Source: Armatimonadota bacterium (lineage in GTDB: Bacteria > Armatimonadota > UBA5829 > DTJY01). From it: a DNA stretch of 63,846 bases. The notes under the pieces were generated by a model. The model ran no database searches, was not told the origin of the DNA, and saw nothing but the letters and a program-made list of their open reading frames with translations. The translations under genes were made by a program, and so were the position numbers. The stretch covers positions 1-63,846 of the forward strand of contig JANYKG010000010.1 in NCBI GenBank assembly GCA_025358205.1, in the 5' to 3' direction. Shown here one piece after another: positions 1 through 63,846 of the stretch (position 1 is its first letter; each line of letters opens with the position of its first letter).

Positions 1-426
1 AAGAAGAAAGAGATATTCGACGAAGACCTGGAGGCGATAGTCGCGGACGAGGTTCACACCATCCCCGAGACCTATCAACTCAAGTACATGACCGTGATGA
101 CCAGTTTGGAAGGCATACCTACAGCCACTATTACAATCGGAACAGCGGACGGCGAGATGTCTGACTGTCAGATGGGGGTCGGCTCGGTTGACGCGGTGTA
201 CAAGACGATTGACAAGATCGTGAACCTGCCTCATACGCTGATAGACTATATAGTGAAGTCGGTCACCGGCGGTACGGACGCCCTGGGTGAAGTTATGGTG
301 AAACTGGGTGACGACGGCAGTGTATACACCGGCAGAGGCGCCAGTCTGGACATAGTGGAGGCCAGTGCAAAAGCGTATATTCAGGCCATCAACAAACTGG
401 TTTACTACCATTTGAAAAGGAAATAG
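1..426 (+). CDS. leuA: 2-isopropylmalate synthase, C-terminal part (partial)
   Basis: The reading frame is open from base 1, so the start lies upstream of the window and only the last 141 residues are present. They match the C-terminal LeuA dimer/allosteric domain, which binds leucine for feedback inhibition: a beta-rich stretch reading [18 protein letters not shown], then [20 protein letters not shown] near the end. The TIM-barrel catalytic domain is outside the window. LeuA condenses acetyl-CoA with 2-oxoisovalerate in the first committed step of leucine synthesis. leuC begins one base after the stop codon, so this is the head of a leuA-leuC-leuD-cimA operon. A homologous domain also occurs in citramalate synthase, but the context favours LeuA. 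Confidence 0.88.
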
Positions 427-427
427 C

Positions 428-1696
428 ATGGGACAGACGATAACACAAAAAATACTCGCGGCGCACTGCGGCAAGGACGCCGTGGAAGCAGGCGAACTGA
501 TAACCGCGAAGCTGGACCTGGTTCTGGCGAACGATATCACCGCACCCATCGCCATAAGAGAGTTCGAGAAGATCGGCGCCGGATGTGTGTTTGATAAGGA
601 CAAGGTTGCACTGGTGCCGGATCACTCTACGCCCGCCAAGGACATCAAGTCCGCCGAGCAGGTGAAGATTATGCGCGACTTTGCGCGGAAGTATGGTATC
701 ACCAACTTCTTCGAGATTGGGCGCGTGGGCATCGAGCATACACTGCTGCCCGACATGGGTCTGGTACTACCAGGCGATGCCGTGATCGGCGCTGACTCGC
801 ACACATGCACATACGGCGCAATAGGAGCCTTCTCCACAGGGGTCGGCAGCACTGATCTGGCCGCCGCGATGGCGCTGGGCGAGACCTGGTTGCGCGTGCC
901 GGAGACGATCAAGTTCGTCTACTACGGCAAGCTGAACAAATGGGTTGGCGGTAAAGACCTGATCCTGTACACCATCGGCAAAATCGGCGTGGACGGTGCG
1001 CTGTACTGTTCCATGGAGTTCACCGGCGAGACGATCGAAGGTCTGCCAATGGCGGACAGGTTCACCATGTGCAATATGGCGATTGAGGCGGGCGGCAAGA
1101 ACGGCATCATCCCACCGGATGAGACCACTCTTGCATACGTGAAGCAGCGCGCGAAGCGTGAGTTCAAGACATACAAGAGCGACGCTGACGCGCTCTACAA
1201 AGAAGTCATAGAGATTGACTGCTCGAAGCTGGAGCCGCAGATCGCGTTCCCACATCTGCCGGAGAACACCAAGCCGCTAAGCGAGGTGGGGAATGTGAAG
1301 ATAGACCAGTCCGTCATCGGCTCTTGCACAAACGGGCGTATTGAGGACTTGCGGGTGGCTGCGGAGATACTGAAGGGGAGACAGGTACACCGGGATGTGC
1401 GTCTGATAATTTTCCCCGGCACCCAGGAGATATACAAGCAGGCAATGCACGAAGGCTTGTTCGACATCTTTGTGGACTCAGGCGCAGCGGTCAGCACGCC
1501 TACCTGCGGACCATGTCTGGGCGGTCACATGGGCTGCCTGGCCGAGGGTGAGCGAGCAATCGCGACCACGAACCGCAATTTCGTTGGGCGAATGGGCCAT
1601 CCGAAGTCCGAGGTCTATCTGTCCGGCCCGGCGGTTGCCGCTGCATCAGCGGTGCTCGGTTGCATAGGCGGTCCTGACCAGTTGGAGAAGAGGTAA
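428..1696 (+). CDS. leuC: 3-isopropylmalate dehydratase large subunit
   Basis: LeuC pairs with LeuD to isomerise 2-isopropylmalate to 3-isopropylmalate in the cytoplasm using a [4Fe-4S] cluster. The 422-residue protein is the short, archaeal-like LeuC/homoaconitase-type form rather than the roughly 465-residue enterobacterial form. Visible motifs are [20 protein letters not shown], the first cluster cysteine in VIGSCTNGR, and the other two in [13 protein letters not shown]. The start codon follows an AAAGGAA-type ribosome site at the end of leuA. Homoaconitase or citramalate isomerase activity is possible in this family. The neighbouring leuA and cimA suggest that one dehydratase may serve both the leucine and the citramalate routes. 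Confidence 0.95.
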
Positions 1697-1701
1697 TCGA
1701 A

Positions 1702-2220
1702 ATGATACTCAAGGGCAAAGTACACAAATACGGTTGCGATGTTGATACCGACGTTATCATACCGGCGAGGTATCTGAATACCTCCGATCCGGCTGAGTTG
1801 GCTGCTCACTGTATGGAAGACATTGACGGTGAGTTCGTGAAGAACGTCAAGGCCGGCGACATCATTGTGGCGGACGATAACTTCGGGTGCGGGTCGTCCA
1901 GGGAGCATGCGCCAATCGCCATCAAGGCGGCTGGTGTATCATGCGTAATTGCTAAGACATTTGCGCGAATCTTTTACAGAAATGCCATTAACATAGGTTT
2001 GCCGATACTCCAGTGCCCGGAAGCCGTGGACGGTATCAGCGCGGGAGACCAGGTAGAGGTTGACGCATCAACAGGGAAGATCACCAACCTGACTACCGGC
2101 AAGTCCTATCAGGCCATGCCTTTTCCGCCATTTATGCAAAGGCTCATAGATGTCGGCGGGCTTATCGAATACGCCAAGGATAAGATCAAATCAGCCGGAT
2201 GTTCTTGCTGCATGCTCTGA
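1702..2220 (+). CDS. leuD: 3-isopropylmalate dehydratase small subunit
   Basis: This is the 172-residue small subunit, which supplies the swivelling domain that recognises the substrate side chain. It shows [17 protein letters not shown] near the N terminus and the hallmark [21 protein letters not shown] in the middle. It starts five bases after the leuC stop, with GAGAAGAGG upstream, and cimA follows at once. The length fits the short LeuD family. An oddity is the C terminus, which ends AGCSCCML, giving three cysteines in the last six residues. I do not recognise this tail as typical for the family. No frameshift is needed to explain it, because the stop is followed directly by the cimA ribosome site. 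Confidence 0.95.
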
Positions 2221-2250
2221 TCTGCATTGGCGTTGGAAAGGACACTCGAC

Positions 2251-3840
2251 ATGTCAACGAAAATAGTGATATACGATACCACACTTCGCGATGGATCTCA
2301 GGCCGAGGGAATATCTTTCTCGCTTGAGGACATGGTGAAGATCGCACGCAGACTTGACGAGGCCGGTTTCGATTACGTTGAAGGCGGTTGGCCTGGATCG
2401 AACCCGAAGCACGAGGAGTTCTTTCAGAGCATTCAGAAGATTCCACTGAAACGCACCAAGATCGCGGCATTCGGAAGCACAAGGCGAGCCAGTTTGTCTG
2501 CAGCAGATGACCCGAATCTCCGCGCACTTGTCGAGAGCGGCGCACCGGTTGCCACGATTTTCGGCAAGTCATGGGATTTGCACGTCACCGATGCACTGCG
2601 CATTCCGCTTGAGCAGAACATAGAGATGATCTATGATTCCGTGAAGTTCTTGAAGGAGCATTGCGAAGAGGTTTTCTTCGACGCGGAGCATTTTTTTGAT
2701 GGTTGGAAGGCGAATCCTGCATACGCTATCAGCGCACTCAAGGCTGCTGAGGCTGCAGGCGCGGACTGCGTGATACTCTGTGACACCAACGGCGGGTGCA
2801 TTCCATCCAAGATTCAGGATGCGTTGAATGCGGTTTTTGCTGAGATTAAGTGTCCGGTTGGCATACACGCGCATAACGACTCCGAGACTGCCGTGGCGAA
2901 CTCAATAGTTGCAGTGCAGGCCGGGGCATGCCAGGTTCAGGGCACCATCAACGGATTTGGTGAGCGGTGCGGCAATGCAAACCTGTGTTCAATAGTTCCG
3001 ACTCTACGGCTTAAGTTAGGCTTGGACTGCCTTTCTGATGAGGCTGTCGCAAATATGACCAGCCTCTCCAAGTACGTAGATGAAGTTGCAAACGTGGTGC
3101 CGAACGACAAGATGCCGTTTGTCGGCAGAAGCGCTTTTGCGCACAAGGCCGGCATTCATGTGGACGCGGTTATGAAGCAGCCGCTCACGTACGAACACAT
3201 AAGGCCGGAGCAGGTTGGAAATGCGCGCCGTGTTCTGGTATCGGAGCTTGCCGGAGCAAGTAGTATTGTGATGAAAGCTGAGAGATACGGCGTTGACCTG
3301 AACAAGAAGTCTCCTGAGACTAAAGACGTGCTGGACCAGATAACTCGGCTTGAGAATCAAGGCTATTCGTTTGAGGGTGCGGAAGCGTCGTTTGAACTGC
3401 TTCTGCAGAAATCGGTGGGCACGTACCACAAGCTGTTTGACCTGAAGAGTTTTAGAGTCATGGTGGAGCAGCGGGGAACGGACCCTGAGCCGACCACCGA
3501 GGCGACGCTGAGAGTCGTGGTTGACGGACAGGAAATGCTAACGGTGGCGGAAGGCGACGGCCCGGTGCATGCACTGGACAACGCCCTTCGCAAAGCGTTG
3601 GTGCAGTTCTATCCTGAGCAAATCAAGCACATTAAGCTGACGGACTTTAAGGTACGAGTGCTTGATGCCAAGGAGGCCACTGCCGCAGGGGTTCGCGCTA
3701 CCGTGGAATCCACTGATGGCAAGTCATCCTGGAACACGGTCGGAGTCTCAGCGAACATCATCGAGGCGAGCTGGCATGCGCTGGTGGATAGCGTGGAATA
3801 CGGCCTGCTCAAGATGATGGCGAAGGAGAACGGCAGCTAG
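2251..3840 (+). CDS. cimA: (R)-citramalate synthase
   Basis: CimA condenses pyruvate with acetyl-CoA to citramalate, giving a threonine-independent route to 2-oxobutyrate and isoleucine. The 529-residue protein opens with IVIYDTTLRDGSQAEGISFS, which contains the DTTLRDG catalytic motif of the HMGL/IPMS family. It continues with VEGGWPGSNPKHEEFF, typical of the CimA (TIGR00977-type) branch rather than LeuA. The HAHND metal motif and GTINGFGERCGNAN follow. A LeuA-like regulatory domain occupies about residues 400-525. An upstream in-frame TTG at 2227 exists, but the ATG at 2251 sits nine bases behind GGAAAGGA and is preferred. Co-location with leuCD fits a shared isomerase for the next step. 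Confidence 0.93.
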   Translation: MSTKIVIYDTTLRDGSQAEGISFSLEDMVKIARRLDEAGFDYVEGGWPGSNPKHEEFFQSIQKIPLKRTKIAAFGSTRRASLSAADDPNLRALVESGAPVATIFGKSWDLHVTDALRIPLEQNIEMIYDSVKFLKEHCEEVFFDAEHFFDGWKANPAYAISALKAAEAAGADCVILCDTNGGCIPSKIQDALNAVFAEIKCPVGIHAHNDSETAVANSIVAVQAGACQVQGTINGFGERCGNANLCSIVPTLRLKLGLDCLSDEAVANMTSLSKYVDEVANVVPNDKMPFVGRSAFAHKAGIHVDAVMKQPLTYEHIRPEQVGNARRVLVSELAGASSIVMKAERYGVDLNKKSPETKDVLDQITRLENQGYSFEGAEASFELLLQKSVGTYHKLFDLKSFRVMVEQRGTDPEPTTEATLRVVVDGQEMLTVAEGDGPVHALDNALRKALVQFYPEQIKHIKLTDFKVRVLDAKEATAAGVRATVESTDGKSSWNTVGVSANIIEASWHALVDSVEYGLLKMMAKENGS

Positions 3841-3937
3841 ACACGTTCGCCGTTATCACAGTTTTACAGTGCCGGCTGCTTCAATGAGATGTGGTGGCCG
3901 GCATTTTGCGCATTCTTGGTTTCGCGAGATAAAACAG

Positions 3938-4774
3938 ATGGACGTAGTAATCGCAAAATCTGCCGGATTCTGCTATGGCGTGAGCCGTGCGCTTGATGCC
4001 GTGCTTAGCGCCGCGTGTGACAAGCGGAAGCAGATGTACACGCTTGGCCCGCTGATCCATAATCCGCAGGTTATGTCCAAACTCGCGGAACACGGCGTGA
4101 AGAGCGTCGGGCGCGTTGACGAAGTGCCGGCGGGTTCCATCATTGTCATGCCGTCTCACGGGGTCTCGGAGTCCGTAATGACCCAGGCTGCGGAGATGGG
4201 GCTGGAAATCATAGATGTTACCTGCCCGTTTGTGAGCAAGGTCCACCGTATCGTCGGCAGCCTGACGAAAGCCGGGTACCAGATACTCATCCTGGGCGAT
4301 CAGGGTCATACCGAGGTGCAGGGCATACTGAGCAAAGCGGGTAATAACGCCATTGTGCTGTCGGACGCGTCGGACCTTGCACCGGAGACTCTCCGAAAGC
4401 GCGTTGGGATAGTTGCCCAAACTACGCAGACTGTTCACCGGTTCAGCGAACTCGTCTCGGCGGTCTCGAATCATGCCTATGAGGTGCGGGCCTACAATAC
4501 GATATGCAACGCGACCTCCGACCGTCAGCGAGCCGCGCTTGATGTTGCTCAACATGCGGATGTGATGGTGGTTGTCGGGGGACGAAACAGCGCAAACACC
4601 CGCCGTCTTGCCGAAATCTGCGCGGAAGCAAATGTGCCGACTCACCATGTTGAAGTAGCGGATGAGATCGAAGCTGACTGGTTCGAGGGCGCACGCACAG
4701 TTGGTGTCACTGCAGGCGCGTCAACGCCGGACTGGGTGATTGAGGCGGTCATCTCAACTCTAAAGGCGATGTGA
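3938..4774 (+). CDS. ispH: 4-hydroxy-3-methylbut-2-enyl diphosphate reductase
   Basis: IspH (LytB) makes isopentenyl and dimethylallyl diphosphate in the last step of the MEP isoprenoid pathway, using a [4Fe-4S] cluster. The three cluster cysteines are visible: C12 in GFCYGV, C96 in DVTCPFV and C190 in ICNATSDRQ. The substrate-binding histidines H41 (GPLIHNPQ), H74 (PSHGVSE) and H124 (GHTEVQG) are also present. At 278 residues it is a normal short IspH. The frame is open upstream to a GTG at 3869, but those 23 residues are not family-like and the ATG at 3938 gives the expected MDVVIAKSAGFCYG start. The DUF512 gene follows after six bases. Confidence 0.95.
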   Translation: MDVVIAKSAGFCYGVSRALDAVLSAACDKRKQMYTLGPLIHNPQVMSKLAEHGVKSVGRVDEVPAGSIIVMPSHGVSESVMTQAAEMGLEIIDVTCPFVSKVHRIVGSLTKAGYQILILGDQGHTEVQGILSKAGNNAIVLSDASDLAPETLRKRVGIVAQTTQTVHRFSELVSAVSNHAYEVRAYNTICNATSDRQRAALDVAQHADVMVVVGGRNSANTRRLAEICAEANVPTHHVEVADEIEADWFEGARTVGVTAGASTPDWVIEAVISTLKAM

Positions 4775-4780
4775 ACTAAC

Positions 4781-6100
4781 ATGCCAGCCGGAAAACTGGG
4801 TAAGATATCTGCAATAGACGCGGGAAGCCCTGCCGAATCAGCCGGTTTGAGGGTAGGGGATCAAGTCGTTTCCATAAACGGAAGCCCGGTGCATGACCTG
4901 TTGGACTGCAACTACCTGAGCGCCGAGGAGTTCCTGGATGTCGTTGCGCTGCGGGATGGCGTGCAGCGGACGTTTTCAGTGGAGAAGAGCGCTGAAACCG
5001 GTTTGGGCATCGAATTTGCCGAGGAGTTGTTTGACGGCGTCAGAACTTGCTGCAATAATTGCGTCTTTTGCTTTTTGCGGCAGATGCCGAAAGGTTTGAG
5101 AAAGACACTGTACGTGCAGGACGATGATTACCGGCTTTCGTTCGCTCACGGCAACTATGTGACTCTGACCAACCTTGCTGAAGAGGATGTAAAACGCATC
5201 TGTTCGCAGCGAATGAGTCCGCTCTACGTGTCGGTTCACACCACAGACCCGGATCTGCGGATGAAGATGTTGGGGAATCGCGCTGCCGGTGGAATCATGC
5301 CGATGCTCAAGAGGTTTACCGAGAGCAGAATCACCGTTCACACTCAGATAGTTTTGTGTCCAGGGGTGAATGATGGAGAGCGCTTGGAACGCACTGTGCA
5401 ACAACTGGCGTCACTTTATCCATCAGTCGCATCAATCGCTATTGTACCGGTTGGTCTGACGGCGCACAGGGATGGATTGCCGGACCTGAGGCGAACAACT
5501 GTGGATGAGGCGAAGGCTGTGCTATCGTCGCTGTCCCGATGGCAGAAGGATTATCTTCAGCGGATTGACGCTCGCTTAGTCTTTGCATCCGATGAGTTCT
5601 ACCTGCTCGCGGGAAAGCCGATGCCGTCCGCCGAGGCATACGAAGGGTTTCCGCAGTTGGAGGATGGAATAGGGATTACCAGGCTATTTCTGGATGATCT
5701 GCGGTCTGCCAAAAGGTTTGCGAAGGGGACACATCTCAGGAGAGGCGACTACCTGCTGGTGACCGGGACTCTAGCCGCACCGGTGGTGCAGAAGCTTGCG
5801 GACGTTCTGCGTGGGGTGGACGGCGTTGCCTGCGCAGTGCGTTCGATAACGAACTCGTTCCTGGGAAATACTGTCACGGTCGCGGGATTGCTTAGTGGTC
5901 AGGATGTCGCCAGGAACCTGATGAAAACCACGCCGGTTCAGACCGCCGTGATACCCGACATTATGCTAAATGAGGATCGGTTTCTTGATGATATGACGAT
6001 ATCGGATCTGCGCAGTATGGTACCATGCCAGGTCATAGTGGCGCGGGCGACTCCTCGCGGAGTACTGCTCGCGCTTGCGGAAACAACAGGAGTACACTGA
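4781..6100 (+). CDS. DUF512 family PDZ/iron-sulfur (radical SAM-like) protein
   Basis: A 439-residue member of the DUF512 family, whose biochemical role is not established. Residues 5-65 form a PDZ-like domain (ISAIDAGSPAESAGLRVGDQ). It is followed by a cysteine cluster, CCNNCVFCFLRQMPKGLRKT, then YVQDDDYRLSFAHGNYVTLT, which resembles a radical SAM barrel with a probable Fe-S site. The C-terminal part from about residue 230 is the DUF512 domain proper. The stop codon is one base from the der start, and the pairing with der recurs in many Clostridia-like and related genomes, as I recall. This suggests a link to ribosome assembly or tRNA/rRNA modification, but that is inference. Confidence 0.88.
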   Translation: MPAGKLGKISAIDAGSPAESAGLRVGDQVVSINGSPVHDLLDCNYLSAEEFLDVVALRDGVQRTFSVEKSAETGLGIEFAEELFDGVRTCCNNCVFCFLRQMPKGLRKTLYVQDDDYRLSFAHGNYVTLTNLAEEDVKRICSQRMSPLYVSVHTTDPDLRMKMLGNRAAGGIMPMLKRFTESRITVHTQIVLCPGVNDGERLERTVQQLASLYPSVASIAIVPVGLTAHRDGLPDLRRTTVDEAKAVLSSLSRWQKDYLQRIDARLVFASDEFYLLAGKPMPSAEAYEGFPQLEDGIGITRLFLDDLRSAKRFAKGTHLRRGDYLLVTGTLAAPVVQKLADVLRGVDGVACAVRSITNSFLGNTVTVAGLLSGQDVARNLMKTTPVQTAVIPDIMLNEDRFLDDMTISDLRSMVPCQVIVARATPRGVLLALAETTGVH

Positions 6101-6101
6101 A

Positions 6102-7424
6102 TTGCCTAGATCCATTGTTGCGATAGTAGGACGCCCTAATGTGGGAAAATCAACTCTGTTCAACCGGGTGGTTGGACGGAGAATAGCTATAGTCGAGGAC
6201 ACACCGGGTATTACGCGTGACAGGTTGTACGCTGATGCTGAGTGGACGGGGCATGACTTTGTGCTGGTGGATACGGGCGGCATGATCCTGAATGAAAAGG
6301 ACCCGCTGACCCAGCAGGTTCTCCTTCAGGCCGAGATCGCCATGGATGAGGCTGATGTCATCGTCTTTCTCGTGGATGTTACCGAGGGCGCGATGCCCGC
6401 TGATGTTGATGTCGCCGATATCCTGCGCCGAGCGAACAAACCCGTGATCCTGGCCGTAAACAAGGTGGAAAACGAGAAGCAGGAGCGGGATTCAGTGGAG
6501 TTCTATTCACTGGGTCTTGGCGACATTTTTCCGGTATCGTCAGTGCAGGGTTACGGTGTGGCGGAGTTGCTCGACAAGATCGTCGCGAACCTGCCGGACC
6601 AAACATCGGAACCGGAATACCCGGAAGATGCCATCAAGGTCGCTATCATCGGACGACCTAATGTAGGCAAATCATCTACATTGAATGCGATTGTGAAAGA
6701 GAATCGCATGATCGTCAGCGCGATTCCCGGCACCACTCGAGACGCGATAGACACTCTTTTCTACCACGACGACCAGCCAGTCGTGCTCATAGATACCGCG
6801 GGCATCCGCAGAGCAGGAAAGGTTCAGCAGTCCGTGGAATACTACTCCGTTTTGAGGGCGGTGCGAGCCATTGAGCGTGCGGACGTTGCGCTGTTGGTGA
6901 TTGATGCGGCGGAGGGGCTGTCGGACGGTGACAAGCGGGTCGGCGGCTTGGCGAACGAGGCGGGCAAGGCGACCGTAATCGTGGTCAACAAGTGGGATCT
7001 GGTCAAGGGTGTGCAGATGTACCACTACGCGCAGAACATTCGGAAGGACGCGCCATTCCTCAGCTACGCGCCTATAGTATTTTCATCGGCTGTGAGCGGA
7101 CGAGGCATCAGGTCCGAACTTGAGACCGCGATACAGGTTTCTCATAACCATGCCATGCGGCTCCCGACCGGCGAGATAAACAGGATTATTCAGGATGCGG
7201 TGGACAAGCATCCGCAGACGCACAAAGGCAAGCAGTTCAAGATCTACTATTGCACCATGCCGGCCGTGAAACCGCCGACCATCATCTTGTTCTGCAACGA
7301 CCCAGATATGATGCATTTTTCATACGAGCGATACCTGGAAAATCAGATACGCGAAGTACACCCTTACGAGGGTACGCCGATCCGTATATTTGCGCGCAAG
7401 GCGGATACAAAGAAGGAATTCTAA
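6102..7424 (+). CDS. der: Ribosome biogenesis GTPase Der (EngA)
   Basis: Der is the tandem-GTPase factor required for maturation of the 50S ribosomal subunit. The 440-residue protein has a first G domain with GRPNVGKS at residues 10-17, GITRDR, DTGG and NKVE. A second G domain from about residue 180 has GRPNVGKSSTLNAI, PGTTRDA, DTAGIRR and NKWD. A KH-like domain follows at the C terminus, from about residue 355. The start appears to be the TTG at 6102, two bases after the previous stop and about nine bases behind CAGGAG. The alternative upstream TTG at 6075 would add nine residues of overlap. Translational coupling to the DUF512 gene is likely. Confidence 0.95.
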   Translation: MPRSIVAIVGRPNVGKSTLFNRVVGRRIAIVEDTPGITRDRLYADAEWTGHDFVLVDTGGMILNEKDPLTQQVLLQAEIAMDEADVIVFLVDVTEGAMPADVDVADILRRANKPVILAVNKVENEKQERDSVEFYSLGLGDIFPVSSVQGYGVAELLDKIVANLPDQTSEPEYPEDAIKVAIIGRPNVGKSSTLNAIVKENRMIVSAIPGTTRDAIDTLFYHDDQPVVLIDTAGIRRAGKVQQSVEYYSVLRAVRAIERADVALLVIDAAEGLSDGDKRVGGLANEAGKATVIVVNKWDLVKGVQMYHYAQNIRKDAPFLSYAPIVFSSAVSGRGIRSELETAIQVSHNHAMRLPTGEINRIIQDAVDKHPQTHKGKQFKIYYCTMPAVKPPTIILFCNDPDMMHFSYERYLENQIREVHPYEGTPIRIFARKADTKKEF

Positions 7425-7448
7425 CCTGCTGATTGGAGGGCTTCCTAA

Positions 7449-8075
7449 GTGATAACAGCAGCATTACTGGTAGGCAGCTACATTCTTGGAAGCATACCGT
7501 TCGGCCTTCTCATCGTCAAGGCTTGGTGCGGTGTGGACATACGAGAGCACGGCAGCGGGAACATCGGCGCAACCAATGTGTGGAGAACCGCCGGCAAGGT
7601 ACCCGCCGTGATTGTCTTCATTGCAGATGTGATGAAGGGTTGCGTACCTGTCTACGTCTGCCGGAACGTTGTACCCCAAGGCGAGTGGATATCGGTGGCG
7701 GCCGGACTTGTTGCTCTGCTGGGACATACCGCATCTATTTTCCTCAGATTCAAAGGTGGCAAAGGCGTGGCGACAGGCCTTGGGATTTTCATTGCTATCA
7801 ACCCGGTAGTCGCATTCACCGGACTGGGCGTCTGGGGTCTCTTTCTGGCGCTCACACGGTACGTCTCTCTCTCATCGGTGGCCGGCGCAGCGACAATCCC
7901 CATATATCTTTTCATACAGAATGCCCCAACGCCGCACAAGGCATTGGCAGTCTTCGCTGCGTCATATGTCTTAATTAAGCATCGCTCGAACATGGTTAGA
8001 CTGGTGCAGGGTACTGAACCAAGAATCGGTAGTAAGAAGAAATCACCTGAAGGGGGCAGCGCTGATGGAAGCTGA
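7449..8075 (+). CDS. plsY: Glycerol-3-phosphate acyltransferase (acyl-phosphate dependent)
   Basis: PlsY is the integral-membrane enzyme that transfers an acyl group from acyl-phosphate to glycerol-3-phosphate, the first step of phospholipid synthesis. The 208-residue protein has several membrane segments and the three family motifs: GSIPFG near the N terminus, [15 protein letters not shown], and [12 protein letters not shown]. The start is GTG at 7449, well placed behind GGAGGG (7434-7439). The gene sits directly behind der and its end overlaps the next gene by 11 bases, so it belongs to the same transcription unit. Confidence 0.95.
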
Positions 8076-8589
8076 ACTGGATGCTTTTGTGTCTCTGGCA
8101 CGCGCCTCTGTGGAGTCGTGGGTGCGCTCTAATAAACGCGTTGAAGCGCCTTCTCCGGCCCCGTCGGAAATGAACGTTGCAGCAGGAGCTTTCGTTTGCC
8201 TGAAAAAACATGGGCAGTTGCGTGGGTGTATTGGGACAATTCAGGCAGTTGAGGATAATCTCGCCGATGAGGTTATCTCAAACGCCATCAGCGCCGCTGT
8301 TCGCGATCCGCGATTCGAACCATTAACAGCCAATGAGTTGGACCAACTGACCTATACCGTTGATATTCTTCGCCCCCCTGAGAGAATTGACAGCATGGAT
8401 CAGCTTGATCCTCGAAAGTATGGAGTCATTGTGGAAAGCGGTCGCAAGCGCGGGTTACTGCTTCCTGATCTCGAAGGCGTGGATACCGTTGAAGATCAGG
8501 TTTCCATTGCGTCGCACAAGGCCGGTATATTCCACGGAGAACCTATTACCCTTTACCGATTCGAAGTCGAGCGCCACGGCAAGGAATAG
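8065..8589 (+). CDS. AMMECR1-domain protein (AmmeMemoRadiSam system protein A type)
   Basis: A 174-residue AMMECR1-domain protein. The diagnostic motif [10 protein letters not shown] lies around residues 51-60. It is followed by [14 protein letters not shown] and, near the end, [20 protein letters not shown]. The family is widespread in bacteria, archaea and eukaryotes. Its partners in AmmeMemoRadiSam systems are a Memo-like protein and a radical SAM enzyme, but neither is next to it here. The biochemical function is unknown. The ATG at 8065 lies inside the end of plsY behind AAGGGGG, indicating translational coupling. Its presence in a der-plsY-maf string suggests a housekeeping role. Confidence 0.9.
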
Positions 8590-8600
8590 GATATCACGCT

Positions 8601-9203
8601 ATGAAGCGCATCGTTCTCGCCTCAGCCTCGCCCCGACGTACAGAGCTTCTTCGTACAATGGGGTTGGAGTTCTCAGTCCAGCCAAGCTCATTTGACGAGA
8701 AAACCGTCACCGCATGGCCGCCGGAAGATCACGTTATTCAATCCGCGCTCGGTAAGGCCTCTGATATCGCTGGGAGAATCGGCGAGTGCGCCATTGTCAT
8801 CGGCGCCGATACGATCGTGGTCGCTGATGATCGGATACTCGGCAAACCAGAGAGCGTCGAGGATGCCGCCGCGATGCTCAAACTCCTTTCGGGCCGCGCC
8901 CACTTTGTCTATACCGGCATCTGCGTCTTTGAGAATTGTCCTGCTGATATGAGCCAGCACGTGCAGACCGCCTATGTGCGCACAAAGGTAACTTTTGGAA
9001 TCCTTGATGAGACCCTCATCAGCGCTTACGTCGCGACCGGTGAGCCGATGGACAAGGCCGGTGCATATGGTATACAGGGCCGGGGGAGCGTTCTGGTCGA
9101 AAGTATTGACGGCGACTACTTCAACGTCGTGGGGCTGCCGGTTTACCCCTTGAGCAGAATGCTGGCAGAACTGGGCATACCCATCATCGGGGGGACTCCG
9201 TGA
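8601..9203 (+). CDS. maf: Maf-family nucleoside triphosphate pyrophosphatase
   Basis: Maf proteins hydrolyse non-canonical or modified nucleotides (dTTP/UTP or methylated pyrimidine nucleotides, depending on subgroup). The protein has 200 residues, the usual family length. It begins IVLASASPRRTELL, with the signature SASPRR. Further motifs are GADTIVVADDRILGKP and, towards the C terminus, YVATGEPMDKAGAYGIQGRG. The exact substrate cannot be told with confidence from what I see. The stop codon overlaps the start of the following methyltransferase (GTGA), so translation is probably coupled. Confidence 0.94.
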   Translation: MKRIVLASASPRRTELLRTMGLEFSVQPSSFDEKTVTAWPPEDHVIQSALGKASDIAGRIGECAIVIGADTIVVADDRILGKPESVEDAAAMLKLLSGRAHFVYTGICVFENCPADMSQHVQTAYVRTKVTFGILDETLISAYVATGEPMDKAGAYGIQGRGSVLVESIDGDYFNVVGLPVYPLSRMLAELGIPIIGGTP

Positions 9204-10375
9204 GCACGCTCAGTCTCGAAACACTGCACTTTCTATTCTCCCCTGAAGGCGACATCCTCATGAACGAGGCTGGCACACTTGAAGGCGACTTCCTTACCAG
9301 GCTTACCCGACTTCGCAAGTCCTATCCGGCTGATCAGTGCTCTGCTGCGTTGGAACTCCTCGACCTCCGCAAAAGGGCAGAGCGCAAGTTTTCGCTGGCG
9401 GCGCAGATGTTTTTTACCCGCGAGGCGCTGGAGCAGGCATCCGGTGAGGTGGTGGCGCGCTATCGGGCGAAAAGGTTTACGGAAGGCAGCACGGTTCTCG
9501 ATCTTGCATGCGGAATCGGCGGCGATACCATAGGGTTGGCATCACGCTGTAAGGTGATCGCGGTGGACAGCGATCCAGTCCGACTCGCTATGGCGGAGCG
9601 GAATCTGCAGGTCTATGGACTCGCAGACCGTGTGAAGTTCATCTGCGAAGACGTCACCCAGGTTCCGCTTCAAGCGGATGCTGCTTTCCTGGACCCCTCG
9701 CGCCGCGACCGCGGGCGGCGAGTGATAGGCCTGAATGACCTCAGCCCGTCACTGGGGTTCATCCAGCACCTGATCCAAAGTGTGCCTAACTGCGCTATCA
9801 AGCTCTCACCCGGCACCGACTATGATGAGCTGGAGTCACTTGGGGGCGAGCTTGAATTCATCTCCAACGATGGTGAGTGCAAAGAAGCGCTGGTCTGGTG
9901 CGGTGACTTCAAGACGGCTATGCGCCGGGCGACCATTCTCCCATGCGAGTGTACCATCATGCATGAGCAGGTTGAGCCTGTGCGCTCGGGGTTGCCGCTG
10001 GCGTTTCTTTATGAGCCGGATCCCGCCGTTATCCGCGCACACCTCGTGGAGCAACTGGCTCACCGAATCGAAGCGCGAAAGATTGACGACCGTATTGCGT
10101 ACCTGACGTCACCTGAGCGTGTGGAGACCCCATTCGCGTCCGTGTATCGAGTGCTGCATCACATGCCGTTCGCGCTGAAACCGATTATCGCCAAACTCAG
10201 GCAGTTGAACGCAGGGCGAGTGATAGTGAAGAAGCGCGGCGTGCCGTTTGATCCGCTGGACATACAGAAAAAGATCAAGACCGATGGCACGGAGGAACTA
10301 GTCCTTGTGTTGACACGCTTGGCCGACCAGCCGCATGCGATCATATGCGGTCCGATGTTCAAGCCCGGATTATGA
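9200..10375 (+). CDS. Class I SAM methyltransferase with C-terminal THUMP-like domain
   Basis: A 391-residue putative nucleic-acid methyltransferase. A helical N-terminal region (1-85) precedes a Rossmann SAM-binding domain with motif I VLDLACGIGGDTIGLA around residue 100 and AVDSDPVRLAMAERN after it. The motif IV-like AAFLDPSRRDRGRR comes near residue 160. The final 75 residues, including IVKKRGVPFDPLDIQKKIK, look like the THUMP-like domain found in RNA-modifying enzymes, so a tRNA or rRNA substrate is plausible. The GTG start at 9200 overlaps the maf stop by four bases. The stop codon lies inside an inverted repeat that may end the transcript. Confidence 0.85.
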   Translation: MSTLSLETLHFLFSPEGDILMNEAGTLEGDFLTRLTRLRKSYPADQCSAALELLDLRKRAERKFSLAAQMFFTREALEQASGEVVARYRAKRFTEGSTVLDLACGIGGDTIGLASRCKVIAVDSDPVRLAMAERNLQVYGLADRVKFICEDVTQVPLQADAAFLDPSRRDRGRRVIGLNDLSPSLGFIQHLIQSVPNCAIKLSPGTDYDELESLGGELEFISNDGECKEALVWCGDFKTAMRRATILPCECTIMHEQVEPVRSGLPLAFLYEPDPAVIRAHLVEQLAHRIEARKIDDRIAYLTSPERVETPFASVYRVLHHMPFALKPIIAKLRQLNAGRVIVKKRGVPFDPLDIQKKIKTDGTEELVLVLTRLADQPHAIICGPMFKPGL

Positions 10376-10419
10376 GTCGGCTCATAATCCGGAGCCTTCC
10401 GGGCATTGTTCACAATGCC
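10365..10419 (+). terminator. Two tandem inverted repeats at the end of the der-maf string
   Basis: The first is a perfect 12-bp repeat, CCGGATTATGAG at 10365-10376 and CTCATAATCCGG at 10381-10392, with a TCGG loop; the TGA stop codon of the methyltransferase lies in its left arm. The second is GGCATTG at 10402-10408 and CAATGCC at 10413-10419 with a TTCA loop. No clear T-tract follows either arm, so they may act as processing or protection hairpins rather than as a classical intrinsic terminator. Confidence 0.6.
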
Positions 10420-10479
10420 GACCAGAGCAGGTAAGGGGAGCTATCGCGTAGAATACTACCGCCGAAGGAGGATATCACC

Positions 10480-11475
10480 ATGAAAACATTTATTATCTTT
10501 TCTGCCATACTGTGTCTGGTGTTTGCCGCTGTCTGTGCGAATGCCCGCGTCACTGTTGAGAAAATCACTTATCGCGGCTGGACTGATTCCTACCGGCTTG
10601 CTGTTGGCGGATACAAGTTAGTTGTCGTCCCGGAGATTGGCGGGCGAATCATGGAGTATTCTCTGGACGGCAAGAACGTGATGTGGGAGAACCCGCAGGA
10701 GTTCGGTCGGACATATCCCATCTCTGAGGACTGGAAGAACTACGGTGGGTACAAAACATGGGTCGCCCCACAGGATATCTGGGGTTGGCCCCCGGATTTC
10801 ATGATGGATGCCGGAAAAGCGAACATCCAAGTTCTGCAAGACGCAAAGGGGCTTCCTGTCTTGAAGGTGATAGGCGCGCCATCCCGCAAACTGGGTATGC
10901 TTTTCATTAAGGAGATCACCATGGACGAATCCGGCCAGGTGACTATCAAGCAGCGCATGGCAAACATCGGCGCGAAGAAGGTAAACTACGGCGTCTGGGA
11001 CGTGACCCAAGTACAAACCCCATGCTACGTCGTCTTCCCAGTCAACCCCAAGACTAAGTTCAAGGATGGGCTGAACTGTCTCACGTCGGAGGCAAGGAAC
11101 AGCAAGCAGTTTGATTTCGTGGATGGACTATGCATCGTTACCTACATGGGCGAGGTGACCGACATCGCCTCGGACTCGCTCGGTCCGTGGATGCTGTGGT
11201 TCAAGGGTGATCTTGCCTACGTGAAACTCTTTGGCCCAAAAGAGAAGGACAAGGAATACCCTGATGACGGCTGCACTTGCGAGGTGTTCACAAGCAAGCC
11301 GCAACTGGGCTACGTGGAGATGGAGATTCTTGGGCCGGTCATGGATTTGGCTCCGGGCGCGGAGACCGAGATGGTCGGCGCCTGGCGGATATTCAAGCTC
11401 AGCCAGCCGGTTACCGACCAGGGCAAGGTTCTCAAGGCGATCAAGGGTATGCAGGGCAAGGGATGGATTCCGTAG
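10480..11475 (+). CDS. Secreted DUF4380-domain protein
   Basis: A 331-residue protein with a Sec signal peptide (MKTFIIFSAILCLVFAAVCANA, positively charged start and AxA-like cleavage site). The body resembles the DUF4380 family, whose members look like galactose-mutarotase-type beta-sandwich proteins: VVPEIGGRIMEYSLDGKNVM and ENPQEFG occur early, at residues 46-78. Such domains are common in polysaccharide-degrading bacteria, but no reaction has been assigned. A strong AAGGAGG ribosome site precedes the ATG. The gene stands alone between the hairpins after the previous operon and the convergent lipoprotein gene. Confidence 0.8.
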   Translation: MKTFIIFSAILCLVFAAVCANARVTVEKITYRGWTDSYRLAVGGYKLVVVPEIGGRIMEYSLDGKNVMWENPQEFGRTYPISEDWKNYGGYKTWVAPQDIWGWPPDFMMDAGKANIQVLQDAKGLPVLKVIGAPSRKLGMLFIKEITMDESGQVTIKQRMANIGAKKVNYGVWDVTQVQTPCYVVFPVNPKTKFKDGLNCLTSEARNSKQFDFVDGLCIVTYMGEVTDIASDSLGPWMLWFKGDLAYVKLFGPKEKDKEYPDDGCTCEVFTSKPQLGYVEMEILGPVMDLAPGAETEMVGAWRIFKLSQPVTDQGKVLKAIKGMQGKGWIP

Positions 11476-11500
11476 GCTGGGTTAGCAGCCGCCGGATAAA

Positions 11501-12181
11501 CTAGAACTTGAATACCGCTGACCCTTTGACTTCAGTTGAACCCTTCACGATGTGGATTTCCTTAAGAGTCACGGGGAACTTCATCACGGAGAGGTCAATC
11601 ACCGGGTTCAGCAGATCCAGTCCCTTGTTGACGACATAAGCCGGAACAGGTAGCCTGCCCAGTGATGCGGAGTCAGCTATGAAGTTTACCTTGTCACCGC
11701 CGACGATCTCCGCTTTTCCGCTGACCGCTAGAGGCACTCCATATCCGGCGACGGTCGGCTTGAAATGCACAAGTATTTTGTCAGGCAGCAGCGCAACGGA
11801 AAGGTCGGAGCTTCCGCGTGACTCTTCGATGTAGTGGTTGATCGCGCCTTCTGCAATCGTTGCGCGAATATCCGTGCTGTCCACGCTCTTGAGCGTACGA
11901 TTACTGGTGTTGAACCGCACATCGCGCATCTCAACCCAGAGCTTCGCGATGACCAGATCAGGCGCGGCTTTCACTTCCTGGCCTTCAATGATGAGTTTTG
12001 CGAGCTTGCCCTGCACCATCGCCAGTTCGTCGCCTGCCACGGTCACATCGTAGTTTTTCGCCGGGCCGATGTAGTCCGGCAGAGCCGCCTTGATGCCGTC
12101 CTCTATCTTTGGCCGAACCACACCGCTAGAGCAGCCGATGACCAACGCACATATACAGAACAGGAAGACAAGCTTCTTCAT
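11501..12181 (-). CDS. LmeA-like (DUF2993) lipoprotein
   Basis: A 226-residue predicted lipoprotein. The signal sequence MKKLVFLFCICALVIGCSS carries a lipobox with the modified cysteine at position 17. The rest fits the DUF2993/LmeA family, which in actinobacteria binds phospholipids and affects lipoglycan elongation. The long beta-rich repeats (VTVAGDELAMVQGKLAKLII, VRFNTSNRTLKSVDS) are typical. The family role in Gram-negative-type bacteria is not known to me. The start is the ATG at 12181 with GGAGGG four bases upstream; the preceding TTG at 12184 is too close to that site. It is transcribed towards the DUF4380 gene. Confidence 0.75.
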   Translation of the reverse strand: MKKLVFLFCICALVIGCSSGVVRPKIEDGIKAALPDYIGPAKNYDVTVAGDELAMVQGKLAKLIIEGQEVKAAPDLVIAKLWVEMRDVRFNTSNRTLKSVDSTDIRATIAEGAINHYIEESRGSSDLSVALLPDKILVHFKPTVAGYGVPLAVSGKAEIVGGDKVNFIADSASLGRLPVPAYVVNKGLDLLNPVIDLSVMKFPVTLKEIHIVKGSTEVKGSAVFKF

Positions 12182-12219
12182 CAAACCCTCCGGCGACCGG
12201 TGTCTGAACCGGATCGCTT

Positions 12220-12249
12220 ATTATGTAATACTGTTCGCTGTAGATGCAA
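12220..12249 (-). promoter_or_regulatory. Possible promoter for the DUF2993 lipoprotein gene
   Basis: On the minus strand TTGCAT (12249-12244) is followed after 18 bases by CATAAT (12225-12220), about 38 bases upstream of the ATG. The -10 is good and the -35 is weak. Confidence 0.4.
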
Positions 12250-12295
12250 CACTGACCTTCTTTTCTCTACGCACACTGCCCACCAGAAAAACTGA

Positions 12296-12324
12296 TTGAC
12301 TATCCTGCAGGCAAGTAGTATATT
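12296..12324 (+). promoter_or_regulatory. Sigma-70-type promoter for the GHL10 glycosidase gene
   Basis: TTGACT (12296-12301) and TATATT (12319-12324) are spaced by 17 bases. The predicted start near 12331 leaves a leader of about 110 bases before the ATG at 12442. The leader contains four copies of the pentamer-like ATGCA/TGCA unit at 12390-12413, which could be an operator or a simple repeat. Confidence 0.7.
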
Positions 12325-12441
12325 AGTCCTAGGAGGTGTTGCCTATAATCCTGCTTGATCTTACCTTATGTGTTTCCTGTACTACCCAGATGCATGCAAT
12401 GATGCAATGCATATGCTGACGAAATCACGGAGGAGTTAAGG

Positions 12442-15400
12442 ATGCAAAGGGTTAGATTTGTACTTTGGGTAATCGCACTGATGCTTCTGGCATCAGCAAT
12501 GGGGCAAACTCAGGAGTTCCGATCCATGCAGATCACTTCATGGGGTTCGGGCTTCGAGAGCGCTGCCGCGACCACAACGATGGTCAACTACGCAGCTTCG
12601 TGTAACCTCAACTGTGTCATGCCGGAGATCCGCCTGCGGTCTGATGCGTACTACACTTCCAGTATTGAGCCACCCGGTACGGGCATCGCTATTTCGCCCG
12701 CAGGATACGATTCACTTGCCGACTGCATCACCAAAGCGCACGCTCTCGGCATAGAGGTCCACCCTTGGGTCGTCACTTGGCGGATTTGGACGACCGCAAC
12801 CGGACCAGGCCACTACAGTCCGGTCGAGCACATCTGGTGGACCCACGGGCCCGGTAATACCGATCCGGCGCAGGACTGGCTCATGTACAGTGACACCGGT
12901 GCATGGGATTACGGCGGTGTGGTCAACCTCGATCCGGGCGTCCCCGCGGTTGAAGACTACCTGGTCAGCGTCTTCATGGACATCGTCGGGAGATACGACG
13001 TTGACGGACTGAATCTTGACTACATACGCTACCCTGCAACCAACTGGGGATACAACCCGGTCTCAGTCGCACGGTTCAACGCGGAGTATGGACGAACAGG
13101 CAGCCCATCGTCCGCCGATGCAACATGGCTGCAGTGGCGGAAGGACCAGATTACAAACCTGGTCAAGCGACTCTACATTGAGATCAGGGCTGTGAAGCCC
13201 CAGGTGAAGTTGAGCGCTGATGTGTGGAACTCTGCCAGTACCGGAAACGCCAGCTATCTCCAGGACTGGGATAACTGGATGACAAACCACTGGCTGGACT
13301 TCGCGCATCCCATGTCGTACACGGCCACTAATTCAACATTCGACGGCTGGTGCGCGGCTTATGTCGGTAATCAGCACGGGCGATACGTCTTCCCGCTGGT
13401 AGATGCGTCAAACGACGCCAATGCCAACGTCCTGCCGCAGATTGCCAGTGCCCGCAGCTACGGCTTCTCGGGCCTCGGCGTGTACAGCTATCAGTCCATT
13501 CTGAATAGGACTACGCTGCAGAGTGCGTTGGTTGGCGGGCCGTTCCCGACGACGGTCGCTCCTCCTACATTCCCGTGGCTCAGCGCGCCGACGCTGGGCA
13601 TGCTGAAGGGACACGTCGTGAATGCCGGCGGGTCTGCAGTCTACCCGGCGACCGTTACAATCCAAAGCAAGGCGACCAAGAATACCGGCACCGGCTTCTA
13701 CGGCTTCGTAGACCTGACGACCGGTACCTACACGGTCACAGTATCGGCGCCCGGCTATTTGGACGGAAGTGGACAGGCTACGATCACCGCTGGAGTGGTC
13801 ACGACCCTGGACTTCACGATGCTCACGGATACTACCCCACCAACGATCTCGAACATTCATACGGCCAATATTCAGGCTACGAATGCTCAGGTCCAGTGGG
13901 ATACGAATGAGCCTGCGGACAGCCAGGTTCTTTACGGGCTGACCTCATCCTATGGCAGCACAACCACACTCGACCCAGCGAGAGTGACGGCGCATAACGT
14001 CCAGCTAGCCAGCCTGACAGCGAACACGACCTATCACTACTGCGTGAAGAGCCGAGACGCCGCCGGGAATCTGTCAACATCCGGCGACAACACCTTCACC
14101 ACCGCCGCCAATGATACGGTTGCGGACATAATCATTGACAACCCGGCGTGTACGCTGGTCGGCAGTTGGACAACTGGTACTTCTGCCACTGACAAGTATG
14201 GAACGAACTACTACTACTGCACCACCGCGGTCAGCGAGACGAAATCCGCTTCGTGGAGGCCGACGATCATCACGGCTGGCAACTACGACGTGTACGTATG
14301 GTATCCGGCAGGATCGAATCGGACCGCTATGGCGCCGTACACCGTGTACTGGAACGGCGGATCGGCGACCACAAGCGTGAATCAGAAGGTCACCGGCGGA
14401 CAGTGGGTGCTAATCGCGAGTGCCAAACCGTTCGTGGTTGGCACTGCGGGCTACGTGAAGATAGGCAACGGCACAGGCGAATCCGCCCTGAACGTTATGG
14501 CGGATGCCGTGAAGTTCGTTTACGCGGTTGACACCCAGGCGCCGACGGCTCCGACTAACCTGGCAGCAACCGCAGTCTCCGCCTCGCAGATCAACCTGAC
14601 ATGGACCGCCTCCACGGACAATGTGGGCGTCACCGGTTACAAGATCTACCGAGACGGGGTTCTCGCGGCCACGGTCGCAGGCACTAGTTTCTCGGACACA
14701 GGCCGCGCGCAGTACACTACGTACTCATATACGGTGTCCGCATACGATGCGGCGAACAACGAGTCGGCCCAGAGCGCTTCTGCCAATGCTACCACATGGG
14801 ACGGGCAGGCCCCGACAGCGCCGACCGGCCTCAGCGCGACGGCAGTTTCCAGTACACAGATCAACCTGTCTTGGACCGCTTCTACCGATAATGTAGCGGT
14901 GACCGGCTACAAGGTCTTCCGGGGCGGAATGCAGATCGGTACCAGCGCGACGACTACCTATTCTGACACTACGTGTCTGCCGAATACAACCTACTCTTAC
15001 ACGGTCAGCGCTTATGACGCCAGAAGCAATGAATCTGCTCAGAGCACTGCCGCCGGTGCGACCACTCCTCCCGGAGTGACAGTAAAGAACTACGCACCCA
15101 CTGCCATCACCCTGACACGAGGAACCGTCACTTCGGGCGCCGTGGCGAATCTAGCCGCAAACGACGCGTCGTATCTGGTGATCTCGGCTGCTACTGTTGG
15201 CAGTACGCGCTACGTTGATTGGTACAATTCCGTGACAATCGCGGAAGCGCCGGCGAGCATCACGAAGCTGACTATCACCTTCGACGGCAAACTGTCGGTC
15301 AGCCGCACGCAGGTCCTCTATCTGTATAACTTCGTGACATCGGCCTGGGTGCAGATCGACTCCCGATCGGTCGGCACGTCTGATGTGACGGTAATTTATA

Positions 15401-15522
15401 CAACCGCTACACCGTCAGCTTATATCTCCAGCACGGGCCAGATCAGGCTCCGGCAATATGTGACGAGGAACAGCGCATTCACCAGTTCCTCCGACTTCTC
15501 GCAGTTCAAAGTGGAGTTCTGA
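12442..15522 (+). CDS. Secreted multidomain GHL10-type (DUF187) glycoside hydrolase
   Basis: A 1026-residue exported protein with a signal peptide (about 1-21). Residues 25-340 match the GHL10/DUF187 TIM-barrel family, with HPWVVTWRIW and the signature GLNLDYIRYP near residue 190. A carboxypeptidase-regulatory-like beta domain lies at about 385-450 and a fibronectin-III-like domain (DTTPPTISNIHTANIQ) at about 455-540. A golvesin-like beta domain (SWRPTIITAGNYDVYVWYPA) occupies about 560-695. Two close FN3 repeats, each with QINLTWTASTDN or similar, span about 697-880. The last 140 residues form an unrecognised beta-rich domain. The likely role is attack on or binding to an extracellular polysaccharide; the substrate is unknown. 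It has its own promoter and a GGAGGAG ribosome site. Confidence 0.8.
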   Translation: MQRVRFVLWVIALMLLASAMGQTQEFRSMQITSWGSGFESAAATTTMVNYAASCNLNCVMPEIRLRSDAYYTSSIEPPGTGIAISPAGYDSLADCITKAHALGIEVHPWVVTWRIWTTATGPGHYSPVEHIWWTHGPGNTDPAQDWLMYSDTGAWDYGGVVNLDPGVPAVEDYLVSVFMDIVGRYDVDGLNLDYIRYPATNWGYNPVSVARFNAEYGRTGSPSSADATWLQWRKDQITNLVKRLYIEIRAVKPQVKLSADVWNSASTGNASYLQDWDNWMTNHWLDFAHPMSYTATNSTFDGWCAAYVGNQHGRYVFPLVDASNDANANVLPQIASARSYGFSGLGVYSYQSILNRTTLQSALVGGPFPTTVAPPTFPWLSAPTLGMLKGHVVNAGGSAVYPATVTIQSKATKNTGTGFYGFVDLTTGTYTVTVSAPGYLDGSGQATITAGVVTTLDFTMLTDTTPPTISNIHTANIQATNAQVQWDTNEPADSQVLYGLTSSYGSTTTLDPARVTAHNVQLASLTANTTYHYCVKSRDAAGNLSTSGDNTFTTAANDTVADIIIDNPACTLVGSWTTGTSATDKYGTNYYYCTTAVSETKSASWRPTIITAGNYDVYVWYPAGSNRTAMAPYTVYWNGGSATTSVNQKVTGGQWVLIASAKPFVVGTAGYVKIGNGTGESALNVMADAVKFVYAVDTQAPTAPTNLAATAVSASQINLTWTASTDNVGVTGYKIYRDGVLAATVAGTSFSDTGRAQYTTYSYTVSAYDAANNESAQSASANATTWDGQAPTAPTGLSATAVSSTQINLSWTASTDNVAVTGYKVFRGGMQIGTSATTTYSDTTCLPNTTYSYTVSAYDARSNESAQSTAAGATTPPGVTVKNYAPTAITLTRGTVTSGAVANLAANDASYLVISAATVGSTRYVDWYNSVTIAEAPASITKLTITFDGKLSVSRTQVLYLYNFVTSAWVQIDSRSVGTSDVTVIYTTATPSAYISSTGQIRLRQYVTRNSAFTSSSDFSQFKVEF

Positions 15523-15616
15523 GCATGAGATGATTAGGTGACAATGGGGGGCTGCTCCAGCTTTCTGGGGCGGCCTTTCCCATGTCAAGTGAATGAACCC
15601 CCCAAATGCGGCACTG

Positions 15617-15644
15617 TGGACAGGTGCGGCCCTTGTGGTATAAA
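15617..15644 (+). promoter_or_regulatory. Putative promoter for tRNA-Leu
   Basis: TGGACA (15617-15622) and TATAAA (15639-15644) are spaced by 16 bases, placing transcription start about 25 bases before the mature tRNA 5' end. Confidence 0.6.
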
Positions 15645-15676
15645 ATATGTTAGTCGTATGGTGATTGTTTTGATCC

Positions 15677-15760
15677 GGGCGAGTGGCGGAACGGCATACG
15701 CAGCAGACTTAAAATCTGCCGCCGCAAGGCATGTGGGTTCAAATCCCACCTCGCCCACCA
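15677..15760 (+). tRNA. tRNA-Leu (anticodon UAA), CCA encoded
   Basis: The acceptor stem pairs GGGCGAG (15677-15683) with CTCGCCC (15750-15756), followed by discriminator A and an encoded CCA. The anticodon stem is GCAGA/TCTGC around the loop CTTAAAA, giving anticodon TAA at 15710-15712. The T arm GTGGG-TTCAAAT-CCCAC is intact, and a long class II variable arm precedes it, as expected for tRNA-Leu. Confidence 0.97.
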
Positions 15761-15773
15761 AGTTTGAGCATGT

Positions 15774-15802
15774 TTGACCTGAACCACGCTCCCGCATATA
15801 AT
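15774..15802 (+). promoter_or_regulatory. Near-consensus sigma-70 promoter
   Basis: TTGACC (15774-15779) and a perfect TATAAT (15797-15802) are spaced by 17 bases, just downstream of the tRNA. The predicted start near 15809 gives a leader of about 25 bases for the gene beginning at 15834. Confidence 0.8.
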
Positions 15803-15833
15803 ACCTCTATTCGGACGAATGCGAGGAAACCAC

Positions 15834-18125
15834 ATGTCACAAGCTAACCTAACGAGCGGAAACACGACACTGACGATTGACTCTACCACAGGCTTGGCAG
15901 CGCTATATCTGATTCGGGATGGCCAGCCATGTCAGGTAATGAGCGGCCAGGAATTCCTTTCACTCCGCATGGGTGATGATGACATTCCCGTGCGAATAAC
16001 CAGCGCTACCGGCGGATATGCTATTGACTTCACCGGTGAACTGCCGGGCATGCCTCACTGGCGCATCAAAGGGCGCGTCATACCTGGAGGTGACCTCGCT
16101 GCCCGGTTCAACTGGCATATCAGAGTGCAGAACCTTGGGGAGGATCTGGCGGAATGTAGCGCACACGTGAAGTTCCAGGTCAACGACAGCGGTGTGCCGA
16201 GGTGGATGGTCCCCGCCATGTTCTATAAGCACAATCGTCCTGAAACTTGTGTGAGGCGATATCCTCGATACTCGTTTGATGAGCTGAACCCTGATGAGTT
16301 TATTTCGCCCTACTGGGCGTTTCGGTCCGACCGCTCGTCATGTCCATCGGTCTTCTGCTGGACGGATAACTTCACCTCTTGCGTGGCCGTGCCGGAGCGT
16401 TTTGGGGATGAGATGACCGGGCTTGGTTTTCGCGGCGATGCGTCAGGCACGTACCTGATGCTGAACTTCCCGTATGTGGAAGAGCCGGTGAAGTACAGCT
16501 TCTGCAGAGAAGACGGCAACGCTCCTGAGCGGACCAAGACAGTGATCTTTCCCGGCGGTCAGATGGAGTTCAACTTCTCCACGTTTGTGGCGGAAAGAGA
16601 CCTGCACGCGTATGATGGATTTGTCCGCGATGCCTACGATGAATCCGAAGACGAGACCAACCCGTGGATGACCAAGGCCGAAGCCGAAGAGGCGCTGGCA
16701 TATGGCCTCTACCATTGGCACTACGATCCCGATAAGCATGTGCTCTATGAGACCTGCTCGTTCGACAAGTATTTTGGCAAGAAGGATAGGAACGTGGATC
16801 GCCCGCACATGCACGTGGCCTGGGTCAGCGGCGCGCCGTATGCTCACGCGCTGATGTGCTACGGCATGGACAACGATATCAAGGAGTATGTGGATGCCGG
16901 CGTCTCAGTGCTGAACAAGATAGCGCAGGAAGGCATGGCTCCGAGTGGGTTCTTCTACGCCGAGTGGACCGAGGAGTCAGGGTGGGGGACCGGATGGAAT
17001 CCGAACAAGGAGTGGGTGCAGGCGCGGACGATCGCGGAGGCCACATGGTTCTATGCTCAAGCCTTGAAGTCAGCTAAGGGTCTGGGGCTGGACACCAGTT
17101 CCTGGGAGAAGGCATTAAGAAGCAACCTCGATTCTGCACTTAAAATTCAGCGGGATGATGGGAATTTCGGCTCCTACTACAACGTAACGACAGGTGTGGT
17201 GGAGGAATGGGACGGCGCGGCGGGGCTGATGTGGATTCCCGCGCTGTTGGCCGCTGCCGACCTTTTTGGCGAGGGCGCGTACCGTGAGGCCGCGATCAGG
17301 GCAGGAGTCTACTACTCGCGGTTCGTGGAGGATGAGTACATTTATGGTGCGCCGGAGGATGTTCATCTGACTCCGACCTCGGAAGATGGGTACAACGCGG
17401 TTATTGCGTTCACACACCTCTATGAGGCAGCGAAGGACAGCAGATGGCTTGCCCTTGCCAAGTCTGCCGCTGACTGGACATGCACATTCCGATGGGTCTA
17501 CAATACGAAGTTCTCAGACAACAGCATTCTCGGCAAGTACGAGTTTCACACCATGGGCGGCGACATAGCCTCACCGTCGAATAATCATCTGCACAACTAT
17601 GGGCTGATCTGCGTGCCGGAGTTCCTGCGGCTGTGGCAGTACACGGGAGATACCTACTACCTGGGCCGGGCGTCCGATCATATCGCCTGCTTCCACCAGT
17701 TCATAGCCCGTGAAGACGGCGATTTCAACGCGCGCAAGGGCATGATAACAGAGCAGTGGTTCCACACGGACTGGACGCATGCGAAGGGGTCCATGCTGCA
17801 ACTCGCACATTGCTGGTGCGCCGGGCTGATATTGTATGCAGACAGGTGCGTGCGCGAGTTTGGCGACATTGTGATAGATGCGCGCGGACGCGAAGTATAT
17901 GTTCTGGACAGCCCTTGGATAGAGTCCACCGAAGACGCCGACCCGGATGTAGTGTTTACGATTACAAATCCGTCTCACAAGGACATGAGGCTTTCCGTAA
18001 GACACTCAAAACTCGGCATGGTAGGTGTGGTTGAGATTCCGGCGATGGAAGAGGTGAGGGTGCTGGTTGGCGGTTTGGAACCAAAAGTGGAGATACTGGT
18101 TTCGGAAGGCGAGATTTGGTCGTGA
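15834..18125 (+). CDS. Large uncharacterised protein, probable alpha/alpha-barrel sugar enzyme
   Basis: A 763-residue protein without a signal peptide. The first 290 residues are beta-rich. Residues from about 290 onward are helical, with aromatic and acidic repeats such as ALAYGLYHWHYDPD, QRDDGNFGSYYNV and WDGAAGLMWIPALLAAADLF. These resemble the six-hairpin (alpha/alpha toroid) fold of glycosidases, lyases and epimerases. A short beta domain closes the protein. I cannot assign a family or substrate. The ATG at 15834 sits behind GAGGA; an upstream in-frame ATG at 15819 would overlap that site. The gene has a strong promoter and ends in a one-base overlap with a ribokinase-like gene, which supports a role in carbohydrate breakdown. 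Confidence 0.6.
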   Translation: MSQANLTSGNTTLTIDSTTGLAALYLIRDGQPCQVMSGQEFLSLRMGDDDIPVRITSATGGYAIDFTGELPGMPHWRIKGRVIPGGDLAARFNWHIRVQNLGEDLAECSAHVKFQVNDSGVPRWMVPAMFYKHNRPETCVRRYPRYSFDELNPDEFISPYWAFRSDRSSCPSVFCWTDNFTSCVAVPERFGDEMTGLGFRGDASGTYLMLNFPYVEEPVKYSFCREDGNAPERTKTVIFPGGQMEFNFSTFVAERDLHAYDGFVRDAYDESEDETNPWMTKAEAEEALAYGLYHWHYDPDKHVLYETCSFDKYFGKKDRNVDRPHMHVAWVSGAPYAHALMCYGMDNDIKEYVDAGVSVLNKIAQEGMAPSGFFYAEWTEESGWGTGWNPNKEWVQARTIAEATWFYAQALKSAKGLGLDTSSWEKALRSNLDSALKIQRDDGNFGSYYNVTTGVVEEWDGAAGLMWIPALLAAADLFGEGAYREAAIRAGVYYSRFVEDEYIYGAPEDVHLTPTSEDGYNAVIAFTHLYEAAKDSRWLALAKSAADWTCTFRWVYNTKFSDNSILGKYEFHTMGGDIASPSNNHLHNYGLICVPEFLRLWQYTGDTYYLGRASDHIACFHQFIAREDGDFNARKGMITEQWFHTDWTHAKGSMLQLAHCWCAGLILYADRCVREFGDIVIDARGREVYVLDSPWIESTEDADPDVVFTITNPSHKDMRLSVRHSKLGMVGVVEIPAMEEVRVLVGGLEPKVEILVSEGEIWS

Positions 18126-19066
18126 TGAGTGCATCATGCGGAGTTCAATCACTCGGTCGTCCGCGCATCATGGTCGTAGGCTCCAGCAACACGGACATGG
18201 TGGTCAAGGCTGATCGCCTACCTGCGCCGGGCGAGACGATTATGGGCGGCAAGTTCGTGATGGCGCCTGGCGGTAAGGGCGCCAATCAGGCTGTGGCCGC
18301 AGCGAGACTCGGTGCGCACGTGACGTTTGTCGCGCGGCTCGGTCAGGATGTCTTCGGCGACAAAGCGCTCGATGGTTTTCGGGCTGCGGGTATGGACACG
18401 AGATTCGTGGTTCGTGATATGGACGAACCGACCGGCGTCGCGCTGATATTCGTAGGGGGGGACGGTGAGAATGAGATAGTGGTCGCACCAGGGGCGAACG
18501 CGGCGCTCTTGCCGGAAGATGTCACTCTGGCTTCCGATGCGTTGGCGGAATGTGCAGTGATGGTTGTCCAGTTGGAGATTCCGCTGGAGACCACAACGTG
18601 CGCGGTGCGACTGGCGCATGAGAAGGGCGTGAGAGTAGTCCTGAATTCCGCGCCGATGCGGGCTGAAGGACTTCCGGTTGACCTGCTCAAGTTGGTTGAT
18701 ATCCTCGTCGCCAATGAGTCCGAGACGCGTATCATACTTGGTCTACCTGCTGATGAAGAGATTGGGGCGGAGCAAGCGAACAGCTTGCTTCAGACCGGCG
18801 TAGGCGCGGCGATAGTCACGCTTGGGGCCAGAGGGGCTTTGCTGGCCTCTGAGGGCGCAGTTGTACACGTTCCGTGCCCGTCCGTCAAAGCTGTGGACAC
18901 AACGGCGGCGGGTGACGCGTTTACCGGTGCGCTTGCGGCTGCGGTCGGTTCGGGCGTACCGTTGTATGATGCGTGCGACCTGGCATCAAAGGCCGCTGCA
19001 TTATCCGTGACTCGGATGGGCGCACAGTCCTCCCTGCCGACAGCGGACGAGCTTTTCACGCTATAA
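18125..19066 (+). CDS. Ribokinase-like PfkB-family sugar kinase
   Basis: A 313-residue PfkB-family kinase close to ribokinase. It has VVGSSNTDMVVKADRLPAPG and the PfkB signature GGKFVMAPGGKGANQAVAAA in the first 60 residues. The second signature, with the catalytic aspartate, is DTTAAGDAFTG near residue 260. The predicted reaction is ATP-dependent phosphorylation of ribose or a related sugar in the cytoplasm. The ATG at 18125 overlaps the stop codon of the preceding gene (TGATG), so the two products are made together, and the kinase may act on a product of the upstream enzyme. A TTG at 18116 is also in frame but less likely. Confidence 0.85.
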   Translation: MSASCGVQSLGRPRIMVVGSSNTDMVVKADRLPAPGETIMGGKFVMAPGGKGANQAVAAARLGAHVTFVARLGQDVFGDKALDGFRAAGMDTRFVVRDMDEPTGVALIFVGGDGENEIVVAPGANAALLPEDVTLASDALAECAVMVVQLEIPLETTTCAVRLAHEKGVRVVLNSAPMRAEGLPVDLLKLVDILVANESETRIILGLPADEEIGAEQANSLLQTGVGAAIVTLGARGALLASEGAVVHVPCPSVKAVDTTAAGDAFTGALAAAVGSGVPLYDACDLASKAAALSVTRMGAQSSLPTADELFTL

Positions 19067-19198
19067 GGCAACGTCATCTGTACCGGACTATCCCTGCAAG
19101 GCTGCTCTGACCTCTACGCAGTGAAGCCTGAACTAACGCCCCTGGATCGCCACATCAACACGCCTGTTCCCTTGCACATTGTCGTCTGGCTGCAGCAC

Positions 19199-19226
19199 TT
19201 GACTATGCCGGGTTCGTCACTATCGT
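19199..19226 (+). promoter_or_regulatory. Weak candidate promoter for the barrel-protein gene
   Basis: TTGACT (19199-19204) and TATCGT (19221-19226) are spaced by 16 bases in the 266-base gap before the next gene. I see no gene or other structure in that gap. Confidence 0.3.
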
Positions 19227-19332
19227 TTCGGATAAGCAATAGCAAAGGTGGTTGTAGGACAAGTGAGCGGTGTCGTTGAAATAGCGAGTATATAGGCGAT
19301 TCACCTATTGTAAAGTAGAGATGGAGGACGGA

Positions 19333-20187
19333 ATGCGTTTTTGGCTGGCAGCGGTTTTGTTTATCGGGTTTGCTTTTGGTTGCGTGAGCGGATGTTGTGC
19401 CCAAGGCACTCGTCCGATGGGAATGGGCGGAGCATTCGTAGCTGTGGCAGACGACGTGAATGCTCTCACGTTCAATCCCGCGGGGATCGCGCGGCTGAAG
19501 AGCCCAGAGGTGGCTCTCAGTTCAATGAGACATGATGGTGATAATCTGTCGCTAAGCGCTACCGGTTTTGGGATTGTTCTGCCGTGTTCGCGAAGTTCCT
19601 GGTCTTTTGGTGTTTCCACCGTGCACACTACTAGGAAATACGATGGATTCTTTGACGAGTTCGACGGCTTTGATTATGAGTACAGCACGGACGACTACGG
19701 AGTCGCAGTTGCATACCGGCTGTCGCCAAAGACGAGCGTTGCGGCTAGCGTCAGTGTGACGGAACTCTCGCTGTCCCGTTCGGGGACTAATACATATGTG
19801 GACTTGTCGGCTCTACACATGATTGATGAAAAATGGTCCGTGGGCCTGCTTGTTCAGAATATCAACAGTCCAGGCCGCAGCTACTACGATTCCTACGATT
19901 ACGAGCTTCCATGCATCATTACGCCAGGCATAGCGTATAGACCCAACAAGAACACACTCCTGGCCCTTGATGTGTATGACCAGGACGGCAGGTTGGTACA
20001 CGTGTTCGGCGTTGAGCATATCCTTGCGAACGGGATCGCACTACGGGTGGGCACTTCGGGTATGGAGGGCTATGGAAGGACTAGCTTCGGCATTGGCAAA
20101 GCATTTGGGAAAGTTCGGGTTGACGCTGCTGTAGCGAGTGATGAGTTTGACGATATGACCATGTTGAGCCTGAGCAGCAAGTTCTGA
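19333..20187 (+). CDS. Predicted outer-membrane beta-barrel protein (PorV/FadL-like)
   Basis: A 284-residue protein with an N-terminal signal peptide (MRFWLAAVLFIGFAFGCVSGCCAQ-type start, cleaved near CCAQ). The mature start reads GTRPMGMGGAFVAVADDVNA followed by FNPAGIARL, the pattern typical of PorV/PorQ and OmpP1/FadL-related barrels (GMGGAxVAxADDxxAxxxNPAGL). The rest alternates aromatic and polar residues as in beta strands and ends in LSLSSKF, with a terminal aromatic residue as in barrel proteins. It probably lies in the outer membrane; the cargo is unknown. The ATG at 19333 is preferred over 19321 because GGAGGACGG lies just before it. Confidence 0.7.
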   Translation: MRFWLAAVLFIGFAFGCVSGCCAQGTRPMGMGGAFVAVADDVNALTFNPAGIARLKSPEVALSSMRHDGDNLSLSATGFGIVLPCSRSSWSFGVSTVHTTRKYDGFFDEFDGFDYEYSTDDYGVAVAYRLSPKTSVAASVSVTELSLSRSGTNTYVDLSALHMIDEKWSVGLLVQNINSPGRSYYDSYDYELPCIITPGIAYRPNKNTLLALDVYDQDGRLVHVFGVEHILANGIALRVGTSGMEGYGRTSFGIGKAFGKVRVDAAVASDEFDDMTMLSLSSKF

Positions 20188-20265
20188 TCAGCGACGTGAA
20201 TCAGCAGTATGCTCTTGCCGCGTGAATTGGAGGATGGAAGACTCAGAATGTTGACCCGAAAGGCA

Positions 20266-20295
20266 TTGTAGAACTTCGCGGGCACCTGATATAAT
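20266..20295 (+). promoter_or_regulatory. Extended -10 promoter for nadK-recN operon
   Basis: A perfect TATAAT (20290-20295) is preceded by TGA (extended -10 TGnTATAAT), with TTGTAG (20266-20271) 18 bases upstream as -35. The ATG of nadK lies 60 bases downstream. Confidence 0.7.
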
Positions 20296-20354
20296 ACTGA
20301 TGTGCCGATCCGCATTCTACTTTCTGCTGTTACACTACCTGACGCGGGGCAAAT

Positions 20355-21227
20355 ATGAAATCAGTAGCTATTCTTCTTAACCCGGACAAAGAAGGCGCGA
20401 TCGCCTTAGCCCGAGAGATGGCGCCGTGGTTTCATGCGCGGTCAATCGCCGTCACTGCCGAGCAGACCGCCGCCGTCGCAATCGGCCAATCCGCCCTCAG
20501 CGCCGATGACAGCCAACTGACAAAAGCGGATTTCGCGATTGTGATGGGCGGCGACGGAACTTTACTTCGGGCTAGTCACCTCATGGCTCCTGCCGGGGTT
20601 CCCATGTTCGCAATTCGCTTCGGCACCTTCGGTTTCCTCGCGGATACCGACCCTGAGAACGCGTTCGATGCACTGGAGATGGTGATTGCCGGTGAGTATC
20701 GCCTGGATGAACGGATGATGCTTCAGACCACGGTAGAGCGAAACGGCGCGATCTCCCAGGACCTTCCGCCTGCGCTCAACGACGCGGTTATCGCGAAGGG
20801 GCCGCTCTCGCGAATGCTCAGCCTTGATACCCACGTCTCCGGTGAGTACATTTCGACCTACGCGGCGGATGGCCTGATTGCTGCGACTCCCACTGGTTCC
20901 ACAGCCTACTCTTTGTCGGCAGGCGGCCCGCTGGTCGCGCCTTCGTTGAACACCATCATCATTACGCCGATCTGCCCGCACACACTGAACGCGCGATCAA
21001 TGCTGATCTCCAGCGATGAATCGGTGGAAGTGACCATCGGCAGCGGGTCGGGCGACACCGTTATGCTGACGATTGACGGTCAGTACGGCGTGCCATTGGA
21101 GACCGGCGACAGAATACGCGTCAGAGAGGCGGACTGCCGGGCCAAGCTGATTTCGTTCGGCAAGAATACCTTTTGCGAAAAGCTCCAGACCAGACTGAGA
21201 TGGGGCGACAGATTTGACGACGAGTGA
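20355..21227 (+). CDS. nadK: NAD kinase
   Basis: NadK phosphorylates NAD to NADP with ATP or polyphosphate in the cytoplasm. The protein has 290 residues. The family motif GGDGTLLRA begins at residue 65. The NE/D motif is ALNDAVIAKG. The conserved TPTGSTAYSLSAGGPLVAP lies near residue 180, and the C-terminal beta-sandwich carries ICPHTLNARSML. All features of an active enzyme are visible. It is the first gene of a three-gene operon with recN and a phosphodiester glycosidase protein; nadK-recN neighbourhood is common in bacteria. Confidence 0.95.
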   Translation: MKSVAILLNPDKEGAIALAREMAPWFHARSIAVTAEQTAAVAIGQSALSADDSQLTKADFAIVMGGDGTLLRASHLMAPAGVPMFAIRFGTFGFLADTDPENAFDALEMVIAGEYRLDERMMLQTTVERNGAISQDLPPALNDAVIAKGPLSRMLSLDTHVSGEYISTYAADGLIAATPTGSTAYSLSAGGPLVAPSLNTIIITPICPHTLNARSMLISSDESVEVTIGSGSGDTVMLTIDGQYGVPLETGDRIRVREADCRAKLISFGKNTFCEKLQTRLRWGDRFDDE

Positions 21228-21233
21228 GATGCC

Positions 21234-22913
21234 ATGATACGCCAGCTCTACGTCAGAGATTTTGCTGTTATAGACGAGCTGAACCTTGAGTTCGGCTCGG
21301 GCCTCAACCTCCTCACCGGTGAGACGGGCGCGGGTAAGTCCGTCATCGTGGACGCCATCAACATCGCGCTGGGCGAACGGGCCGATACCGATGCGGTACG
21401 AAGCGGCAAAGAGAAAGCGGTTGTGGAGGCTGTCATTGATGTCAGTCTGTCTTCTGATGCGCTGAGAGTCCTCACCGACGCAGGATTCGAGGCGGAGGAC
21501 GGCTCCATCGTGGTCAGTCGCGAGGTGCAGAAGACCGGCAAATCCCAGTGCCGGATCAACGGCAGACCGGCCACGGTCTCGCTAGTCAAAGAGATCACCG
21601 ACAGCCTTGTGGACACTCACGGACAACACGAGCACCAGTTCCTCCTACGCACCGAACGGCATATTGATGTGCTGGACATGTGGTGCGGTGCGGAGGTCTT
21701 GTCACTGAGGGACCAGATATCACAGGGTTATGCCGAGCTACGGCGTTTGCGAGCGGAACTGGAGCAGCTTCGAGCCGATGAGCGTGACAGAGCGCGAATG
21801 CTCGACCTCTACCAGTTTCAGGCGCAGGAGATATCTTCTGCCGGTTTGAGCCTCGATGAAGAAGACGAGTTGACCGCGGACCGGAGCCGCCTTGCGAATG
21901 CGGAGAAACTGCACGAGGCTGCATCGTCGGCATTCGGCATGCTTGGTGATCGGGGAGGGGAGACATGCGCGCTGGACACGCTCTCTGAGGCGGTGATGAG
22001 CTTACAAGATACCGCCGCACTAGACCCTGCGCTGGAGCCGATGGTTGAGTCACTCCAGTCTGCGCTCTACCAGATAGAAGACGCCGCCCGCGAACTGCGC
22101 GCGTATAGGGATTCCGTGGAGTTCAATCCTGAACGGCTCGAAGACGTGGAAGAACGGCTGGACCTTATCCGCACGTTGAAGCGGAAGTATGGCGACACGG
22201 TGGCGGATATCATTGCATATGGCCAGGATATTCAGAGCAAGGTGGACGGCCTGGCGCACAGCGAGGAGCGGACGGCTGAACTGGAAGCGGAGATCAACCG
22301 GGTCACAACCGAACTGACCGGACTGGCGTCTACACTTACGGGGAAGCGCACGGACGGGGCAGCGGCATTTTCGATGGCGATAGAAGTTGAGCTTGAGAGC
22401 CTGAGCATGCCGAGCGCGGTATTCCAGGTTTCGGTGGAGAGTGCGGATATGTGGGCAAAGGGTGCGGACAAAGTGGAGTTCCTGATATCCGCCAACCCCG
22501 GCGAGCCGCCGCGACCGCTTGCGCGCATAGCATCGGGAGGCGAGATGTCCCGCATGATGCTTGCAATAAAATCGGTCATGGCTGCAGTGGACAGCATGCC
22601 GACGCTGATTTTTGACGAGATAGACGTGGGTGTCGGCGGACGGACGGCGGAAGTCATAGGACTCAAGTTGCAGAGTCTCGCAAACAGGTCGCAGGTTTTG
22701 TGCATCACCCATCTGCCACAGATAGCGCGGCGAGCGGGTGAGCATTTTTGCATCGAGAAAGAGTTGTCGGATGGGCGGACGGTGGTACGCGTGAGAAAGC
22801 TAAACGATGAAGAACGGGTGGTCGAGATAGCCAGAATGCTGGGTGGTGCGGAGGATTCGCAGACAGCCATCCTGCACGCGACTGAAATGCTCTCCGGCAA
22901 GGGAATTGCATGA
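21234..22913 (+). CDS. recN: DNA repair ATPase RecN
   Basis: RecN is an SMC-like ATPase that acts early in double-strand break repair. The 559-residue protein has Walker A TGETGAGKS at residues 28-36. A central coiled-coil region runs from about 150 to 370, rich in Glu, Arg and Leu. The C-terminal head has the ABC signature LARIASGGEMSRMMLAIK, Walker B PTLIFDEIDVGVGG and ITHLPQIA. The length is normal for RecN. It starts seven bases after nadK and overlaps the following gene by four bases (ATGA). Confidence 0.96.
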   Translation: MIRQLYVRDFAVIDELNLEFGSGLNLLTGETGAGKSVIVDAINIALGERADTDAVRSGKEKAVVEAVIDVSLSSDALRVLTDAGFEAEDGSIVVSREVQKTGKSQCRINGRPATVSLVKEITDSLVDTHGQHEHQFLLRTERHIDVLDMWCGAEVLSLRDQISQGYAELRRLRAELEQLRADERDRARMLDLYQFQAQEISSAGLSLDEEDELTADRSRLANAEKLHEAASSAFGMLGDRGGETCALDTLSEAVMSLQDTAALDPALEPMVESLQSALYQIEDAARELRAYRDSVEFNPERLEDVEERLDLIRTLKRKYGDTVADIIAYGQDIQSKVDGLAHSEERTAELEAEINRVTTELTGLASTLTGKRTDGAAAFSMAIEVELESLSMPSAVFQVSVESADMWAKGADKVEFLISANPGEPPRPLARIASGGEMSRMMLAIKSVMAAVDSMPTLIFDEIDVGVGGRTAEVIGLKLQSLANRSQVLCITHLPQIARRAGEHFCIEKELSDGRTVVRVRKLNDEERVVEIARMLGGAEDSQTAILHATEMLSGKGIA

Positions 22914-25282
22914 GGAGATTCCCGTTTGTGAAACCTGAGCATAGGCGGTTCGCGCTCATCGTGGGGGCGTTTCTGCTTGTTGTTGCGCTGGTCTTGGTCG
23001 GTCGGCTGTTCAGATCGTCAGTTTCGGAGACTGTGAAACGTCAGTCCAAGAGCGAGATTGCGAGCAAGCGTGAGTCTGATGCCAAGCTGAAATCTGATAC
23101 GATTCGCGAGGTGTCAATCGTGAATCCATCCGAAGGTGGCTCGGTCGGCGGCAAGTTCAACATAACAGTGCGAGTACGTACTCGGAAAGCGAATCTTACC
23201 GGCCTGACTGTGAGGCTGAGCCAGGAAAACCCTAAGTGGCCCGCTCCGTGGACTGAGTTCACGAAGGGCAATCCGCCAACGCCGGAGAGGGTCAAGACCG
23301 ACAGCGCCGGTGTCACAACTACCGTGTACAGTTGGACATGGGATACAATCCCTGAGCCGAACGGCAGATACGTAATTGTGGCGGAATCCGACTTCGCGCT
23401 TGAGGGAGATAGAGAGAACGAATCGGTAGCTGCAGAGCAGACGTTTACGGTTCTGAACCTCGCGATAGAGTCTTGCAATCCTGAATCGTCGGTTGTGTGG
23501 AAAGGCGAGGAAGGCCGAAAGCGACCGATTGCTGTTTTCTTGAGGGATAACGATCTCAAGGGCGGCCCCATCCAACTTACGCTGAGATTGTTTTCGACCG
23601 AGGGCGAAAGTGTAGATCCGAGTAGTCCCATTCGCGTTCTTTCCGCGAATGTTGTGAGTCTGGCCGCACAGACAAGGTCGCTGACGTGGACATTCGAGTG
23701 GGACGGGAAAGACAGCGCAAACTCATATGTGCGTCCCGGCGTATACACCTATGAGGTGGAAGCGGTACAGGATTCTGATGGCGATGAGGCTTCATACCGA
23801 AGCGGATATTTCAAGAATGGAAATCCGAAGCCGTATCTCGCAGTCGGGCGTGCGAGGAATGAAGTTGGGGAACCGTTCTATAGCGCTGAGTTCGTAGGAG
23901 AGCGCGACAACGGCACGCCGAAGAAGCCGGATGACGATGTATTTGAGTACTATATTTCTTATCGGCTTTCGGACGCCTGGGATGCTGATGCAATGAAGGG
24001 TCGCATTGGGCTGTTCAACCCTGGTCTTGAACGGGTATATCAATGGAACATCGCGGACCTTATCTGCCGAGCGCATAATGGGACACATGACGGACTGAAC
24101 GCCTCTAAGCGAGGAATTCAGCATACGGTGCTCGTGCGTGTACCGAAGAAAGTGATGCCCCCTGATGGAGCATATCGGTTCGTTCTGGATTTTCGGGACG
24201 ATCATTCTTCCCAATATAGGAGTCAGAACAGCAGGTGGTCTCTGCCTCTCACGGTTCTAGCTCCTAGATACAGGATCGAAGGCTTTGAGACCGGGCAGTT
24301 CCGCGTGGCGTGGTGCAGGGCTGAAGCTATAAATGACATTCTTAAGCGAACACTGGATGTTGGTTGGGCTGAAAAAGCAACTTCGGGAGGACTTCTACTG
24401 GGAATGGCGAACTCAGATATAGAGGGAGCCGCAAGACTTTGGGTCAGGGATGCTCCTCACCGGGTTCTGCTCGTGAAGCGCAGGACGAAACAGGTCACTC
24501 CAGAGGTGTTCGGCACCCGACCCGGCGAGATTCGCGCGGCGGTAAACGGCGGACTGATCGGACTTCCGCTGATGCAGCCGGTCGGTGACTTGGGAGTAAA
24601 TGGCGATTGGGGATACTATATTTCCAGTCTCAGGGCGGATCTGTGGTCGTTCAGCATGGATCCATCCGGCGGCGGATTTGCGTCCGCCGAGGTTGAGCAA
24701 TCGCCGGTTTATTCTCGTTGGACGAAGACGAAGTTGACGGATGTATATCACGCGCCGAAGTCCGTGACGGACGCATATCCTTATGGACGAGGGGCAGTGG
24801 GTCTGCTCGTGAAGGACGGCAGGCAGATGGCTCCTCCGCCGTGGTGGCCGCCGGTTGTGCCCGGTGCGCCTCTGTCAGTGGACTTGCCTATGCAGAGGAC
24901 GGCCATTGCGTTTTCAGAAGATGTCGGCAGCGGACGAAGGCACTTTTTTCTAGTTTCTGCCTCGTCATGCACTTGGTCAATGATGGCGAGCTTTCTATCG
25001 GCGGACGGTGGACTGGCGAGTTCGATACGAGCGCTGTTGGGTCGGACGAACGGGTATGCGAAACCGTTGAACATTACGCGTGCATTCATGCTTGACGGTG
25101 GGACCAGCACCCAGTTCGCTTATCGGGTGATGGATTCGGGCGGAGAGATCGTACAGCGTCCGGGCAAGTCATCTGCAGTTCGAGATATCGTTCTAGCCAA
25201 ACATAACCGTTCCGTCACTGACATAATTGCGGTAAGGGCGACGTGCCGTGATCTGGGCAATCGTCCCTTCAATATGAATTAG
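22910..25282 (+). CDS. Phosphodiester glycosidase family protein with large extracellular N-terminal part
   Basis: A 790-residue protein with an N-terminal membrane anchor (FALIVGAFLLVVALVLVG, about 17-34). Residues 60-470 form a beta-rich region containing several Ig/FlgD-like segments (SVVWKGEEGRKRPIAVFLRD, TWTFEWDGKDSANSYVRPGV). The C-terminal part from about 500 matches the phosphodiester glycosidase (NAGPA-type, PF09992) domain: RAAVNGGLIGLP, GRGAVGLLVKDG and MLDGGTSTQFAYR near the end. Family members release sugars from phosphodiester-linked glycans; the substrate here is unknown. The start overlaps the recN stop, an odd partnership for a cell-surface protein, and suggests only shared transcription. 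Confidence 0.78.
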   Translation: MRRFPFVKPEHRRFALIVGAFLLVVALVLVGRLFRSSVSETVKRQSKSEIASKRESDAKLKSDTIREVSIVNPSEGGSVGGKFNITVRVRTRKANLTGLTVRLSQENPKWPAPWTEFTKGNPPTPERVKTDSAGVTTTVYSWTWDTIPEPNGRYVIVAESDFALEGDRENESVAAEQTFTVLNLAIESCNPESSVVWKGEEGRKRPIAVFLRDNDLKGGPIQLTLRLFSTEGESVDPSSPIRVLSANVVSLAAQTRSLTWTFEWDGKDSANSYVRPGVYTYEVEAVQDSDGDEASYRSGYFKNGNPKPYLAVGRARNEVGEPFYSAEFVGERDNGTPKKPDDDVFEYYISYRLSDAWDADAMKGRIGLFNPGLERVYQWNIADLICRAHNGTHDGLNASKRGIQHTVLVRVPKKVMPPDGAYRFVLDFRDDHSSQYRSQNSRWSLPLTVLAPRYRIEGFETGQFRVAWCRAEAINDILKRTLDVGWAEKATSGGLLLGMANSDIEGAARLWVRDAPHRVLLVKRRTKQVTPEVFGTRPGEIRAAVNGGLIGLPLMQPVGDLGVNGDWGYYISSLRADLWSFSMDPSGGGFASAEVEQSPVYSRWTKTKLTDVYHAPKSVTDAYPYGRGAVGLLVKDGRQMAPPPWWPPVVPGAPLSVDLPMQRTAIAFSEDVGSGRRHFFLVSASSCTWSMMASFLSADGGLASSIRALLGRTNGYAKPLNITRAFMLDGGTSTQFAYRVMDSGGEIVQRPGKSSAVRDIVLAKHNRSVTDIIAVRATCRDLGNRPFNMN

Positions 25283-25318
25283 TTCGGCGAGATTTCCGGC
25301 TGAAAGGGGTTCTGAACG

Positions 25319-25522
25319 GTGGGCAGAATTGTTATTAGAGAGGAACTGTGCAAGGGATGTGAAATCTGCGTGTTCTTCTGCCCGAAGAAGCAGATCGTCA
25401 TGTCCGAGAAATTCAACAGCAAGGGACATCATTCGTCGGAGTTTCGGGATACCGGCGAATGCAACGGTTGCACTGTCTGCGCTGTGATGTGTCCCGATGT
25501 CGCAATCGAGGTGTACAAGTAA
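25319..25522 (+). CDS. 2-oxoacid:ferredoxin oxidoreductase, ferredoxin-like delta subunit
   Basis: A 67-residue 2[4Fe-4S] protein with two complete clusters: CKGCEICVFFCP at about residues 10-21 and CNGCTVCAVMCP at about 46-57. In four-subunit VOR/KOR enzymes this subunit passes electrons from the beta-subunit cluster to external ferredoxin. The GTG start at 25319 follows a GAAAGGGG site. The alpha subunit gene begins two bases after the stop, so all four subunits are probably on one transcript in the order delta, alpha, beta, gamma. Confidence 0.9.
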   Translation: MGRIVIREELCKGCEICVFFCPKKQIVMSEKFNSKGHHSSEFRDTGECNGCTVCAVMCPDVAIEVYK

Positions 25523-25524
25523 TC

Positions 25525-26637
25525 ATGGGTAAGCGAATCTTGATGAAAGGCAACGAAGCAGTTGTCCACGGCGCCATTGCCGCGCAGTGCCGCGCGTTTT
25601 TCGGCTACCCGATCACTCCGCAGAACGAAGTGCCCGAGTACATGTCGAAATGCATGCCGGAAGTCGGCGGTGTTTTTCTACAGGCGGAGAGCGAAATCGC
25701 CGCCATAAACATGGTCTACGGCGCAGCGTGCGTCGGCGTGCGAGCCATGACATCTTCATCCAGCCCGGGCATTAGCCTGAAAATGGAAGGAATATCCTAC
25801 ATCGCGGGAGCACAACTTCCGTGCGTTATCGTAAATGTTCAGCGCGGCGGACCCGGCTTGGGAAACATCGCTCCTGCGCAGTCAGACTACTTTCAGGCTG
25901 TGAAGGGCGGTGGGCATGGTGACTACAAATTGCTCACCATCGCGCCGTGGTCGGTACAGGAGATGTTCGAGCACGCGGCGCTGGCATTTGACTTGGCCGA
26001 CAGGTACCGCAACCCCGCGATGATCCTCAGCGACGCGATTGTGGGTCAGATGCTGGAGCCGATCGAGATACCGGATTGTGTGGACACGGATATTCCGGCC
26101 AAGCCTTGGGCGACAACCGGTGCGAGCGGTCGAAGCAGGAATATCCTGACATCGCTTTACATTGTGCCGGAGGACTTGGAGCGAATCAACCTGAAGATTC
26201 AGGCCAAATACGCTGCCGCATCACTTCGCGAGGTGAGGTACCAGGAGTTCGACGTGGAGGATGCCGATCTTGTGCTAGTGGCTTATGGCAGCACGGCGCG
26301 CATCTGTCGCACCAGCATGACGATGGCTAGGAAGAAGGGCCTCAAGGTCGGACTCTTCCGTCCCATCAGCCTCTTCCCATTCCCAAGCGCTCGCCTGGCT
26401 GAGTTGGCCAGGCTTGGCAAGCAGTTTCTTACTGTCGAGATGAGCGCAGGTCAGATGGTGGAGGATGTGCGTTTAGCGGTGAACGGAGTGTCCACTGTTG
26501 ATTTTTATGGGCGATTAGGCGGGATGGTTCCGGGTCCAGTGGAAATTCTCGATCAGGCAGGACTCTCACTGGAGCGGATGCATCCGAAGTCATACACTGT
26601 AGGCGCCAGGTTCGGCATGGTAGGGTCAGGAGAGTAG
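25525..26637 (+). CDS. vorB: 2-oxoacid:ferredoxin oxidoreductase alpha subunit (VorB/KorA type)
   Basis: A 370-residue alpha subunit of a four-subunit enzyme that oxidatively decarboxylates a 2-oxoacid to its acyl-CoA with ferredoxin reduction. It opens [20 protein letters not shown] and continues [16 protein letters not shown], then [20 protein letters not shown] and [11 protein letters not shown], a pattern I associate with the VorB (2-oxoisovalerate) branch. KorA (2-oxoglutarate) is close and cannot be excluded. The ATG at 25525 is used, since the frame further upstream only overlaps the ferredoxin gene. A branched-chain oxoacid substrate would fit the leu/cim genes earlier in the window, though they are not linked. 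Confidence 0.88.
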
Positions 26638-26641
26638 GCAG

Positions 26642-27382
26642 ATGGAGAAAGTATTTACAAGGCCAAAAACGCTTTCCGACGTTCAAATGGCATATTGTGC
26701 AGGGTGTACTCACGGAATCGCGCATCGGTTGGTAGCCGAGGTGATTGACGAACTTGGAGTCAGGGAGAACACCGTTGGCGTGTGCCCTGTTGGCTGCTCG
26801 GTGTTCCTGTACGAGTATTTCGAGTGCGACACGATTGAGGCGGCACACGGCAGGGCGCCTGCAGTGGCCACCGGTGTAAAGCGGTGCCTTCCCGATAGGG
26901 TGGTTTTTACGTATCAGGGTGATGGCGATCTTGCTGCGATAGGAACCGCTGAGATCGTGCATGCCGCGTCCAGAGGCGAGAATATCAGCGTGATGTTCAT
27001 CAACAATGCTATCTACGGCATGACCGGTGGACAGATGGCGCCTACTACCATGCTTGGTCAGGAGAGTACGACGACGCCAGGTGGACGAGATCACGCACGC
27101 GCGGGCTATCCTATGCGTGTTTGTGAGCTGCTCTCACCGTTGGAAGGCGTGGCATATGCCGCAAGAGTATCACTCACCAGCCCCGCGAACGTCGCGAAGG
27201 CCAAACGGGCAATCAAGACGGCTTTCCAGAACCAGCTTGACGGCAAGGGTTTGTCAATTGTCGAGATGCTTTCGACTTGCCCAACGCAGTGGGGAGTATC
27301 GCCGCTAGATGCCTTTAGGCATGTGGATGAAGTGATGACCGCGTACTACCCGCTCGGAGTTTACAAGGACGTGAACGGCTGA
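26642..27382 (+). CDS. 2-oxoacid:ferredoxin oxidoreductase beta subunit (thiamine diphosphate binding)
   Basis: The 246-residue beta subunit binds thiamine diphosphate and a [4Fe-4S] cluster. The cluster cysteines appear in YCAGCTHG and VCPVGCSVF. The thiamine-diphosphate/Mg motif is [19 protein letters not shown] around residues 85-105, followed by [17 protein letters not shown], a classic KOR/VOR beta stretch. The start lies five bases after the alpha stop behind GGAGAG. The length is short, as is usual for this subfamily. Confidence 0.92.
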
Positions 27383-27397
27383 TTTGCCGAGGGCCGC

Positions 27398-27444
27398 CGC
27401 TGAGACTTCTCGCACCATAGGTAGCGACGCTGTCAGTCTCAGCG
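27398..27444 (+). other. Intercistronic stem-loop between beta and gamma subunit genes
   Basis: A perfect 10-bp stem (27398-27407 with 27435-27444; core GCTGAGACT/AGTCTCAGC) encloses a 27-base loop in the 107-base gap between the beta and gamma genes. There is no T-tract, so it may stabilise or process the mRNA rather than terminate it. Confidence 0.6.
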
Positions 27445-27489
27445 CGACGGAAACGCAAATGCGCTGCATTTTCGAGGGAGAACGGAAGA

Positions 27490-28029
27490 ATGCACGAAGA
27501 AGTGATAATGTCTGGAACCGGCGGTCAGGGAATAATGATAATGGGCCAAATTCTTGCGCATGCGGCCATGACCGAGGGAAGGCATGTGGTTTGGTTTCCA
27601 TCCTACGGACCCGAGGCGCGGGGCGGGACGGCTGACTGCACTGTGATAGTCTCCACTGATGAAATCGGTTCCCCAATATCTGCGCATCCGGATACCCTTG
27701 TCGGTATGCACCAGTTTCTATTCAACAGATACCAGCCTATTGTGAAGATCGGCGGCAGGTTGATCGTGAATACATCACTGATAGACCCAGCAACCGTGCG
27801 CACGGATTGCGATGTGGTGATGGTTCCTGCGAATGTGCTGGCCGAGGAGATTGGCAATGTGCGCGCTGCCAACATGGTGATGCTGGGCGTTTATGTGGCC
27901 TCAACAGGGGTGGTGTCAGTGGAATCGGTGCTGGCGTCGCTGCCGGAAGTCTTTCCGTCACATCGGCACAAGCTGATTCCGCTGAACGAAAGCGCACTCC
28001 GCAAGGGCGCGGAACTGGTTCGCGGTTAG
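27490..28029 (+). CDS. 2-oxoacid:ferredoxin oxidoreductase gamma subunit
   Basis: A 179-residue gamma subunit (PF01558-type domain). Diagnostic features are IMSGTGGQGIMIMGQILAHA at residues 6-25 and FPSYGPEARGGTADCTVIVS. It completes the four-subunit oxidoreductase; the gamma subunit contributes to CoA binding. It is separated from the beta gene by 107 bases containing a stem-loop, more than between the other subunits, and may be translated at a different level. A GGGAGAACGGAAGA sequence precedes its ATG. It converges on the NlpC/P60 gene, and I see no clear terminator in the 45 bases between them. Confidence 0.92.
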   Translation: MHEEVIMSGTGGQGIMIMGQILAHAAMTEGRHVVWFPSYGPEARGGTADCTVIVSTDEIGSPISAHPDTLVGMHQFLFNRYQPIVKIGGRLIVNTSLIDPATVRTDCDVVMVPANVLAEEIGNVRAANMVMLGVYVASTGVVSVESVLASLPEVFPSHRHKLIPLNESALRKGAELVRG

Positions 28030-28074
28030 CGTATCCCAGCGGCAGTCCACGCCCTTGATGGTTTACGCAGGCTC

Positions 28075-28926
28075 TCAGCCCTCCACAATGTCTCGCTGAG
28101 CCGGATCGTTCGGCATCCTGCGCGCACCCCAGTAGTTGGTATCGAAAGGCTTGTCGGAGAGGTTGTTGATGATAACCCCTTGCCCCTGCCCAGCCGAGTG
28201 AACGAACGTGAGCGCGTCACATGCCATGCCGACGTGTGTGATCCGCGACTTGTCCTCGCCGCCTGCAAAGAAGACCATGTCGCCTGCCTGGATATCGGCC
28301 CTTTCGACAGGTATGGCCCTGGAGTCTTGGGCTTGCTGGTCGGCGTCCCTCAGCAGATTGATTCCATGCACTTTGTGAATGAGCTGCACGAACCCCGAGC
28401 AGTCTATGCCGAATGGGCTGGTTCCACCCCAGAAGTACGGCACGCCGCGCAGACGTCTGCCGGTGCGCGGGAAGGCGTCGCGGTTTGAGTCAAACGGCCA
28501 GGGGTCTTCACCAGCCGCATTCAGTTTGATGTCGCCTGCGTTTACCCAGCCCTCGGTCCCGTCCGGCAACCGCACCGCCACAAGTCCAGCCCCGTCCACC
28601 TTACCGCCGTTCAACGCCTCCACGGATGCGGTTAGGACCAGCTTAGTGAATATCTCACCATCAGCGTCAGCCTCGCACAACACATCCGTGAAAAGAGTCG
28701 TCACGGTGGCGATCAGATCAGGCTTCGGGATGGTCCGTCCCACGTTCCGGCTCATGACCCAGCCGTGGTATGTGTCCCAGGTCTCCACCCACATCCAGTT
28801 GTCTTCTTCCTTCTCAATATGGACAGGCTGACCCATGATGGACTGGGTGACCTGCTCGGAACTTACGGTCTTGTCCTTGAATATGCCCGTAACGTTCTTA
28901 GTGATGATTCCATTCGGTGTCTGCAT
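28075..28926 (-). CDS. NlpC/P60 family peptidase with SH3-like N-terminal domains
   Basis: A 283-residue C40-family cysteine peptidase related to gamma-D-glutamyl-L-diamino acid peptidases such as YkfC. Two bacterial SH3-like segments (about 20-65 and 70-135) precede the catalytic domain. Catalytic residues are Cys in GIDCSGFVQLIH, His in SRITHVGMACD and a second His in FVHSAGQGQG. No signal peptide is visible, so it may recycle peptidoglycan peptides in the cytoplasm, as YkfC does. An AAGGAG site lies eight bases upstream of the ATG. The D-aminoacylase gene about 1 kb upstream could act on related D-amino acid products. Confidence 0.88.
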   Translation of the reverse strand: MQTPNGIITKNVTGIFKDKTVSSEQVTQSIMGQPVHIEKEEDNWMWVETWDTYHGWVMSRNVGRTIPKPDLIATVTTLFTDVLCEADADGEIFTKLVLTASVEALNGGKVDGAGLVAVRLPDGTEGWVNAGDIKLNAAGEDPWPFDSNRDAFPRTGRRLRGVPYFWGGTSPFGIDCSGFVQLIHKVHGINLLRDADQQAQDSRAIPVERADIQAGDMVFFAGGEDKSRITHVGMACDALTFVHSAGQGQGVIINNLSDKPFDTNYWGARRMPNDPAQRDIVEG

Positions 28927-28986
28927 TGGCTTTACTCCTTCTGTTTCGTACTCTTGCTCCTACTCTTACTCGTACTAGGCCCGTTC

Positions 28987-29012
28987 CGTGATGAGTGATG
29001 AGTGATACGTGA
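28987..29012 (+). repeat. Left arm of an inverted repeat pair (heptamer-rich)
   Basis: The 26-base unit here is the reverse complement of 31657-31682 with one mismatch. It is built from the heptamer TGATGAG (TCACTCA in another register on the other strand). Just outside it, 28947-28978 is a hexamer-like run (TACTCT, TGCTCC, TACTCT, TACTCG, TACTAG). Confidence 0.75.
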
Positions 29013-29027
29013 CCCGTATGGGACCGA

Positions 29028-29075
29028 ACGCCCAACGTTCAACGCTCAACACTCAACGCTCAACGTTCCCGCTCA
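29028..29075 (+). repeat. Short tandem heptamer repeat
   Basis: At least five consecutive heptamers of the form GYTCAAC (GCCCAAC, GTTCAAC, GCTCAAC, ACTCAAC, GCTCAAC), with decayed units after them. The array runs into the 3' end of the gene at 29053-29883, so the last residues of that protein (GNVER) come from the repeat. Confidence 0.8.
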
Positions 29076-29883
29076 ACAAAATGACCAACTGCTCCATATC
29101 CTCGGCATTGAGACGGATATGCCTGCCGCCGGGATACGCCACCGTCGTGACCAGCCCTCGCTCCTGCAACTCCTTGAGGATTGAGTCTACCTGATATGGC
29201 AGCAGAAGAAAGCACTTCACGCAGTCCGCGTTGTATATGCGATCAAGCGCCACGGTCGGCGATTCGTCGAAGAACTCCTCGTACAGGCAGTAGGCGAAAA
29301 CCTCCACGCTCATGGGGTGCGGCTTTGGATAATAGCCCAGCACATGTCGGCCCATCACTTCCAGCAGCACGGATTCCAGCAGCCCGGCTTGCCTCATGAT
29401 TCTGAGCGCCAGGATTACGGTCCGCACGCTGTCGAACCCCCACATCTCTCTCGCATAGGTGATAGCGAAATCTCGGCTGATGATTCGGTCAACGGAGAAG
29501 AGTGTGGACGTGTTCGCCAACCGGAATGTGGAATCGTCATAGCCCTGCGGAAGCTCGCACAGCACGAAATACGGATAGAAGACCTGCGCGGCCAGCGATG
29601 CGATAATGCCGTCGGTTCTGGCCGTGCGCCAGTAGAGCAGATCGCGCTTGGATGCTTCGTCCCTGGCTGTGCGGACCATCGCGAGGAAAGCGTCCGGCGG
29701 CCTGAAGAACCTCTGGGATATCTTGGAGGCGACTCTGAGGCGCGTGGCGTTGGAAGGGTGGGGCAGAAGCTCGGCGATAGCAGCCGACAAACGCTCGCCG
29801 TCCTGAGCGCCCGACAGGGTCTCAATCGCTTTCATGCTCTCTTCGAAGTACAGCTCTTGTCCGAAAGTCGCAAGCTCCGACAT
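29053..29883 (-). CDS. Unrecognised cytoplasmic protein, mostly helical
   Basis: A 276-residue protein I do not recognise. It has no signal peptide or membrane segment and looks largely alpha-helical. The last 50 residues (VDSILKELQERGLVTTVAYP, then GGRHIRLNAEDMEQL) read like a winged-helix wing and recognition region, so nucleic-acid binding is possible but unproven. The frame stays open upstream into the divergent D-aminoacylase gene, but the ATG at 29883 with GGAG eight bases upstream is the sensible start. Its 3' end is formed by a heptamer repeat, so the original C terminus may have been altered. It lies inside a segment bounded by inverted repeats. Confidence 0.6.
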   Translation of the reverse strand: MSELATFGQELYFEESMKAIETLSGAQDGERLSAAIAELLPHPSNATRLRVASKISQRFFRPPDAFLAMVRTARDEASKRDLLYWRTARTDGIIASLAAQVFYPYFVLCELPQGYDDSTFRLANTSTLFSVDRIISRDFAITYAREMWGFDSVRTVILALRIMRQAGLLESVLLEVMGRHVLGYYPKPHPMSVEVFAYCLYEEFFDESPTVALDRIYNADCVKCFLLLPYQVDSILKELQERGLVTTVAYPGGRHIRLNAEDMEQLVILLSGNVER

Positions 29884-29946
29884 TACGTGGACTCCGCAGT
29901 CTGATGCACGAAGTATACCAAACTTGCGCCTTTCCGCACAACGCTC

Positions 29947-29976
29947 TTCCCAAAGTATGGGTGAAACGGCTACAAT
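29947..29976 (+). promoter_or_regulatory. Candidate promoter for the D-aminoacylase gene
   Basis: TTCCCA (29947-29952) and TACAAT (29971-29976) are spaced by 18 bases, ending about 28 bases upstream of the ATG at 30005. The -10 is good and the -35 weak. Confidence 0.45.
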
Positions 29977-30004
29977 AGGGTGAGACTGCGGCTGGGGGTT
30001 TTTC

Positions 30005-31615
30005 ATGTATGACATCATCATCAAGAACGGCACTGTTGTGGACGGGTCGGGCGCACCGGGGTTCCGGGCGGACGTTGGCTTAACGGCGGATCGGATAGAG
30101 GCGGTCGGGGAACTTGAGGCATCGGCCAAGCGTATACTCGATGCGGATGGGTGTGTGGTCTGCCCTGGTTTCATTGACATGCACTCGCATACCGACGAGT
30201 CGGTGATAGCCAACCGCACGTGTGAGAGTAAGCTGACGCAGGGCGTGACGACCGAAGTCTCGGGCAATTGCGGTTATTCGGCTGCCCCGTTTGGCGGGCA
30301 GCAGACCGAGTTCGACGAGACCGCGAAGTGGCTTTCCGAGCACGGCGTTGATGAACTGTGGACAAGCATGGACGGGTTCTTCAGCACGCTGGACGGCATC
30401 CCGATGTCCATCAACTTCGCGACGTTCGTCGGCCACGGAACGATCAGGGCATTCGTTCTCGGATATGAGGACCGCGCACCCAGCGCAGACGAGCTGGCAG
30501 AGATGAAGAAGATTGCCGCTGAGTCTGTGCGCGACGGCGCGTTCGGCGTGTCGAGCGGGTTGATCTACCCGCCTGCATGTTTTGCGAAGACGGACGAACT
30601 GGTGGCGTTGTGCGCCGCCACTGCGCAATACGGCGGCATCTACAGCACGCATATGCGAAACGAGGCGGAGCGTTTGTTGGCGGCGGTTGAAGAGGCAATC
30701 GGCATTGGTCGTGATGCCGGGGTAGGCGTGCAGATATCGCACCACAAGGCTTGCGGCGTGAAGAACTGGGGTCTGGTACACGACAGCCTGGCGATGATAG
30801 ACCGCGCTCGGGCAGAGGGCTTGGATGTGTGGGCCGACCAGTATCCCTATGTCGCCACTTCGACTTCGCTCGGGATCATGGTCCCGCAGTGGGTGCATGA
30901 CGGCGGGCGAAGCGCGTTCCTGTCGCGGCTGAGGAACCCGGAAACCCGTGCGAAGATCAGGGACGAGATGGTGCGCGGGATGGAAACCGGCTACCTGGCG
31001 GACTCAGGCGGATGGGAGACGGTGGTGGTCAGCAGCGTCAAGAACGAGAGCAACTTTTTCTGCGAGGGGTTGAGCGTACAGGAGATCGCGGTGAAGACCG
31101 GCAAGCACCCCGTGGACGCATGCCTTGACCTGCTGCTTGAGGAAGGCGGCGGAGTCGGCATGATGCACTTCGTCATCAGCGAAGACGATCTCAAAACGGT
31201 TTTGAAGCACCCGGCGGTGGTGGTCGGCACCGATGCCACCGCGCGATCAATGAGCGGATGGAAGGGCCACGGCAAGGCTCACCCACGCGCATACGGCACC
31301 TTCCCGCGAATACTGAAGAAGTACGTGCGGGAGGAGGGTGTGCTATCGCTGGAAGAGGCTGTCGCAAAGATGTCCGGGTGTCCGGCCAAGCGGCTGGGCC
31401 TTAACCAGCGGGGATTTGTCACCAAGGGCTACTATGCGGACCTGGTGGTGTTTGATCCGGCGAAGGTTGCAGATACCGCGACGTTCACGGACTCGATGCA
31501 TAATGCGGTCGGGATTCCTTATGTGCTGGTGAACGGTCAGGTAGCGTGCGAAGACGGAAAAGCGGCTGAGCCGGTTGGACAAGGCTCGGGCAGAGTGCTT
31601 AGGCGTGGGGCGTAG
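30005..31615 (+). CDS. N-acyl-D-amino-acid deacylase (D-aminoacylase family)
   Basis: A 536-residue amidohydrolase that should release D-amino acids from N-acyl-D-amino acids or related D-amino compounds. Features are IIKNGTVVDGSGAPGFRADV at the N terminus, the metal motif GFIDMHSHTD near residue 55, and SGNCGYSAAP with the bridging cysteine. Further metal ligands appear in YSTHMRNEAERL, VQISHHKACG and VVGTDATARS. The C terminus has the usual small beta domain (GYYADLVVFDPAKVAD). Length is normal for the family. It is divergent from the unknown gene at 29053-29883. With the NlpC/P60 peptidase nearby, use of peptidoglycan-derived D-amino acids is a reasonable guess. Confidence 0.88.
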   Translation: MYDIIIKNGTVVDGSGAPGFRADVGLTADRIEAVGELEASAKRILDADGCVVCPGFIDMHSHTDESVIANRTCESKLTQGVTTEVSGNCGYSAAPFGGQQTEFDETAKWLSEHGVDELWTSMDGFFSTLDGIPMSINFATFVGHGTIRAFVLGYEDRAPSADELAEMKKIAAESVRDGAFGVSSGLIYPPACFAKTDELVALCAATAQYGGIYSTHMRNEAERLLAAVEEAIGIGRDAGVGVQISHHKACGVKNWGLVHDSLAMIDRARAEGLDVWADQYPYVATSTSLGIMVPQWVHDGGRSAFLSRLRNPETRAKIRDEMVRGMETGYLADSGGWETVVVSSVKNESNFFCEGLSVQEIAVKTGKHPVDACLDLLLEEGGGVGMMHFVISEDDLKTVLKHPAVVVGTDATARSMSGWKGHGKAHPRAYGTFPRILKKYVREEGVLSLEEAVAKMSGCPAKRLGLNQRGFVTKGYYADLVVFDPAKVADTATFTDSMHNAVGIPYVLVNGQVACEDGKAAEPVGQGSGRVLRRGA

Positions 31616-31656
31616 CGGGACGGTTCGGCGAGGTAGAGCAACGGTCCGTAATCCAC

Positions 31657-31682
31657 TCACGTATCACTCATCACTCGTCACG
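31657..31682 (-). repeat. Right arm of the inverted repeat pair (heptamer-rich)
   Basis: Matches the reverse complement of 28987-29012 at 25 of 26 positions. Downstream of it, the shared strings GAGTAAGAGT (about 31687-31697) and AGTACGAA (within 31754-31773) also have inverted counterparts left of 28987, so an imperfect inverted similarity extends over roughly 60-100 bases on each side. Confidence 0.75.
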
Positions 31683-31806
31683 AATGAGAGTAAGAGTGTC
31701 TCTCGTGGCGCGGATTGCGCCACTGGCGACGCTGCGGCCCATTCGGGCCTTTGGAGTACGAGTACGAACCGGACTGAGACGCGGGGGATAGCAGGAGGAT
31801 TTGGCT

Positions 31807-32916
31807 GTGAACAAAGGCATAATGGTGTTTCTTGGGCTTGTTGTTGTGCTTGGGTTGGGATCGCTCTACGCCCTCAACCAGGGGCCGGTGCTGCTGCTGC
31901 GAGCGCCGTCTGAAGATCGTATTGCGTTCATCTCAGATCGCGAAGGGCAAACGGATATCTGGACGATGCGATCCGACGGCAGCGATGCGCGAAGGGTGAC
32001 GAATGACGCGGCGGATGACCAGAATCCGACTTGGTCGCCCAACGGCAAAGAGATCATGGCCATATCGGACAGGCGAAACCGCGTGTATCAGGTCTTTCTG
32101 TCCGCGTGGGATGGTCGTTATACGCATGATCTCACTAGTAGCGACGGGACTAAGGGTGCGCCGGTCTTTTCCGCTGACGGGCGAGATGTAGTATTCATCA
32201 ATGGAGGAAAGGTTTACACCATAGAGAGAACAGGTGGCACTGAGTCGCAACTCCTTCCACTGCCTGGCTCCGCTGATATGGCTATGACTGGGCGCAGTAG
32301 CTTTCAGTATGCCGCATGGTCGTCTACCGGTGAGTCGCTGGTCTGCGTTCAAGATACGGATTTGGGCGTGTCCTCTTTCGTCGTAGATCGTGATGTACTG
32401 GAAGCGTGGCAGGAAGGCGAATTGAAGTCAACAGGACTTGTCCTGGCTCAGAATGTGAACCCAGCATGGTCTCCCACCGGTGAACGACTGGCAGTATCAT
32501 TCACTGGAAGCAAGAGTAATGACGGTATCTTCGTCAGAGATTTTAGAAGCATGGATACTGTGCCGACCTTCAAGACCACAGGCGATACCACAGGGCCGGG
32601 GCGAGTGGCCTGGTCGCCCGATGGCAAACGCCTCGTCTTTGAGCTTTGGACGCTGGAATCCGGCCGTCCGAATAGGCCTGTTGGGATATACGTGGTTAGC
32701 GCAGAAGGCGGAGAGCCTGTTGAACTGGCGAAAGGCGACACTCGTGATCCATCGTGGTCGCCTGATGGAAAGAGCATTGCCTACACCGGTATAAGCAAGA
32801 CAGGTGTGCGCGATATTTGGCGCGTGGATGCAGATGGCAAAAACGCAACTAATTTGACCAAAGGGGTGGGGGACTGCTATCAAGCAGCGTGGTCGCCCGC
32901 CGTGAACAGAAAATAG
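31807..32916 (+). CDS. TolB-like beta-propeller protein (PD40/WD40-like repeats)
   Basis: A 369-residue protein with an N-terminal membrane segment (GIMVFLGLVVVLGLGSLYAL), likely a signal anchor. The rest consists of PD40 repeats: IAFISDREGQTDIWTMRSDG, PTWSPNGKEIMAIS, PVFSADGRDVVFI, PAWSPTGERLAVSF, VAWSPDGKRLVFEL and PSWSPDGKSIAYTG. This gives a six-bladed propeller like the C-terminal part of TolB, without the TolB N-terminal domain and without other tol genes nearby. The GTG at 31807 is eight bases behind AGGAGG, whereas a TTG at 31801 is too close. It is probably a periplasmic interaction domain; the partner is unknown. Confidence 0.8.
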   Translation: MNKGIMVFLGLVVVLGLGSLYALNQGPVLLLRAPSEDRIAFISDREGQTDIWTMRSDGSDARRVTNDAADDQNPTWSPNGKEIMAISDRRNRVYQVFLSAWDGRYTHDLTSSDGTKGAPVFSADGRDVVFINGGKVYTIERTGGTESQLLPLPGSADMAMTGRSSFQYAAWSSTGESLVCVQDTDLGVSSFVVDRDVLEAWQEGELKSTGLVLAQNVNPAWSPTGERLAVSFTGSKSNDGIFVRDFRSMDTVPTFKTTGDTTGPGRVAWSPDGKRLVFELWTLESGRPNRPVGIYVVSAEGGEPVELAKGDTRDPSWSPDGKSIAYTGISKTGVRDIWRVDADGKNATNLTKGVGDCYQAAWSPAVNRK

Positions 32917-32922
32917 GTCTGT

Positions 32923-34131
32923 ATGCGTCCTGATGGTTTCATCACCAGCCAGCTTATCCCATACATAGGCAACAAGCGCAAACTCGCACCACTCATTCGG
33001 TCTGCCATTGACGCGACCGGACTGAGCGCGGGTACGTTCTGCGATGCGTTTGCTGGTAGCGGGGTGGTTGCAAGGCTCGCGAAGACGATGGGCTTTCGCG
33101 TGATAGCCAATGACTGGGAACCTTATTCAGAATACCTCAATACTGCATATATCGCCGAGAACCGCCCACCGCCTTTTCGTGTTCTAGACGGGTTGGAGAA
33201 AGCGATATCCACACTGAATTCGCTGGTTCCTGTCAGAGGGTTTATAGCCACTCATTACTGCCCGAAAGATGATGAGCATTATGATTCGGACGTTGAGCGC
33301 ATGTTCTACACTCAGGAGAACGGCAGGCGAATTGATGCGATTCGCGAGAAGATAGCTGAGTGGAAGCTGGCAGGCTCTATTGATGAGACCGAGGAAGCTG
33401 TTCTGCTCGCACCGCTGATCTATCAGGCATCGTACTGCAGCAACACATCCGGCGTATTCAAGGGATTTCACAGAGGATGGGGCGGCGCTACCAAGACCGC
33501 ATGGTACCGAATCAGGAGTAGCCTCACACTAACCCCGCCGATGTTTTGGGACAACGGGCAGGAGAACTCGGTATACCAGCTTGATGCTAACAATCTGGTG
33601 CGAGAGATTGACTGCGATATCCTTTACCTGGACCCGCCATACAACCAGCATCAGTATGGCTCGAACTACCACATGCTGAATACCGTGGCGCTTTGGGACA
33701 AGCCGGATGTGAGCGTGGGGTTTGACCTGCGCACTTCAGGGAACGGCAAGGCCGCTATCCGAGAGGACTGGCAGGATCGGAGGAGCGCGTACTGCTATAA
33801 GCATTCGGCATCGGATGCATTTCGGAATCTTGTGGATGAGGCGCGCGCCAGGTATATTCTAGTCAGTTACAGCACCGACGGCATCATTCCATTCGATGAT
33901 TTGCTGGAGATACTATCGAAAAAAGGCCGACTTTTGGTTGTTACGCAGCGGTACAAGCGGTATCGGGTCAGCAGCCAGCGACCGTCGGCAAAGTCACACA
34001 ATGTGGAATTCGTGATTGTGGTGGATTGCTCGAAACAATCAAGCCAACGCAATCGTATGGAGGTAAAGCAGGCGGTCTTTGCCGAACATATCGGCAGCCA
34101 GGAAAGTTCCGTAACGGACATGTTGAAATGA
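32923..34131 (+). CDS. Solitary D12-class (FokI-like) N6-adenine DNA methyltransferase
   Basis: A 402-residue DNA adenine methyltransferase. Motif X is YIGNKRKLAPLI near residue 12, motif I is CDAFAGSGVVAR near residue 40, and motif IV is YLDPPYNQHQYGSNYHMLNT at about 244. The DPPYNxxQYxxNYH form resembles the M.FokI/DpnII-like subgroup. No restriction endonuclease gene is adjacent in the window, so it may be an orphan methylase for epigenetic marking or a remnant of a restriction-modification system. The start is seven bases after the propeller gene stop, and the two may be cotranscribed. The recognition site cannot be deduced. Confidence 0.85.
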   Translation: MRPDGFITSQLIPYIGNKRKLAPLIRSAIDATGLSAGTFCDAFAGSGVVARLAKTMGFRVIANDWEPYSEYLNTAYIAENRPPPFRVLDGLEKAISTLNSLVPVRGFIATHYCPKDDEHYDSDVERMFYTQENGRRIDAIREKIAEWKLAGSIDETEEAVLLAPLIYQASYCSNTSGVFKGFHRGWGGATKTAWYRIRSSLTLTPPMFWDNGQENSVYQLDANNLVREIDCDILYLDPPYNQHQYGSNYHMLNTVALWDKPDVSVGFDLRTSGNGKAAIREDWQDRRSAYCYKHSASDAFRNLVDEARARYILVSYSTDGIIPFDDLLEILSKKGRLLVVTQRYKRYRVSSQRPSAKSHNVEFVIVVDCSKQSSQRNRMEVKQAVFAEHIGSQESSVTDMLK

Positions 34132-34150
34132 TTTTGTGAGGAGGCAGCGA

Positions 34151-34783
34151 ATGATAAAGATTTCAGCGGTATTCGTATCATCGGTACTCTTGTGTGGTTT
34201 GGCTGCGGGGTTCGCCAGTGCCGACCGGTTGATTCTTATCCCTGAAGGGACAACTTTGGGTACTGGCGGGTTGAAGGCGGAGTATGTGAAGCGAGCAGAT
34301 AATGACTCTACGGCAGTCTGGGCCAGCGTGGGCGTCTCACGCATTGAATTGGAGGGATCGTGGTTCAAGGGGTTTGGCGCAGGCGATTTGAATGCAGTAA
34401 GCGCGCAGGTGGCTGTGCTGCCGGAGACTAGTTTCACTCCCGCCGTAGCGCTGGGCATGAGAGACATGGGTAACAACACCGACAACTCACATGGGTTCTA
34501 TGACGGCAGCGCGCTGTACATAGCAGCGTCGAAGGGTGTGGCCATAGGGACACCGGCTCTTAGCGATCTTAAAGTGCATATTGGCGCGGGCACCGGGTCA
34601 TTGCGCGGAGTGTTCTTTGGCGCGGAGACCACGGTCGGCGGGAAGTTGCAGATTGCAGCGGAGTATGACACAGACAAATTCAATTTTTCAGCAGCCTATC
34701 CCGTAGCGCCGATGTTCAAACTGAAAGCCTTATCGGTGCGCGGCGACTTCTATTACGGCGCTCAGTTTTCGTTAGCGTTATAA
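34151..34783 (+). CDS. Secreted beta-rich protein of unknown function
   Basis: A 210-residue protein with a clear signal peptide (MIKISAVFVSSVLLCGLAAG, cleaved near FASA). The mature part alternates hydrophobic and polar residues in strand-like blocks (RIELEGSWFKGFG, LQIAAEYDTDKFNFSAAYP) and ends FYYGAQFSLAL, which suggests a small outer-membrane barrel. I do not recognise a family with confidence. The ATG at 34151 follows GAGGAGG with proper spacing; an upstream in-frame GTG at 34136 lies before that site. A terminator hairpin follows about 35 bases after the stop. Confidence 0.6.
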   Translation: MIKISAVFVSSVLLCGLAAGFASADRLILIPEGTTLGTGGLKAEYVKRADNDSTAVWASVGVSRIELEGSWFKGFGAGDLNAVSAQVAVLPETSFTPAVALGMRDMGNNTDNSHGFYDGSALYIAASKGVAIGTPALSDLKVHIGAGTGSLRGVFFGAETTVGGKLQIAAEYDTDKFNFSAAYPVAPMFKLKALSVRGDFYYGAQFSLAL

Positions 34784-34819
34784 GGATTCGGGGTAATCGA
34801 AGCTCTCGATATATGACAA

Positions 34820-34849
34820 AGAGGCAACCCGGATATCCGAGTTGCCTCT
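34820..34849. terminator. Bidirectional terminator between convergent genes
   Basis: AGAGGCAAC (34820-34828) pairs with GTTGCCTCT (34841-34849), and the centre CGGATATCCG is itself self-complementary, extending the stem past one mismatch. ATTTTAT follows on the plus strand and a short TTT follows on the minus strand, so it can serve both flanking genes. Confidence 0.8.
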
Positions 34850-34888
34850 GATTTTATGATTATCTAAGCTGACAGCTTGCGAATGTAC

Positions 34889-35773
34889 TTACATTTTGCG
34901 TCTGCGGCTGACCAGTCCGCCCAGCCCGATTAGACCGGCTCCCAGTGCGACCAGCGAGGTAGGCTCTGGAACTACCGGAAGCGGCGGGATAATAGGGTCT
35001 GATCCGCCTGCGGGCGCACTGCCACCACCGCTGCCGCCTGCCATTGCGACGACTGCGCCTGCGAGTCCAGCAGGTAGAAGCCAACCGCCGATGTGTGATC
35101 CGCCACCGGTTGACATCTGTGCTCCTGCTACGGCTGTGGTCGGCTCAATGGGTGTGCCGATTGGAGGTGTTCCGCCGGCAAGTGTCGTCGTTCCCGGGGT
35201 TGTTGGCGCTATTGTAGAAACGGGCGCGGGAGGCGGAACGGGATTGAGTGTCTCGGCCACGGTCTTTTGGGTTTCCGCGACAGGATTCGGCTTGGGCTGC
35301 GCTCCATTTTGCGGCTGAGCGTTGTTGTTGGCCTCAGTCAGAGGCTTGCTCTTAACCTGGTTGATTCCTGAAAGGTCAGATGTCAACGGATTGCCTGTCC
35401 CGTATTCAAGTATAGGTCGTCCGTTCTTATCTGCGAACACTTTGATGCCGGATTTGAGCGTCTTTGCCTCACTGACGATCCGACCGGAGTCATCCAGATG
35501 ATATACTTGAACCTCAATGGAATCACGCAGAGTGATCAGCGACAGTTCGTTCCGAAAGTGCGTGAGGACGTCACGGGGTTCCAGTACAAACACCCTGGCA
35601 TATCTCAGTGCGATAAGTCGGTTCGCTTCCATCTGATCCACTACTTGCTGCGGAGTTTCAGCGTAGTCCGTAAGAAACGCGGAACTCCCCGCGGGTCTGG
35701 CGAACGCGACTGCTGCTGTCAGCAAGCAGGTCAGCATGAACGCGAAGCTAAAAAGGATGGTGGTGCGCTTCAT
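34889..35773 (-). CDS. PEP-CTERM sorting-signal protein
   Basis: A 294-residue exported protein and the only PEP-CTERM substrate visible in the window. A signal peptide (MKRTTILFSFAFMLTCLLTA, ending AFA) is followed by an alpha/beta domain of about residues 30-140 (HFRNELSLITLRDSIEVQVY) that I do not recognise. A Pro/Thr/Gly-rich linker occupies about 145-265. The final 27 residues are a textbook PEP-CTERM signal: VPEP at 268-271, a hydrophobic helix and RRRKM at the end. Exosortase would cleave near PEP at the inner membrane and the protein would go to the surface. It is divergent from the exopolysaccharide operon that encodes exosortase. The ATG at 35773 lies behind GGAAAGGA. Confidence 0.88.
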   Translation of the reverse strand: MKRTTILFSFAFMLTCLLTAAVAFARPAGSSAFLTDYAETPQQVVDQMEANRLIALRYARVFVLEPRDVLTHFRNELSLITLRDSIEVQVYHLDDSGRIVSEAKTLKSGIKVFADKNGRPILEYGTGNPLTSDLSGINQVKSKPLTEANNNAQPQNGAQPKPNPVAETQKTVAETLNPVPPPAPVSTIAPTTPGTTTLAGGTPPIGTPIEPTTAVAGAQMSTGGGSHIGGWLLPAGLAGAVVAMAGGSGGGSAPAGGSDPIIPPLPVVPEPTSLVALGAGLIGLGGLVSRRRKM

Positions 35774-35943
35774 ATCTTGTATCCTTTCCGTTAATCCCAT
35801 ACGAACGGCGAGCAAACATGCCGTAAGCATGAGCATGCATAGCTTCCCGAAGTTACTAGTGCAAGAATCAGGCCATTCGCGTCACAAATTGGCTATCACA
35901 CGATATTTTATTTTTCGATGGGTCTCATCAGGCTTGATTGTGC

Positions 35944-35972
35944 TTGACAGCGATGATGCCCGATGTTAGTAT
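35944..35972 (+). promoter_or_regulatory. Promoter of the exopolysaccharide/exosortase operon
   Basis: A perfect TTGACA (35944-35949) is followed after 17 bases by TAGTAT (35967-35972). The predicted start near 35979 leaves a leader of about 340 bases before the first gene at 36321. It is the best match in the 547-base gap between the divergent genes. Confidence 0.65.
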
Positions 35973-35999
35973 GTGACGTATTTTGGCTCCTGGCGTATT

Positions 36000-36320
36000 G
36001 ACATTTGGAGCGTGTACATTTGTTGAAGGTATTGCGTGAAGCAATGGCGAACAAGGACATAGACATTCAGTCAGAAACCATCCGCTAAACGGCGGCTCGT
36101 TGGTAGAAGGAACCGTGGTCGGCAGTTGTCCGTATGAACTAGTGTCCTGAGTTATTCAAAAAGGGAGCCTCTTTTCTCAAGTCGGAGCGTTTAGGCGCCA
36201 TAATAGAAGAAGGAAGCTACCGACCGTGTACGCCTACAGTTGTGGTCGGACGCGGTTCAGCCGTAGTTTGATGGGACGAAGTACGGCTGCGTTCTTATAC
36301 AGCAGGGAGAATCTGAAGAC
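36000..36320 (+). promoter_or_regulatory. Long, possibly structured 5' leader of the exopolysaccharide operon
   Basis: No convincing gene is present here. The last 110 bases hold two adjacent hairpins. In the first, CCGACC (36220-36225) pairs with GGTCGG (36244-36249), with an inner TGTA/TACA stem around CGCC. In the second, CAGCCGTA (36258-36265) pairs with TACGGCTG (36282-36289). They end shortly before the AGGGAG ribosome site. A weaker AAAAAGG/CCTCTTTT element lies near 36158-36175 and could act as an attenuator. I cannot match it to a known riboswitch by eye. Confidence 0.45.
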
Positions 36321-37301
36321 ATGAAGCGCGCGCAAACAGCTATTCTCGTCGTTGCCCTGGCTCTTGTTTTGTCCCTTACAGGGATATCCGCACAAGAGCA
36401 GACACCTACACCACCGCCTCAGCCCGCATCGTCCGTGTTGACGACTGCTGCGGCTCCAGCAACTTTGGATGCATCCGAGAATTACCAGATTCAGTCAGAA
36501 GATGTGCTGAGGATATCGGTAATCGGAGAGCCAGAGTTGACCACAGAGCAGGCTGTTGACCCAAAAGGGTATGTGAACATACCGCTGATGGGTGTTCTAC
36601 ATGTTCAGGGGCTTACCAGGCAAGAGTTGATTGACCAGATTTCCTTGAGTTTGAGCAAGTACCTTGTTGAGCCAAAAATTCAGGTATCACTCACTCAGTT
36701 CAGACGCCCGAAGGTTTATGTGCTGGGCATGGTGTATAGGCCGGGCGTGGTTGAGTTTCGTCAAGGCGACACTGTGATGGAGGCTATTGCGCAGAGCGGC
36801 AGCTTTCAACAAGAGGCTTTCCTTGAGGGCGCCACTCTCACGCATAAGGGATCAGACAACCAGATTGCTCTGAATCTCTACAAGCTTTTCATCCAGAATG
36901 ATCTCTCTCAGAACCTGGCGCTGCAGGACGGGGATACCATATATGTCCCAGAGAACGTGACAAACAAGTTCTTCGTGCTTGGTGAGGTCATGAGGCCCGG
37001 GAAGTTCACACTGAAGGACAAGATGTCAATAATAGATGCCATATCTGCGGCCAGCGGCGTTACGCCGCGGGCCAATCAGAATACAGCATATATTATACGA
37101 GGAGATCCCAAAAAACCGGAGAGAATCAAAGTAGACATTGGGAAGTTCCTGAAGACCGCCGATATGTCGCAAAACGTCTTGTTGATGGCGGGTGATGTGG
37201 TATACATACCGGAGACTAACAAGCCTGATTGGAGCAAGATATCAGGTGTACTGTCTGCTATTGTGAATACGAGCTATCTGGCGCGTATCTGGGGTTTCTA
37301 G
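36321..37301 (+). CDS. Polysaccharide export protein (Wza-like, SLBB domains)
   Basis: A 326-residue secreted protein of the outer-membrane polysaccharide exporter family. A signal peptide (about 1-25, ending ISA) and a Pro/Thr-rich linker precede the Poly_export domain at about 52-130 (YQIQSEDVLRISVIGEPELT, DPKGYVNIPLMG). Two SLBB domains follow, with KVYVLGMVYRPGVVEFRQGD near 135 and KFFVLGEVMRPGKFTLKDKM near 215. It should form the periplasmic and outer-membrane channel for the exopolysaccharide. There is no lipobox, unlike E. coli Wza. It is the first gene of the operon, 21 bases before the copolymerase gene. Confidence 0.9.
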   Translation: MKRAQTAILVVALALVLSLTGISAQEQTPTPPPQPASSVLTTAAAPATLDASENYQIQSEDVLRISVIGEPELTTEQAVDPKGYVNIPLMGVLHVQGLTRQELIDQISLSLSKYLVEPKIQVSLTQFRRPKVYVLGMVYRPGVVEFRQGDTVMEAIAQSGSFQQEAFLEGATLTHKGSDNQIALNLYKLFIQNDLSQNLALQDGDTIYVPENVTNKFFVLGEVMRPGKFTLKDKMSIIDAISAASGVTPRANQNTAYIIRGDPKKPERIKVDIGKFLKTADMSQNVLLMAGDVVYIPETNKPDWSKISGVLSAIVNTSYLARIWGF

Positions 37302-37322
37302 GTTCAGGAGGAAGGCACCGAG

Positions 37323-39467
37323 ATGGAACTTTGGCAATTTTACAGGATACTACGTAGACGAAAATGGCTGATCATCATAGGCACCATCATATGCGTCGCC
37401 ATCGTCGGCATTATCAATGGTACCAGGGTGAAGAAGTATGAGGCCTCTACTACCATCATGGAGAAACTTTCCAATGATGACAAGGTCAACATCTACAATC
37501 CCGCTTATGCGTTCCAGACCGATCCTCGTGTACGCCTAGCAAACCTGGCGCAGTTGGTTAGCAGCGATACTGTTAAGCGACGATCGGAGTCTACACTCAG
37601 CCAGCTTTCCCTTGCGACTGATCCTGCTGCCATTGATGGCATTCTTCAAGACATGGATGTCAGCCCCAAGCTGGATACAACGATGCTCCAGATCAGGGTT
37701 GTATCAGAAAACCAGTTGCTAGCTAAGACAGTCGCGGATGTGGTGTCGAAGGAGTTCATTGCATACTACAATGAGTTGAACTACGGTGGCGCGGCGAAGG
37801 CAAAGCAGTTCATTGAGGGAGAGCTTCCGAAGGCCGCGAAGCGCTTGAAGCAGATACGCTTGGAATTGCGGTCGTTCAAGCAAGCGAACGGCGTAGTTAT
37901 GCTTGATCAGCAGACGAATATGCTGCTGCAGGAGATGACACAGAATAACATAGCTCTGGCTCAGTATCAGGTGCAGATGAATCAGGCTGGTGCGCGTATG
38001 CAAGGGCTTGAACAGAAGTTGAAGGACTTCCCAGAGACTAGAATGGTTTCCAAGGTGATATCTGCCAACCCCAATTGGCAAAGTCTGCAAGCAGAGCTTG
38101 GGAAACAACAGATGGAATTGCAGAAGATGCTCCGCGGCCGTACAGAGGAGCACCCGGAAGTAAAGGCTCTGCGCCGCCAGGTAGAGGAGACTCAGCGTCA
38201 GCTCAAGGACACGGCTACAACCATCTTTAACAGCGAGAGTCAGGCCAGCAACCCGATTCGCGACACTGTAACTCAGCAGTATGTGCAGGCTCTGGTGGAC
38301 TATGCAGCCGGACGCGCGGCTGTGGCATCTTCAAGCGCAACCGTTAATCAGATACAACCCAAATTGGATACGCTGCCAGAGAAAGAGATGCGTTTGGCGC
38401 AGTTGACGCTGGACGAAGAGAGCGCCAAAAATACCTATCAGCTTCTTCAGCAGAAGCTGGATGAGGCAGCTATCAAAGAGAAAGAAGCGGAGAACTCCAA
38501 CACTATTCAGGTGGTTGATCCTGCCACGTCGAAAGAGGCGGACTCCAGGGCTGGCTTGAAGCTGATTCTGGCCATTCTTCTTGCCCCGATTTTCTGTTCG
38601 GGTGTAGCGTTTCTCTTGAATTATCTCGACAACAGTGTGAAGACACCGAATGAAGTCGAGCGTTTGTTGGAACTCCCTGTTTTCGCGGTGGTGCCACTCG
38701 CAGGTTCTCACATTCTGTTGGATAAAAAGAGTCTTCCCGCAGTAGACAGTTCCTACCAAATGCTCTCAACAAACCTTTGGTTTGGCAACAGCGAGATGAT
38801 TGGCCACACGGTACTGTTTGCCAGTGCTGAACCGGATTGTGGTCGGTCGGTTACCGCAGCCAACCTAGCCATAACGCTGGCGAAGGACGGCGCAAGGGTG
38901 ATTATTGTGGATAGTGATATGAGGCAGCCGTCTCAGCATACTATCTTCAAGGTAGACAATTCGGCAGGCCTCAGCAACGTCCTGGCGGGGCAATTGCCAC
39001 TAAAGGACGCATTGAAGCCAACCACACAGACCGATCTACTTTTGCTGCCTTCAGGTCCGCTACCAACAAATCCGGTCAGGCTGCTCCGATCACCTGAGAT
39101 GCAAAAGTTCGTATCTGAAATTAACGAGCTGGCCGACTATGTTGTTTTCGACAGTCCGGCTGGTATCACTTTTGCCGATGCCACTTTGCTGGCTGCGCTT
39201 GTTAAGAATGTGGTCATTGTCTACGCGGCTGGTACAGTACCCAGAGGGGCTGATGCCGAATTCCGCACCAGGTTGGAGCAGGTGGATGCAAATGTCCTTG
39301 GCGTGGTGCTGAACATGGTGAGTCCGGAGGACAGCCATGGATTCCACCACTTCAGAGTTGGCTACGAAGAACTGATGAAGGATAGCAAGGGTTCCATTGC
39401 AACTGCTGATAGAATGCTTCATGGCATTAATGATGATCAGGCCGAGAAGACCAAGAAGGACTCATAG
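37323..39467 (+). CDS. Polysaccharide copolymerase fused to BY-kinase-like domain (altered Walker A)
   Basis: A 714-residue Wzc/GumC-type protein. A Wzz domain with a first membrane helix (about 15-35) is followed by a long periplasmic coiled coil (about 170-400) and a second helix (LKLILAILLAPIFCSGVAFL, about 413-432). The cytoplasmic CpsD-like ATPase domain follows. Walker A reads EPDCGRSVT at 503-511, with Arg508 where the family has the catalytic lysine. Walker A' (VDSDMR, Asp530/Asp532) and Walker B (VVFDSPAG, Asp610) are kept. The C-terminal tail has no tyrosine cluster, so tyrosine autokinase activity is doubtful. It should still control chain length and export together with the upstream Wza-like protein. 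Confidence 0.9.
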   Translation: MELWQFYRILRRRKWLIIIGTIICVAIVGIINGTRVKKYEASTTIMEKLSNDDKVNIYNPAYAFQTDPRVRLANLAQLVSSDTVKRRSESTLSQLSLATDPAAIDGILQDMDVSPKLDTTMLQIRVVSENQLLAKTVADVVSKEFIAYYNELNYGGAAKAKQFIEGELPKAAKRLKQIRLELRSFKQANGVVMLDQQTNMLLQEMTQNNIALAQYQVQMNQAGARMQGLEQKLKDFPETRMVSKVISANPNWQSLQAELGKQQMELQKMLRGRTEEHPEVKALRRQVEETQRQLKDTATTIFNSESQASNPIRDTVTQQYVQALVDYAAGRAAVASSSATVNQIQPKLDTLPEKEMRLAQLTLDEESAKNTYQLLQQKLDEAAIKEKEAENSNTIQVVDPATSKEADSRAGLKLILAILLAPIFCSGVAFLLNYLDNSVKTPNEVERLLELPVFAVVPLAGSHILLDKKSLPAVDSSYQMLSTNLWFGNSEMIGHTVLFASAEPDCGRSVTAANLAITLAKDGARVIIVDSDMRQPSQHTIFKVDNSAGLSNVLAGQLPLKDALKPTTQTDLLLLPSGPLPTNPVRLLRSPEMQKFVSEINELADYVVFDSPAGITFADATLLAALVKNVVIVYAAGTVPRGADAEFRTRLEQVDANVLGVVLNMVSPEDSHGFHHFRVGYEELMKDSKGSIATADRMLHGINDDQAEKTKKDS

Positions 39468-39479
39468 GCAATTTGCAGT

Positions 39480-40187
39480 ATGTTCGCTAGTCTTGATGCG
39501 CCACAACCGTCCTTTGAGCAGAATGAGGCAGATGTCGTGGATGGGGGCGGAAAACGCGTCTATCCGGTAGAACCTCATCTTACGTCAGCGCAACTGTTGC
39601 TTAAGAGGTCATTTGATATTCTAGTTTGTCTCGTGTTGTTTCCACTCGCTTTCGTGCTGGGACTGCTGATTGCGTTGGCAATCAAACTGGATTCAGCCGG
39701 TCCGATACTGTACAAACAGGGGCGTATTGGGAAGCACGGCAAGCCCTTCACCATGTACAAGTTTCGCTCTATGCGGAAAGACGCTGAAGAACTCCGCAAG
39801 ACACTGTCGGAGATGAATGAGGCGGCTGGACCGATCTTCAAGATCAAAAACGATCCCCGGATCACACGGGTCGGCGCCATTCTGCGGAAGACGAGCATGG
39901 ATGAGCTGCCGCAGATTCTGAACGTGTTGAAAGGCAATATGAGTCTTGTTGGGCCGCGTCCGCCGTTACCGGATGAGGTTGAGCAGTACAATGATTACCA
40001 GTTCGGCAGGCTGGCCGTGACTCCCGGTATTACATGCATCTGGCAGGTTGAAGGACGAAGCAACATAGGCTTCGACAAGTGGGTCGAACTGGACCTCGAG
40101 TACATACGCAGACAGTCGTTCTGGCTGGATCTGGTATTGCTACTGAGGACGGTTCGGGCGGTTATCAAGGGAACCGGAGCCTGCTGA
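39480..40187 (+). CDS. Undecaprenyl-phosphate sugar-1-phosphate transferase (priming enzyme)
   Basis: A 235-residue bacterial sugar transferase (PF02397). A single membrane segment (FDILVCLVLFPLAFVLGLLI, about 42-61) is followed by the catalytic domain with GPILYKQGRIGKHGKPFTMY, KFRSMRKDAE, KTSMDELPQILNVLKGNMSL and VGPRPPLPDE. It transfers a sugar-1-phosphate to undecaprenyl phosphate and so starts assembly of the repeat unit. It lacks the multi-span N-terminal part of WbaP/WcaJ proteins and is nearer the short PglC-like form. The sugar cannot be told. It begins 12 bases after the copolymerase gene. Confidence 0.92.
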   Translation: MFASLDAPQPSFEQNEADVVDGGGKRVYPVEPHLTSAQLLLKRSFDILVCLVLFPLAFVLGLLIALAIKLDSAGPILYKQGRIGKHGKPFTMYKFRSMRKDAEELRKTLSEMNEAAGPIFKIKNDPRITRVGAILRKTSMDELPQILNVLKGNMSLVGPRPPLPDEVEQYNDYQFGRLAVTPGITCIWQVEGRSNIGFDKWVELDLEYIRRQSFWLDLVLLLRTVRAVIKGTGAC

Positions 40188-40248
40188 GTAAACCCCCCGC
40201 ATCATTCATGAAGAATGTGAATAATGCAGGCCAAGGAACGCAAGAGAC

Positions 40249-41163
40249 ATGCAGACTATAGCAAAAACAACTGACCAAGGTGATGCCGGAAACGGTGGTA
40301 CGGTGCGGTATTTGCGGGATCTGCGTCCGGCGGAGATCGTGTCCATGCTGGTCGCGTTTGGGGTCATGCTGTGGGTGTATACACCGGTCTTCGTGAGTTG
40401 GTGGGGGCAGTGGATGAAGAAGGACAGTGAGTATTCGCATGCTCCGCTGATCCCATTCATCTCTATCTTCTTAATCTGGCTGCTTTGGAAACAGCTACTT
40501 GATGCCCCGGTGAAACCTTCCGCGTCGGGATGGTTTTTCATAGTGCCGAGCCTTGTGGTGATGTTGGTCATGTCATGGGCAGGCGCGACCAATCCGCAAG
40601 GGCTTTTCTTCCCTGTGCTGATCTGGGGCATGGTGATTGTTATGCTTGGAAGAGCGGTGGCAAAAATTATTAGCTTTCCAATCGCGTACCTCTATTTTAT
40701 GTGTACTGTGCCTGGGGATATTCTAACCAAGATAACGTTTCCGATAAGGATGATCTCCACAGTGGGCGCTACCACTATTCTGAATCTTTTCGGATATCAG
40801 GCTGACAGAATAGGCACGGAGATATCACTTCCAAATATAGTGGTGAACGTAGCGTCGGCATGCAGTGGGTTCAAGACACTGATAGCGATGTTAGCCTTAG
40901 CGGTATTGTTCGCATACTTGATAGAGGCTCCTTTGTGGCGCAGAGGGCTACTAGTGGCCATCATGATGCCTATGACAATAGTGCTTAACTCATTGCGGAT
41001 CACGGCGGTGGCTTTGGTAGGCAACTACTGGGGTGCGGAAGCAATGATGTATTTCCATGACTATTTCTCCGGTCTGTTGATGATCGCTGCGTCTATACTT
41101 ATCCTCTTTCTCTTGGCGAGGCTCTTCAAATGTCTAAGATTCAACTCAACGCTGTTGCCGTAA
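40249..41163 (+). CDS. Exosortase
   Basis: A 304-residue multi-span membrane protein of the exosortase family, the predicted transpeptidase for PEP-CTERM proteins. The N-terminal region has the typical WGQWMKKDSEYSHAPLIPFI. The proposed catalytic residues are all present: Cys205 in ASACSGFKTL, Arg250 in LNSLRITAVALV and His270 in MYFHDYFSGLL. About eight hydrophobic segments can be counted. Its position after the priming transferase matches the known exosortase-exopolysaccharide neighbourhood. EpsI is encoded separately and overlaps its 3' end by 34 bases. The presumed substrate is the PEP-CTERM protein at 34889-35773 and others outside the window. Confidence 0.93.
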   Translation: MQTIAKTTDQGDAGNGGTVRYLRDLRPAEIVSMLVAFGVMLWVYTPVFVSWWGQWMKKDSEYSHAPLIPFISIFLIWLLWKQLLDAPVKPSASGWFFIVPSLVVMLVMSWAGATNPQGLFFPVLIWGMVIVMLGRAVAKIISFPIAYLYFMCTVPGDILTKITFPIRMISTVGATTILNLFGYQADRIGTEISLPNIVVNVASACSGFKTLIAMLALAVLFAYLIEAPLWRRGLLVAIMMPMTIVLNSLRITAVALVGNYWGAEAMMYFHDYFSGLLMIAASILILFLLARLFKCLRFNSTLLP

Positions 41164-41783
41164 CACTGCTGTTGCTGGCAGTCTTAATAGGCAACAGGTC
41201 ACGTGAAATTACCTTAACGCCAGTTCCGCAGAGCCACTTCGAGAATATCCCCCTGAAATTTGGCGAGTGGATTGGTCGTGATAGTCAGTTTGATGAGAGC
41301 ACTCGTCAGCAGCTTCCCTCGGCGAGTCTGCTGTACCGTTTTTATGAGCGAAAGACTGATATAGTTCCATCAGGCATGGCCATTGTATATGCAACCGATC
41401 TGGGTGATTTTCACCAGCCGGAGGTCTGTCTCGAAGGGCAAGGCCTGAAGACCGTATCAAAAGGCATTGCCCGGATAAAGGATGGTAAGGGTGGTACGTT
41501 CGATGCGGTCACACTTGTCACCGAGGCGGATTACCAGCGCCGCGTGTTCCTCTTCTGGTTTTACTCGAACGGTGAGGCGTCCACGTCGCTAGGGTCATAC
41601 AAAATTCGCATTCTGAAAGACAGGCTGATGGGCAAGGTTGTGCGCAGGTCCGCCATGATCCGCCTGGATACACCTGTGCTGGACGGGGAAGAAGAGGCGA
41701 TTGGTCGCCTCGTGCAGCTTGCCAACGATTCTGTACCCTATCTAAGGGCGCAGTTCGATGAGGAAGCGGTGGTGACGAAGTAG
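41130..41783 (+). CDS. epsI: EpsI family exosortase-associated protein (DUF3485)
   Basis: A 217-residue EpsI-type protein. An N-terminal hydrophobic anchor (VAVTLLLLAVLIGN) is followed by a periplasmic domain with FGEWIGRDSQ and the signature FHQPEVCLEGQG, whose cysteine is residue 100. In many exosortases EpsI is fused to the C terminus; here it is a separate gene that overlaps the exosortase gene by 34 bases in another frame. Its role is unproven, but it always travels with exosortase and is thought to act with it at the inner membrane. The next gene starts directly at the stop codon. Confidence 0.9.
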   Translation: MSKIQLNAVAVTLLLLAVLIGNRSREITLTPVPQSHFENIPLKFGEWIGRDSQFDESTRQQLPSASLLYRFYERKTDIVPSGMAIVYATDLGDFHQPEVCLEGQGLKTVSKGIARIKDGKGGTFDAVTLVTEADYQRRVFLFWFYSNGEASTSLGSYKIRILKDRLMGKVVRRSAMIRLDTPVLDGEEEAIGRLVQLANDSVPYLRAQFDEEAVVTK

Positions 41784-42455
41784 ATGCAGACCCCTGCACA
41801 GGTGAAGCTGGTTGATACCGTGGCGAAACACGTGCTTGAGTCTGTCAAGGGCAAGGCTCGGTTGCTGAACATGGGAGCCGGTAGAAGCACGGTACTGGAG
41901 AGTCTCATAGCGAAGTATGGCTGCGATTTTACCAGCGACCGACTGGACGTGGATGACTGTTCTGCCGATCATCCCAATGTCGGCGAGTGCTTTGTCTGTT
42001 CAGCAGAACATATGAAGCCGCTAAAATCCGATGTCTACGATCTTATCTATTCCAACTATGTACTGGAACACATCGAGAATCTGGATGCAGCCGCCCAAGA
42101 GATTCATCGTATTCTCAAGCCCGGTGGACTTTGTGTTTGCAGCATTCCGAATCCCAAAGCGCCGGAATTTGCCATAGCCCGTCACACGCCGCTCTGGTTT
42201 CACAGGTTGATACGCGGGGGCAGCGGATGGCACACTCACTATGCATACACTAGTGTGAAGGCTTTGGGCGAAAGGTTCTCACGCGCGGGTATGGAGCCGG
42301 TCGAAATATCCTTCTACCCATGCGTGGAGCAGTACTTCGAGCGTTTCATCCTGCTGCGATGGCTGGGCGCGCTCTATGATTGCCTGGTCCGCATCTTTCA
42401 TATCAAGGGGATGATGGGCAACATCTGTTTAGTGACGAAGAAATCCGCAACATAG
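41784..42455 (+). CDS. Class I SAM-dependent methyltransferase (Methyltransf_11 type)
   Basis: A 223-residue methyltransferase. Motif I is weak, ARLLNMGAGRSTVLESL near residue 30. The post-I acidic segment SDRLDVDDC follows, then LIYSNYVLEHIENLDAAAQE and RILKPGGLCVCSIPNPK near 90-120, typical of Methyltransf_11. The likely substrate is a sugar or lipid-linked intermediate of the exopolysaccharide, based only on position. Its ATG directly follows the epsI stop, so expression is coupled. Confidence 0.8.
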   Translation: MQTPAQVKLVDTVAKHVLESVKGKARLLNMGAGRSTVLESLIAKYGCDFTSDRLDVDDCSADHPNVGECFVCSAEHMKPLKSDVYDLIYSNYVLEHIENLDAAAQEIHRILKPGGLCVCSIPNPKAPEFAIARHTPLWFHRLIRGGSGWHTHYAYTSVKALGERFSRAGMEPVEISFYPCVEQYFERFILLRWLGALYDCLVRIFHIKGMMGNICLVTKKSAT

Positions 42456-42521
42456 CGGGGAAGTACACCACCAACCAAACGTACGAACACATATATGGAT
42501 GTCTGCATACTGGAGATATAA

Positions 42522-43466
42522 ATGGAAGGAATCCTTGTAGCTACATACCGATGCAACGCTCGATGCCACATGTGCAACACCTGGCAGTTTCCTACCACTC
42601 CTGAGCAGGAGATGGATCCCAAATACTACGAGAAATTTCCCCAACTCGATTTCCTGAACATTACCGGAGGCGAGCCGTTCCTTCGCGAGGAGTTAGAAGA
42701 CATCGTTCGCATCGTGAAGCCCAAGGCAAAGCGCATCTGCATCAGCACCAATGGGTACTACACAGACCGAGTGGTGGCCCTTGCCAAGAAGTTCAACGGA
42801 GAACTGGGCTTTCGCATCAGTCTGGAGGGTCTGCCTGCCGCGAACGACGAACTGCGCGGACTGAAGGACGGCTTCGATCACGGGCTCCGCACGCTGCTGC
42901 AGCTCAAGCGCATGGGTCTGAATGACATTGGCTTCGGCATTACAATATCGGATAGAAACTCAGCCGATGTGCTGGAACTATACGAGTTAGCGAAGCATCT
43001 GGAAGTGGAGTTCGCCACAGCCGTGGTGCATAATGCCTACTATTTTCACAAGATGGACAACGAGATCACCAAGAAGGATGAGGTCTCGGAGAACGTGCGA
43101 ACTCTTATCCGCGAGCTATTCAAGAGCAAACGGCCCAAGGAGTGGTTCCGAGCGTATTTCAACTACGGCATCATCAACTACGTGAATGGCGGCAAACGGC
43201 TGCTGCCGTGCAAGATGGGTGAAAACATGTTCCTCTGCGAGCCGTGGGGCGACATCAAAGCCTGCAACGTGCTGGACGAGAGCATGGGGAATATCAAGGA
43301 AACAGATTTCAAGACCATTTGGAACAGCGAGCAGGCCAAGGAAGTGCGAAAACATGCGCGCTGCTGCGGACACGAGTGCTGGATGATCGGTAGTGTGGCC
43401 CCAGAGATCAAGAAGCGCAAGCTCGAAATCGGTAAGTGGATACTGAAGAACAAGGCGAACTACTAA
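42522..43466 (+). CDS. Radical SAM/SPASM-domain enzyme
   Basis: A 314-residue radical SAM protein. The [4Fe-4S]-SAM motif is CNARCHMC, at residues 11-18, and NITGGEPFLREELEDIVRI follows as the GGE motif. A SPASM-like C-terminal region holds further cysteines: LPCKMGENMFLCEPWGD, KACNV and CCGHECWMIG, enough for at least one auxiliary cluster. Such enzymes modify peptides or sugars, or activate other proteins. Here it may act on a sugar of the exopolysaccharide or on a surface protein, but the substrate is unknown. A 66-base gap precedes it; the following flippase gene is also on the plus strand. Confidence 0.88.
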   Translation: MEGILVATYRCNARCHMCNTWQFPTTPEQEMDPKYYEKFPQLDFLNITGGEPFLREELEDIVRIVKPKAKRICISTNGYYTDRVVALAKKFNGELGFRISLEGLPAANDELRGLKDGFDHGLRTLLQLKRMGLNDIGFGITISDRNSADVLELYELAKHLEVEFATAVVHNAYYFHKMDNEITKKDEVSENVRTLIRELFKSKRPKEWFRAYFNYGIINYVNGGKRLLPCKMGENMFLCEPWGDIKACNVLDESMGNIKETDFKTIWNSEQAKEVRKHARCCGHECWMIGSVAPEIKKRKLEIGKWILKNKANY

Positions 43467-43500
43467 AGGTGGATTCGGCAGTGTTCGCCTCGGAGAGTGA

Positions 43501-44985
43501 ATGCTAGATCAGGTTCGGAAATTAGTCAAACATTCGGCGGTATACGGGTTGGGGCTTGTTGGCAGCAGCATCACAAACTTGGTGTTGACGCCGATCTTTC
43601 TCCATCGCCTCAGCAAGCCTGAATACGGCATGATTGAGGTGCTGAATGTGTTCAGCTCCATGATATTGTTCATCTCCACACTCGGCATCGCGTCGGTTCT
43701 CATGAAAATCTACCTCAATGATTGCGAGACCGATGATGACCGGAAGACTCTCATCAGTTCAGTGGTAGTCTTTTCCATCTTTGTCGCCATACTGTTGTCC
43801 GTTGCCACATTCTTGTTTTCCCGCTCGTTGTCAAAGCTATTCTTCGCTGATACGCGTTATGGATTGTTGTTGCAGTGGGGTGTAGCCGGGTCTGGCTTGA
43901 TGCTAATCCAGCAAATGACGGTGTTATGCCTACGAGCAAAACAGATGCCGGCCAAATTTGTTGTAGTTACTCTCTCTCAGCTCGGAGTGATTGTGGCGGC
44001 AAATCTTTACCTCATCTGGTACAAAGGGATGGGAGTGCTTGGCATACAGATCGCCTCTGTTATGGGCGCTGCGGTCTCGCTGTTGATCGGTTTATGGATG
44101 ATACGGTCTGACATTGTGTCCAGATTCTCTACTGGAATGATTAAATATGTCCTTGCTATGTCGCTTCCTCTCATCCCGGTTTCCATTGTCCCGTGGATAT
44201 TGAACTGGTCTGACCGTTTTTTTCTCAACCATTATTGCGGATTGGACCAGACCGGGCTTTACGCAGTCGGCTACAAGATCGGCATGTTGGGTATCGTGTT
44301 GCCCGTGAACGCTTTCCAGCTTGCGTGGAGTCCACTGTTCTTCTCGAATAGTGGCAACGAAGACTCTCCCAGGTTTTGCGCCAAAGTGTTGAAATACTAT
44401 GTGTTCGCGCTCGTGTCCTCCGGTCTCATATTGTCCATCTTCTCGAAGGAGATCATTCACATAATCTCGAACGAGGAATACTGGTCGGCATCGGCTCTTA
44501 TCCCATACATATGCGTAGCTTATATATTCTATGGAGTTCAGTTCTTTGCAGTGCCGATTTTTATCAATGCAAACAAGGGAAAGTGGCTCGCCATGATGAT
44601 GATTGCAGTGGCGGTAGTGAACTTGACGCTGAATTACATTCTTATTCCAAAGCTAGGTATATGGGGCGCCGTGGACTCAACATTGGTGACTTTCTTCTTG
44701 GAAGCGGCGCTTGGCATGGGACTAGCAAGTCGCCTGCTTGCAGTTCCATATGAGCATTGGGCTTTTGTGAAAATTGTGGTTGCGGCAGGAATAGTCTACG
44801 GTGGTTTCATTTTGATTCCAGGGCTGTCGGGCGGAATGGCTGCGTTGAAGCTGCTGTCGGCGCCGATATTTCTCGGGCTGCTATTTGCCATGAGATTCTT
44901 CGGCGAAAAGGAATTGGCGTTGATCGGTAGTATCTCAGGGAGCGCAATCAGACGTGTGAATCCACGATACAGAAAGGCCGCATAA
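43501..44985 (+). CDS. Oligosaccharide flippase (Wzx/MurJ-like MATE-fold)
   Basis: A 494-residue membrane protein with about 14 hydrophobic segments. It belongs to the polysaccharide biosynthesis protein family (PF01943/PF13440): SAVYGLGLVGSSITNLVLTP, LSKPEYGMIEVLNVFSSM and later LNWSDRFFLNHYCGLDQTGL, all typical. It should flip the undecaprenyl-linked repeat unit across the inner membrane in a Wzx/Wzy pathway. Its stop codon overlaps the start of the next methyltransferase (TAATG). Confidence 0.9.
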   Translation: MLDQVRKLVKHSAVYGLGLVGSSITNLVLTPIFLHRLSKPEYGMIEVLNVFSSMILFISTLGIASVLMKIYLNDCETDDDRKTLISSVVVFSIFVAILLSVATFLFSRSLSKLFFADTRYGLLLQWGVAGSGLMLIQQMTVLCLRAKQMPAKFVVVTLSQLGVIVAANLYLIWYKGMGVLGIQIASVMGAAVSLLIGLWMIRSDIVSRFSTGMIKYVLAMSLPLIPVSIVPWILNWSDRFFLNHYCGLDQTGLYAVGYKIGMLGIVLPVNAFQLAWSPLFFSNSGNEDSPRFCAKVLKYYVFALVSSGLILSIFSKEIIHIISNEEYWSASALIPYICVAYIFYGVQFFAVPIFINANKGKWLAMMMIAVAVVNLTLNYILIPKLGIWGAVDSTLVTFFLEAALGMGLASRLLAVPYEHWAFVKIVVAAGIVYGGFILIPGLSGGMAALKLLSAPIFLGLLFAMRFFGEKELALIGSISGSAIRRVNPRYRKAA

Positions 44986-45887
44986 TGATTGATGGAAAGG
45001 ATACCATCTTGACACCCGTTCTGGGCGCTACATACAAAGAAGCTTTGGAGAATATGCTCTCTCACGTTGAAGATGAGTATGATGAGATAGAGACGGTTCT
45101 CTCTCAGGACGAGGTGGCGACTTATCGGGCTTACTATGTAGATATGCCGATACGGAACCTGCCGCCGCAACTCAGGCGTAGTGCCTACCGCAGGTACTAC
45201 CGTGGTTACCTGCGCTATATCGTCAACGAGCTTCTTGCATGGCAGGGGGACCCGCCCAGCGTTCTGGATGCAGGATCAGGTCTGGGTACGCAGTCCATCC
45301 TCTTCGGCCTGCTTGGGGCAAAGGTTCAAGGCGTTGATCTCAGACAGGACAGGGTGATAATATCTGAGAAGCGCGCGGCCCGTTGGCGCGAGAAGCTGAA
45401 TGCTAGAATAGATGTTCAGTTCACATGCGAGAGTCTTTTCAATATGCCGCAAGAGGAGAAGTATGATTTCATCTGGATATGCCAGGCCATCTCACATATA
45501 GATCCGGCTGAAGACTTCATTGATCTTGCGTACAAGCTGCTGAAACCCGGTGGGCAGGTGGTGGTGTATGATCCAAATGGCATGTATCTACCAAATCAGC
45601 TTTTTCAGCTTAAAAACCGTGGTACGCAGATACACAGGAGCTATACCACCCATAAGGGTGAGACAGTAAAGTACGCAGTGGAAAGACTATTCACTTTCGG
45701 CGGAATCCAGCGACTGTTGAAAAAGAGTGGTTTCAGTATAGCCCACGCGGAATGTCAGTTCCACCGATTCAGGGGCAAGACTGATGACGCCGTCTTCGAG
45801 CGATTCGTCCGCCCGCTGGACTTCCTTCCATTGTGGACATCGCTTATCGGATATGAGTTCGTTGTGTCGGGCAAGAAGCCGACATGA
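44985..45887 (+). CDS. Class I SAM-dependent methyltransferase
   Basis: A 300-residue methyltransferase. An N-terminal helical extension (about 1-85) precedes a SAM-binding domain with SVLDAGSGLGTQSILFGLLG near residue 90 and VQGVDLRQDRVIISEKRA after it. YDFIWICQAISHIDPAEDF and LLKPGGQVVVYDPNG follow near 155-200. The substrate is unknown; the operon suggests a sugar of the repeat unit. It overlaps the flippase gene by one base. The frame of the next gene is open inside its 3' end, but that gene probably starts after its stop. Confidence 0.82.
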   Translation: MIDGKDTILTPVLGATYKEALENMLSHVEDEYDEIETVLSQDEVATYRAYYVDMPIRNLPPQLRRSAYRRYYRGYLRYIVNELLAWQGDPPSVLDAGSGLGTQSILFGLLGAKVQGVDLRQDRVIISEKRAARWREKLNARIDVQFTCESLFNMPQEEKYDFIWICQAISHIDPAEDFIDLAYKLLKPGGQVVVYDPNGMYLPNQLFQLKNRGTQIHRSYTTHKGETVKYAVERLFTFGGIQRLLKKSGFSIAHAECQFHRFRGKTDDAVFERFVRPLDFLPLWTSLIGYEFVVSGKKPT

Positions 45888-45909
45888 CACTTTGCACGGA
45901 CACAGGGAC

Positions 45910-47667
45910 ATGCTAGATAAGACTACATATAAAAAAGCAAAAAGGAATACAGCCAACCGCATGAGCGGGATGCTGTCAGCGTTTGGTCGAGGTGTGGCTA
46001 ACCTGCGACTAGTGCGGTGGCTTTCCGCCCTTCGGCCTGTGCGGGTGATATTAGGCGTCATTCTGCTAATACATGCCGTGGTTTCTAAATATGTCTGGTG
46101 GCCTGCAAAGACGGCTTTCCGCCGTACACGGAAGTACATGGGGCGCAAGGAGATATGGATATACGGGCTGGTTTGGATATTCTGTGCCTGTACCGGTCTT
46201 ACCATCGCATTGGCCGGGCAAACCATTCCTTATGTGTTTCTCAGTCTGCTGTTAGGGATTGTGATGCTCGTAGCGTACGTACTTATCTGCTTCCGCTCAC
46301 CGTTCACAGGCCTGATTCTGTGGCTGCTTACCTCTCCGGTCTTGAAGGCCTTATTCAGCTTCAAGTTCATAGAGGGGCTGCCTGTGTTGACCGGAGACGG
46401 CGTCGCCCTATTGATCTTACTCACGGTTTATTTGTTTGACATGAAGCGTGACACCGGCGGACAACCGACGAAAATGCTGCATTTCTGCATGGGTTTGTTT
46501 ATCATCGGTGAGCTGTTATCCGTAATTAACACAGAGTTCCCTAAGAAATCGGCGCAGATGGTAATTGACCAGTATTTCTTCCCAATCCTTATCTATCTCT
46601 TTGCACGCAGATGGGTGACGAACAAGAAAGCCCTTAACGTGGCCCTTGTAGCCATAATGGTTGTGGGAGCGTACTTTGTTGTTTTAGCTATTCCAGAGCA
46701 TTTCACTGGCCGAAATATCTTCAGTGTCACCGGACATGCAGCGTACATAGAGGGTGAGTTGGGAGTAGCGAGAGCACAGGGGCCTGCCGCCGATCCGCAG
46801 GAGTTTGGTCTGGTACTTACCCTTGCTGCAGCGTTAGGAATAGTCCAATCTGTCTATGCCAAGCTCCGCCGGACGCGACTTCTTTCGCTGCTGGTAGTGG
46901 CAATGTCTTTTGTGGGTATAGCGTACACTCTGCGGCGTTCCGTGTACGTGGCCGTGGTCGTGGCTATGGTCACCATGCTGGCAGCATCATCCCCTGTTCG
47001 GCGACGGGTCGCAACCATCATGATATTGATTGCCCTTGGTTTGGGCATCGGCTGGCAGAGTCTTGTTGAATCAAAAGTGTATTCCGGACGTCTCGCTACT
47101 ACCGACCCAGTATTGCAGAGGATTGCTGTCCAGGCGACAGCTCTGAACATTGTGAAGCATCATCCGTGGTTCGGGACGGGGTTTGACAGCTACCGCGAAG
47201 GGAATCGCAAGTATCTGGTGGGGTACAAGGACATAATGCCGTCGTATGGCGCTGGTTTTGGGTCACCTCACAGCGGCTATCTACGCATTCTGGTGGACGG
47301 TGGGCTTGCGGCTTTCCTGCCGTTCTGCATGATGATACTCATGGTTCTGTACGTTTCATATCGGGCGTTCAAGCAGGCGCGGGGTCCTGGACTCGGAGGC
47401 AGAGACGCTTTCTACGCGTTCTGGGCTTTCTCGTTTGGTGTTCTGGTGCAGGCCAGTTCCACGGACTCGTTCTTCTACGATAAGTATCTAATCGCTTTAT
47501 GGATGTTCGCGTTTGGCGCGCTGATTGGCGCTCACCTGCGGCGACCTGATGCCGTGGAGTCCGAGGAAACTCCGGATGTGCAACTCCCTGCCAAGCGCAA
47601 GGGCAGTCTTGCAAAAGCGCTGGCAATGTCTCACTCACTTGCAACCCCATCAGACCGAAAGGCATGA
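45910..47667 (+). CDS. O-antigen ligase/polymerase family protein (Wzy-like)
   Basis: A 585-residue membrane protein with 11-12 hydrophobic segments. The Wzy_C domain signature is near residues 410-460: HHPWFGTGFDSYREGNRKY and FGSPHSGYLRILVDGG, the large loop with conserved His and Arg. It should polymerise repeat units in the periplasm or ligate them to an acceptor. The reading frame is open upstream to 45784, overlapping the methyltransferase gene, but those residues are not membrane-protein-like. The ATG at 45910, after the previous stop, is preferred although its ribosome site is weak. It overlaps the acetyltransferase gene by four bases. Confidence 0.85.
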   Translation: MLDKTTYKKAKRNTANRMSGMLSAFGRGVANLRLVRWLSALRPVRVILGVILLIHAVVSKYVWWPAKTAFRRTRKYMGRKEIWIYGLVWIFCACTGLTIALAGQTIPYVFLSLLLGIVMLVAYVLICFRSPFTGLILWLLTSPVLKALFSFKFIEGLPVLTGDGVALLILLTVYLFDMKRDTGGQPTKMLHFCMGLFIIGELLSVINTEFPKKSAQMVIDQYFFPILIYLFARRWVTNKKALNVALVAIMVVGAYFVVLAIPEHFTGRNIFSVTGHAAYIEGELGVARAQGPAADPQEFGLVLTLAAALGIVQSVYAKLRRTRLLSLLVVAMSFVGIAYTLRRSVYVAVVVAMVTMLAASSPVRRRVATIMILIALGLGIGWQSLVESKVYSGRLATTDPVLQRIAVQATALNIVKHHPWFGTGFDSYREGNRKYLVGYKDIMPSYGAGFGSPHSGYLRILVDGGLAAFLPFCMMILMVLYVSYRAFKQARGPGLGGRDAFYAFWAFSFGVLVQASSTDSFFYDKYLIALWMFAFGALIGAHLRRPDAVESEETPDVQLPAKRKGSLAKALAMSHSLATPSDRKA

Positions 47668-48269
47668 GAATGTTCGAGTGTTATAGGGCTGATATTGATC
47701 GTTACGCTATTCTGTCCGGACGGTCACGATTATATCACTTGTTCATGGATCAGGGGCTTTGGGCGCTGGCGGAATATCGCTTCAGCAGGTGGTGTCTGAC
47801 TCGGGTACGTGTGCCGATAATCAGAGGACTCTTGATATGGTATGGGGTGTTCTGGCATAAGTGGGTGCAGATTACCACCGGCATTGACTTGCCATGTGAT
47901 GCGGAGATAGGCAAGGGACTGTACATAGGTCATTTCGGTGGTATTATCGTTAGCGGCGGCGCGAAGATGGGTGAGTATTGCAATCTCAGCCAGGGTGTGA
48001 CGATAGGGTTTGCAGGAAGACATGGGAACCGCGGCTGCCCTAATATCGGAGATCGCGTGTACATCGCTGCCGGAGCCAAGGTCATTGGACCGATATCCAT
48101 CGGAAATGATGTCGCTATTGGCGCAAATGCGGTGGTTACCAAAGATCTTCCTGACATGGCGGTAGCGGTGGGTATACCCGCCAAGGTTATCAGCTACGAG
48201 GGATCAGGTGACTTTGTGCATTTTAAGGGATCAGCGAAAGACATGAAATCTCGACAAGATCAGAGTTGA
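47664..48269 (+). CDS. Serine O-acetyltransferase-like hexapeptide acetyltransferase
   Basis: A 201-residue left-handed beta-helix acyltransferase. The N-terminal region is the helical part seen in serine acetyltransferase-like proteins. The hexapeptide repeats include DAEIGKGLYIGHFGGIIVSG, NLSQGVTIGF, NIGDRVYIAAGAKVIGPISI and NDVAIGANAVVTKDLPD. In exopolysaccharide loci such proteins usually acetylate a sugar rather than serine, so I do not call it CysE. The ATG overlaps the previous stop (ATGA), and the GT4 gene follows after one base. Confidence 0.85.
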   Translation: MRMFECYRADIDRYAILSGRSRLYHLFMDQGLWALAEYRFSRWCLTRVRVPIIRGLLIWYGVFWHKWVQITTGIDLPCDAEIGKGLYIGHFGGIIVSGGAKMGEYCNLSQGVTIGFAGRHGNRGCPNIGDRVYIAAGAKVIGPISIGNDVAIGANAVVTKDLPDMAVAVGIPAKVISYEGSGDFVHFKGSAKDMKSRQDQS

Positions 48270-48270
48270 T

Positions 48271-49398
48271 ATGGAAAAGCCGCACATCTGTTTTATCTCG
48301 GAATCCCTGGCGACTTACAGTATTCTTGCTGGAGAGGCGTGTAGCAAGGTAGGCGGCGCTGAAGTGCAGCAGACAGTGCTTGCAGCGCAGTTGTTGAAAC
48401 TTGGATACAAAGTCAGCTTTGCGGTTGGTGATTACGGTCAGGCTGAAAAGGTAATCACAGAGGAAGGAATCACTCTGGTCAAGATTCGCAAGCTTAGGAC
48501 ATGCGCCGTTCCAGGCCCCACATTCATTGATGAAATCATTCGTATTCACCGGGCGATGTCATGTGCCGACGCGGATATTTACTACCAGCGCGCAGGCGGC
48601 CATGTGACCGGCATTGCGTCGTTGTATGGACACCTGCATTGCAAGCCGTTCGTCTTCTCGGTAGCGCACAACAACGATCTGGATGGCTCTGCAAGGGTGA
48701 GGTTCTCGTGGCATTATAATCAACTCTATCAGTACGGTCTCCGCAATGCAAAATCCATCGTCTTGCAGACCGATGACCAAGCGGAGCTTCTGAAACGGAA
48801 TATCGGTCGAGAAGGTGTTCTGATCAGGAGCACATTCGATCAGCCAGACGCTCAATCGGCCGATCTGGAGAAACATACGGTGTTGTGGGTTGGCAATTTC
48901 AAGAAAATCAAGCGACCGGAAATATTCCTTGATCTTGCATTGAGGCTTCCGCAACATGAATTTGTGATGGTCGGAGGCGCAGGTGAGGGTGAAGAGAATC
49001 TCTTACTGGAGTTAAGCAAGAGAGCGGAGGCGATACCGAACCTTCGGATGGTAGGAGCGGCGCCTTATTGCGAGGTTGGCAATTACTTTGCGCAGTCGAA
49101 GCTTTTTGTGAACACGTCATTGGACGAAGGGTTTCCGAACACTTATCTGCAGGCGTGGTGCAGGGGCGTGCCGGTGATCGGAACGTTTGACGCGGACAAC
49201 CTGATCTCGCGATACGGTTTGGGCAAGAAGTGCGATGATCTGGATGGGTTGGTATCGGCGGTTGACGAACTGATGAAGAACGATGAGCTTCGCGGGAAGA
49301 TCGGCAAAACTGCGCGTTTGTATGTGGATGAGAACCACAGCCCGGAGCGTGTGGCCGCGAAGTATGACAAATTATTTCTGAGCCTGGTGGTGTCATGA
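48271..49398 (+). CDS. GT4 glycosyltransferase, first of a tandem pair
   Basis: A 375-residue GT-B fold glycosyltransferase of family 4. The N-terminal domain begins KPHICFISESLATYSILAGE and has GGAEVQQTVLAAQLLKLGYK. The C-terminal domain has VLWVGNFKKIKRPEIFLDLA, then FVNTSLDEGFPNTYLQAWCR as the ExxxxxxxE-like donor-binding region. It should add one sugar of the repeat unit on the cytoplasmic side; donor and acceptor are unknown. It is clearly related to the next gene, with the same length and colinear similarity, so the two arose by tandem duplication. Confidence 0.9.
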   Translation: MEKPHICFISESLATYSILAGEACSKVGGAEVQQTVLAAQLLKLGYKVSFAVGDYGQAEKVITEEGITLVKIRKLRTCAVPGPTFIDEIIRIHRAMSCADADIYYQRAGGHVTGIASLYGHLHCKPFVFSVAHNNDLDGSARVRFSWHYNQLYQYGLRNAKSIVLQTDDQAELLKRNIGREGVLIRSTFDQPDAQSADLEKHTVLWVGNFKKIKRPEIFLDLALRLPQHEFVMVGGAGEGEENLLLELSKRAEAIPNLRMVGAAPYCEVGNYFAQSKLFVNTSLDEGFPNTYLQAWCRGVPVIGTFDADNLISRYGLGKKCDDLDGLVSAVDELMKNDELRGKIGKTARLYVDENHSPERVAAKYDKLFLSLVVS

Positions 49399-49399
49399 T

Positions 49400-50527
49400 A
49401 TGAAAAAGCCGCATATCTGTTTTGTATCAGAATCCAATGCTACATATGGTTTGCTGGTCGGCGGCGAGATGAACTCGGTTGTGGGCGGCGCCGAGGTTCA
49501 GCAGGTTCTGCTTGCGCCTGCTTTGCAGAAGATGGGATATGAGGTGTCGTTCCTGGTGCCTGACCTGGGTCAACCTGACAAAGTAGTGACGGGGCAGGGG
49601 ATCACGGTGATTAAGACCCGCGAGCAGTACAAGGGCGGCGGTCTGAAGCGCAGTCGTCAGGATATGCAGGCGCTTTTCCTGGCGATGGACAGAGCCGGCG
49701 CGGATATCTACTACCAGATGACCAGCGCGACTATCACCGGTATCACCGCGCTGTACTGCAAGCTGAAGAAGAAGCCGTTCGTCTTTTCGGTTGCCAGCAA
49801 TATGGATCTGGATGGCACAAGTCGCAGCCTGATGAAGCCGCTGTACCATAGGATCTATTGGTACGGGCTGACGCACGCATCGGCGGTCATAGTCCAGTCC
49901 GAGGACCAAATGCGGCTGCTGAAGGAAAATGCAGGCAAGGATGGCGTACTGATATACAGCACATTCGGTATGCCGGACGAGTCCGAACTGAAGGAAGAAC
50001 GGCGTTACGTGCTTTGGGTGGGTAGCTACCGAGTTGTGCGGCGACCGGAGATGCTCATTGAACTGGCAGCTCGTCTTCCGCAGTACGAGTTTGTGATGGT
50101 CGGCGGCCCGTGGAAAAGCGAAGATCATCTGTTTGCAGAGATGCAGACCAAGGCGCGCGATGTGCGAAACCTACAGATGACGGGGCCGGTACCCTATGAT
50201 GAAGTAGGAGCGTATTTCGGCAAGGCGAAGGTCTTCGTAAACACATCATCTACCGAGGGATTCCCGAACACCTATCTGCAGGCGTGGTGCAGGGGCGTGC
50301 CGGTGGTGGCAACTTTTGATGCTGACGACCTTATTGCTCGATACGGACTCGGCAAGTTCTGTGCGAATCTGGACGAACTGGCAGCCGGTGTCGAGAGCTT
50401 CATGGAGGACGATTCACTTCGGACCTCGATAGGGGATGCTGCGATCAAGCACGTAAGGGAGCATCACGGCATAGATGTAGTTGCTGCTCAGTTTGATAAG
50501 GTCTTCACGCGGTTATGGAGAAAGTGA
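49400..50527 (+). CDS. GT4 glycosyltransferase, second of a tandem pair
   Basis: A 375-residue paralogue of the preceding protein, with the same length and the same motifs: KPHICFVSESNATYGLLVGG, GGAEVQQVLLAPALQKMGYE, VLWVGSYRVVRRPEMLIELA and SSTEGFPNTYLQAWCRGVPV. Divergence is spread over the whole protein, but a 40-base stretch around 50265-50305 is almost unchanged from 49136-49175. It is likely to add a second, related sugar. One base separates it from the upstream gene. Confidence 0.9.
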   Translation: MKKPHICFVSESNATYGLLVGGEMNSVVGGAEVQQVLLAPALQKMGYEVSFLVPDLGQPDKVVTGQGITVIKTREQYKGGGLKRSRQDMQALFLAMDRAGADIYYQMTSATITGITALYCKLKKKPFVFSVASNMDLDGTSRSLMKPLYHRIYWYGLTHASAVIVQSEDQMRLLKENAGKDGVLIYSTFGMPDESELKEERRYVLWVGSYRVVRRPEMLIELAARLPQYEFVMVGGPWKSEDHLFAEMQTKARDVRNLQMTGPVPYDEVGAYFGKAKVFVNTSSTEGFPNTYLQAWCRGVPVVATFDADDLIARYGLGKFCANLDELAAGVESFMEDDSLRTSIGDAAIKHVREHHGIDVVAAQFDKVFTRLWRK

Positions 50528-50573
50528 TCTTCGGGTGGCATGGAGCGATCTGAAACAGGAGGTTTCACGGAAG

Positions 50574-51872
50574 ATGCAAGGCAAATACTTTAATCCGGAA
50601 ATGAACACAGTGGCAGTGATAGGACTCGGTTACGTAGGTCTGCCGCTGATAGTGGAATTTGCGGCGGCGGGATTCACGGGTATAGGCGTTGACATAGACC
50701 AGTCGAAGGTCGAAGCGGTGAACTCGGGCGTATCGTATATACCGGACGTACCGACTGAGGACATGGAGCGGCTGGTCAATTCCAAGAAGCTTCGTGCCAC
50801 GACTGATTTCGCGGCGGTGAAAGATGCTGACGCGATTATCATCTGCGTGCCTACGCCCTTAAGGAAGACCAAGGAACCGGACATCTCGCACATCCTCTAC
50901 TCGTGCAATCAGATGAAAGACCACATCAAGAATGGCCAGCTCATCATTTTGGAGAGCACCACGTATCCGGGTACGACGGACGAGGTGATCGTGCCAATAT
51001 TTGAGCAAAGCGGCCTGAAAGTTGGTAAGAACCTGTTTGTGGCTTTTTCGCCCGAGCGTGTTGACCCCGGCAATCCTCAATTTCTGACAAAGAACATCTG
51101 CAAGATCGTGGGCGGAGTAACGCCTGAATGCACCAAACGCGCGGTGGAACTCTACAAGTATGCCATCAACAACGTGTTGCCGACATCGAACGCAAGAGTT
51201 GCGGAGACGGCAAAGCTGTTGGAGAACACGTATCGGAGCGTGAACATCGCGCTGGTGAACGAACTCGCGCAGATGTGCCGTTTCCTGAAGATAGACGTCT
51301 GGGAGGTTATCAACGCCGCCGCGACAAAGCCGTTCGGTTATCAGGCGTTCTACCCCGGGCCGGGCATCGGCGGGCATTGCATACCGCTGGACCCGTACTA
51401 TCTGACATGGAAGGCGCGAGTGAGCGGATACGAGGCGAAGTTCATCGGCCTGGCGGGTGAGGTGAACTCGAACATGCCGCATTATGTCATCACGCTGATT
51501 ACCGACGCCATGAACGATGCAGAGAAGTGCATAAAAGGCTCAGACATTCTGGTTCTGGGAGTCGCCTACAAGAAGAACGTGGGTGATGTTAGAGAGTCGC
51601 CGGCGTTGGAACTGATAAGCATGCTTCAGGCTAAGGGCGGCAAGGTGAGCTATGCAGATCCTTTTGTTCCCGAGCTGACAATAGCAGGTAAGAAGATGAA
51701 GTCCGTGAAATGCGATGCCAAGACGCTTGACGCCGCGGACTGCGTGCTGATAGTGGCCAATCACGATGCCTTTGACTACAATGAGATCGGTGAACATGCC
51801 AAGCTGATAGTGGATACAAGAAACGCCATGAAATCGGTGGGCAAGTGCAAAGGAAAGGTAGTAAAACTATGA
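50574..51872 (+). CDS. Nucleotide-sugar 6-dehydrogenase (WbpA/WecC-like)
   Basis: A 432-residue UDP-sugar dehydrogenase that oxidises C6 of a UDP-sugar to a uronic acid using two NAD. The N terminus has the Rossmann motif VAVIGLGYVGLPLIVEFA. The catalytic cysteine lies in GPGIGGHCIPLDPYYL, the form seen in WbpA/TviB enzymes acting on UDP-GlcNAc rather than UDP-glucose. The C terminus has GVAYKKNVGDVRESPALELI. The frame extends upstream to 50481, but the ATG at 50574, behind AGGAGG at 50557-50562, gives the family start. It overlaps the epimerase gene by four bases. Confidence 0.9.
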   Translation: MQGKYFNPEMNTVAVIGLGYVGLPLIVEFAAAGFTGIGVDIDQSKVEAVNSGVSYIPDVPTEDMERLVNSKKLRATTDFAAVKDADAIIICVPTPLRKTKEPDISHILYSCNQMKDHIKNGQLIILESTTYPGTTDEVIVPIFEQSGLKVGKNLFVAFSPERVDPGNPQFLTKNICKIVGGVTPECTKRAVELYKYAINNVLPTSNARVAETAKLLENTYRSVNIALVNELAQMCRFLKIDVWEVINAAATKPFGYQAFYPGPGIGGHCIPLDPYYLTWKARVSGYEAKFIGLAGEVNSNMPHYVITLITDAMNDAEKCIKGSDILVLGVAYKKNVGDVRESPALELISMLQAKGGKVSYADPFVPELTIAGKKMKSVKCDAKTLDAADCVLIVANHDAFDYNEIGEHAKLIVDTRNAMKSVGKCKGKVVKL

Positions 51873-52813
51873 GCAAATATCTGGTAACCGGAGGCGCGGG
51901 TTTCATAGGCTCGCATATAGTGGATAAGTTGGTAGCGGACGGTGAGGATGTCCGGGTGCTTGACAATCTTTCTACCGGAAAGCTGGCCAACATAGAGCGC
52001 CATCTGGATAAGATTGACTTCAGGCATGAGAGTCTCACCGACATGGCTGCTGTACGGAGCGCGGTGGAAGGTGTAGATTACATACTGCATCAAGGTGCGA
52101 TTCCGTCGGTTCCCAGATCGGTGGCTGATCCTATTGGCTCAAACGATGCAGGCATCAACGGAACACTGAATCTGCTGGTGGCCGCCAGGGACGCAGGCGT
52201 GAAGCGATTGGTCTATGCCTCTTCGTCATCAGTCTATGGAAACTCGCCTACACTACCCAAACATGAAGAGATGCCTACACACCCGCTTTCGCCTTACGCG
52301 CTCACCAAACTGGCAGGTGAGCACTACCTCCGCATGTTCTTCGAGCTGTATGGGCTTGAGACTGTCTCGCTCAGATACTTCAACGTCTTTGGACCCAGAC
52401 AAGACCCAAAGAGCGAATATGCGGCGGTGATCCCGAAGTTTGTAAACATGATCATTGACGGTGAATCTCCTATTATCTACGGTGATGGTCTGACATCAAG
52501 AGATTTCACGTATGTGGAGAACAATGTCAGCGGCAATCTTCTGGCATGCAAAGCGCCTGGAGTTGGCGGGCATCTGTTCAATCTTGCATGTGGTGATAGG
52601 ATCAGCCTGCTTGACTTGGTTGAGTGCATCAACCAGGTGTTGGGTACGTCAGTAAAGGCTATTCATGAACCTGAACGGCCCGGCGATGTCAAACATTCAC
52701 AGGCTGCGATGGAAAAAGCGCGCGACATGCTGGGGTTTGCACCGTTGGTTAGTTTTGATCAAGGTATGCAGAAACTGGTGTCGTGGACCTTGGAGCAGCG
52801 GGCGAAGGCATAA
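51869..52813 (+). CDS. NAD-dependent nucleotide-sugar 4-epimerase (WbpP-like)
   Basis: A 314-residue extended short-chain dehydrogenase. It has the NAD motif TGGAGFIGSHIVDKL at the N terminus, VYASSSSVYGN with the catalytic Ser/Thr region, and the YxxxK pair in SPYALTKLAGEHYLR. RYFNVFGPRQDP and SRDFTYVENNV follow. This resembles WbpP/TviC UDP-GlcNAc(A) 4-epimerases. With the dehydrogenase just before it, the pair could make UDP-N-acetylgalactosaminuronic acid, a common acidic sugar of surface polysaccharides; that assignment is inference. ATGA overlap with the upstream gene. Confidence 0.9.
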   Translation: MSKYLVTGGAGFIGSHIVDKLVADGEDVRVLDNLSTGKLANIERHLDKIDFRHESLTDMAAVRSAVEGVDYILHQGAIPSVPRSVADPIGSNDAGINGTLNLLVAARDAGVKRLVYASSSSVYGNSPTLPKHEEMPTHPLSPYALTKLAGEHYLRMFFELYGLETVSLRYFNVFGPRQDPKSEYAAVIPKFVNMIIDGESPIIYGDGLTSRDFTYVENNVSGNLLACKAPGVGGHLFNLACGDRISLLDLVECINQVLGTSVKAIHEPERPGDVKHSQAAMEKARDMLGFAPLVSFDQGMQKLVSWTLEQRAKA

Positions 52814-52829
52814 ATTTATAAAGGACCTT

Positions 52830-54080
52830 ATGGCGGAGAATCGTCTGAAAATACTCGTATGCAACAAGTTCTACCGACCCGTAGGTGGGCCGGAGACTGT
52901 GGTATTGGACTCCATCAGGGAGTTGAAGGCGCTTGGTCATGAACCGATTCCGTTTTCCATGGCGCACCCGGAAAACGTTCCGTCTGAGTACGCGAATTAC
53001 TTTGTGCAGAATGTTGACTATAATGCCAAACATTCCCAGCGCGGGATGAGCCTGGTGCGTGAGGCTGCGAGCTTGCTCTATTCCAAAGAAGCCAGGCGGC
53101 AGATTGAGCGACTCATTAAGGATACGAAACCAGACATAGCGCATGCCCACAATATCTACCACCAGCTTTCACCATCCATTTTGAGCGCATTGAAGCAAGC
53201 CGGTGTGCCTACTGTCTTGACACTGCATGATGGCAAGTTGCTCTGCGCCAATATGCTGTTTCTGACCGGTGGAAAGATCTGCGAGAGATGTGCCGGACGG
53301 TGGTTTCACAATGCTGTTGTTCACAAGTGCGTGAAAGATTCCTATGCAAGCAGTCTGTTGTGCTGCGTGGAAGAGACTGCTCATCGGATGAGCGGGATTT
53401 ACGAGCGAAACGTTGATCTATTTCTTGCGCCAAGCCAGTTCCTAAAAGGGAAAATGGTGCAGCATGGGCGTTTGAAGGAGAGCAGTATTGAGGTTCTGCC
53501 GAACTATGCGGATGTGAACTCATGGGAACCGAGCTATGTTCCGGGTGACTATGCGTTCTTCGCCGGGCGGATCGAGCCGCTGAAAGGTGTCCCTACTCTC
53601 TGGAAGGCCTGCAAAGAGATTCCAGAGTTTAGAGTTAAGCTTGCCGGTCGAGGACCACTTCTTGAAGAAGGCGAGATATTCTGCAAAGAGAATGGGCTGA
53701 ACGAGGTACAGCATCTGGGATTCCAGACCGGGGACGCGTTGAAGGCCCTCTTCCGCGAGTCAAGGTTCGTGGCGCTGCCGTCGGAATGCTATGAGAACAG
53801 CCCTATGGTTATTTTGGAGGCCTTTGCAGCAGGCAAACCGGTTATCGCTTCGCGCATAGGAGGCATTCCCGAACTGATAGAAGAGGGTGTGGACGGGCTG
53901 CTGTTTGAGCCGGGGAATGTGCAGGAGTTGGCATCCGCTATGCGCAGGCTGGTGGACAACCCTGACCTGGCTGAAGAGATGGGCAGACGTGGTCGCGCGA
54001 AAGTAGAGGAGCGTTATTCCCTGGAGGCATACATGAAATCGCTGGTGAGAGTATATAACAAGGCGCTGAATCGCGCATGA
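52830..54080 (+). CDS. GT4 glycosyltransferase
   Basis: A 416-residue GT-B family 4 glycosyltransferase. The N-terminal domain has LVCNKFYRPVGGPETVVLDS, and the middle has a cysteine pair in MLFLTGGKICERCAGRW. The C-terminal domain has FAGRIEPLKGVPTLWKA, then RFVALPSECYENSPMVILEA with the donor-binding glutamates. The extra cysteine motif around residue 150 occurs in a subgroup of GT4 enzymes and may be structural. The frame runs open upstream into the epimerase gene, but the ATG at 52830, with AAAGGA just before it, is the start. It overlaps the next GT4 gene by four bases. Confidence 0.9.
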   Translation: MAENRLKILVCNKFYRPVGGPETVVLDSIRELKALGHEPIPFSMAHPENVPSEYANYFVQNVDYNAKHSQRGMSLVREAASLLYSKEARRQIERLIKDTKPDIAHAHNIYHQLSPSILSALKQAGVPTVLTLHDGKLLCANMLFLTGGKICERCAGRWFHNAVVHKCVKDSYASSLLCCVEETAHRMSGIYERNVDLFLAPSQFLKGKMVQHGRLKESSIEVLPNYADVNSWEPSYVPGDYAFFAGRIEPLKGVPTLWKACKEIPEFRVKLAGRGPLLEEGEIFCKENGLNEVQHLGFQTGDALKALFRESRFVALPSECYENSPMVILEAFAAGKPVIASRIGGIPELIEEGVDGLLFEPGNVQELASAMRRLVDNPDLAEEMGRRGRAKVEERYSLEAYMKSLVRVYNKALNRA

Positions 54081-55270
54081 AAGCCGTTGTGGAGAAAAGG
54101 GAGATACTGGATACGTCCGCTGTGTATGCATCGGACGAGCGTATCACCGTCCTTCACCTCATAGGTTCGTTGAGGATAGGTGGCGCGGAGGAACAGCTTG
54201 TCACTATCGCACCCAAGTTCGACCGTGAGAAGTTCAGAATCATAGTCGGCGCAATGCAGCCCGGTGGCGGATTCGTTGATCGCTTAGCGGAATCAGGCAT
54301 TGAATACTCTTGCCTGAACTTTCGAGTACGCTCATGGCTACTGTATGTGATTCGGTTGGCTGCGCTTCTAAAGAAGGAAAAGGTTGATGTACTGCATGCA
54401 CATATGTCTTCTGCAGCGAAGTATGGTCGGATAGCTGGACTGCTGGCGGGCGTGCCGGTGATGGTGGTTACCGATCACGGTCAGGATCGCGAGAAGTCGC
54501 GATGGGATATAGCAGTGGACCGGATGTTCAACAGATTCACTGCGGCCCGGGTAGGGGTTACTAGCGACGTGGCTGAGATCATCCACACCAGAGACAACAC
54601 GCCGAAGAACAAGATCATTGTGATCTCGAATGGCGTTGATACTGAGCGTTTCAATGTGGACAGGTCAGAAGGACTGCGTGTTCGAAGAGAATTGGGTTTG
54701 CCGGATGATGCGATTGTAGTCGGCACGGTTGCCCGGCTGACATGGGAGAAGGCGCTGGATGTGCTGATTGAGGCCGTCTTCATATTAGTGAAAATTATCC
54801 CGCAGTTGCGGTGTGTGATAGTTGGCGATGGGTATCTCCATAAGGAATTGGCGAAGTGCATCGAATCTTTTGGGTTGCAGAAACAAGTGCTGTTGACAGG
54901 CGCTCGGCTGGATGTGCCGGATATGATGGCAGCGTTCGACATATTTGCCTTGTCGTCCAAATCGGAAGGACTACCGGTGTCCATACTGGAGGCAATGTCT
55001 GCCGGTAAGCCGATTGTGTCAACCAACGTGGGAGGAATCCCGGAAGTTATCACCGACCGAAATGAAGCTTTGCTCATGGAACCGGGTGACCCGCAGTCGT
55101 TGGCAACCGCAATATCGGAGCTTGTTGCCGATCCGCAGTTGGCAGCCGACCTTGGGCGTAGAGCATCGCAACTGGTTGCCGAGCAGTACTCTATTACCGC
55201 TACCGTTCGCAAATTGCAGGATTTGTACATTGGGCTTGTGCGTAAGGCTCGGAGAAGGTGTAGTAATTGA
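54077..55270 (+). CDS. GT4 glycosyltransferase
   Basis: A 397-residue GT-B family 4 protein. The N-terminal domain begins VLHLIGSLRIGGAEEQLVTI, the donor domain has VGTVARLTWEKALDVLIEAV, and SSKSEGLPVSILEAMSAGKP is the sugar-nucleotide site. It probably adds a sugar in the repeat unit; the specificity is not visible. ATG overlaps the previous stop (ATGA) and the next gene starts with TTG overlapping its own stop, so three glycosyltransferases are tightly coupled. Confidence 0.9.
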   Translation: MKAVVEKREILDTSAVYASDERITVLHLIGSLRIGGAEEQLVTIAPKFDREKFRIIVGAMQPGGGFVDRLAESGIEYSCLNFRVRSWLLYVIRLAALLKKEKVDVLHAHMSSAAKYGRIAGLLAGVPVMVVTDHGQDREKSRWDIAVDRMFNRFTAARVGVTSDVAEIIHTRDNTPKNKIIVISNGVDTERFNVDRSEGLRVRRELGLPDDAIVVGTVARLTWEKALDVLIEAVFILVKIIPQLRCVIVGDGYLHKELAKCIESFGLQKQVLLTGARLDVPDMMAAFDIFALSSKSEGLPVSILEAMSAGKPIVSTNVGGIPEVITDRNEALLMEPGDPQSLATAISELVADPQLAADLGRRASQLVAEQYSITATVRKLQDLYIGLVRKARRRCSN

Positions 55271-56427
55271 AGATAGCTATGTTGGGGGCAAAGGGAATAC
55301 CGGCTACGTGGGGCGGAATCGAGCACCATGTGCAGGAACTATCCACGCGCATGGCGGCGCTCGGCCATGACGTGACGGTGTACTGCAGGCCATACTATAC
55401 GACCACGGACGATCAATATTACAAGGGTGTGCGACTGAAGAAACTGCCTACGGTGCCGAGTAAGTCATTGGACGCCATTGTTGCCACCACTATCGCTACC
55501 ATGGATGCCATGCTTGAGCGCTACGATGTGGTTCATTACCATGCCATCGGGCCGGCGACCCTCGCGATGCTTTCACGTATGGCGGGCGAGAATACTGTGG
55601 TTACGGTACACGGTCTGGACTGGCAGCGTGAGAAGTGGGGAAAACCCGCCAAGTTGTTCCTGAAGTTTGGCGAACGAGCAGCGGTCATGTTTCCTTACAG
55701 CACCATTGCTGTTTCCAAGTTCCTGAAAGCTCATCTTGAGGAGAAGTATGAGCGTCCGGTGACCTACATTCCAAGCGCTACCACCGACCCGATTGTAATG
55801 CCTCCTAACAAGATTAAGGAACTCGGTCTGCAAGGTGGAGATTACATACTATTCCTCGCGCGGCTGGTGCCAGAGAAAGGCGCACATTTCCTGATTAGCG
55901 CATATAAAACCTTGAATACGGACAAGAAATTGGTGATTGCAGGCGGCTCAAGCCATTCCGACGAATATGTGGCCGAACTTCAGAAGAGCGCATCGGATAA
56001 GATTATTTTCACGGGCAATGTGTATGACGATATGAAACACGAGTTGTACAGCAATGCGTACTGCTACGTACAACCATCCACAATAGAAGGACTGCCGATC
56101 ACCCTTATTGAGGCTGTTGCATACGGAAACTGTATCGTAGCCAGCGATATCCCAGCGTGTGTCGAGGTTGTTGAAGATGACGGCGTGCTGTTTGAGAGCA
56201 CGAACATTCTGTCTCTGGCATCAGCGCTGCAAAAGGTGCTAGATGACCCAGCGCTTGCCAAGGAACTTGGCGCCAGGGCGAAGGCTCGCGGCGTAGCTGA
56301 GTATAACTATGATCGTGTGACCGAGCGCACACTGGCTTTATACAAAGATGTTGTTGGAATCAGAGAAGCGTCCTGTCCTGCGATTGGGCGGGATTTCCTG
56401 AGTGGCGGACAGCCCGATGCACCGTAA
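55267..56427 (+). CDS. GT4 glycosyltransferase (DUF1972-like N terminus)
   Basis: A 386-residue GT4 protein. The start KIAMLGAKGIPATWGGIEHH is typical of the rhamnosyl/galactosyl subgroup with the GxPAxYGGxE signature. The donor domain has FLARLVPEKGAHFLISAYKT and QPSTIEGLPITLIEAVAYGN. The start codon is TTG at 55267, overlapping the upstream stop by three bases, with GGAGAAGG upstream. The last 25 residues are unlike the rest of the family and may be an unstructured tail. A gap of about 60 bases separates it from the next gene. Confidence 0.88.
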   Translation: MKIAMLGAKGIPATWGGIEHHVQELSTRMAALGHDVTVYCRPYYTTTDDQYYKGVRLKKLPTVPSKSLDAIVATTIATMDAMLERYDVVHYHAIGPATLAMLSRMAGENTVVTVHGLDWQREKWGKPAKLFLKFGERAAVMFPYSTIAVSKFLKAHLEEKYERPVTYIPSATTDPIVMPPNKIKELGLQGGDYILFLARLVPEKGAHFLISAYKTLNTDKKLVIAGGSSHSDEYVAELQKSASDKIIFTGNVYDDMKHELYSNAYCYVQPSTIEGLPITLIEAVAYGNCIVASDIPACVEVVEDDGVLFESTNILSLASALQKVLDDPALAKELGARAKARGVAEYNYDRVTERTLALYKDVVGIREASCPAIGRDFLSGGQPDAP

Positions 56428-56486
56428 CAAACAGTCGCTTTGTAAATCAATAGTGACGGAATAAGCCCAAATCAGTTGGCGGACGG

Positions 56487-58166
56487 ATGTCGTGTATGAA
56501 TCAGCGGTCGGGGACAATCAAAGAGAATGTGGGCAGCGTGTGGGCGTTGTTGGGGTTTGCACATAATAGGTCGGCTGCCGCGCTGCATGAGGGCGTAGAT
56601 ATGCCGGATATTCAATCTTCGGCTAAGAGTGAATCCTGTTTCGCAGCGCTGCTGACTTTGTTCTTTCTGTTTGTCGGCGGCTTCACAATTTTTCATCATG
56701 AGATGTGGCGGGATGAGGTGCAGGCATGGATGATCGCCAGGGACAGCGGTTCGCTACACAACCTGTTCTACAATCTCAGATATGACGGCCATCCATCGCT
56801 TTGGTACCTGCTCATGTATCCCATAAGCAGGTTGACACATCAGCCGTATGCGATGCAGATTCTGCACATACTTCTTGCGGCCGGCGCTGCGTATATACTC
56901 GCCCGATATTCACCTTTCACCAGGAGTCAGCGCGCCATACTCGCCTTTGGATACTTTCCATTCTACGAGTACGGTATTATCAGCCGGAACTATGCTGTCG
57001 GCTTGGCGCTCCTATTCGTCTTCTGCGCGATGTTCCCTCGGCGTTCAACGATGCTGCCTCTGCTTGCAGTTGTTCTGGGCCTCATGGCGAATGCTTCCGC
57101 TTACGGATGCCTGATTGCACTAACGCTCAGCATGTCTCTGTTTGTGGCGTGGTGGCAGGACCGAAATGCAGGCATCCGCTGGGCAATTTCCAGGTGGCGC
57201 GTTATGGCATCAGTGATGATTGTGGGTATCGGAGTGTTATTTGCCATACAGGTCATGAAGCCGGCCCCAGACAGTGGGGTGTACGCGCAATGGTTCTTCG
57301 GTCTGTCAATACCGCGGTTGGTTGGAGTTCTGACAGCTATTGGATCAAGTTATACCCTGTTTCCCGAAGTGCTTACTCAATGGCATATGGAGCCTTCAGG
57401 TACGATTATCCGTTTATCTCAGGCGCTATTTGGGGTTATTCTGTTCACGTATTTTGCACTGGTATTCTCTCGAAGACCTGTGGCGCTTGTCACCTACCTG
57501 CTCAGTATCATTGCGTTCGCCGTCCTGATGTATTGCAAGCATCCAGGTACCCTGCGCCACCATGGCCACATATTCGTTATGTTAGTAGTGAGTATGTGGT
57601 TGTTCAATTACACCAAAGATCGGCCGCTAAAACGGATATCGGTAAACAAGATCGCGGACTGGTGTACGCGCCATGTCACATCTGTGTTCATGGCGCTTTT
57701 GGTCATAAGTCTGGCTGGTGGAATCATCATGAGCGTCAGGGATATCATGACCCCATTTTCGAGAGGCAAGGATGTTGCGCGGTTCATAGTGTCAAATGGT
57801 TTATCGAACATGCCGATTCTGGCCGATAGGGATGCACCCTGCAGCACTGTTTCCGCATATCTAGATGTGCCCGTGTACTATGCCGCCGATGGCAGATGGG
57901 GTACTTATATGGTATTCGACAACCAAAGGGCATGGCGCCTGACATCAAATCAATTGGTTGATAGATCTGCTAGACTTGCCAATGAGAAGCATGGCGACAT
58001 ACTGGTTGTGCTGAACTATAAAATGAGTCCAGATGTCCGTATCGCCTTGAAAGCTCAGAGCATACGGGTCTTCAATGGAGCCATGGTAGGTGATGAGAAT
58101 TATTGGCTATACCGTATCAAATATCCTGTACATGCGCAGCGCGAGAAGTTCGCCGATCATAGCTAA
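56487..58166 (+). CDS. Multi-span membrane protein, GT39-like (putative glycosyltransferase)
   Basis: A 559-residue membrane protein with about 10 hydrophobic segments. After the first helix comes the acidic motif HHEMWRDEVQAWMIARDSGS, then YDGHPSLWYLLMYPISRL, similar to the first-loop DE motif of GT39/PMT-like GT-C enzymes. A short periplasmic C-terminal domain follows. It probably uses a polyprenyl-phosphate sugar. The start is uncertain: ATG at 56487 has GGCGGACGG just upstream, but ATG at 56601 behind GAGGG gives a shorter 521-residue form whose N terminus lies closer to the first helix. Confidence 0.7.
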   Translation: MSCMNQRSGTIKENVGSVWALLGFAHNRSAAALHEGVDMPDIQSSAKSESCFAALLTLFFLFVGGFTIFHHEMWRDEVQAWMIARDSGSLHNLFYNLRYDGHPSLWYLLMYPISRLTHQPYAMQILHILLAAGAAYILARYSPFTRSQRAILAFGYFPFYEYGIISRNYAVGLALLFVFCAMFPRRSTMLPLLAVVLGLMANASAYGCLIALTLSMSLFVAWWQDRNAGIRWAISRWRVMASVMIVGIGVLFAIQVMKPAPDSGVYAQWFFGLSIPRLVGVLTAIGSSYTLFPEVLTQWHMEPSGTIIRLSQALFGVILFTYFALVFSRRPVALVTYLLSIIAFAVLMYCKHPGTLRHHGHIFVMLVVSMWLFNYTKDRPLKRISVNKIADWCTRHVTSVFMALLVISLAGGIIMSVRDIMTPFSRGKDVARFIVSNGLSNMPILADRDAPCSTVSAYLDVPVYYAADGRWGTYMVFDNQRAWRLTSNQLVDRSARLANEKHGDILVVLNYKMSPDVRIALKAQSIRVFNGAMVGDENYWLYRIKYPVHAQREKFADHS

Positions 58167-58224
58167 CATAGGACCTACAGAAGCGATAATTCGCACTTGG
58201 TGAGTTAGCAGAAAGGATGGAGTC

Positions 58225-59508
58225 ATGCCGAAAGCAAAAAAGCATTCGATGATGCGCATGGTGACAAGGATTGCCGCCAACAAGAATGCCGTGTGGTACA
58301 TCGCTGCACTGGCGTTGGCATCGTCCATGCTCTTCTGCTTTCTTGTATACCCCATGATCTCCGGCTCTCATGACTTGGAATTGGATCCGGATTCTCACGG
58401 CAATCTGGCATACGGTATGTGGCATCTTCACACTTTTTCGTACTATCCCGACACCCAGCCCACCATCGAACGAGGGCCTTTGTATCCTGCTTTCATCCTG
58501 ATGACGCTCGTTCTTAGTCATGACTGGTGGCCTTATTCAGTTCAGCTTGGCCAGTGTCTTCTCTTTGCCCTCATGTGCGGACTAGTGTTCTGGATATCGT
58601 CCGAGCTATGGAGTAGACGGGTCGGGGTGATCACGGCGACCTTGTGCGCGCTCCATCCTCTTACGGTTTGGTACACCAGCCGCATATGGGTCGAGACCAT
58701 GTCCATGTTGCTATTCACAGCGGCATTGGCTGGAATGGTCTATACCGCTAAGCGTCCATCCGTAGGTCGGGGCGTCCTACTGGGCATCATTCTTGCCGCC
58801 GCCGCACTGACCAAAGGCACCTTCCTGCCCTATGCGATACTGGTGCCTTTGTGCCTGTGGTTTGTCCTGAGCAGAGACACCCGCATGAAGGTTTGCGTAA
58901 CCGTCCTGTTGTCGGCGTTGGTCCTGATTGCTCCCTGGACAGTGCGAAACTACAGGCTGACGGGGAAGTTCATTCCTATTCATGCTCGAATGGGTTTCAA
59001 CGTCGAAATCGGCGACGAATTGGTGATGAATTGGAGTAAGGCCCCGCTTTCCTTGATGGCGATATGGGAACCAAGCGTCCGCACGTACAAGGATGTGTGG
59101 TCAAGAATACCGAAAGATCTGCCGAAGTATAAGAAAGAGCTGATTTTGGACGATGAGATGATGAAGATCAGCATGGAGCGCTACAGGCGGCACCCGGCAT
59201 TTGTGCTGAAAAAGATGGCTGTGAATGCGCTAATGTTCTGGACTCTTGGCGCAACGCCTGATAAGAGCATAGTAATCAGTATACTGCTGCTGACTTTATT
59301 GGCGCTTATGGTTGTATCATTTGTGATAACCAGAAGACGCCGCGAACTACTGCCCATCATGTCAGCTCAGCTATTGATGATATTTGTGTACTATGCGATG
59401 CACATACCTGTGGAGGCTATTGCCAGGTACTCGGTGGTTTTGTTGCCGGCGATGATCATGTACGGAATCGGCCCGATTCTCCAATCGTTGATTGAAGACA
59501 AGACGTGA
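58225..59508 (+). CDS. GT39-family (PMT-like) membrane glycosyltransferase
   Basis: A 427-residue membrane protein with about 9 helices. The first extracytoplasmic loop carries LELDPDSHGNLAYGM and ERGPLYPAFI, the acidic D-D/E arrangement of ArnT/PMT-like GT-C glycosyltransferases, and TKGTFLPYAILVPL lies further on. It should transfer a sugar from an undecaprenyl-phosphate carrier to a glycan, lipid or protein in the periplasm. It is clearly related to the next gene; both have the order D..D, R.P.YP, TK and APWTVRNYR. Confidence 0.8.
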   Translation: MPKAKKHSMMRMVTRIAANKNAVWYIAALALASSMLFCFLVYPMISGSHDLELDPDSHGNLAYGMWHLHTFSYYPDTQPTIERGPLYPAFILMTLVLSHDWWPYSVQLGQCLLFALMCGLVFWISSELWSRRVGVITATLCALHPLTVWYTSRIWVETMSMLLFTAALAGMVYTAKRPSVGRGVLLGIILAAAALTKGTFLPYAILVPLCLWFVLSRDTRMKVCVTVLLSALVLIAPWTVRNYRLTGKFIPIHARMGFNVEIGDELVMNWSKAPLSLMAIWEPSVRTYKDVWSRIPKDLPKYKKELILDDEMMKISMERYRRHPAFVLKKMAVNALMFWTLGATPDKSIVISILLLTLLALMVVSFVITRRRRELLPIMSAQLLMIFVYYAMHIPVEAIARYSVVLLPAMIMYGIGPILQSLIEDKT

Positions 59509-59532
59509 GCGATCCAGGTGAAAGGTGAGCGG

Positions 59533-60798
59533 ATGACAATCGGACGCAAGCTGCATAACAGCCTGTTGTTGGCAATAGTTGTCTTCACGACAGCCGTTGC
59601 GTTGTGGTCGGTCACGACTCTGTCCGAAAGCGAAAGGCTGGCGGCCGATGCCGGATCATATGATCGGCTCGCAGTCGGTATGCTGAACCACACCGGATAC
59701 GATAGTGTGACCCGGCCCCCGGTGTACCCCTTATTCGTAGCATCGGTGTATGCCGTGGTCGGACACAAGCCTGCTGCGGTTGCGGTTGTCCAAGCGGTTT
59801 TGTGCGTTCTGACGCTCCTGTTGGCATATCGGATATTTCTCTATGTTTCCCGTGACCAGACCATTGCGCTGCTCGCACTGGCTGTCTGTGCGGTGTGGCC
59901 GCCATTCTACAAACAAATACCTATTCTGCTGACCGAGGGGCTGGCGTGCAGCCTTGCCGCGCTTACGATATGGTCGGTGATATGTGCGTCAGAGAAATCC
60001 ACTGCACGGAATTGTGTGGCGGCTGGGATTATGGTAACCGTGTTGACGCTAACCAAAGCTGTAACGATACCTTACATGCTGCTCGCGCCGTTTGCGCTGC
60101 TCTTGGGTCGTCCAGATCAGCCTCGGCAACGGAGACGCATGATACTTGTTATGATTGCCGCATCGGCGCTTGCGCTTGCGCCTTGGACGTATCGCAACTA
60201 TCGTGTGACGCAGAGGTTTCTGCCTGTGACCACGCTGTCCGGATTCAACTTCTGGTACGGCAATTCCCCGGATGCCTACACAATGGCGGATCAGGCGGAT
60301 TGGCTGAAACAGTGCGGAGAGAAAGTGGTAGTGAACACCGTTGACAGCGCCGCCGTGGACAGGGATCGAGCGTGGATGAAGAAGGGCATGGCGCTTGTCA
60401 AGGAGAATCCCGTAAGGACTCTTGGGTTATTTGCCAGGAAGTTCAGCGGTCTCTGGTTGGGGACTCTTGGCTGCAACCCATCCGCTTGTGCTACCGAGAT
60501 ACCTCATATCGGTTCGTTTGGTATCCCGAAGATGGCTTTTCTCCAGGTTCCGTTGTTTCTGCTTGCGATACTGGGTTGGTTTGCATTGGACAAGCCTGCC
60601 AGAGTTCGTTCGTATCCCATAATCATGCTGGCGGCAGTGTGGACCGGGGTTTACGTGGCGCTGTGGGGCGAGCGGAGATACATGGTGCCGATGACTTACT
60701 ACGAAATACTGTTCGCGGTGACCGCTGTTGTGCAGATCGCAAGGCGCAGAAGTCATCGCCAGGATGATGACAAAGGATTAGAACCTGTCCGAGGCTAA
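59533..60798 (+). CDS. GT39-family (PMT-like) membrane glycosyltransferase
   Basis: A 421-residue paralogue of the preceding protein. The first loop reads LAADAGSYDRLAVGMLNHTG and TRPPVYPLFVAS, followed by LTKAVTIPYMLLAPF and LAPWTYRNYRVTQRFLPVTT. It is a GT-C transferase expected to use a polyprenyl-phosphate sugar. The ATG at 59533 sits behind AAAGGTGA; a GTG at 59518 is possible and would add five residues. The GT2 gene that may supply its lipid-linked donor is 96 bases downstream. Confidence 0.8.
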   Translation: MTIGRKLHNSLLLAIVVFTTAVALWSVTTLSESERLAADAGSYDRLAVGMLNHTGYDSVTRPPVYPLFVASVYAVVGHKPAAVAVVQAVLCVLTLLLAYRIFLYVSRDQTIALLALAVCAVWPPFYKQIPILLTEGLACSLAALTIWSVICASEKSTARNCVAAGIMVTVLTLTKAVTIPYMLLAPFALLLGRPDQPRQRRRMILVMIAASALALAPWTYRNYRVTQRFLPVTTLSGFNFWYGNSPDAYTMADQADWLKQCGEKVVVNTVDSAAVDRDRAWMKKGMALVKENPVRTLGLFARKFSGLWLGTLGCNPSACATEIPHIGSFGIPKMAFLQVPLFLLAILGWFALDKPARVRSYPIIMLAAVWTGVYVALWGERRYMVPMTYYEILFAVTAVVQIARRRSHRQDDDKGLEPVRG

Positions 60799-60894
60799 CA
60801 GTAATCCAGAGTCTTCACGGTTTCATAGGAATATTGAGTGATTGAATATGTATTCTGGTATCGAGATTCTGATGAATGTGAAGAGAGGTAACAT

Positions 60895-61734
60895 ATGTGC
60901 AAGGTAATAGTGGTTATGCCGGCCTACAACGCAGCCGGAACTCTGCTCAAAACGTATGAGCAGATTCCCAGGGATATCGTTTCCGAAGTATTGCTGGTGG
61001 ATGATGCCAGCCGCGACGAAACGGTGGCTTTGGCTCGGCAGCTCAATATACCGACGCTGGTTCACCCGGAGAACCGCGGGTACGGCGCCAACCAGAAGAC
61101 CTGTTACACGGAAGCCTTGAAGCGCGGTGCGGATGTGGTGGTTATGCTACATCCCGACTATCAATATGATCCCACGCTGATACCCCAGATGATCGAACCA
61201 ATCGTTAAGGGTGATGCCGGTCTGGTGCTGGGTTCGCGGTTGCTTGGCGTGGACGGACGCGAATACGGAATGCCCGCCTACAAGTATTTTGCGAACAGAT
61301 TTCTCACCTCAATAGAGAACAGGGCCATGGGTACTAATCTCAGTGAACTGCACACTGGTTATCGGGCGTACTCGCGGAAGATGCTCACCACCATACCGTA
61401 TCTGCGGAACTCTGACGATTTTGTTTTTGATTCACAGGTGCTCTTCCAGGCAGTAGCTTTCGGCTTCCATATAGCGGAGATCAGCGTGCCGTGCCGTTAC
61501 ATGCCCGAAGCGTCGTCCATCAACTTTGTTCGCAGCGCGAGATACGGTTTGAGCACACTTGGCGTTGCGTGGCAGTATACCCAGCACAAGAAGGGCCGTG
61601 CAAAGAACCCGATCTTCAGACGCGATTTTGCTTCACTGGTGGCGTTGCGCGAAGAGGGGATACTCATCCCGGATGAGCATTTGAATGAGGCCGGCGCTGA
61701 AACCGACAGTACGCAGGCGGTCGTGAAGGAATAG
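60895..61734 (+). CDS. GT2 glycosyltransferase (polyprenyl-phosphate sugar synthase-like)
   Basis: A 279-residue GT-A protein close to dolichyl-phosphate mannose/glucose synthases. It has KVIVVMPAYNAAGTLLKTYE at the N terminus, VLLVDDASRDETVALARQ, and GYGANQKTCYTEALKRGADV with HPDYQYDP as the metal site. GSRLLGVDGREYGMPAYKYF follows. No membrane segments are visible at the C terminus. It most likely makes an undecaprenyl-phosphate sugar in the cytoplasm. GtrA follows three bases later, a classic pairing. Confidence 0.88.
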   Translation: MCKVIVVMPAYNAAGTLLKTYEQIPRDIVSEVLLVDDASRDETVALARQLNIPTLVHPENRGYGANQKTCYTEALKRGADVVVMLHPDYQYDPTLIPQMIEPIVKGDAGLVLGSRLLGVDGREYGMPAYKYFANRFLTSIENRAMGTNLSELHTGYRAYSRKMLTTIPYLRNSDDFVFDSQVLFQAVAFGFHIAEISVPCRYMPEASSINFVRSARYGLSTLGVAWQYTQHKKGRAKNPIFRRDFASLVALREEGILIPDEHLNEAGAETDSTQAVVKE

Positions 61735-61737
61735 AAC

Positions 61738-62226
61738 TTGAATCAGGAATTGAAGTCTGCATCGGAATCCAGAGCGCAAAGCCTGCTGAAGCCTACTGAC
61801 TCCAGTCTGTGGCAGTTCATACGGTTCGGGATTGTGGGCGGAGTTGCCACTGTTGCAGACTATGCCGTACTGATCAGCTTTACAGTAGTTCTGCACCAAT
61901 CGGAATTTCGTGCCGTCGCAGCCGGTTATGCTGTCGGATTGATGGTATCATATGTTCTCAGCATCATCTGGGTGTTTTCCAACCGCAGCGTCTCAGACAA
62001 GCGGGTTGAGTTTGCTATATTCATGTTACTCGGCCTGATCGGGTGGGTGTTGACCGAAGTGTGCGTCATCGCGAGCCACAACGGTTTGAATATGATACCC
62101 AGCCTGGTGTCCCATTCCACTGATACTCTGCGACTGTCAATAGCGAAGGCGATTGCCGTGGTCGTGGTTTTCTTCTTCAACTTCTGGTCGCGCAAAGTAT
62201 TGCTCTTCAAGAACCGTCCTTCCTGA
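61738..62226 (+). CDS. GtrA-family membrane protein
   Basis: A 162-residue protein with four membrane helices of the GtrA family (PF04138), with FIRFGIVGGVATVADYAVLI at the first helix and FNFWSRKVLLFKNRPS at the end. GtrA-type proteins are thought to flip polyprenyl-phosphate-linked sugars across the inner membrane. With the GT2 just upstream and GT39-like enzymes before it, this completes a three-part donor synthesis, flipping and transfer module. The start is TTG at 61738. Confidence 0.88.
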   Translation: MNQELKSASESRAQSLLKPTDSSLWQFIRFGIVGGVATVADYAVLISFTVVLHQSEFRAVAAGYAVGLMVSYVLSIIWVFSNRSVSDKRVEFAIFMLLGLIGWVLTEVCVIASHNGLNMIPSLVSHSTDTLRLSIAKAIAVVVVFFFNFWSRKVLLFKNRPS

Positions 62227-62253
62227 TTGCCGGAAACATTCTTCTGTAAATGA

Positions 62254-62288
62254 AACACTCCTGCCTGAGCGCATCAGACAGGAGTGTT
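62254..62288. terminator. Bidirectional terminator at the end of the exopolysaccharide locus
   Basis: AACACTCCTG (62254-62263) pairs with CAGGAGTGTT (62279-62288), and after one mismatch CTGA pairs with TCAG, giving a stem of about 14 pairs around GCGCA. GTTTT follows on the plus strand. It lies between two convergent genes. Confidence 0.85.
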
Positions 62289-62295
62289 CGTGTTT

Positions 62296-63579
62296 TCAAT
62301 AGAATGCGAGAATGGATCGGTGTGGAGCCAGACTCCTGTTTACTTTCGTTCGATGATTGGATGCAACTTTTAGCTCAGAAGGATAGGTGTATACCCGTCC
62401 CTGTCCGCTTTTGAGTGTAATCTCGTAGTAACCGGATCGGTTGGATCTCAACAGTTTTCCGGTATAGACATCCGTTACGGTGGGGTGATCTATGGCGTCT
62501 AGGCGGAATGTGGCGCCTTTCGACTGGCTGGTGGTTACGACCAACCCGCCTGTAAACTCACGCAAGTAGTATCCGTTGAGCGTCTGCATGGGTCCCGTCG
62601 GTTGGCCGGTGCGCACCTTGTAAAGATCGCTTGCGGCGGTCTTGCCGGTGAACCAATCAGCCCAGATGAACCCTGAGAGCTTTGCCCAGGCATAGGTATA
62701 GAAAGCGTCATCGCGGATGGCGTTCCTGGTGAAGCCAAGGTAGGAGAGCGCAATGATCGGTGCGTCTGTTTCTGACGATACTCCCCACTGTTTCTGGTAA
62801 TCCAGAATCTTATCCTCAGTCCAGCGGTTGTTCCAGTCCCATGAACAGATATAGGATTCCAGCATCTGGCCGTCACAGACGCCAGTCCACGAGTCTTGGG
62901 GGGCGCCTGGGTTTACTACAATGGCTTTGTCCTGCCCGTAGCTTTTCACCAAAGCCTGGACCTCTTCCAGCAGCTTGCGGTAAGCATAAATGTTGCCCTG
63001 ACCCGGGTAGATATGCTGATGCATGCCAAATCTGGGTCCTTCGCATACGATATCCGGGTGAGCATTGTCTATGAATAGACCGTCGGCGCCCTGATCCATT
63101 AAGAATTTTACCAATTTTAGCACATAGCTGCGATACCCGAACGAATTCGGGCACATTGTCACCCATGAGGATTCATTGGTATGAGCGAATACGGAAATTC
63201 CGAAGGTTCCGTTTGGCTGAACGCAAACCCAGTCTGGATGCTCGGATGCTAATGCGTTTTGATACACCGCGTTTGGCGGAGCTTGGTAGAAGGTGCAGTA
63301 GGTAAGGACGCGCGTTCCGAGATTGTGGGCCATGGCTATACTGCTTACACTGGGATGGGATAGCATAGTGAGGGGCATATCCCGAGTCTGTTCCAAAGTA
63401 GTGTTGTTCCAGTTGCCGTAGATGCCGTTGCATATCTCAGTGTTCTTCAGAGGGTTTGACGCGTATCCGGCGCAAGCTGTTGTCAACAGAAGCGCCAGAG
63501 TGCAGGACAGCGCCTTTATTGTGCTGAATCTCCATGATCGCACGGGCAATTGTGTCAGAGATGTGATGCTTAGTACCAT
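62296..63579 (-). CDS. Secreted putative glycoside hydrolase (GHL15-like TIM barrel)
   Basis: A 427-residue exported protein. A signal peptide (ALSCTLALLLTTACAGYA, cleaved around residue 40) is preceded by a long basic N-terminal part. The body resembles the GHL15-type hypothetical glycosyl hydrolases: GTRVLTYCTFYQ, KFLMDQGADGLFIDNAHPD with the strand-4-like acidic pair, VVNPGAPQ and SAEGGLVV-like C-terminal strands. The substrate is unknown, but it faces the exopolysaccharide locus and may trim that polymer. The ATG at 63579 is chosen; a GTG at 63603 would add eight residues. Confidence 0.65.
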   Translation of the reverse strand: MVLSITSLTQLPVRSWRFSTIKALSCTLALLLTTACAGYASNPLKNTEICNGIYGNWNNTTLEQTRDMPLTMLSHPSVSSIAMAHNLGTRVLTYCTFYQAPPNAVYQNALASEHPDWVCVQPNGTFGISVFAHTNESSWVTMCPNSFGYRSYVLKLVKFLMDQGADGLFIDNAHPDIVCEGPRFGMHQHIYPGQGNIYAYRKLLEEVQALVKSYGQDKAIVVNPGAPQDSWTGVCDGQMLESYICSWDWNNRWTEDKILDYQKQWGVSSETDAPIIALSYLGFTRNAIRDDAFYTYAWAKLSGFIWADWFTGKTAASDLYKVRTGQPTGPMQTLNGYYLREFTGGLVVTTSQSKGATFRLDAIDHPTVTDVYTGKLLRSNRSGYYEITLKSGQGRVYTYPSELKVASNHRTKVNRSLAPHRSILAFY

Positions 63580-63729
63580 GATATTCTTTCTGCCAGTCGC
63601 CACGAAAACGCAATGGCGATTGATTCTTACTGGTATTATGGGCAGGCATCGGAGGGGGTTTCACTGTCATGATTACCGGTTTATTGTTGGTTTGAACTAA
63701 TCAGTGAGTGTGTAGAATGAAGTGTGCTT

Positions 63730-63758
63730 TTGCCTAACCTTCGGTCGTAGGATATACT
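63730..63758 (+). promoter_or_regulatory. Promoter of the partial gene at the right edge
   Basis: TTGCCT (63730-63735) and TATACT (63753-63758) are spaced by 17 bases; the start codon lies 28 bases after the -10. A 6-bp inverted repeat, CCTTCG/CGAAGG, brackets the -10. Confidence 0.6.
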
Positions 63759-63785
63759 TACGAAGGAAAGGACAAAAAGCGCAAC

Positions 63786-63846
63786 ATGGCACTACTGAGC
63801 AGGGAACAGATCAAGGAACTGATCAAGGAACGGAACATCAAGACTG
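63786..63846 (+). CDS. N-terminal start of a probable IS256-type transposase (partial)
   Basis: Only the first 20 residues are in the window: ALLSREQIKELIKERNIKT after the start Met. That string resembles the N terminus of IS256/Mutator-type transposases as I remember them, which often begin LSxEQIKELIKxNxxKT. It has its own promoter and an AAGGAAAGGA site. The rest lies beyond the window, so the call is tentative. Other proteins could begin similarly. Confidence 0.5.
   Translation, partial: MALLSREQIKELIKERNIKT

Follow-up and report, generated by a model that had tools for sequence, protein, structure and literature searches.

The closest described systems are the BY-kinases Wzc, CapAB and BceF, together with a set of BY-kinase-like proteins in which catalytic residues are missing. 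Wzc is modelled as a ring that alternates between two states, an octamer when dephosphorylated and monomers when phosphorylated, and the Lys-less K540M form of Wzc is described as unphosphorylated, octameric and bound to ADP-Mg (PMC8285477). The EX2RX2R motif is reported to make up half of the octamer interface and to be essential both for trans-autophosphorylation and for polysaccharide synthesis (PMC3795738). BY-pseudokinases have already been described: EcpK of Myxococcus xanthus, HfsB of Caulobacter and fused forms named after an earlier review (PMC12004946). Here we describe a co-polymerase from an Armatimonadota bacterium in whose BY-kinase domain the Walker A Lys is replaced by Arg, and we consider what has become of its activity.

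A co-polymerase/BY-kinase fusion in an exosortase locus

The window, i.e. the whole stretch of 63,846 nucleotides that was analysed (contig JANYKG010000010.1), carries a polysaccharide locus with the following genes:

36321..37301, + strand: outer-membrane polysaccharide export protein, Wza/EpsE-like (Poly_export and SLBB domains; TIGR03027 below cut-off)
37323..39467, + strand: co-polymerase/BY-kinase fusion of 714 aa, from the translation (TIGR03007 over residues 3-460, TIGR01007 over residues 478-671)
39480..40187, + strand: polyprenyl glycosylphosphotransferase, the initiating sugar transferase (TIGR03025 at 300 bits, above cut-off; PF02397)
40249..41163, + strand: exosortase (TIGR02602 at 146 bits, above cut-off; PF09721)
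41130..41783, + strand: EpsI-type exosortase partner (TIGR02914 above cut-off; PF11984)
43501..44985, + strand: Wzx-type flippase (PF01943, PF13440)
45784..47667, + strand: Wzy/O-antigen ligase-type polymerase (PF04932)

A methyltransferase and a radical SAM/SPASM protein also lie within this locus (41784-43466). The translation of 37323-39467 (+ strand) contains FASAEPDCGRSVTAANLAITLAKDGARVIIVDSDMRQP, and the stretches of the fusion protein that matter for what follows are these:

38748..38768, + strand: EX2RX2R position, residues 476-482, reading SSYQMLS without a basic residue (alignment)
38829..38855, + strand: variant Walker A EPDCGRSVT, residues 503-511 (translation)
38844..38846, + strand: codon 508, CGG = Arg, at the Walker A Lys position (Arg in 48 of 115 aligned domains)
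38910..38924, + strand: Walker A' DSDMR, residues 530-534, intact (D530, D532 and R534 in 48/48 Arg-type domains)
39069..39092, + strand: NPVRLLRS, residues 583-590, with 586 and 589 basic (mostly acidic in the Lys type)
39150..39164, + strand: Walker B DSPAG, residues 610-614, intact (D610 in 48/48 Arg-type domains)
39336..39464, + strand: C-terminal tail with a single Tyr, Y681, and no Tyr cluster (start modelled as helical, low confidence)

In profile searches the kinase domain matches TIGR01007 at 142.4 bits, above the cut-off of 108.05, a match that is no proof of an active tyrosine kinase. The co-polymerase model TIGR03007 matches residues 3-460 at 125.1 bits (cut-off 278.85), and the model for the XrtA-associated tyrosine autokinase, TIGR03018, matches the protein at 110 bits (cut-off 230.65); both are exosortase-system models, and both matches fall below the curated cut-offs. 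PF02706 and PF13807 were matched below their gathering scores, and the NCBIfam model 'KGGVGR-motif variant AAA ATPase' matches the domain weakly (37.3 bits, cut-off 90). The layout is that of a PCP-2a protein, with the Wzz-type region and the cytoplasmic domain in one chain, and the nearest orthologue aligns over residues 1-690. CapAB, Wzc and BceF are the best PDB relatives of the kinase domain. Its AlphaFold2 model (mean pLDDT 88.4) superimposes on CapA1B1 with ADP-Mg at Z 35.5 and rmsd 1.5 over 224 residues, on CapAB chains at Z 34.2-35.5, and on the best Wzc, CapAB and BceF chains at Z 30.5-35.5. The start of the tail is a helix in the AlphaFold2 model (39336-39464; pLDDT about 65), which recalls the helical C-terminus of EcpK and not the unstructured tail of Wzc.

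Of the features that mark an active BY-kinase, the fusion protein thus has the homology and fold and the Asp residues of Walker A' and Walker B, and it is without the Walker A Lys, the EX2RX2R motif and the C-terminal Tyr cluster; a BY-kinase fold with catalytic residues missing, encoded in a polysaccharide locus, is what characterizes a BY-pseudokinase in the sense of EcpK and HfsB. The fold is shared with Wzc, CapAB and BceF, the layout of co-polymerase plus kinase domain with Wzc, and Walker A' and B are intact; unlike these three, the window protein has Arg for the Walker A Lys, has lost EX2RX2R and keeps one tail Tyr. EcpK and HfsB are alike in that a BY-kinase-like domain serves the co-polymerase without catalytic residues, but they are stand-alone proteins, whereas the window domain is fused, and EcpK has no Walker motif and no tail Tyr, whereas the window protein keeps the nucleotide-site residues except Lys (PMC12004946). 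In PslE (PDB 9v6l, 9v75), too, the co-polymerase chain leads on to a P-loop that has no Lys and is printed as GEGVT in the alignment, but that alignment has no Walker A' DxD, and PslE matches a 416-aa part of the window protein at 58 bits; a literature search for a paper on the PslE structure found none. CapB1 of S. aureus is a BY-kinase for which no activity was detected and which has been considered a pseudokinase (PMC3795738); it keeps GKS and EX2RX2R (alignment with the chimera 4jlv), and the window protein is without both. The BY-pseudokinase as a kind is accordingly known, and what the sequences of the Arg branch described below present is a variant with the nucleotide site kept. Searches of open-licence papers, made in part by title, turned up none that treats this branch of the Armatimonadota, the conservation of its nucleotide site or its link with exosortases.

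Arg508 in the Armatimonadota

The preliminary description of this DNA had placed Arg at residue 508 (CGG, 38844-38846) and had held Walker A' (DSDMR) and Walker B (DSPAG) to be kept, and the translation bears out all three, with DSDMR at 38910-38924 and DSPAG at 39150-39164; the interval noted, 38832-38855, corresponds to residues 504-511 (PDCGRSVT), the E of EPDCGRSVT being encoded at 38829-38831.

For comparison, 291 genomes of the phylum were searched and the best 3 candidates per genome scored. From 120 further places listed, 4 of them already in the set, 80 of the other 116 were taken, mostly top-ranked. This gave 116 kinase-domain frames, from which one MinD-like frame (L021) was dropped, leaving 115 aligned domains. 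Residue 508 is Arg in 48, Lys in 43, Gly or Ala in 21, and Ser, Thr and Asn in one each, numbers that reflect the sampling and should not be read as frequencies. Groups are defined by residue 508: features given as 48/48 describe Arg-type domains, and the Ser-type domain L059, which lies on the same branch, differs at several of them. Within the family of the window's genome, which here equals the order and comprises five genomes, the orthologues in G002, G003 and G004 (59, 47 and 47% identity) read GRS, and the best match in G001 (30% identity) is of the Gly type. The alignment with relatives that had been proposed as a check thus found GRS or GRT conserved. All six Arg codons are used at position 508 (CGC 20, CGA 12, AGA 5, CGT 5, CGG 4 and AGG 2; n = 48), which indicates that the amino acid itself is kept.

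Trees were built with 28 of the 48 Arg rows after thinning; every row removed shares at least 78% identity with one that stayed. All 28 Arg rows group together on a single branch (SH-aLRT 100), which also takes in one Ser row, L059. The support of this branch was 99/99.9 after masking, in 76 of 78 rows, of Walker A and of an approximate EX2RX2R stretch set at a fixed distance before the P-loop. In a wider search, Walker A was readable in 78 of the best 80 of 448 relatives listed. Among these best 80, all 12 of L177-L188 have Arg; ten of the 12 are titled Armatimonadetes, Armatimonadota or Fimbriimonadales (L184 belongs to the last) and two 'bacterium', and several are contigs already in the Armatimonadota set. 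Also among the best 80 of the 448 listed, Lys stands in 66/66 readable domains of L189-L256, titled as other phyla or 'bacterium', a count that leaves aside L195, where the aligned stretch begins past the motif, and L210. Single-protein searches of genome-contig and viral-contig collections returned no matches. Because many related bacteria carry the same Arg, Arg508 is, on this comparative evidence, a long-kept trait and no sequencing error.

Losses and conservation in the Arg type

In none of the 48 Arg-type domains is either Arg position of EX2RX2R basic. Among the 43 Lys-type domains, E476 is present in 43, R479 in 37 and R482 in 40, with both positions basic in 37. The median number of tail Tyr is 3 in the Arg group (range 0-5, with the truncated tail of L047 entered as 0), 4 in the Gly/Ala group and 10 in the Lys group (range 1-14). 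The earlier statement that the tail has no Tyr cluster therefore describes the window protein well, with Y681 as the only Tyr after residue 664, but does not carry over to its Arg-type relatives, of which most retain 2-4 Tyr. Y681 itself is Tyr in 47/48, the remaining domain being truncated at that point. Two positions have changed in charge: residue 586 is Arg or Lys in 48/48 of the Arg group and acidic in 40/43 of the Lys group, and residue 589 is Arg in 45/48 and acidic in 27/43, respectively. Perhaps the basic residues at 586 and 589 belong to a rebuilt subunit interface; the AlphaFold2 model covers one chain.

The nucleotide site has stayed. G507, S/T509, N514, D530, D532, R534, D610 and N664 are kept in 48/48 Arg-type domains. 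The domain dN/dS is 0.007-0.148 in the Arg group (NG86, 11 chosen, partly overlapping pairs), i.e. purifying selection, and 0.024-0.274 in the Lys group where computed (NG86). The estimates come from 11 Arg, 11 Gly/Ala and 8 Lys pairs, partly overlapping, with dS above 1 in several and uncomputable in some outside the Arg group. A ligand-free domain would be expected to drift at nucleotide-site residues, and their strict conservation favours retained nucleotide binding over a purely structural relic.

A second Lys-less lineage

The Gly/Ala-type domains, which include L013, L014, L015, L063, L070, L078, L084, L096, L107 and L110, cluster on one branch, joined there by a single Thr row (support 98), and read [KR]PxQG[GA]T. 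Residue 503, which we take to be the place of the signature Lys in deviant Walker A proteins, is Lys or Arg in 21/21 domains of this lineage, in 1/43 of the Lys group and in 0/48 of the Arg group, as well as in 2 of the 66 Lys-type domains of L189-L256 among the best 80 of 448 relatives listed. Both EX2RX2R positions are basic in 18/21 Gly/Ala-lineage domains. To judge by these residues, the lineage may represent a kinase with a relocated catalytic charge, comparable in this respect with the WNK kinases.

Single domains deviate further. Inside the Arg branch, L059 (3998-6064) sits on a long branch and adjoins an exosortase match; it has Ser where the Lys would be, a Lys at the signature position, and D532 replaced by Asn. 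Among the Lys types, L109 (3794-6121), also on a long branch and adjoining an exosortase match, has Asn at the Walker A Lys, probably a further Lys loss.

Exosortase linkage and genome content

An exosortase match lies within 4 kb in 29/32 Arg loci versus 1/32 Lys loci, counted where at least 3 kb were available downstream, with the window's own locus outside the 32; the corresponding counts are 1/17 for the Gly/Ala types, 1/1 for the Asn type and 1/1 for the Ser type. The sequences behind these counts share descent, and the exosortases were sought by phmmer with the window's own exosortase, a query that may miss distant ones. With short flanks included, 4/60 Lys types have an exosortase nearby (L122, L157, L161 and L163), and these Lys-type kinases beside exosortases weaken the idea that exosortase linkage was the cause of the Lys loss. 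The tree places one of them, L122 of family f2, together with both Lys-less lineages.

The preliminary description had also proposed a check for another BY-kinase in the genome, and none was found above the TIGR01007 cut-off, the next match being a 300-aa frame at 36 bits. PF01451 (LMW tyrosine phosphatase) and PF19567 (CpsB/CapC) have no match in the window's genome, which is 97% complete. A second co-polymerase-like match in this genome, L002 (G000:C19:13735-14550), covers query residues 148-421 only and comes without a kinase-domain match. Across the class, TIGR01007 domains above cut-off number 59 and come from 28 genomes; L153 was unreadable in the scoring of the Lys position. The Arg type occurs in 21/28 genomes, and 12 of these 21 also carry a Lys type. 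The other nine (G000, G003, G004, G228, G231-G234 and G244), with assemblies 95-100% complete, have no Lys-type BY-kinase above the TIGR01007 cut-off, so that an active BY-kinase seems to be dispensable for the Arg type in these 9/21. Four of the 21 (G000, G233, G234 and G244) have neither a Lys type nor a PF01451 phosphatase; PF19567 was sought in the window's genome only. A tyrosine-phosphorylation cycle usually has three parts, and in some genomes the searches turned up not one of them, with PF19567 covered for the window's genome.

Possible functions of the Arg-type domain

The reading that we prefer, at a probability of about 0.6, is that the Arg-type domain binds nucleotide, does not phosphorylate, and scaffolds or switches the co-polymerase. 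In this reading the fusion protein serves as co-polymerase in a polysaccharide pathway of the Wzx/Wzy type whose genes lie together with that of an exosortase. The cytoplasmic domain keeps the fold of a BY-kinase and most likely still binds Mg-nucleotide, but tyrosine autophosphorylation would have been given up, since Arg stands for the catalytic Lys, the contact through EX2RX2R is lost and few Tyr are left in the tail. Nucleotide occupancy or exchange, and not tail phosphorylation, would then probably set the assembly state of the co-polymerase. That nucleotide might be bound without Tyr transfer is proposed from the properties of Wzc K540M, and the Arg type would amount to a natural K540M with a further loss, that of the EX2RX2R contact. 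The kinase domain has, in short, probably stopped being a kinase; we infer that kinase activity was lost, that nucleotide binding was kept and that the domain acts as a switch. The preliminary description had suggested a pseudokinase that either has a structural role or is regulated in some other way. This is the reading with the best support, given the branch-wide Arg and the loss of EX2RX2R and reduction of the Tyr tail, two features that serve trans-autophosphorylation, whereas a purely structural relic is disfavoured by the strictly kept nucleotide site.

Several observations count against a nucleotide-binding, non-phosphorylating domain. In canonical systems the EX2RX2R contact is reported to be essential for polysaccharide synthesis (PMC3795738), so a ring without EX2RX2R must cohere by other means, and cycling of Wzc phosphorylation is reported as essential in E. 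coli (PMC8285477). Phosphorylation of the Arg type is possible, given Y681 in 47/48 domains and the 2-4 Tyr in most tails. L059, a member of the branch, is without an intact site (Ser; Asn for the Walker A' Asp), and Lys-type BY-kinases also adjoin exosortases in 4/60 cases.

The domain might instead be a pure scaffold that binds no nucleotide and works through protein contacts only, as proposed for EcpK and HfsB. EcpK, a BY-pseudokinase without Walker motifs, binds the co-polymerase and is important for exopolysaccharide synthesis (PMC12004946), and PslE has the P-loop GEGVT with no Walker A' DxD in the printed alignment. A pure scaffold, however, need not keep eight nucleotide-site residues, which are kept here in 48/48 domains, and the motifs are gone in EcpK; we regard this explanation as unlikely. 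Somewhat more improbable is an enzyme that still phosphorylates Tyr or some other substrate, Arg508 standing in for the Lys. The positive charge is preserved by Arg, which is retained through all six codons, the remaining residues of the site do not vary, 47/48 domains have Y681, and the existence of the NCBIfam 'KGGVGR-motif variant AAA ATPase' model, albeit a weak match, indicates that the superfamily has known cases of Arg at this position. Yet EX2RX2R, reported as essential for trans-autophosphorylation (PMC3795738), is lost in 48/48, the tail has fewer Tyr, phosphorylation of Wzc is reportedly abolished by mutation of K540 (PMC8285477), and no PF01451 or PF19567 phosphatase that could reverse the reaction was found in the window's genome.

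That the domain acts in trans by modulating an active BY-kinase of the same cell is very unlikely, even though 12/21 Arg-type genomes of the class also encode a Lys-type BY-kinase and a role of this kind was proposed for the inactive CapB1 (PMC3795738): 9/21, the window's genome among them, have no Lys type above the TIGR01007 cut-off in assemblies that are 95-100% complete. A decaying pseudogene or a sequencing error has a negligible chance. The assembly is a draft in 200 contigs, but a change from AAG or AAA to CGG takes two or three substitutions and dN/dS is low in relatives; an error at codon 508, which the preliminary description had named as what would overturn its claim, is ruled out by the same Arg in orthologues from 3/4 other genomes of the family and, in all, in 47 other aligned domains.

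Beyond the nucleotide-binding, non-phosphorylating domain that we prefer, a wider proposal can be put forward tentatively, at odds that we set below even: the Armatimonadota would possess a phosphorylation-free class of co-polymerases, linked to exosortases and switched by nucleotide occupancy, in which Lys gave way to Arg once and for good, the nucleotide site hardly changed and the interface was rebuilt through the loss of EX2RX2R and the turn of residues 586 and 589 from acidic to basic, alongside a second, Gly/Ala lineage with relocated charge. The Arg branch offers natural Lys-less domains with a nucleotide site, which would separate nucleotide binding from phosphorylation and bear on how a Wzc-type cycle controls polymer synthesis. 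As the Walker motifs lost in EcpK are retained in this branch, a switch that works by nucleotide alone is directly testable in it.
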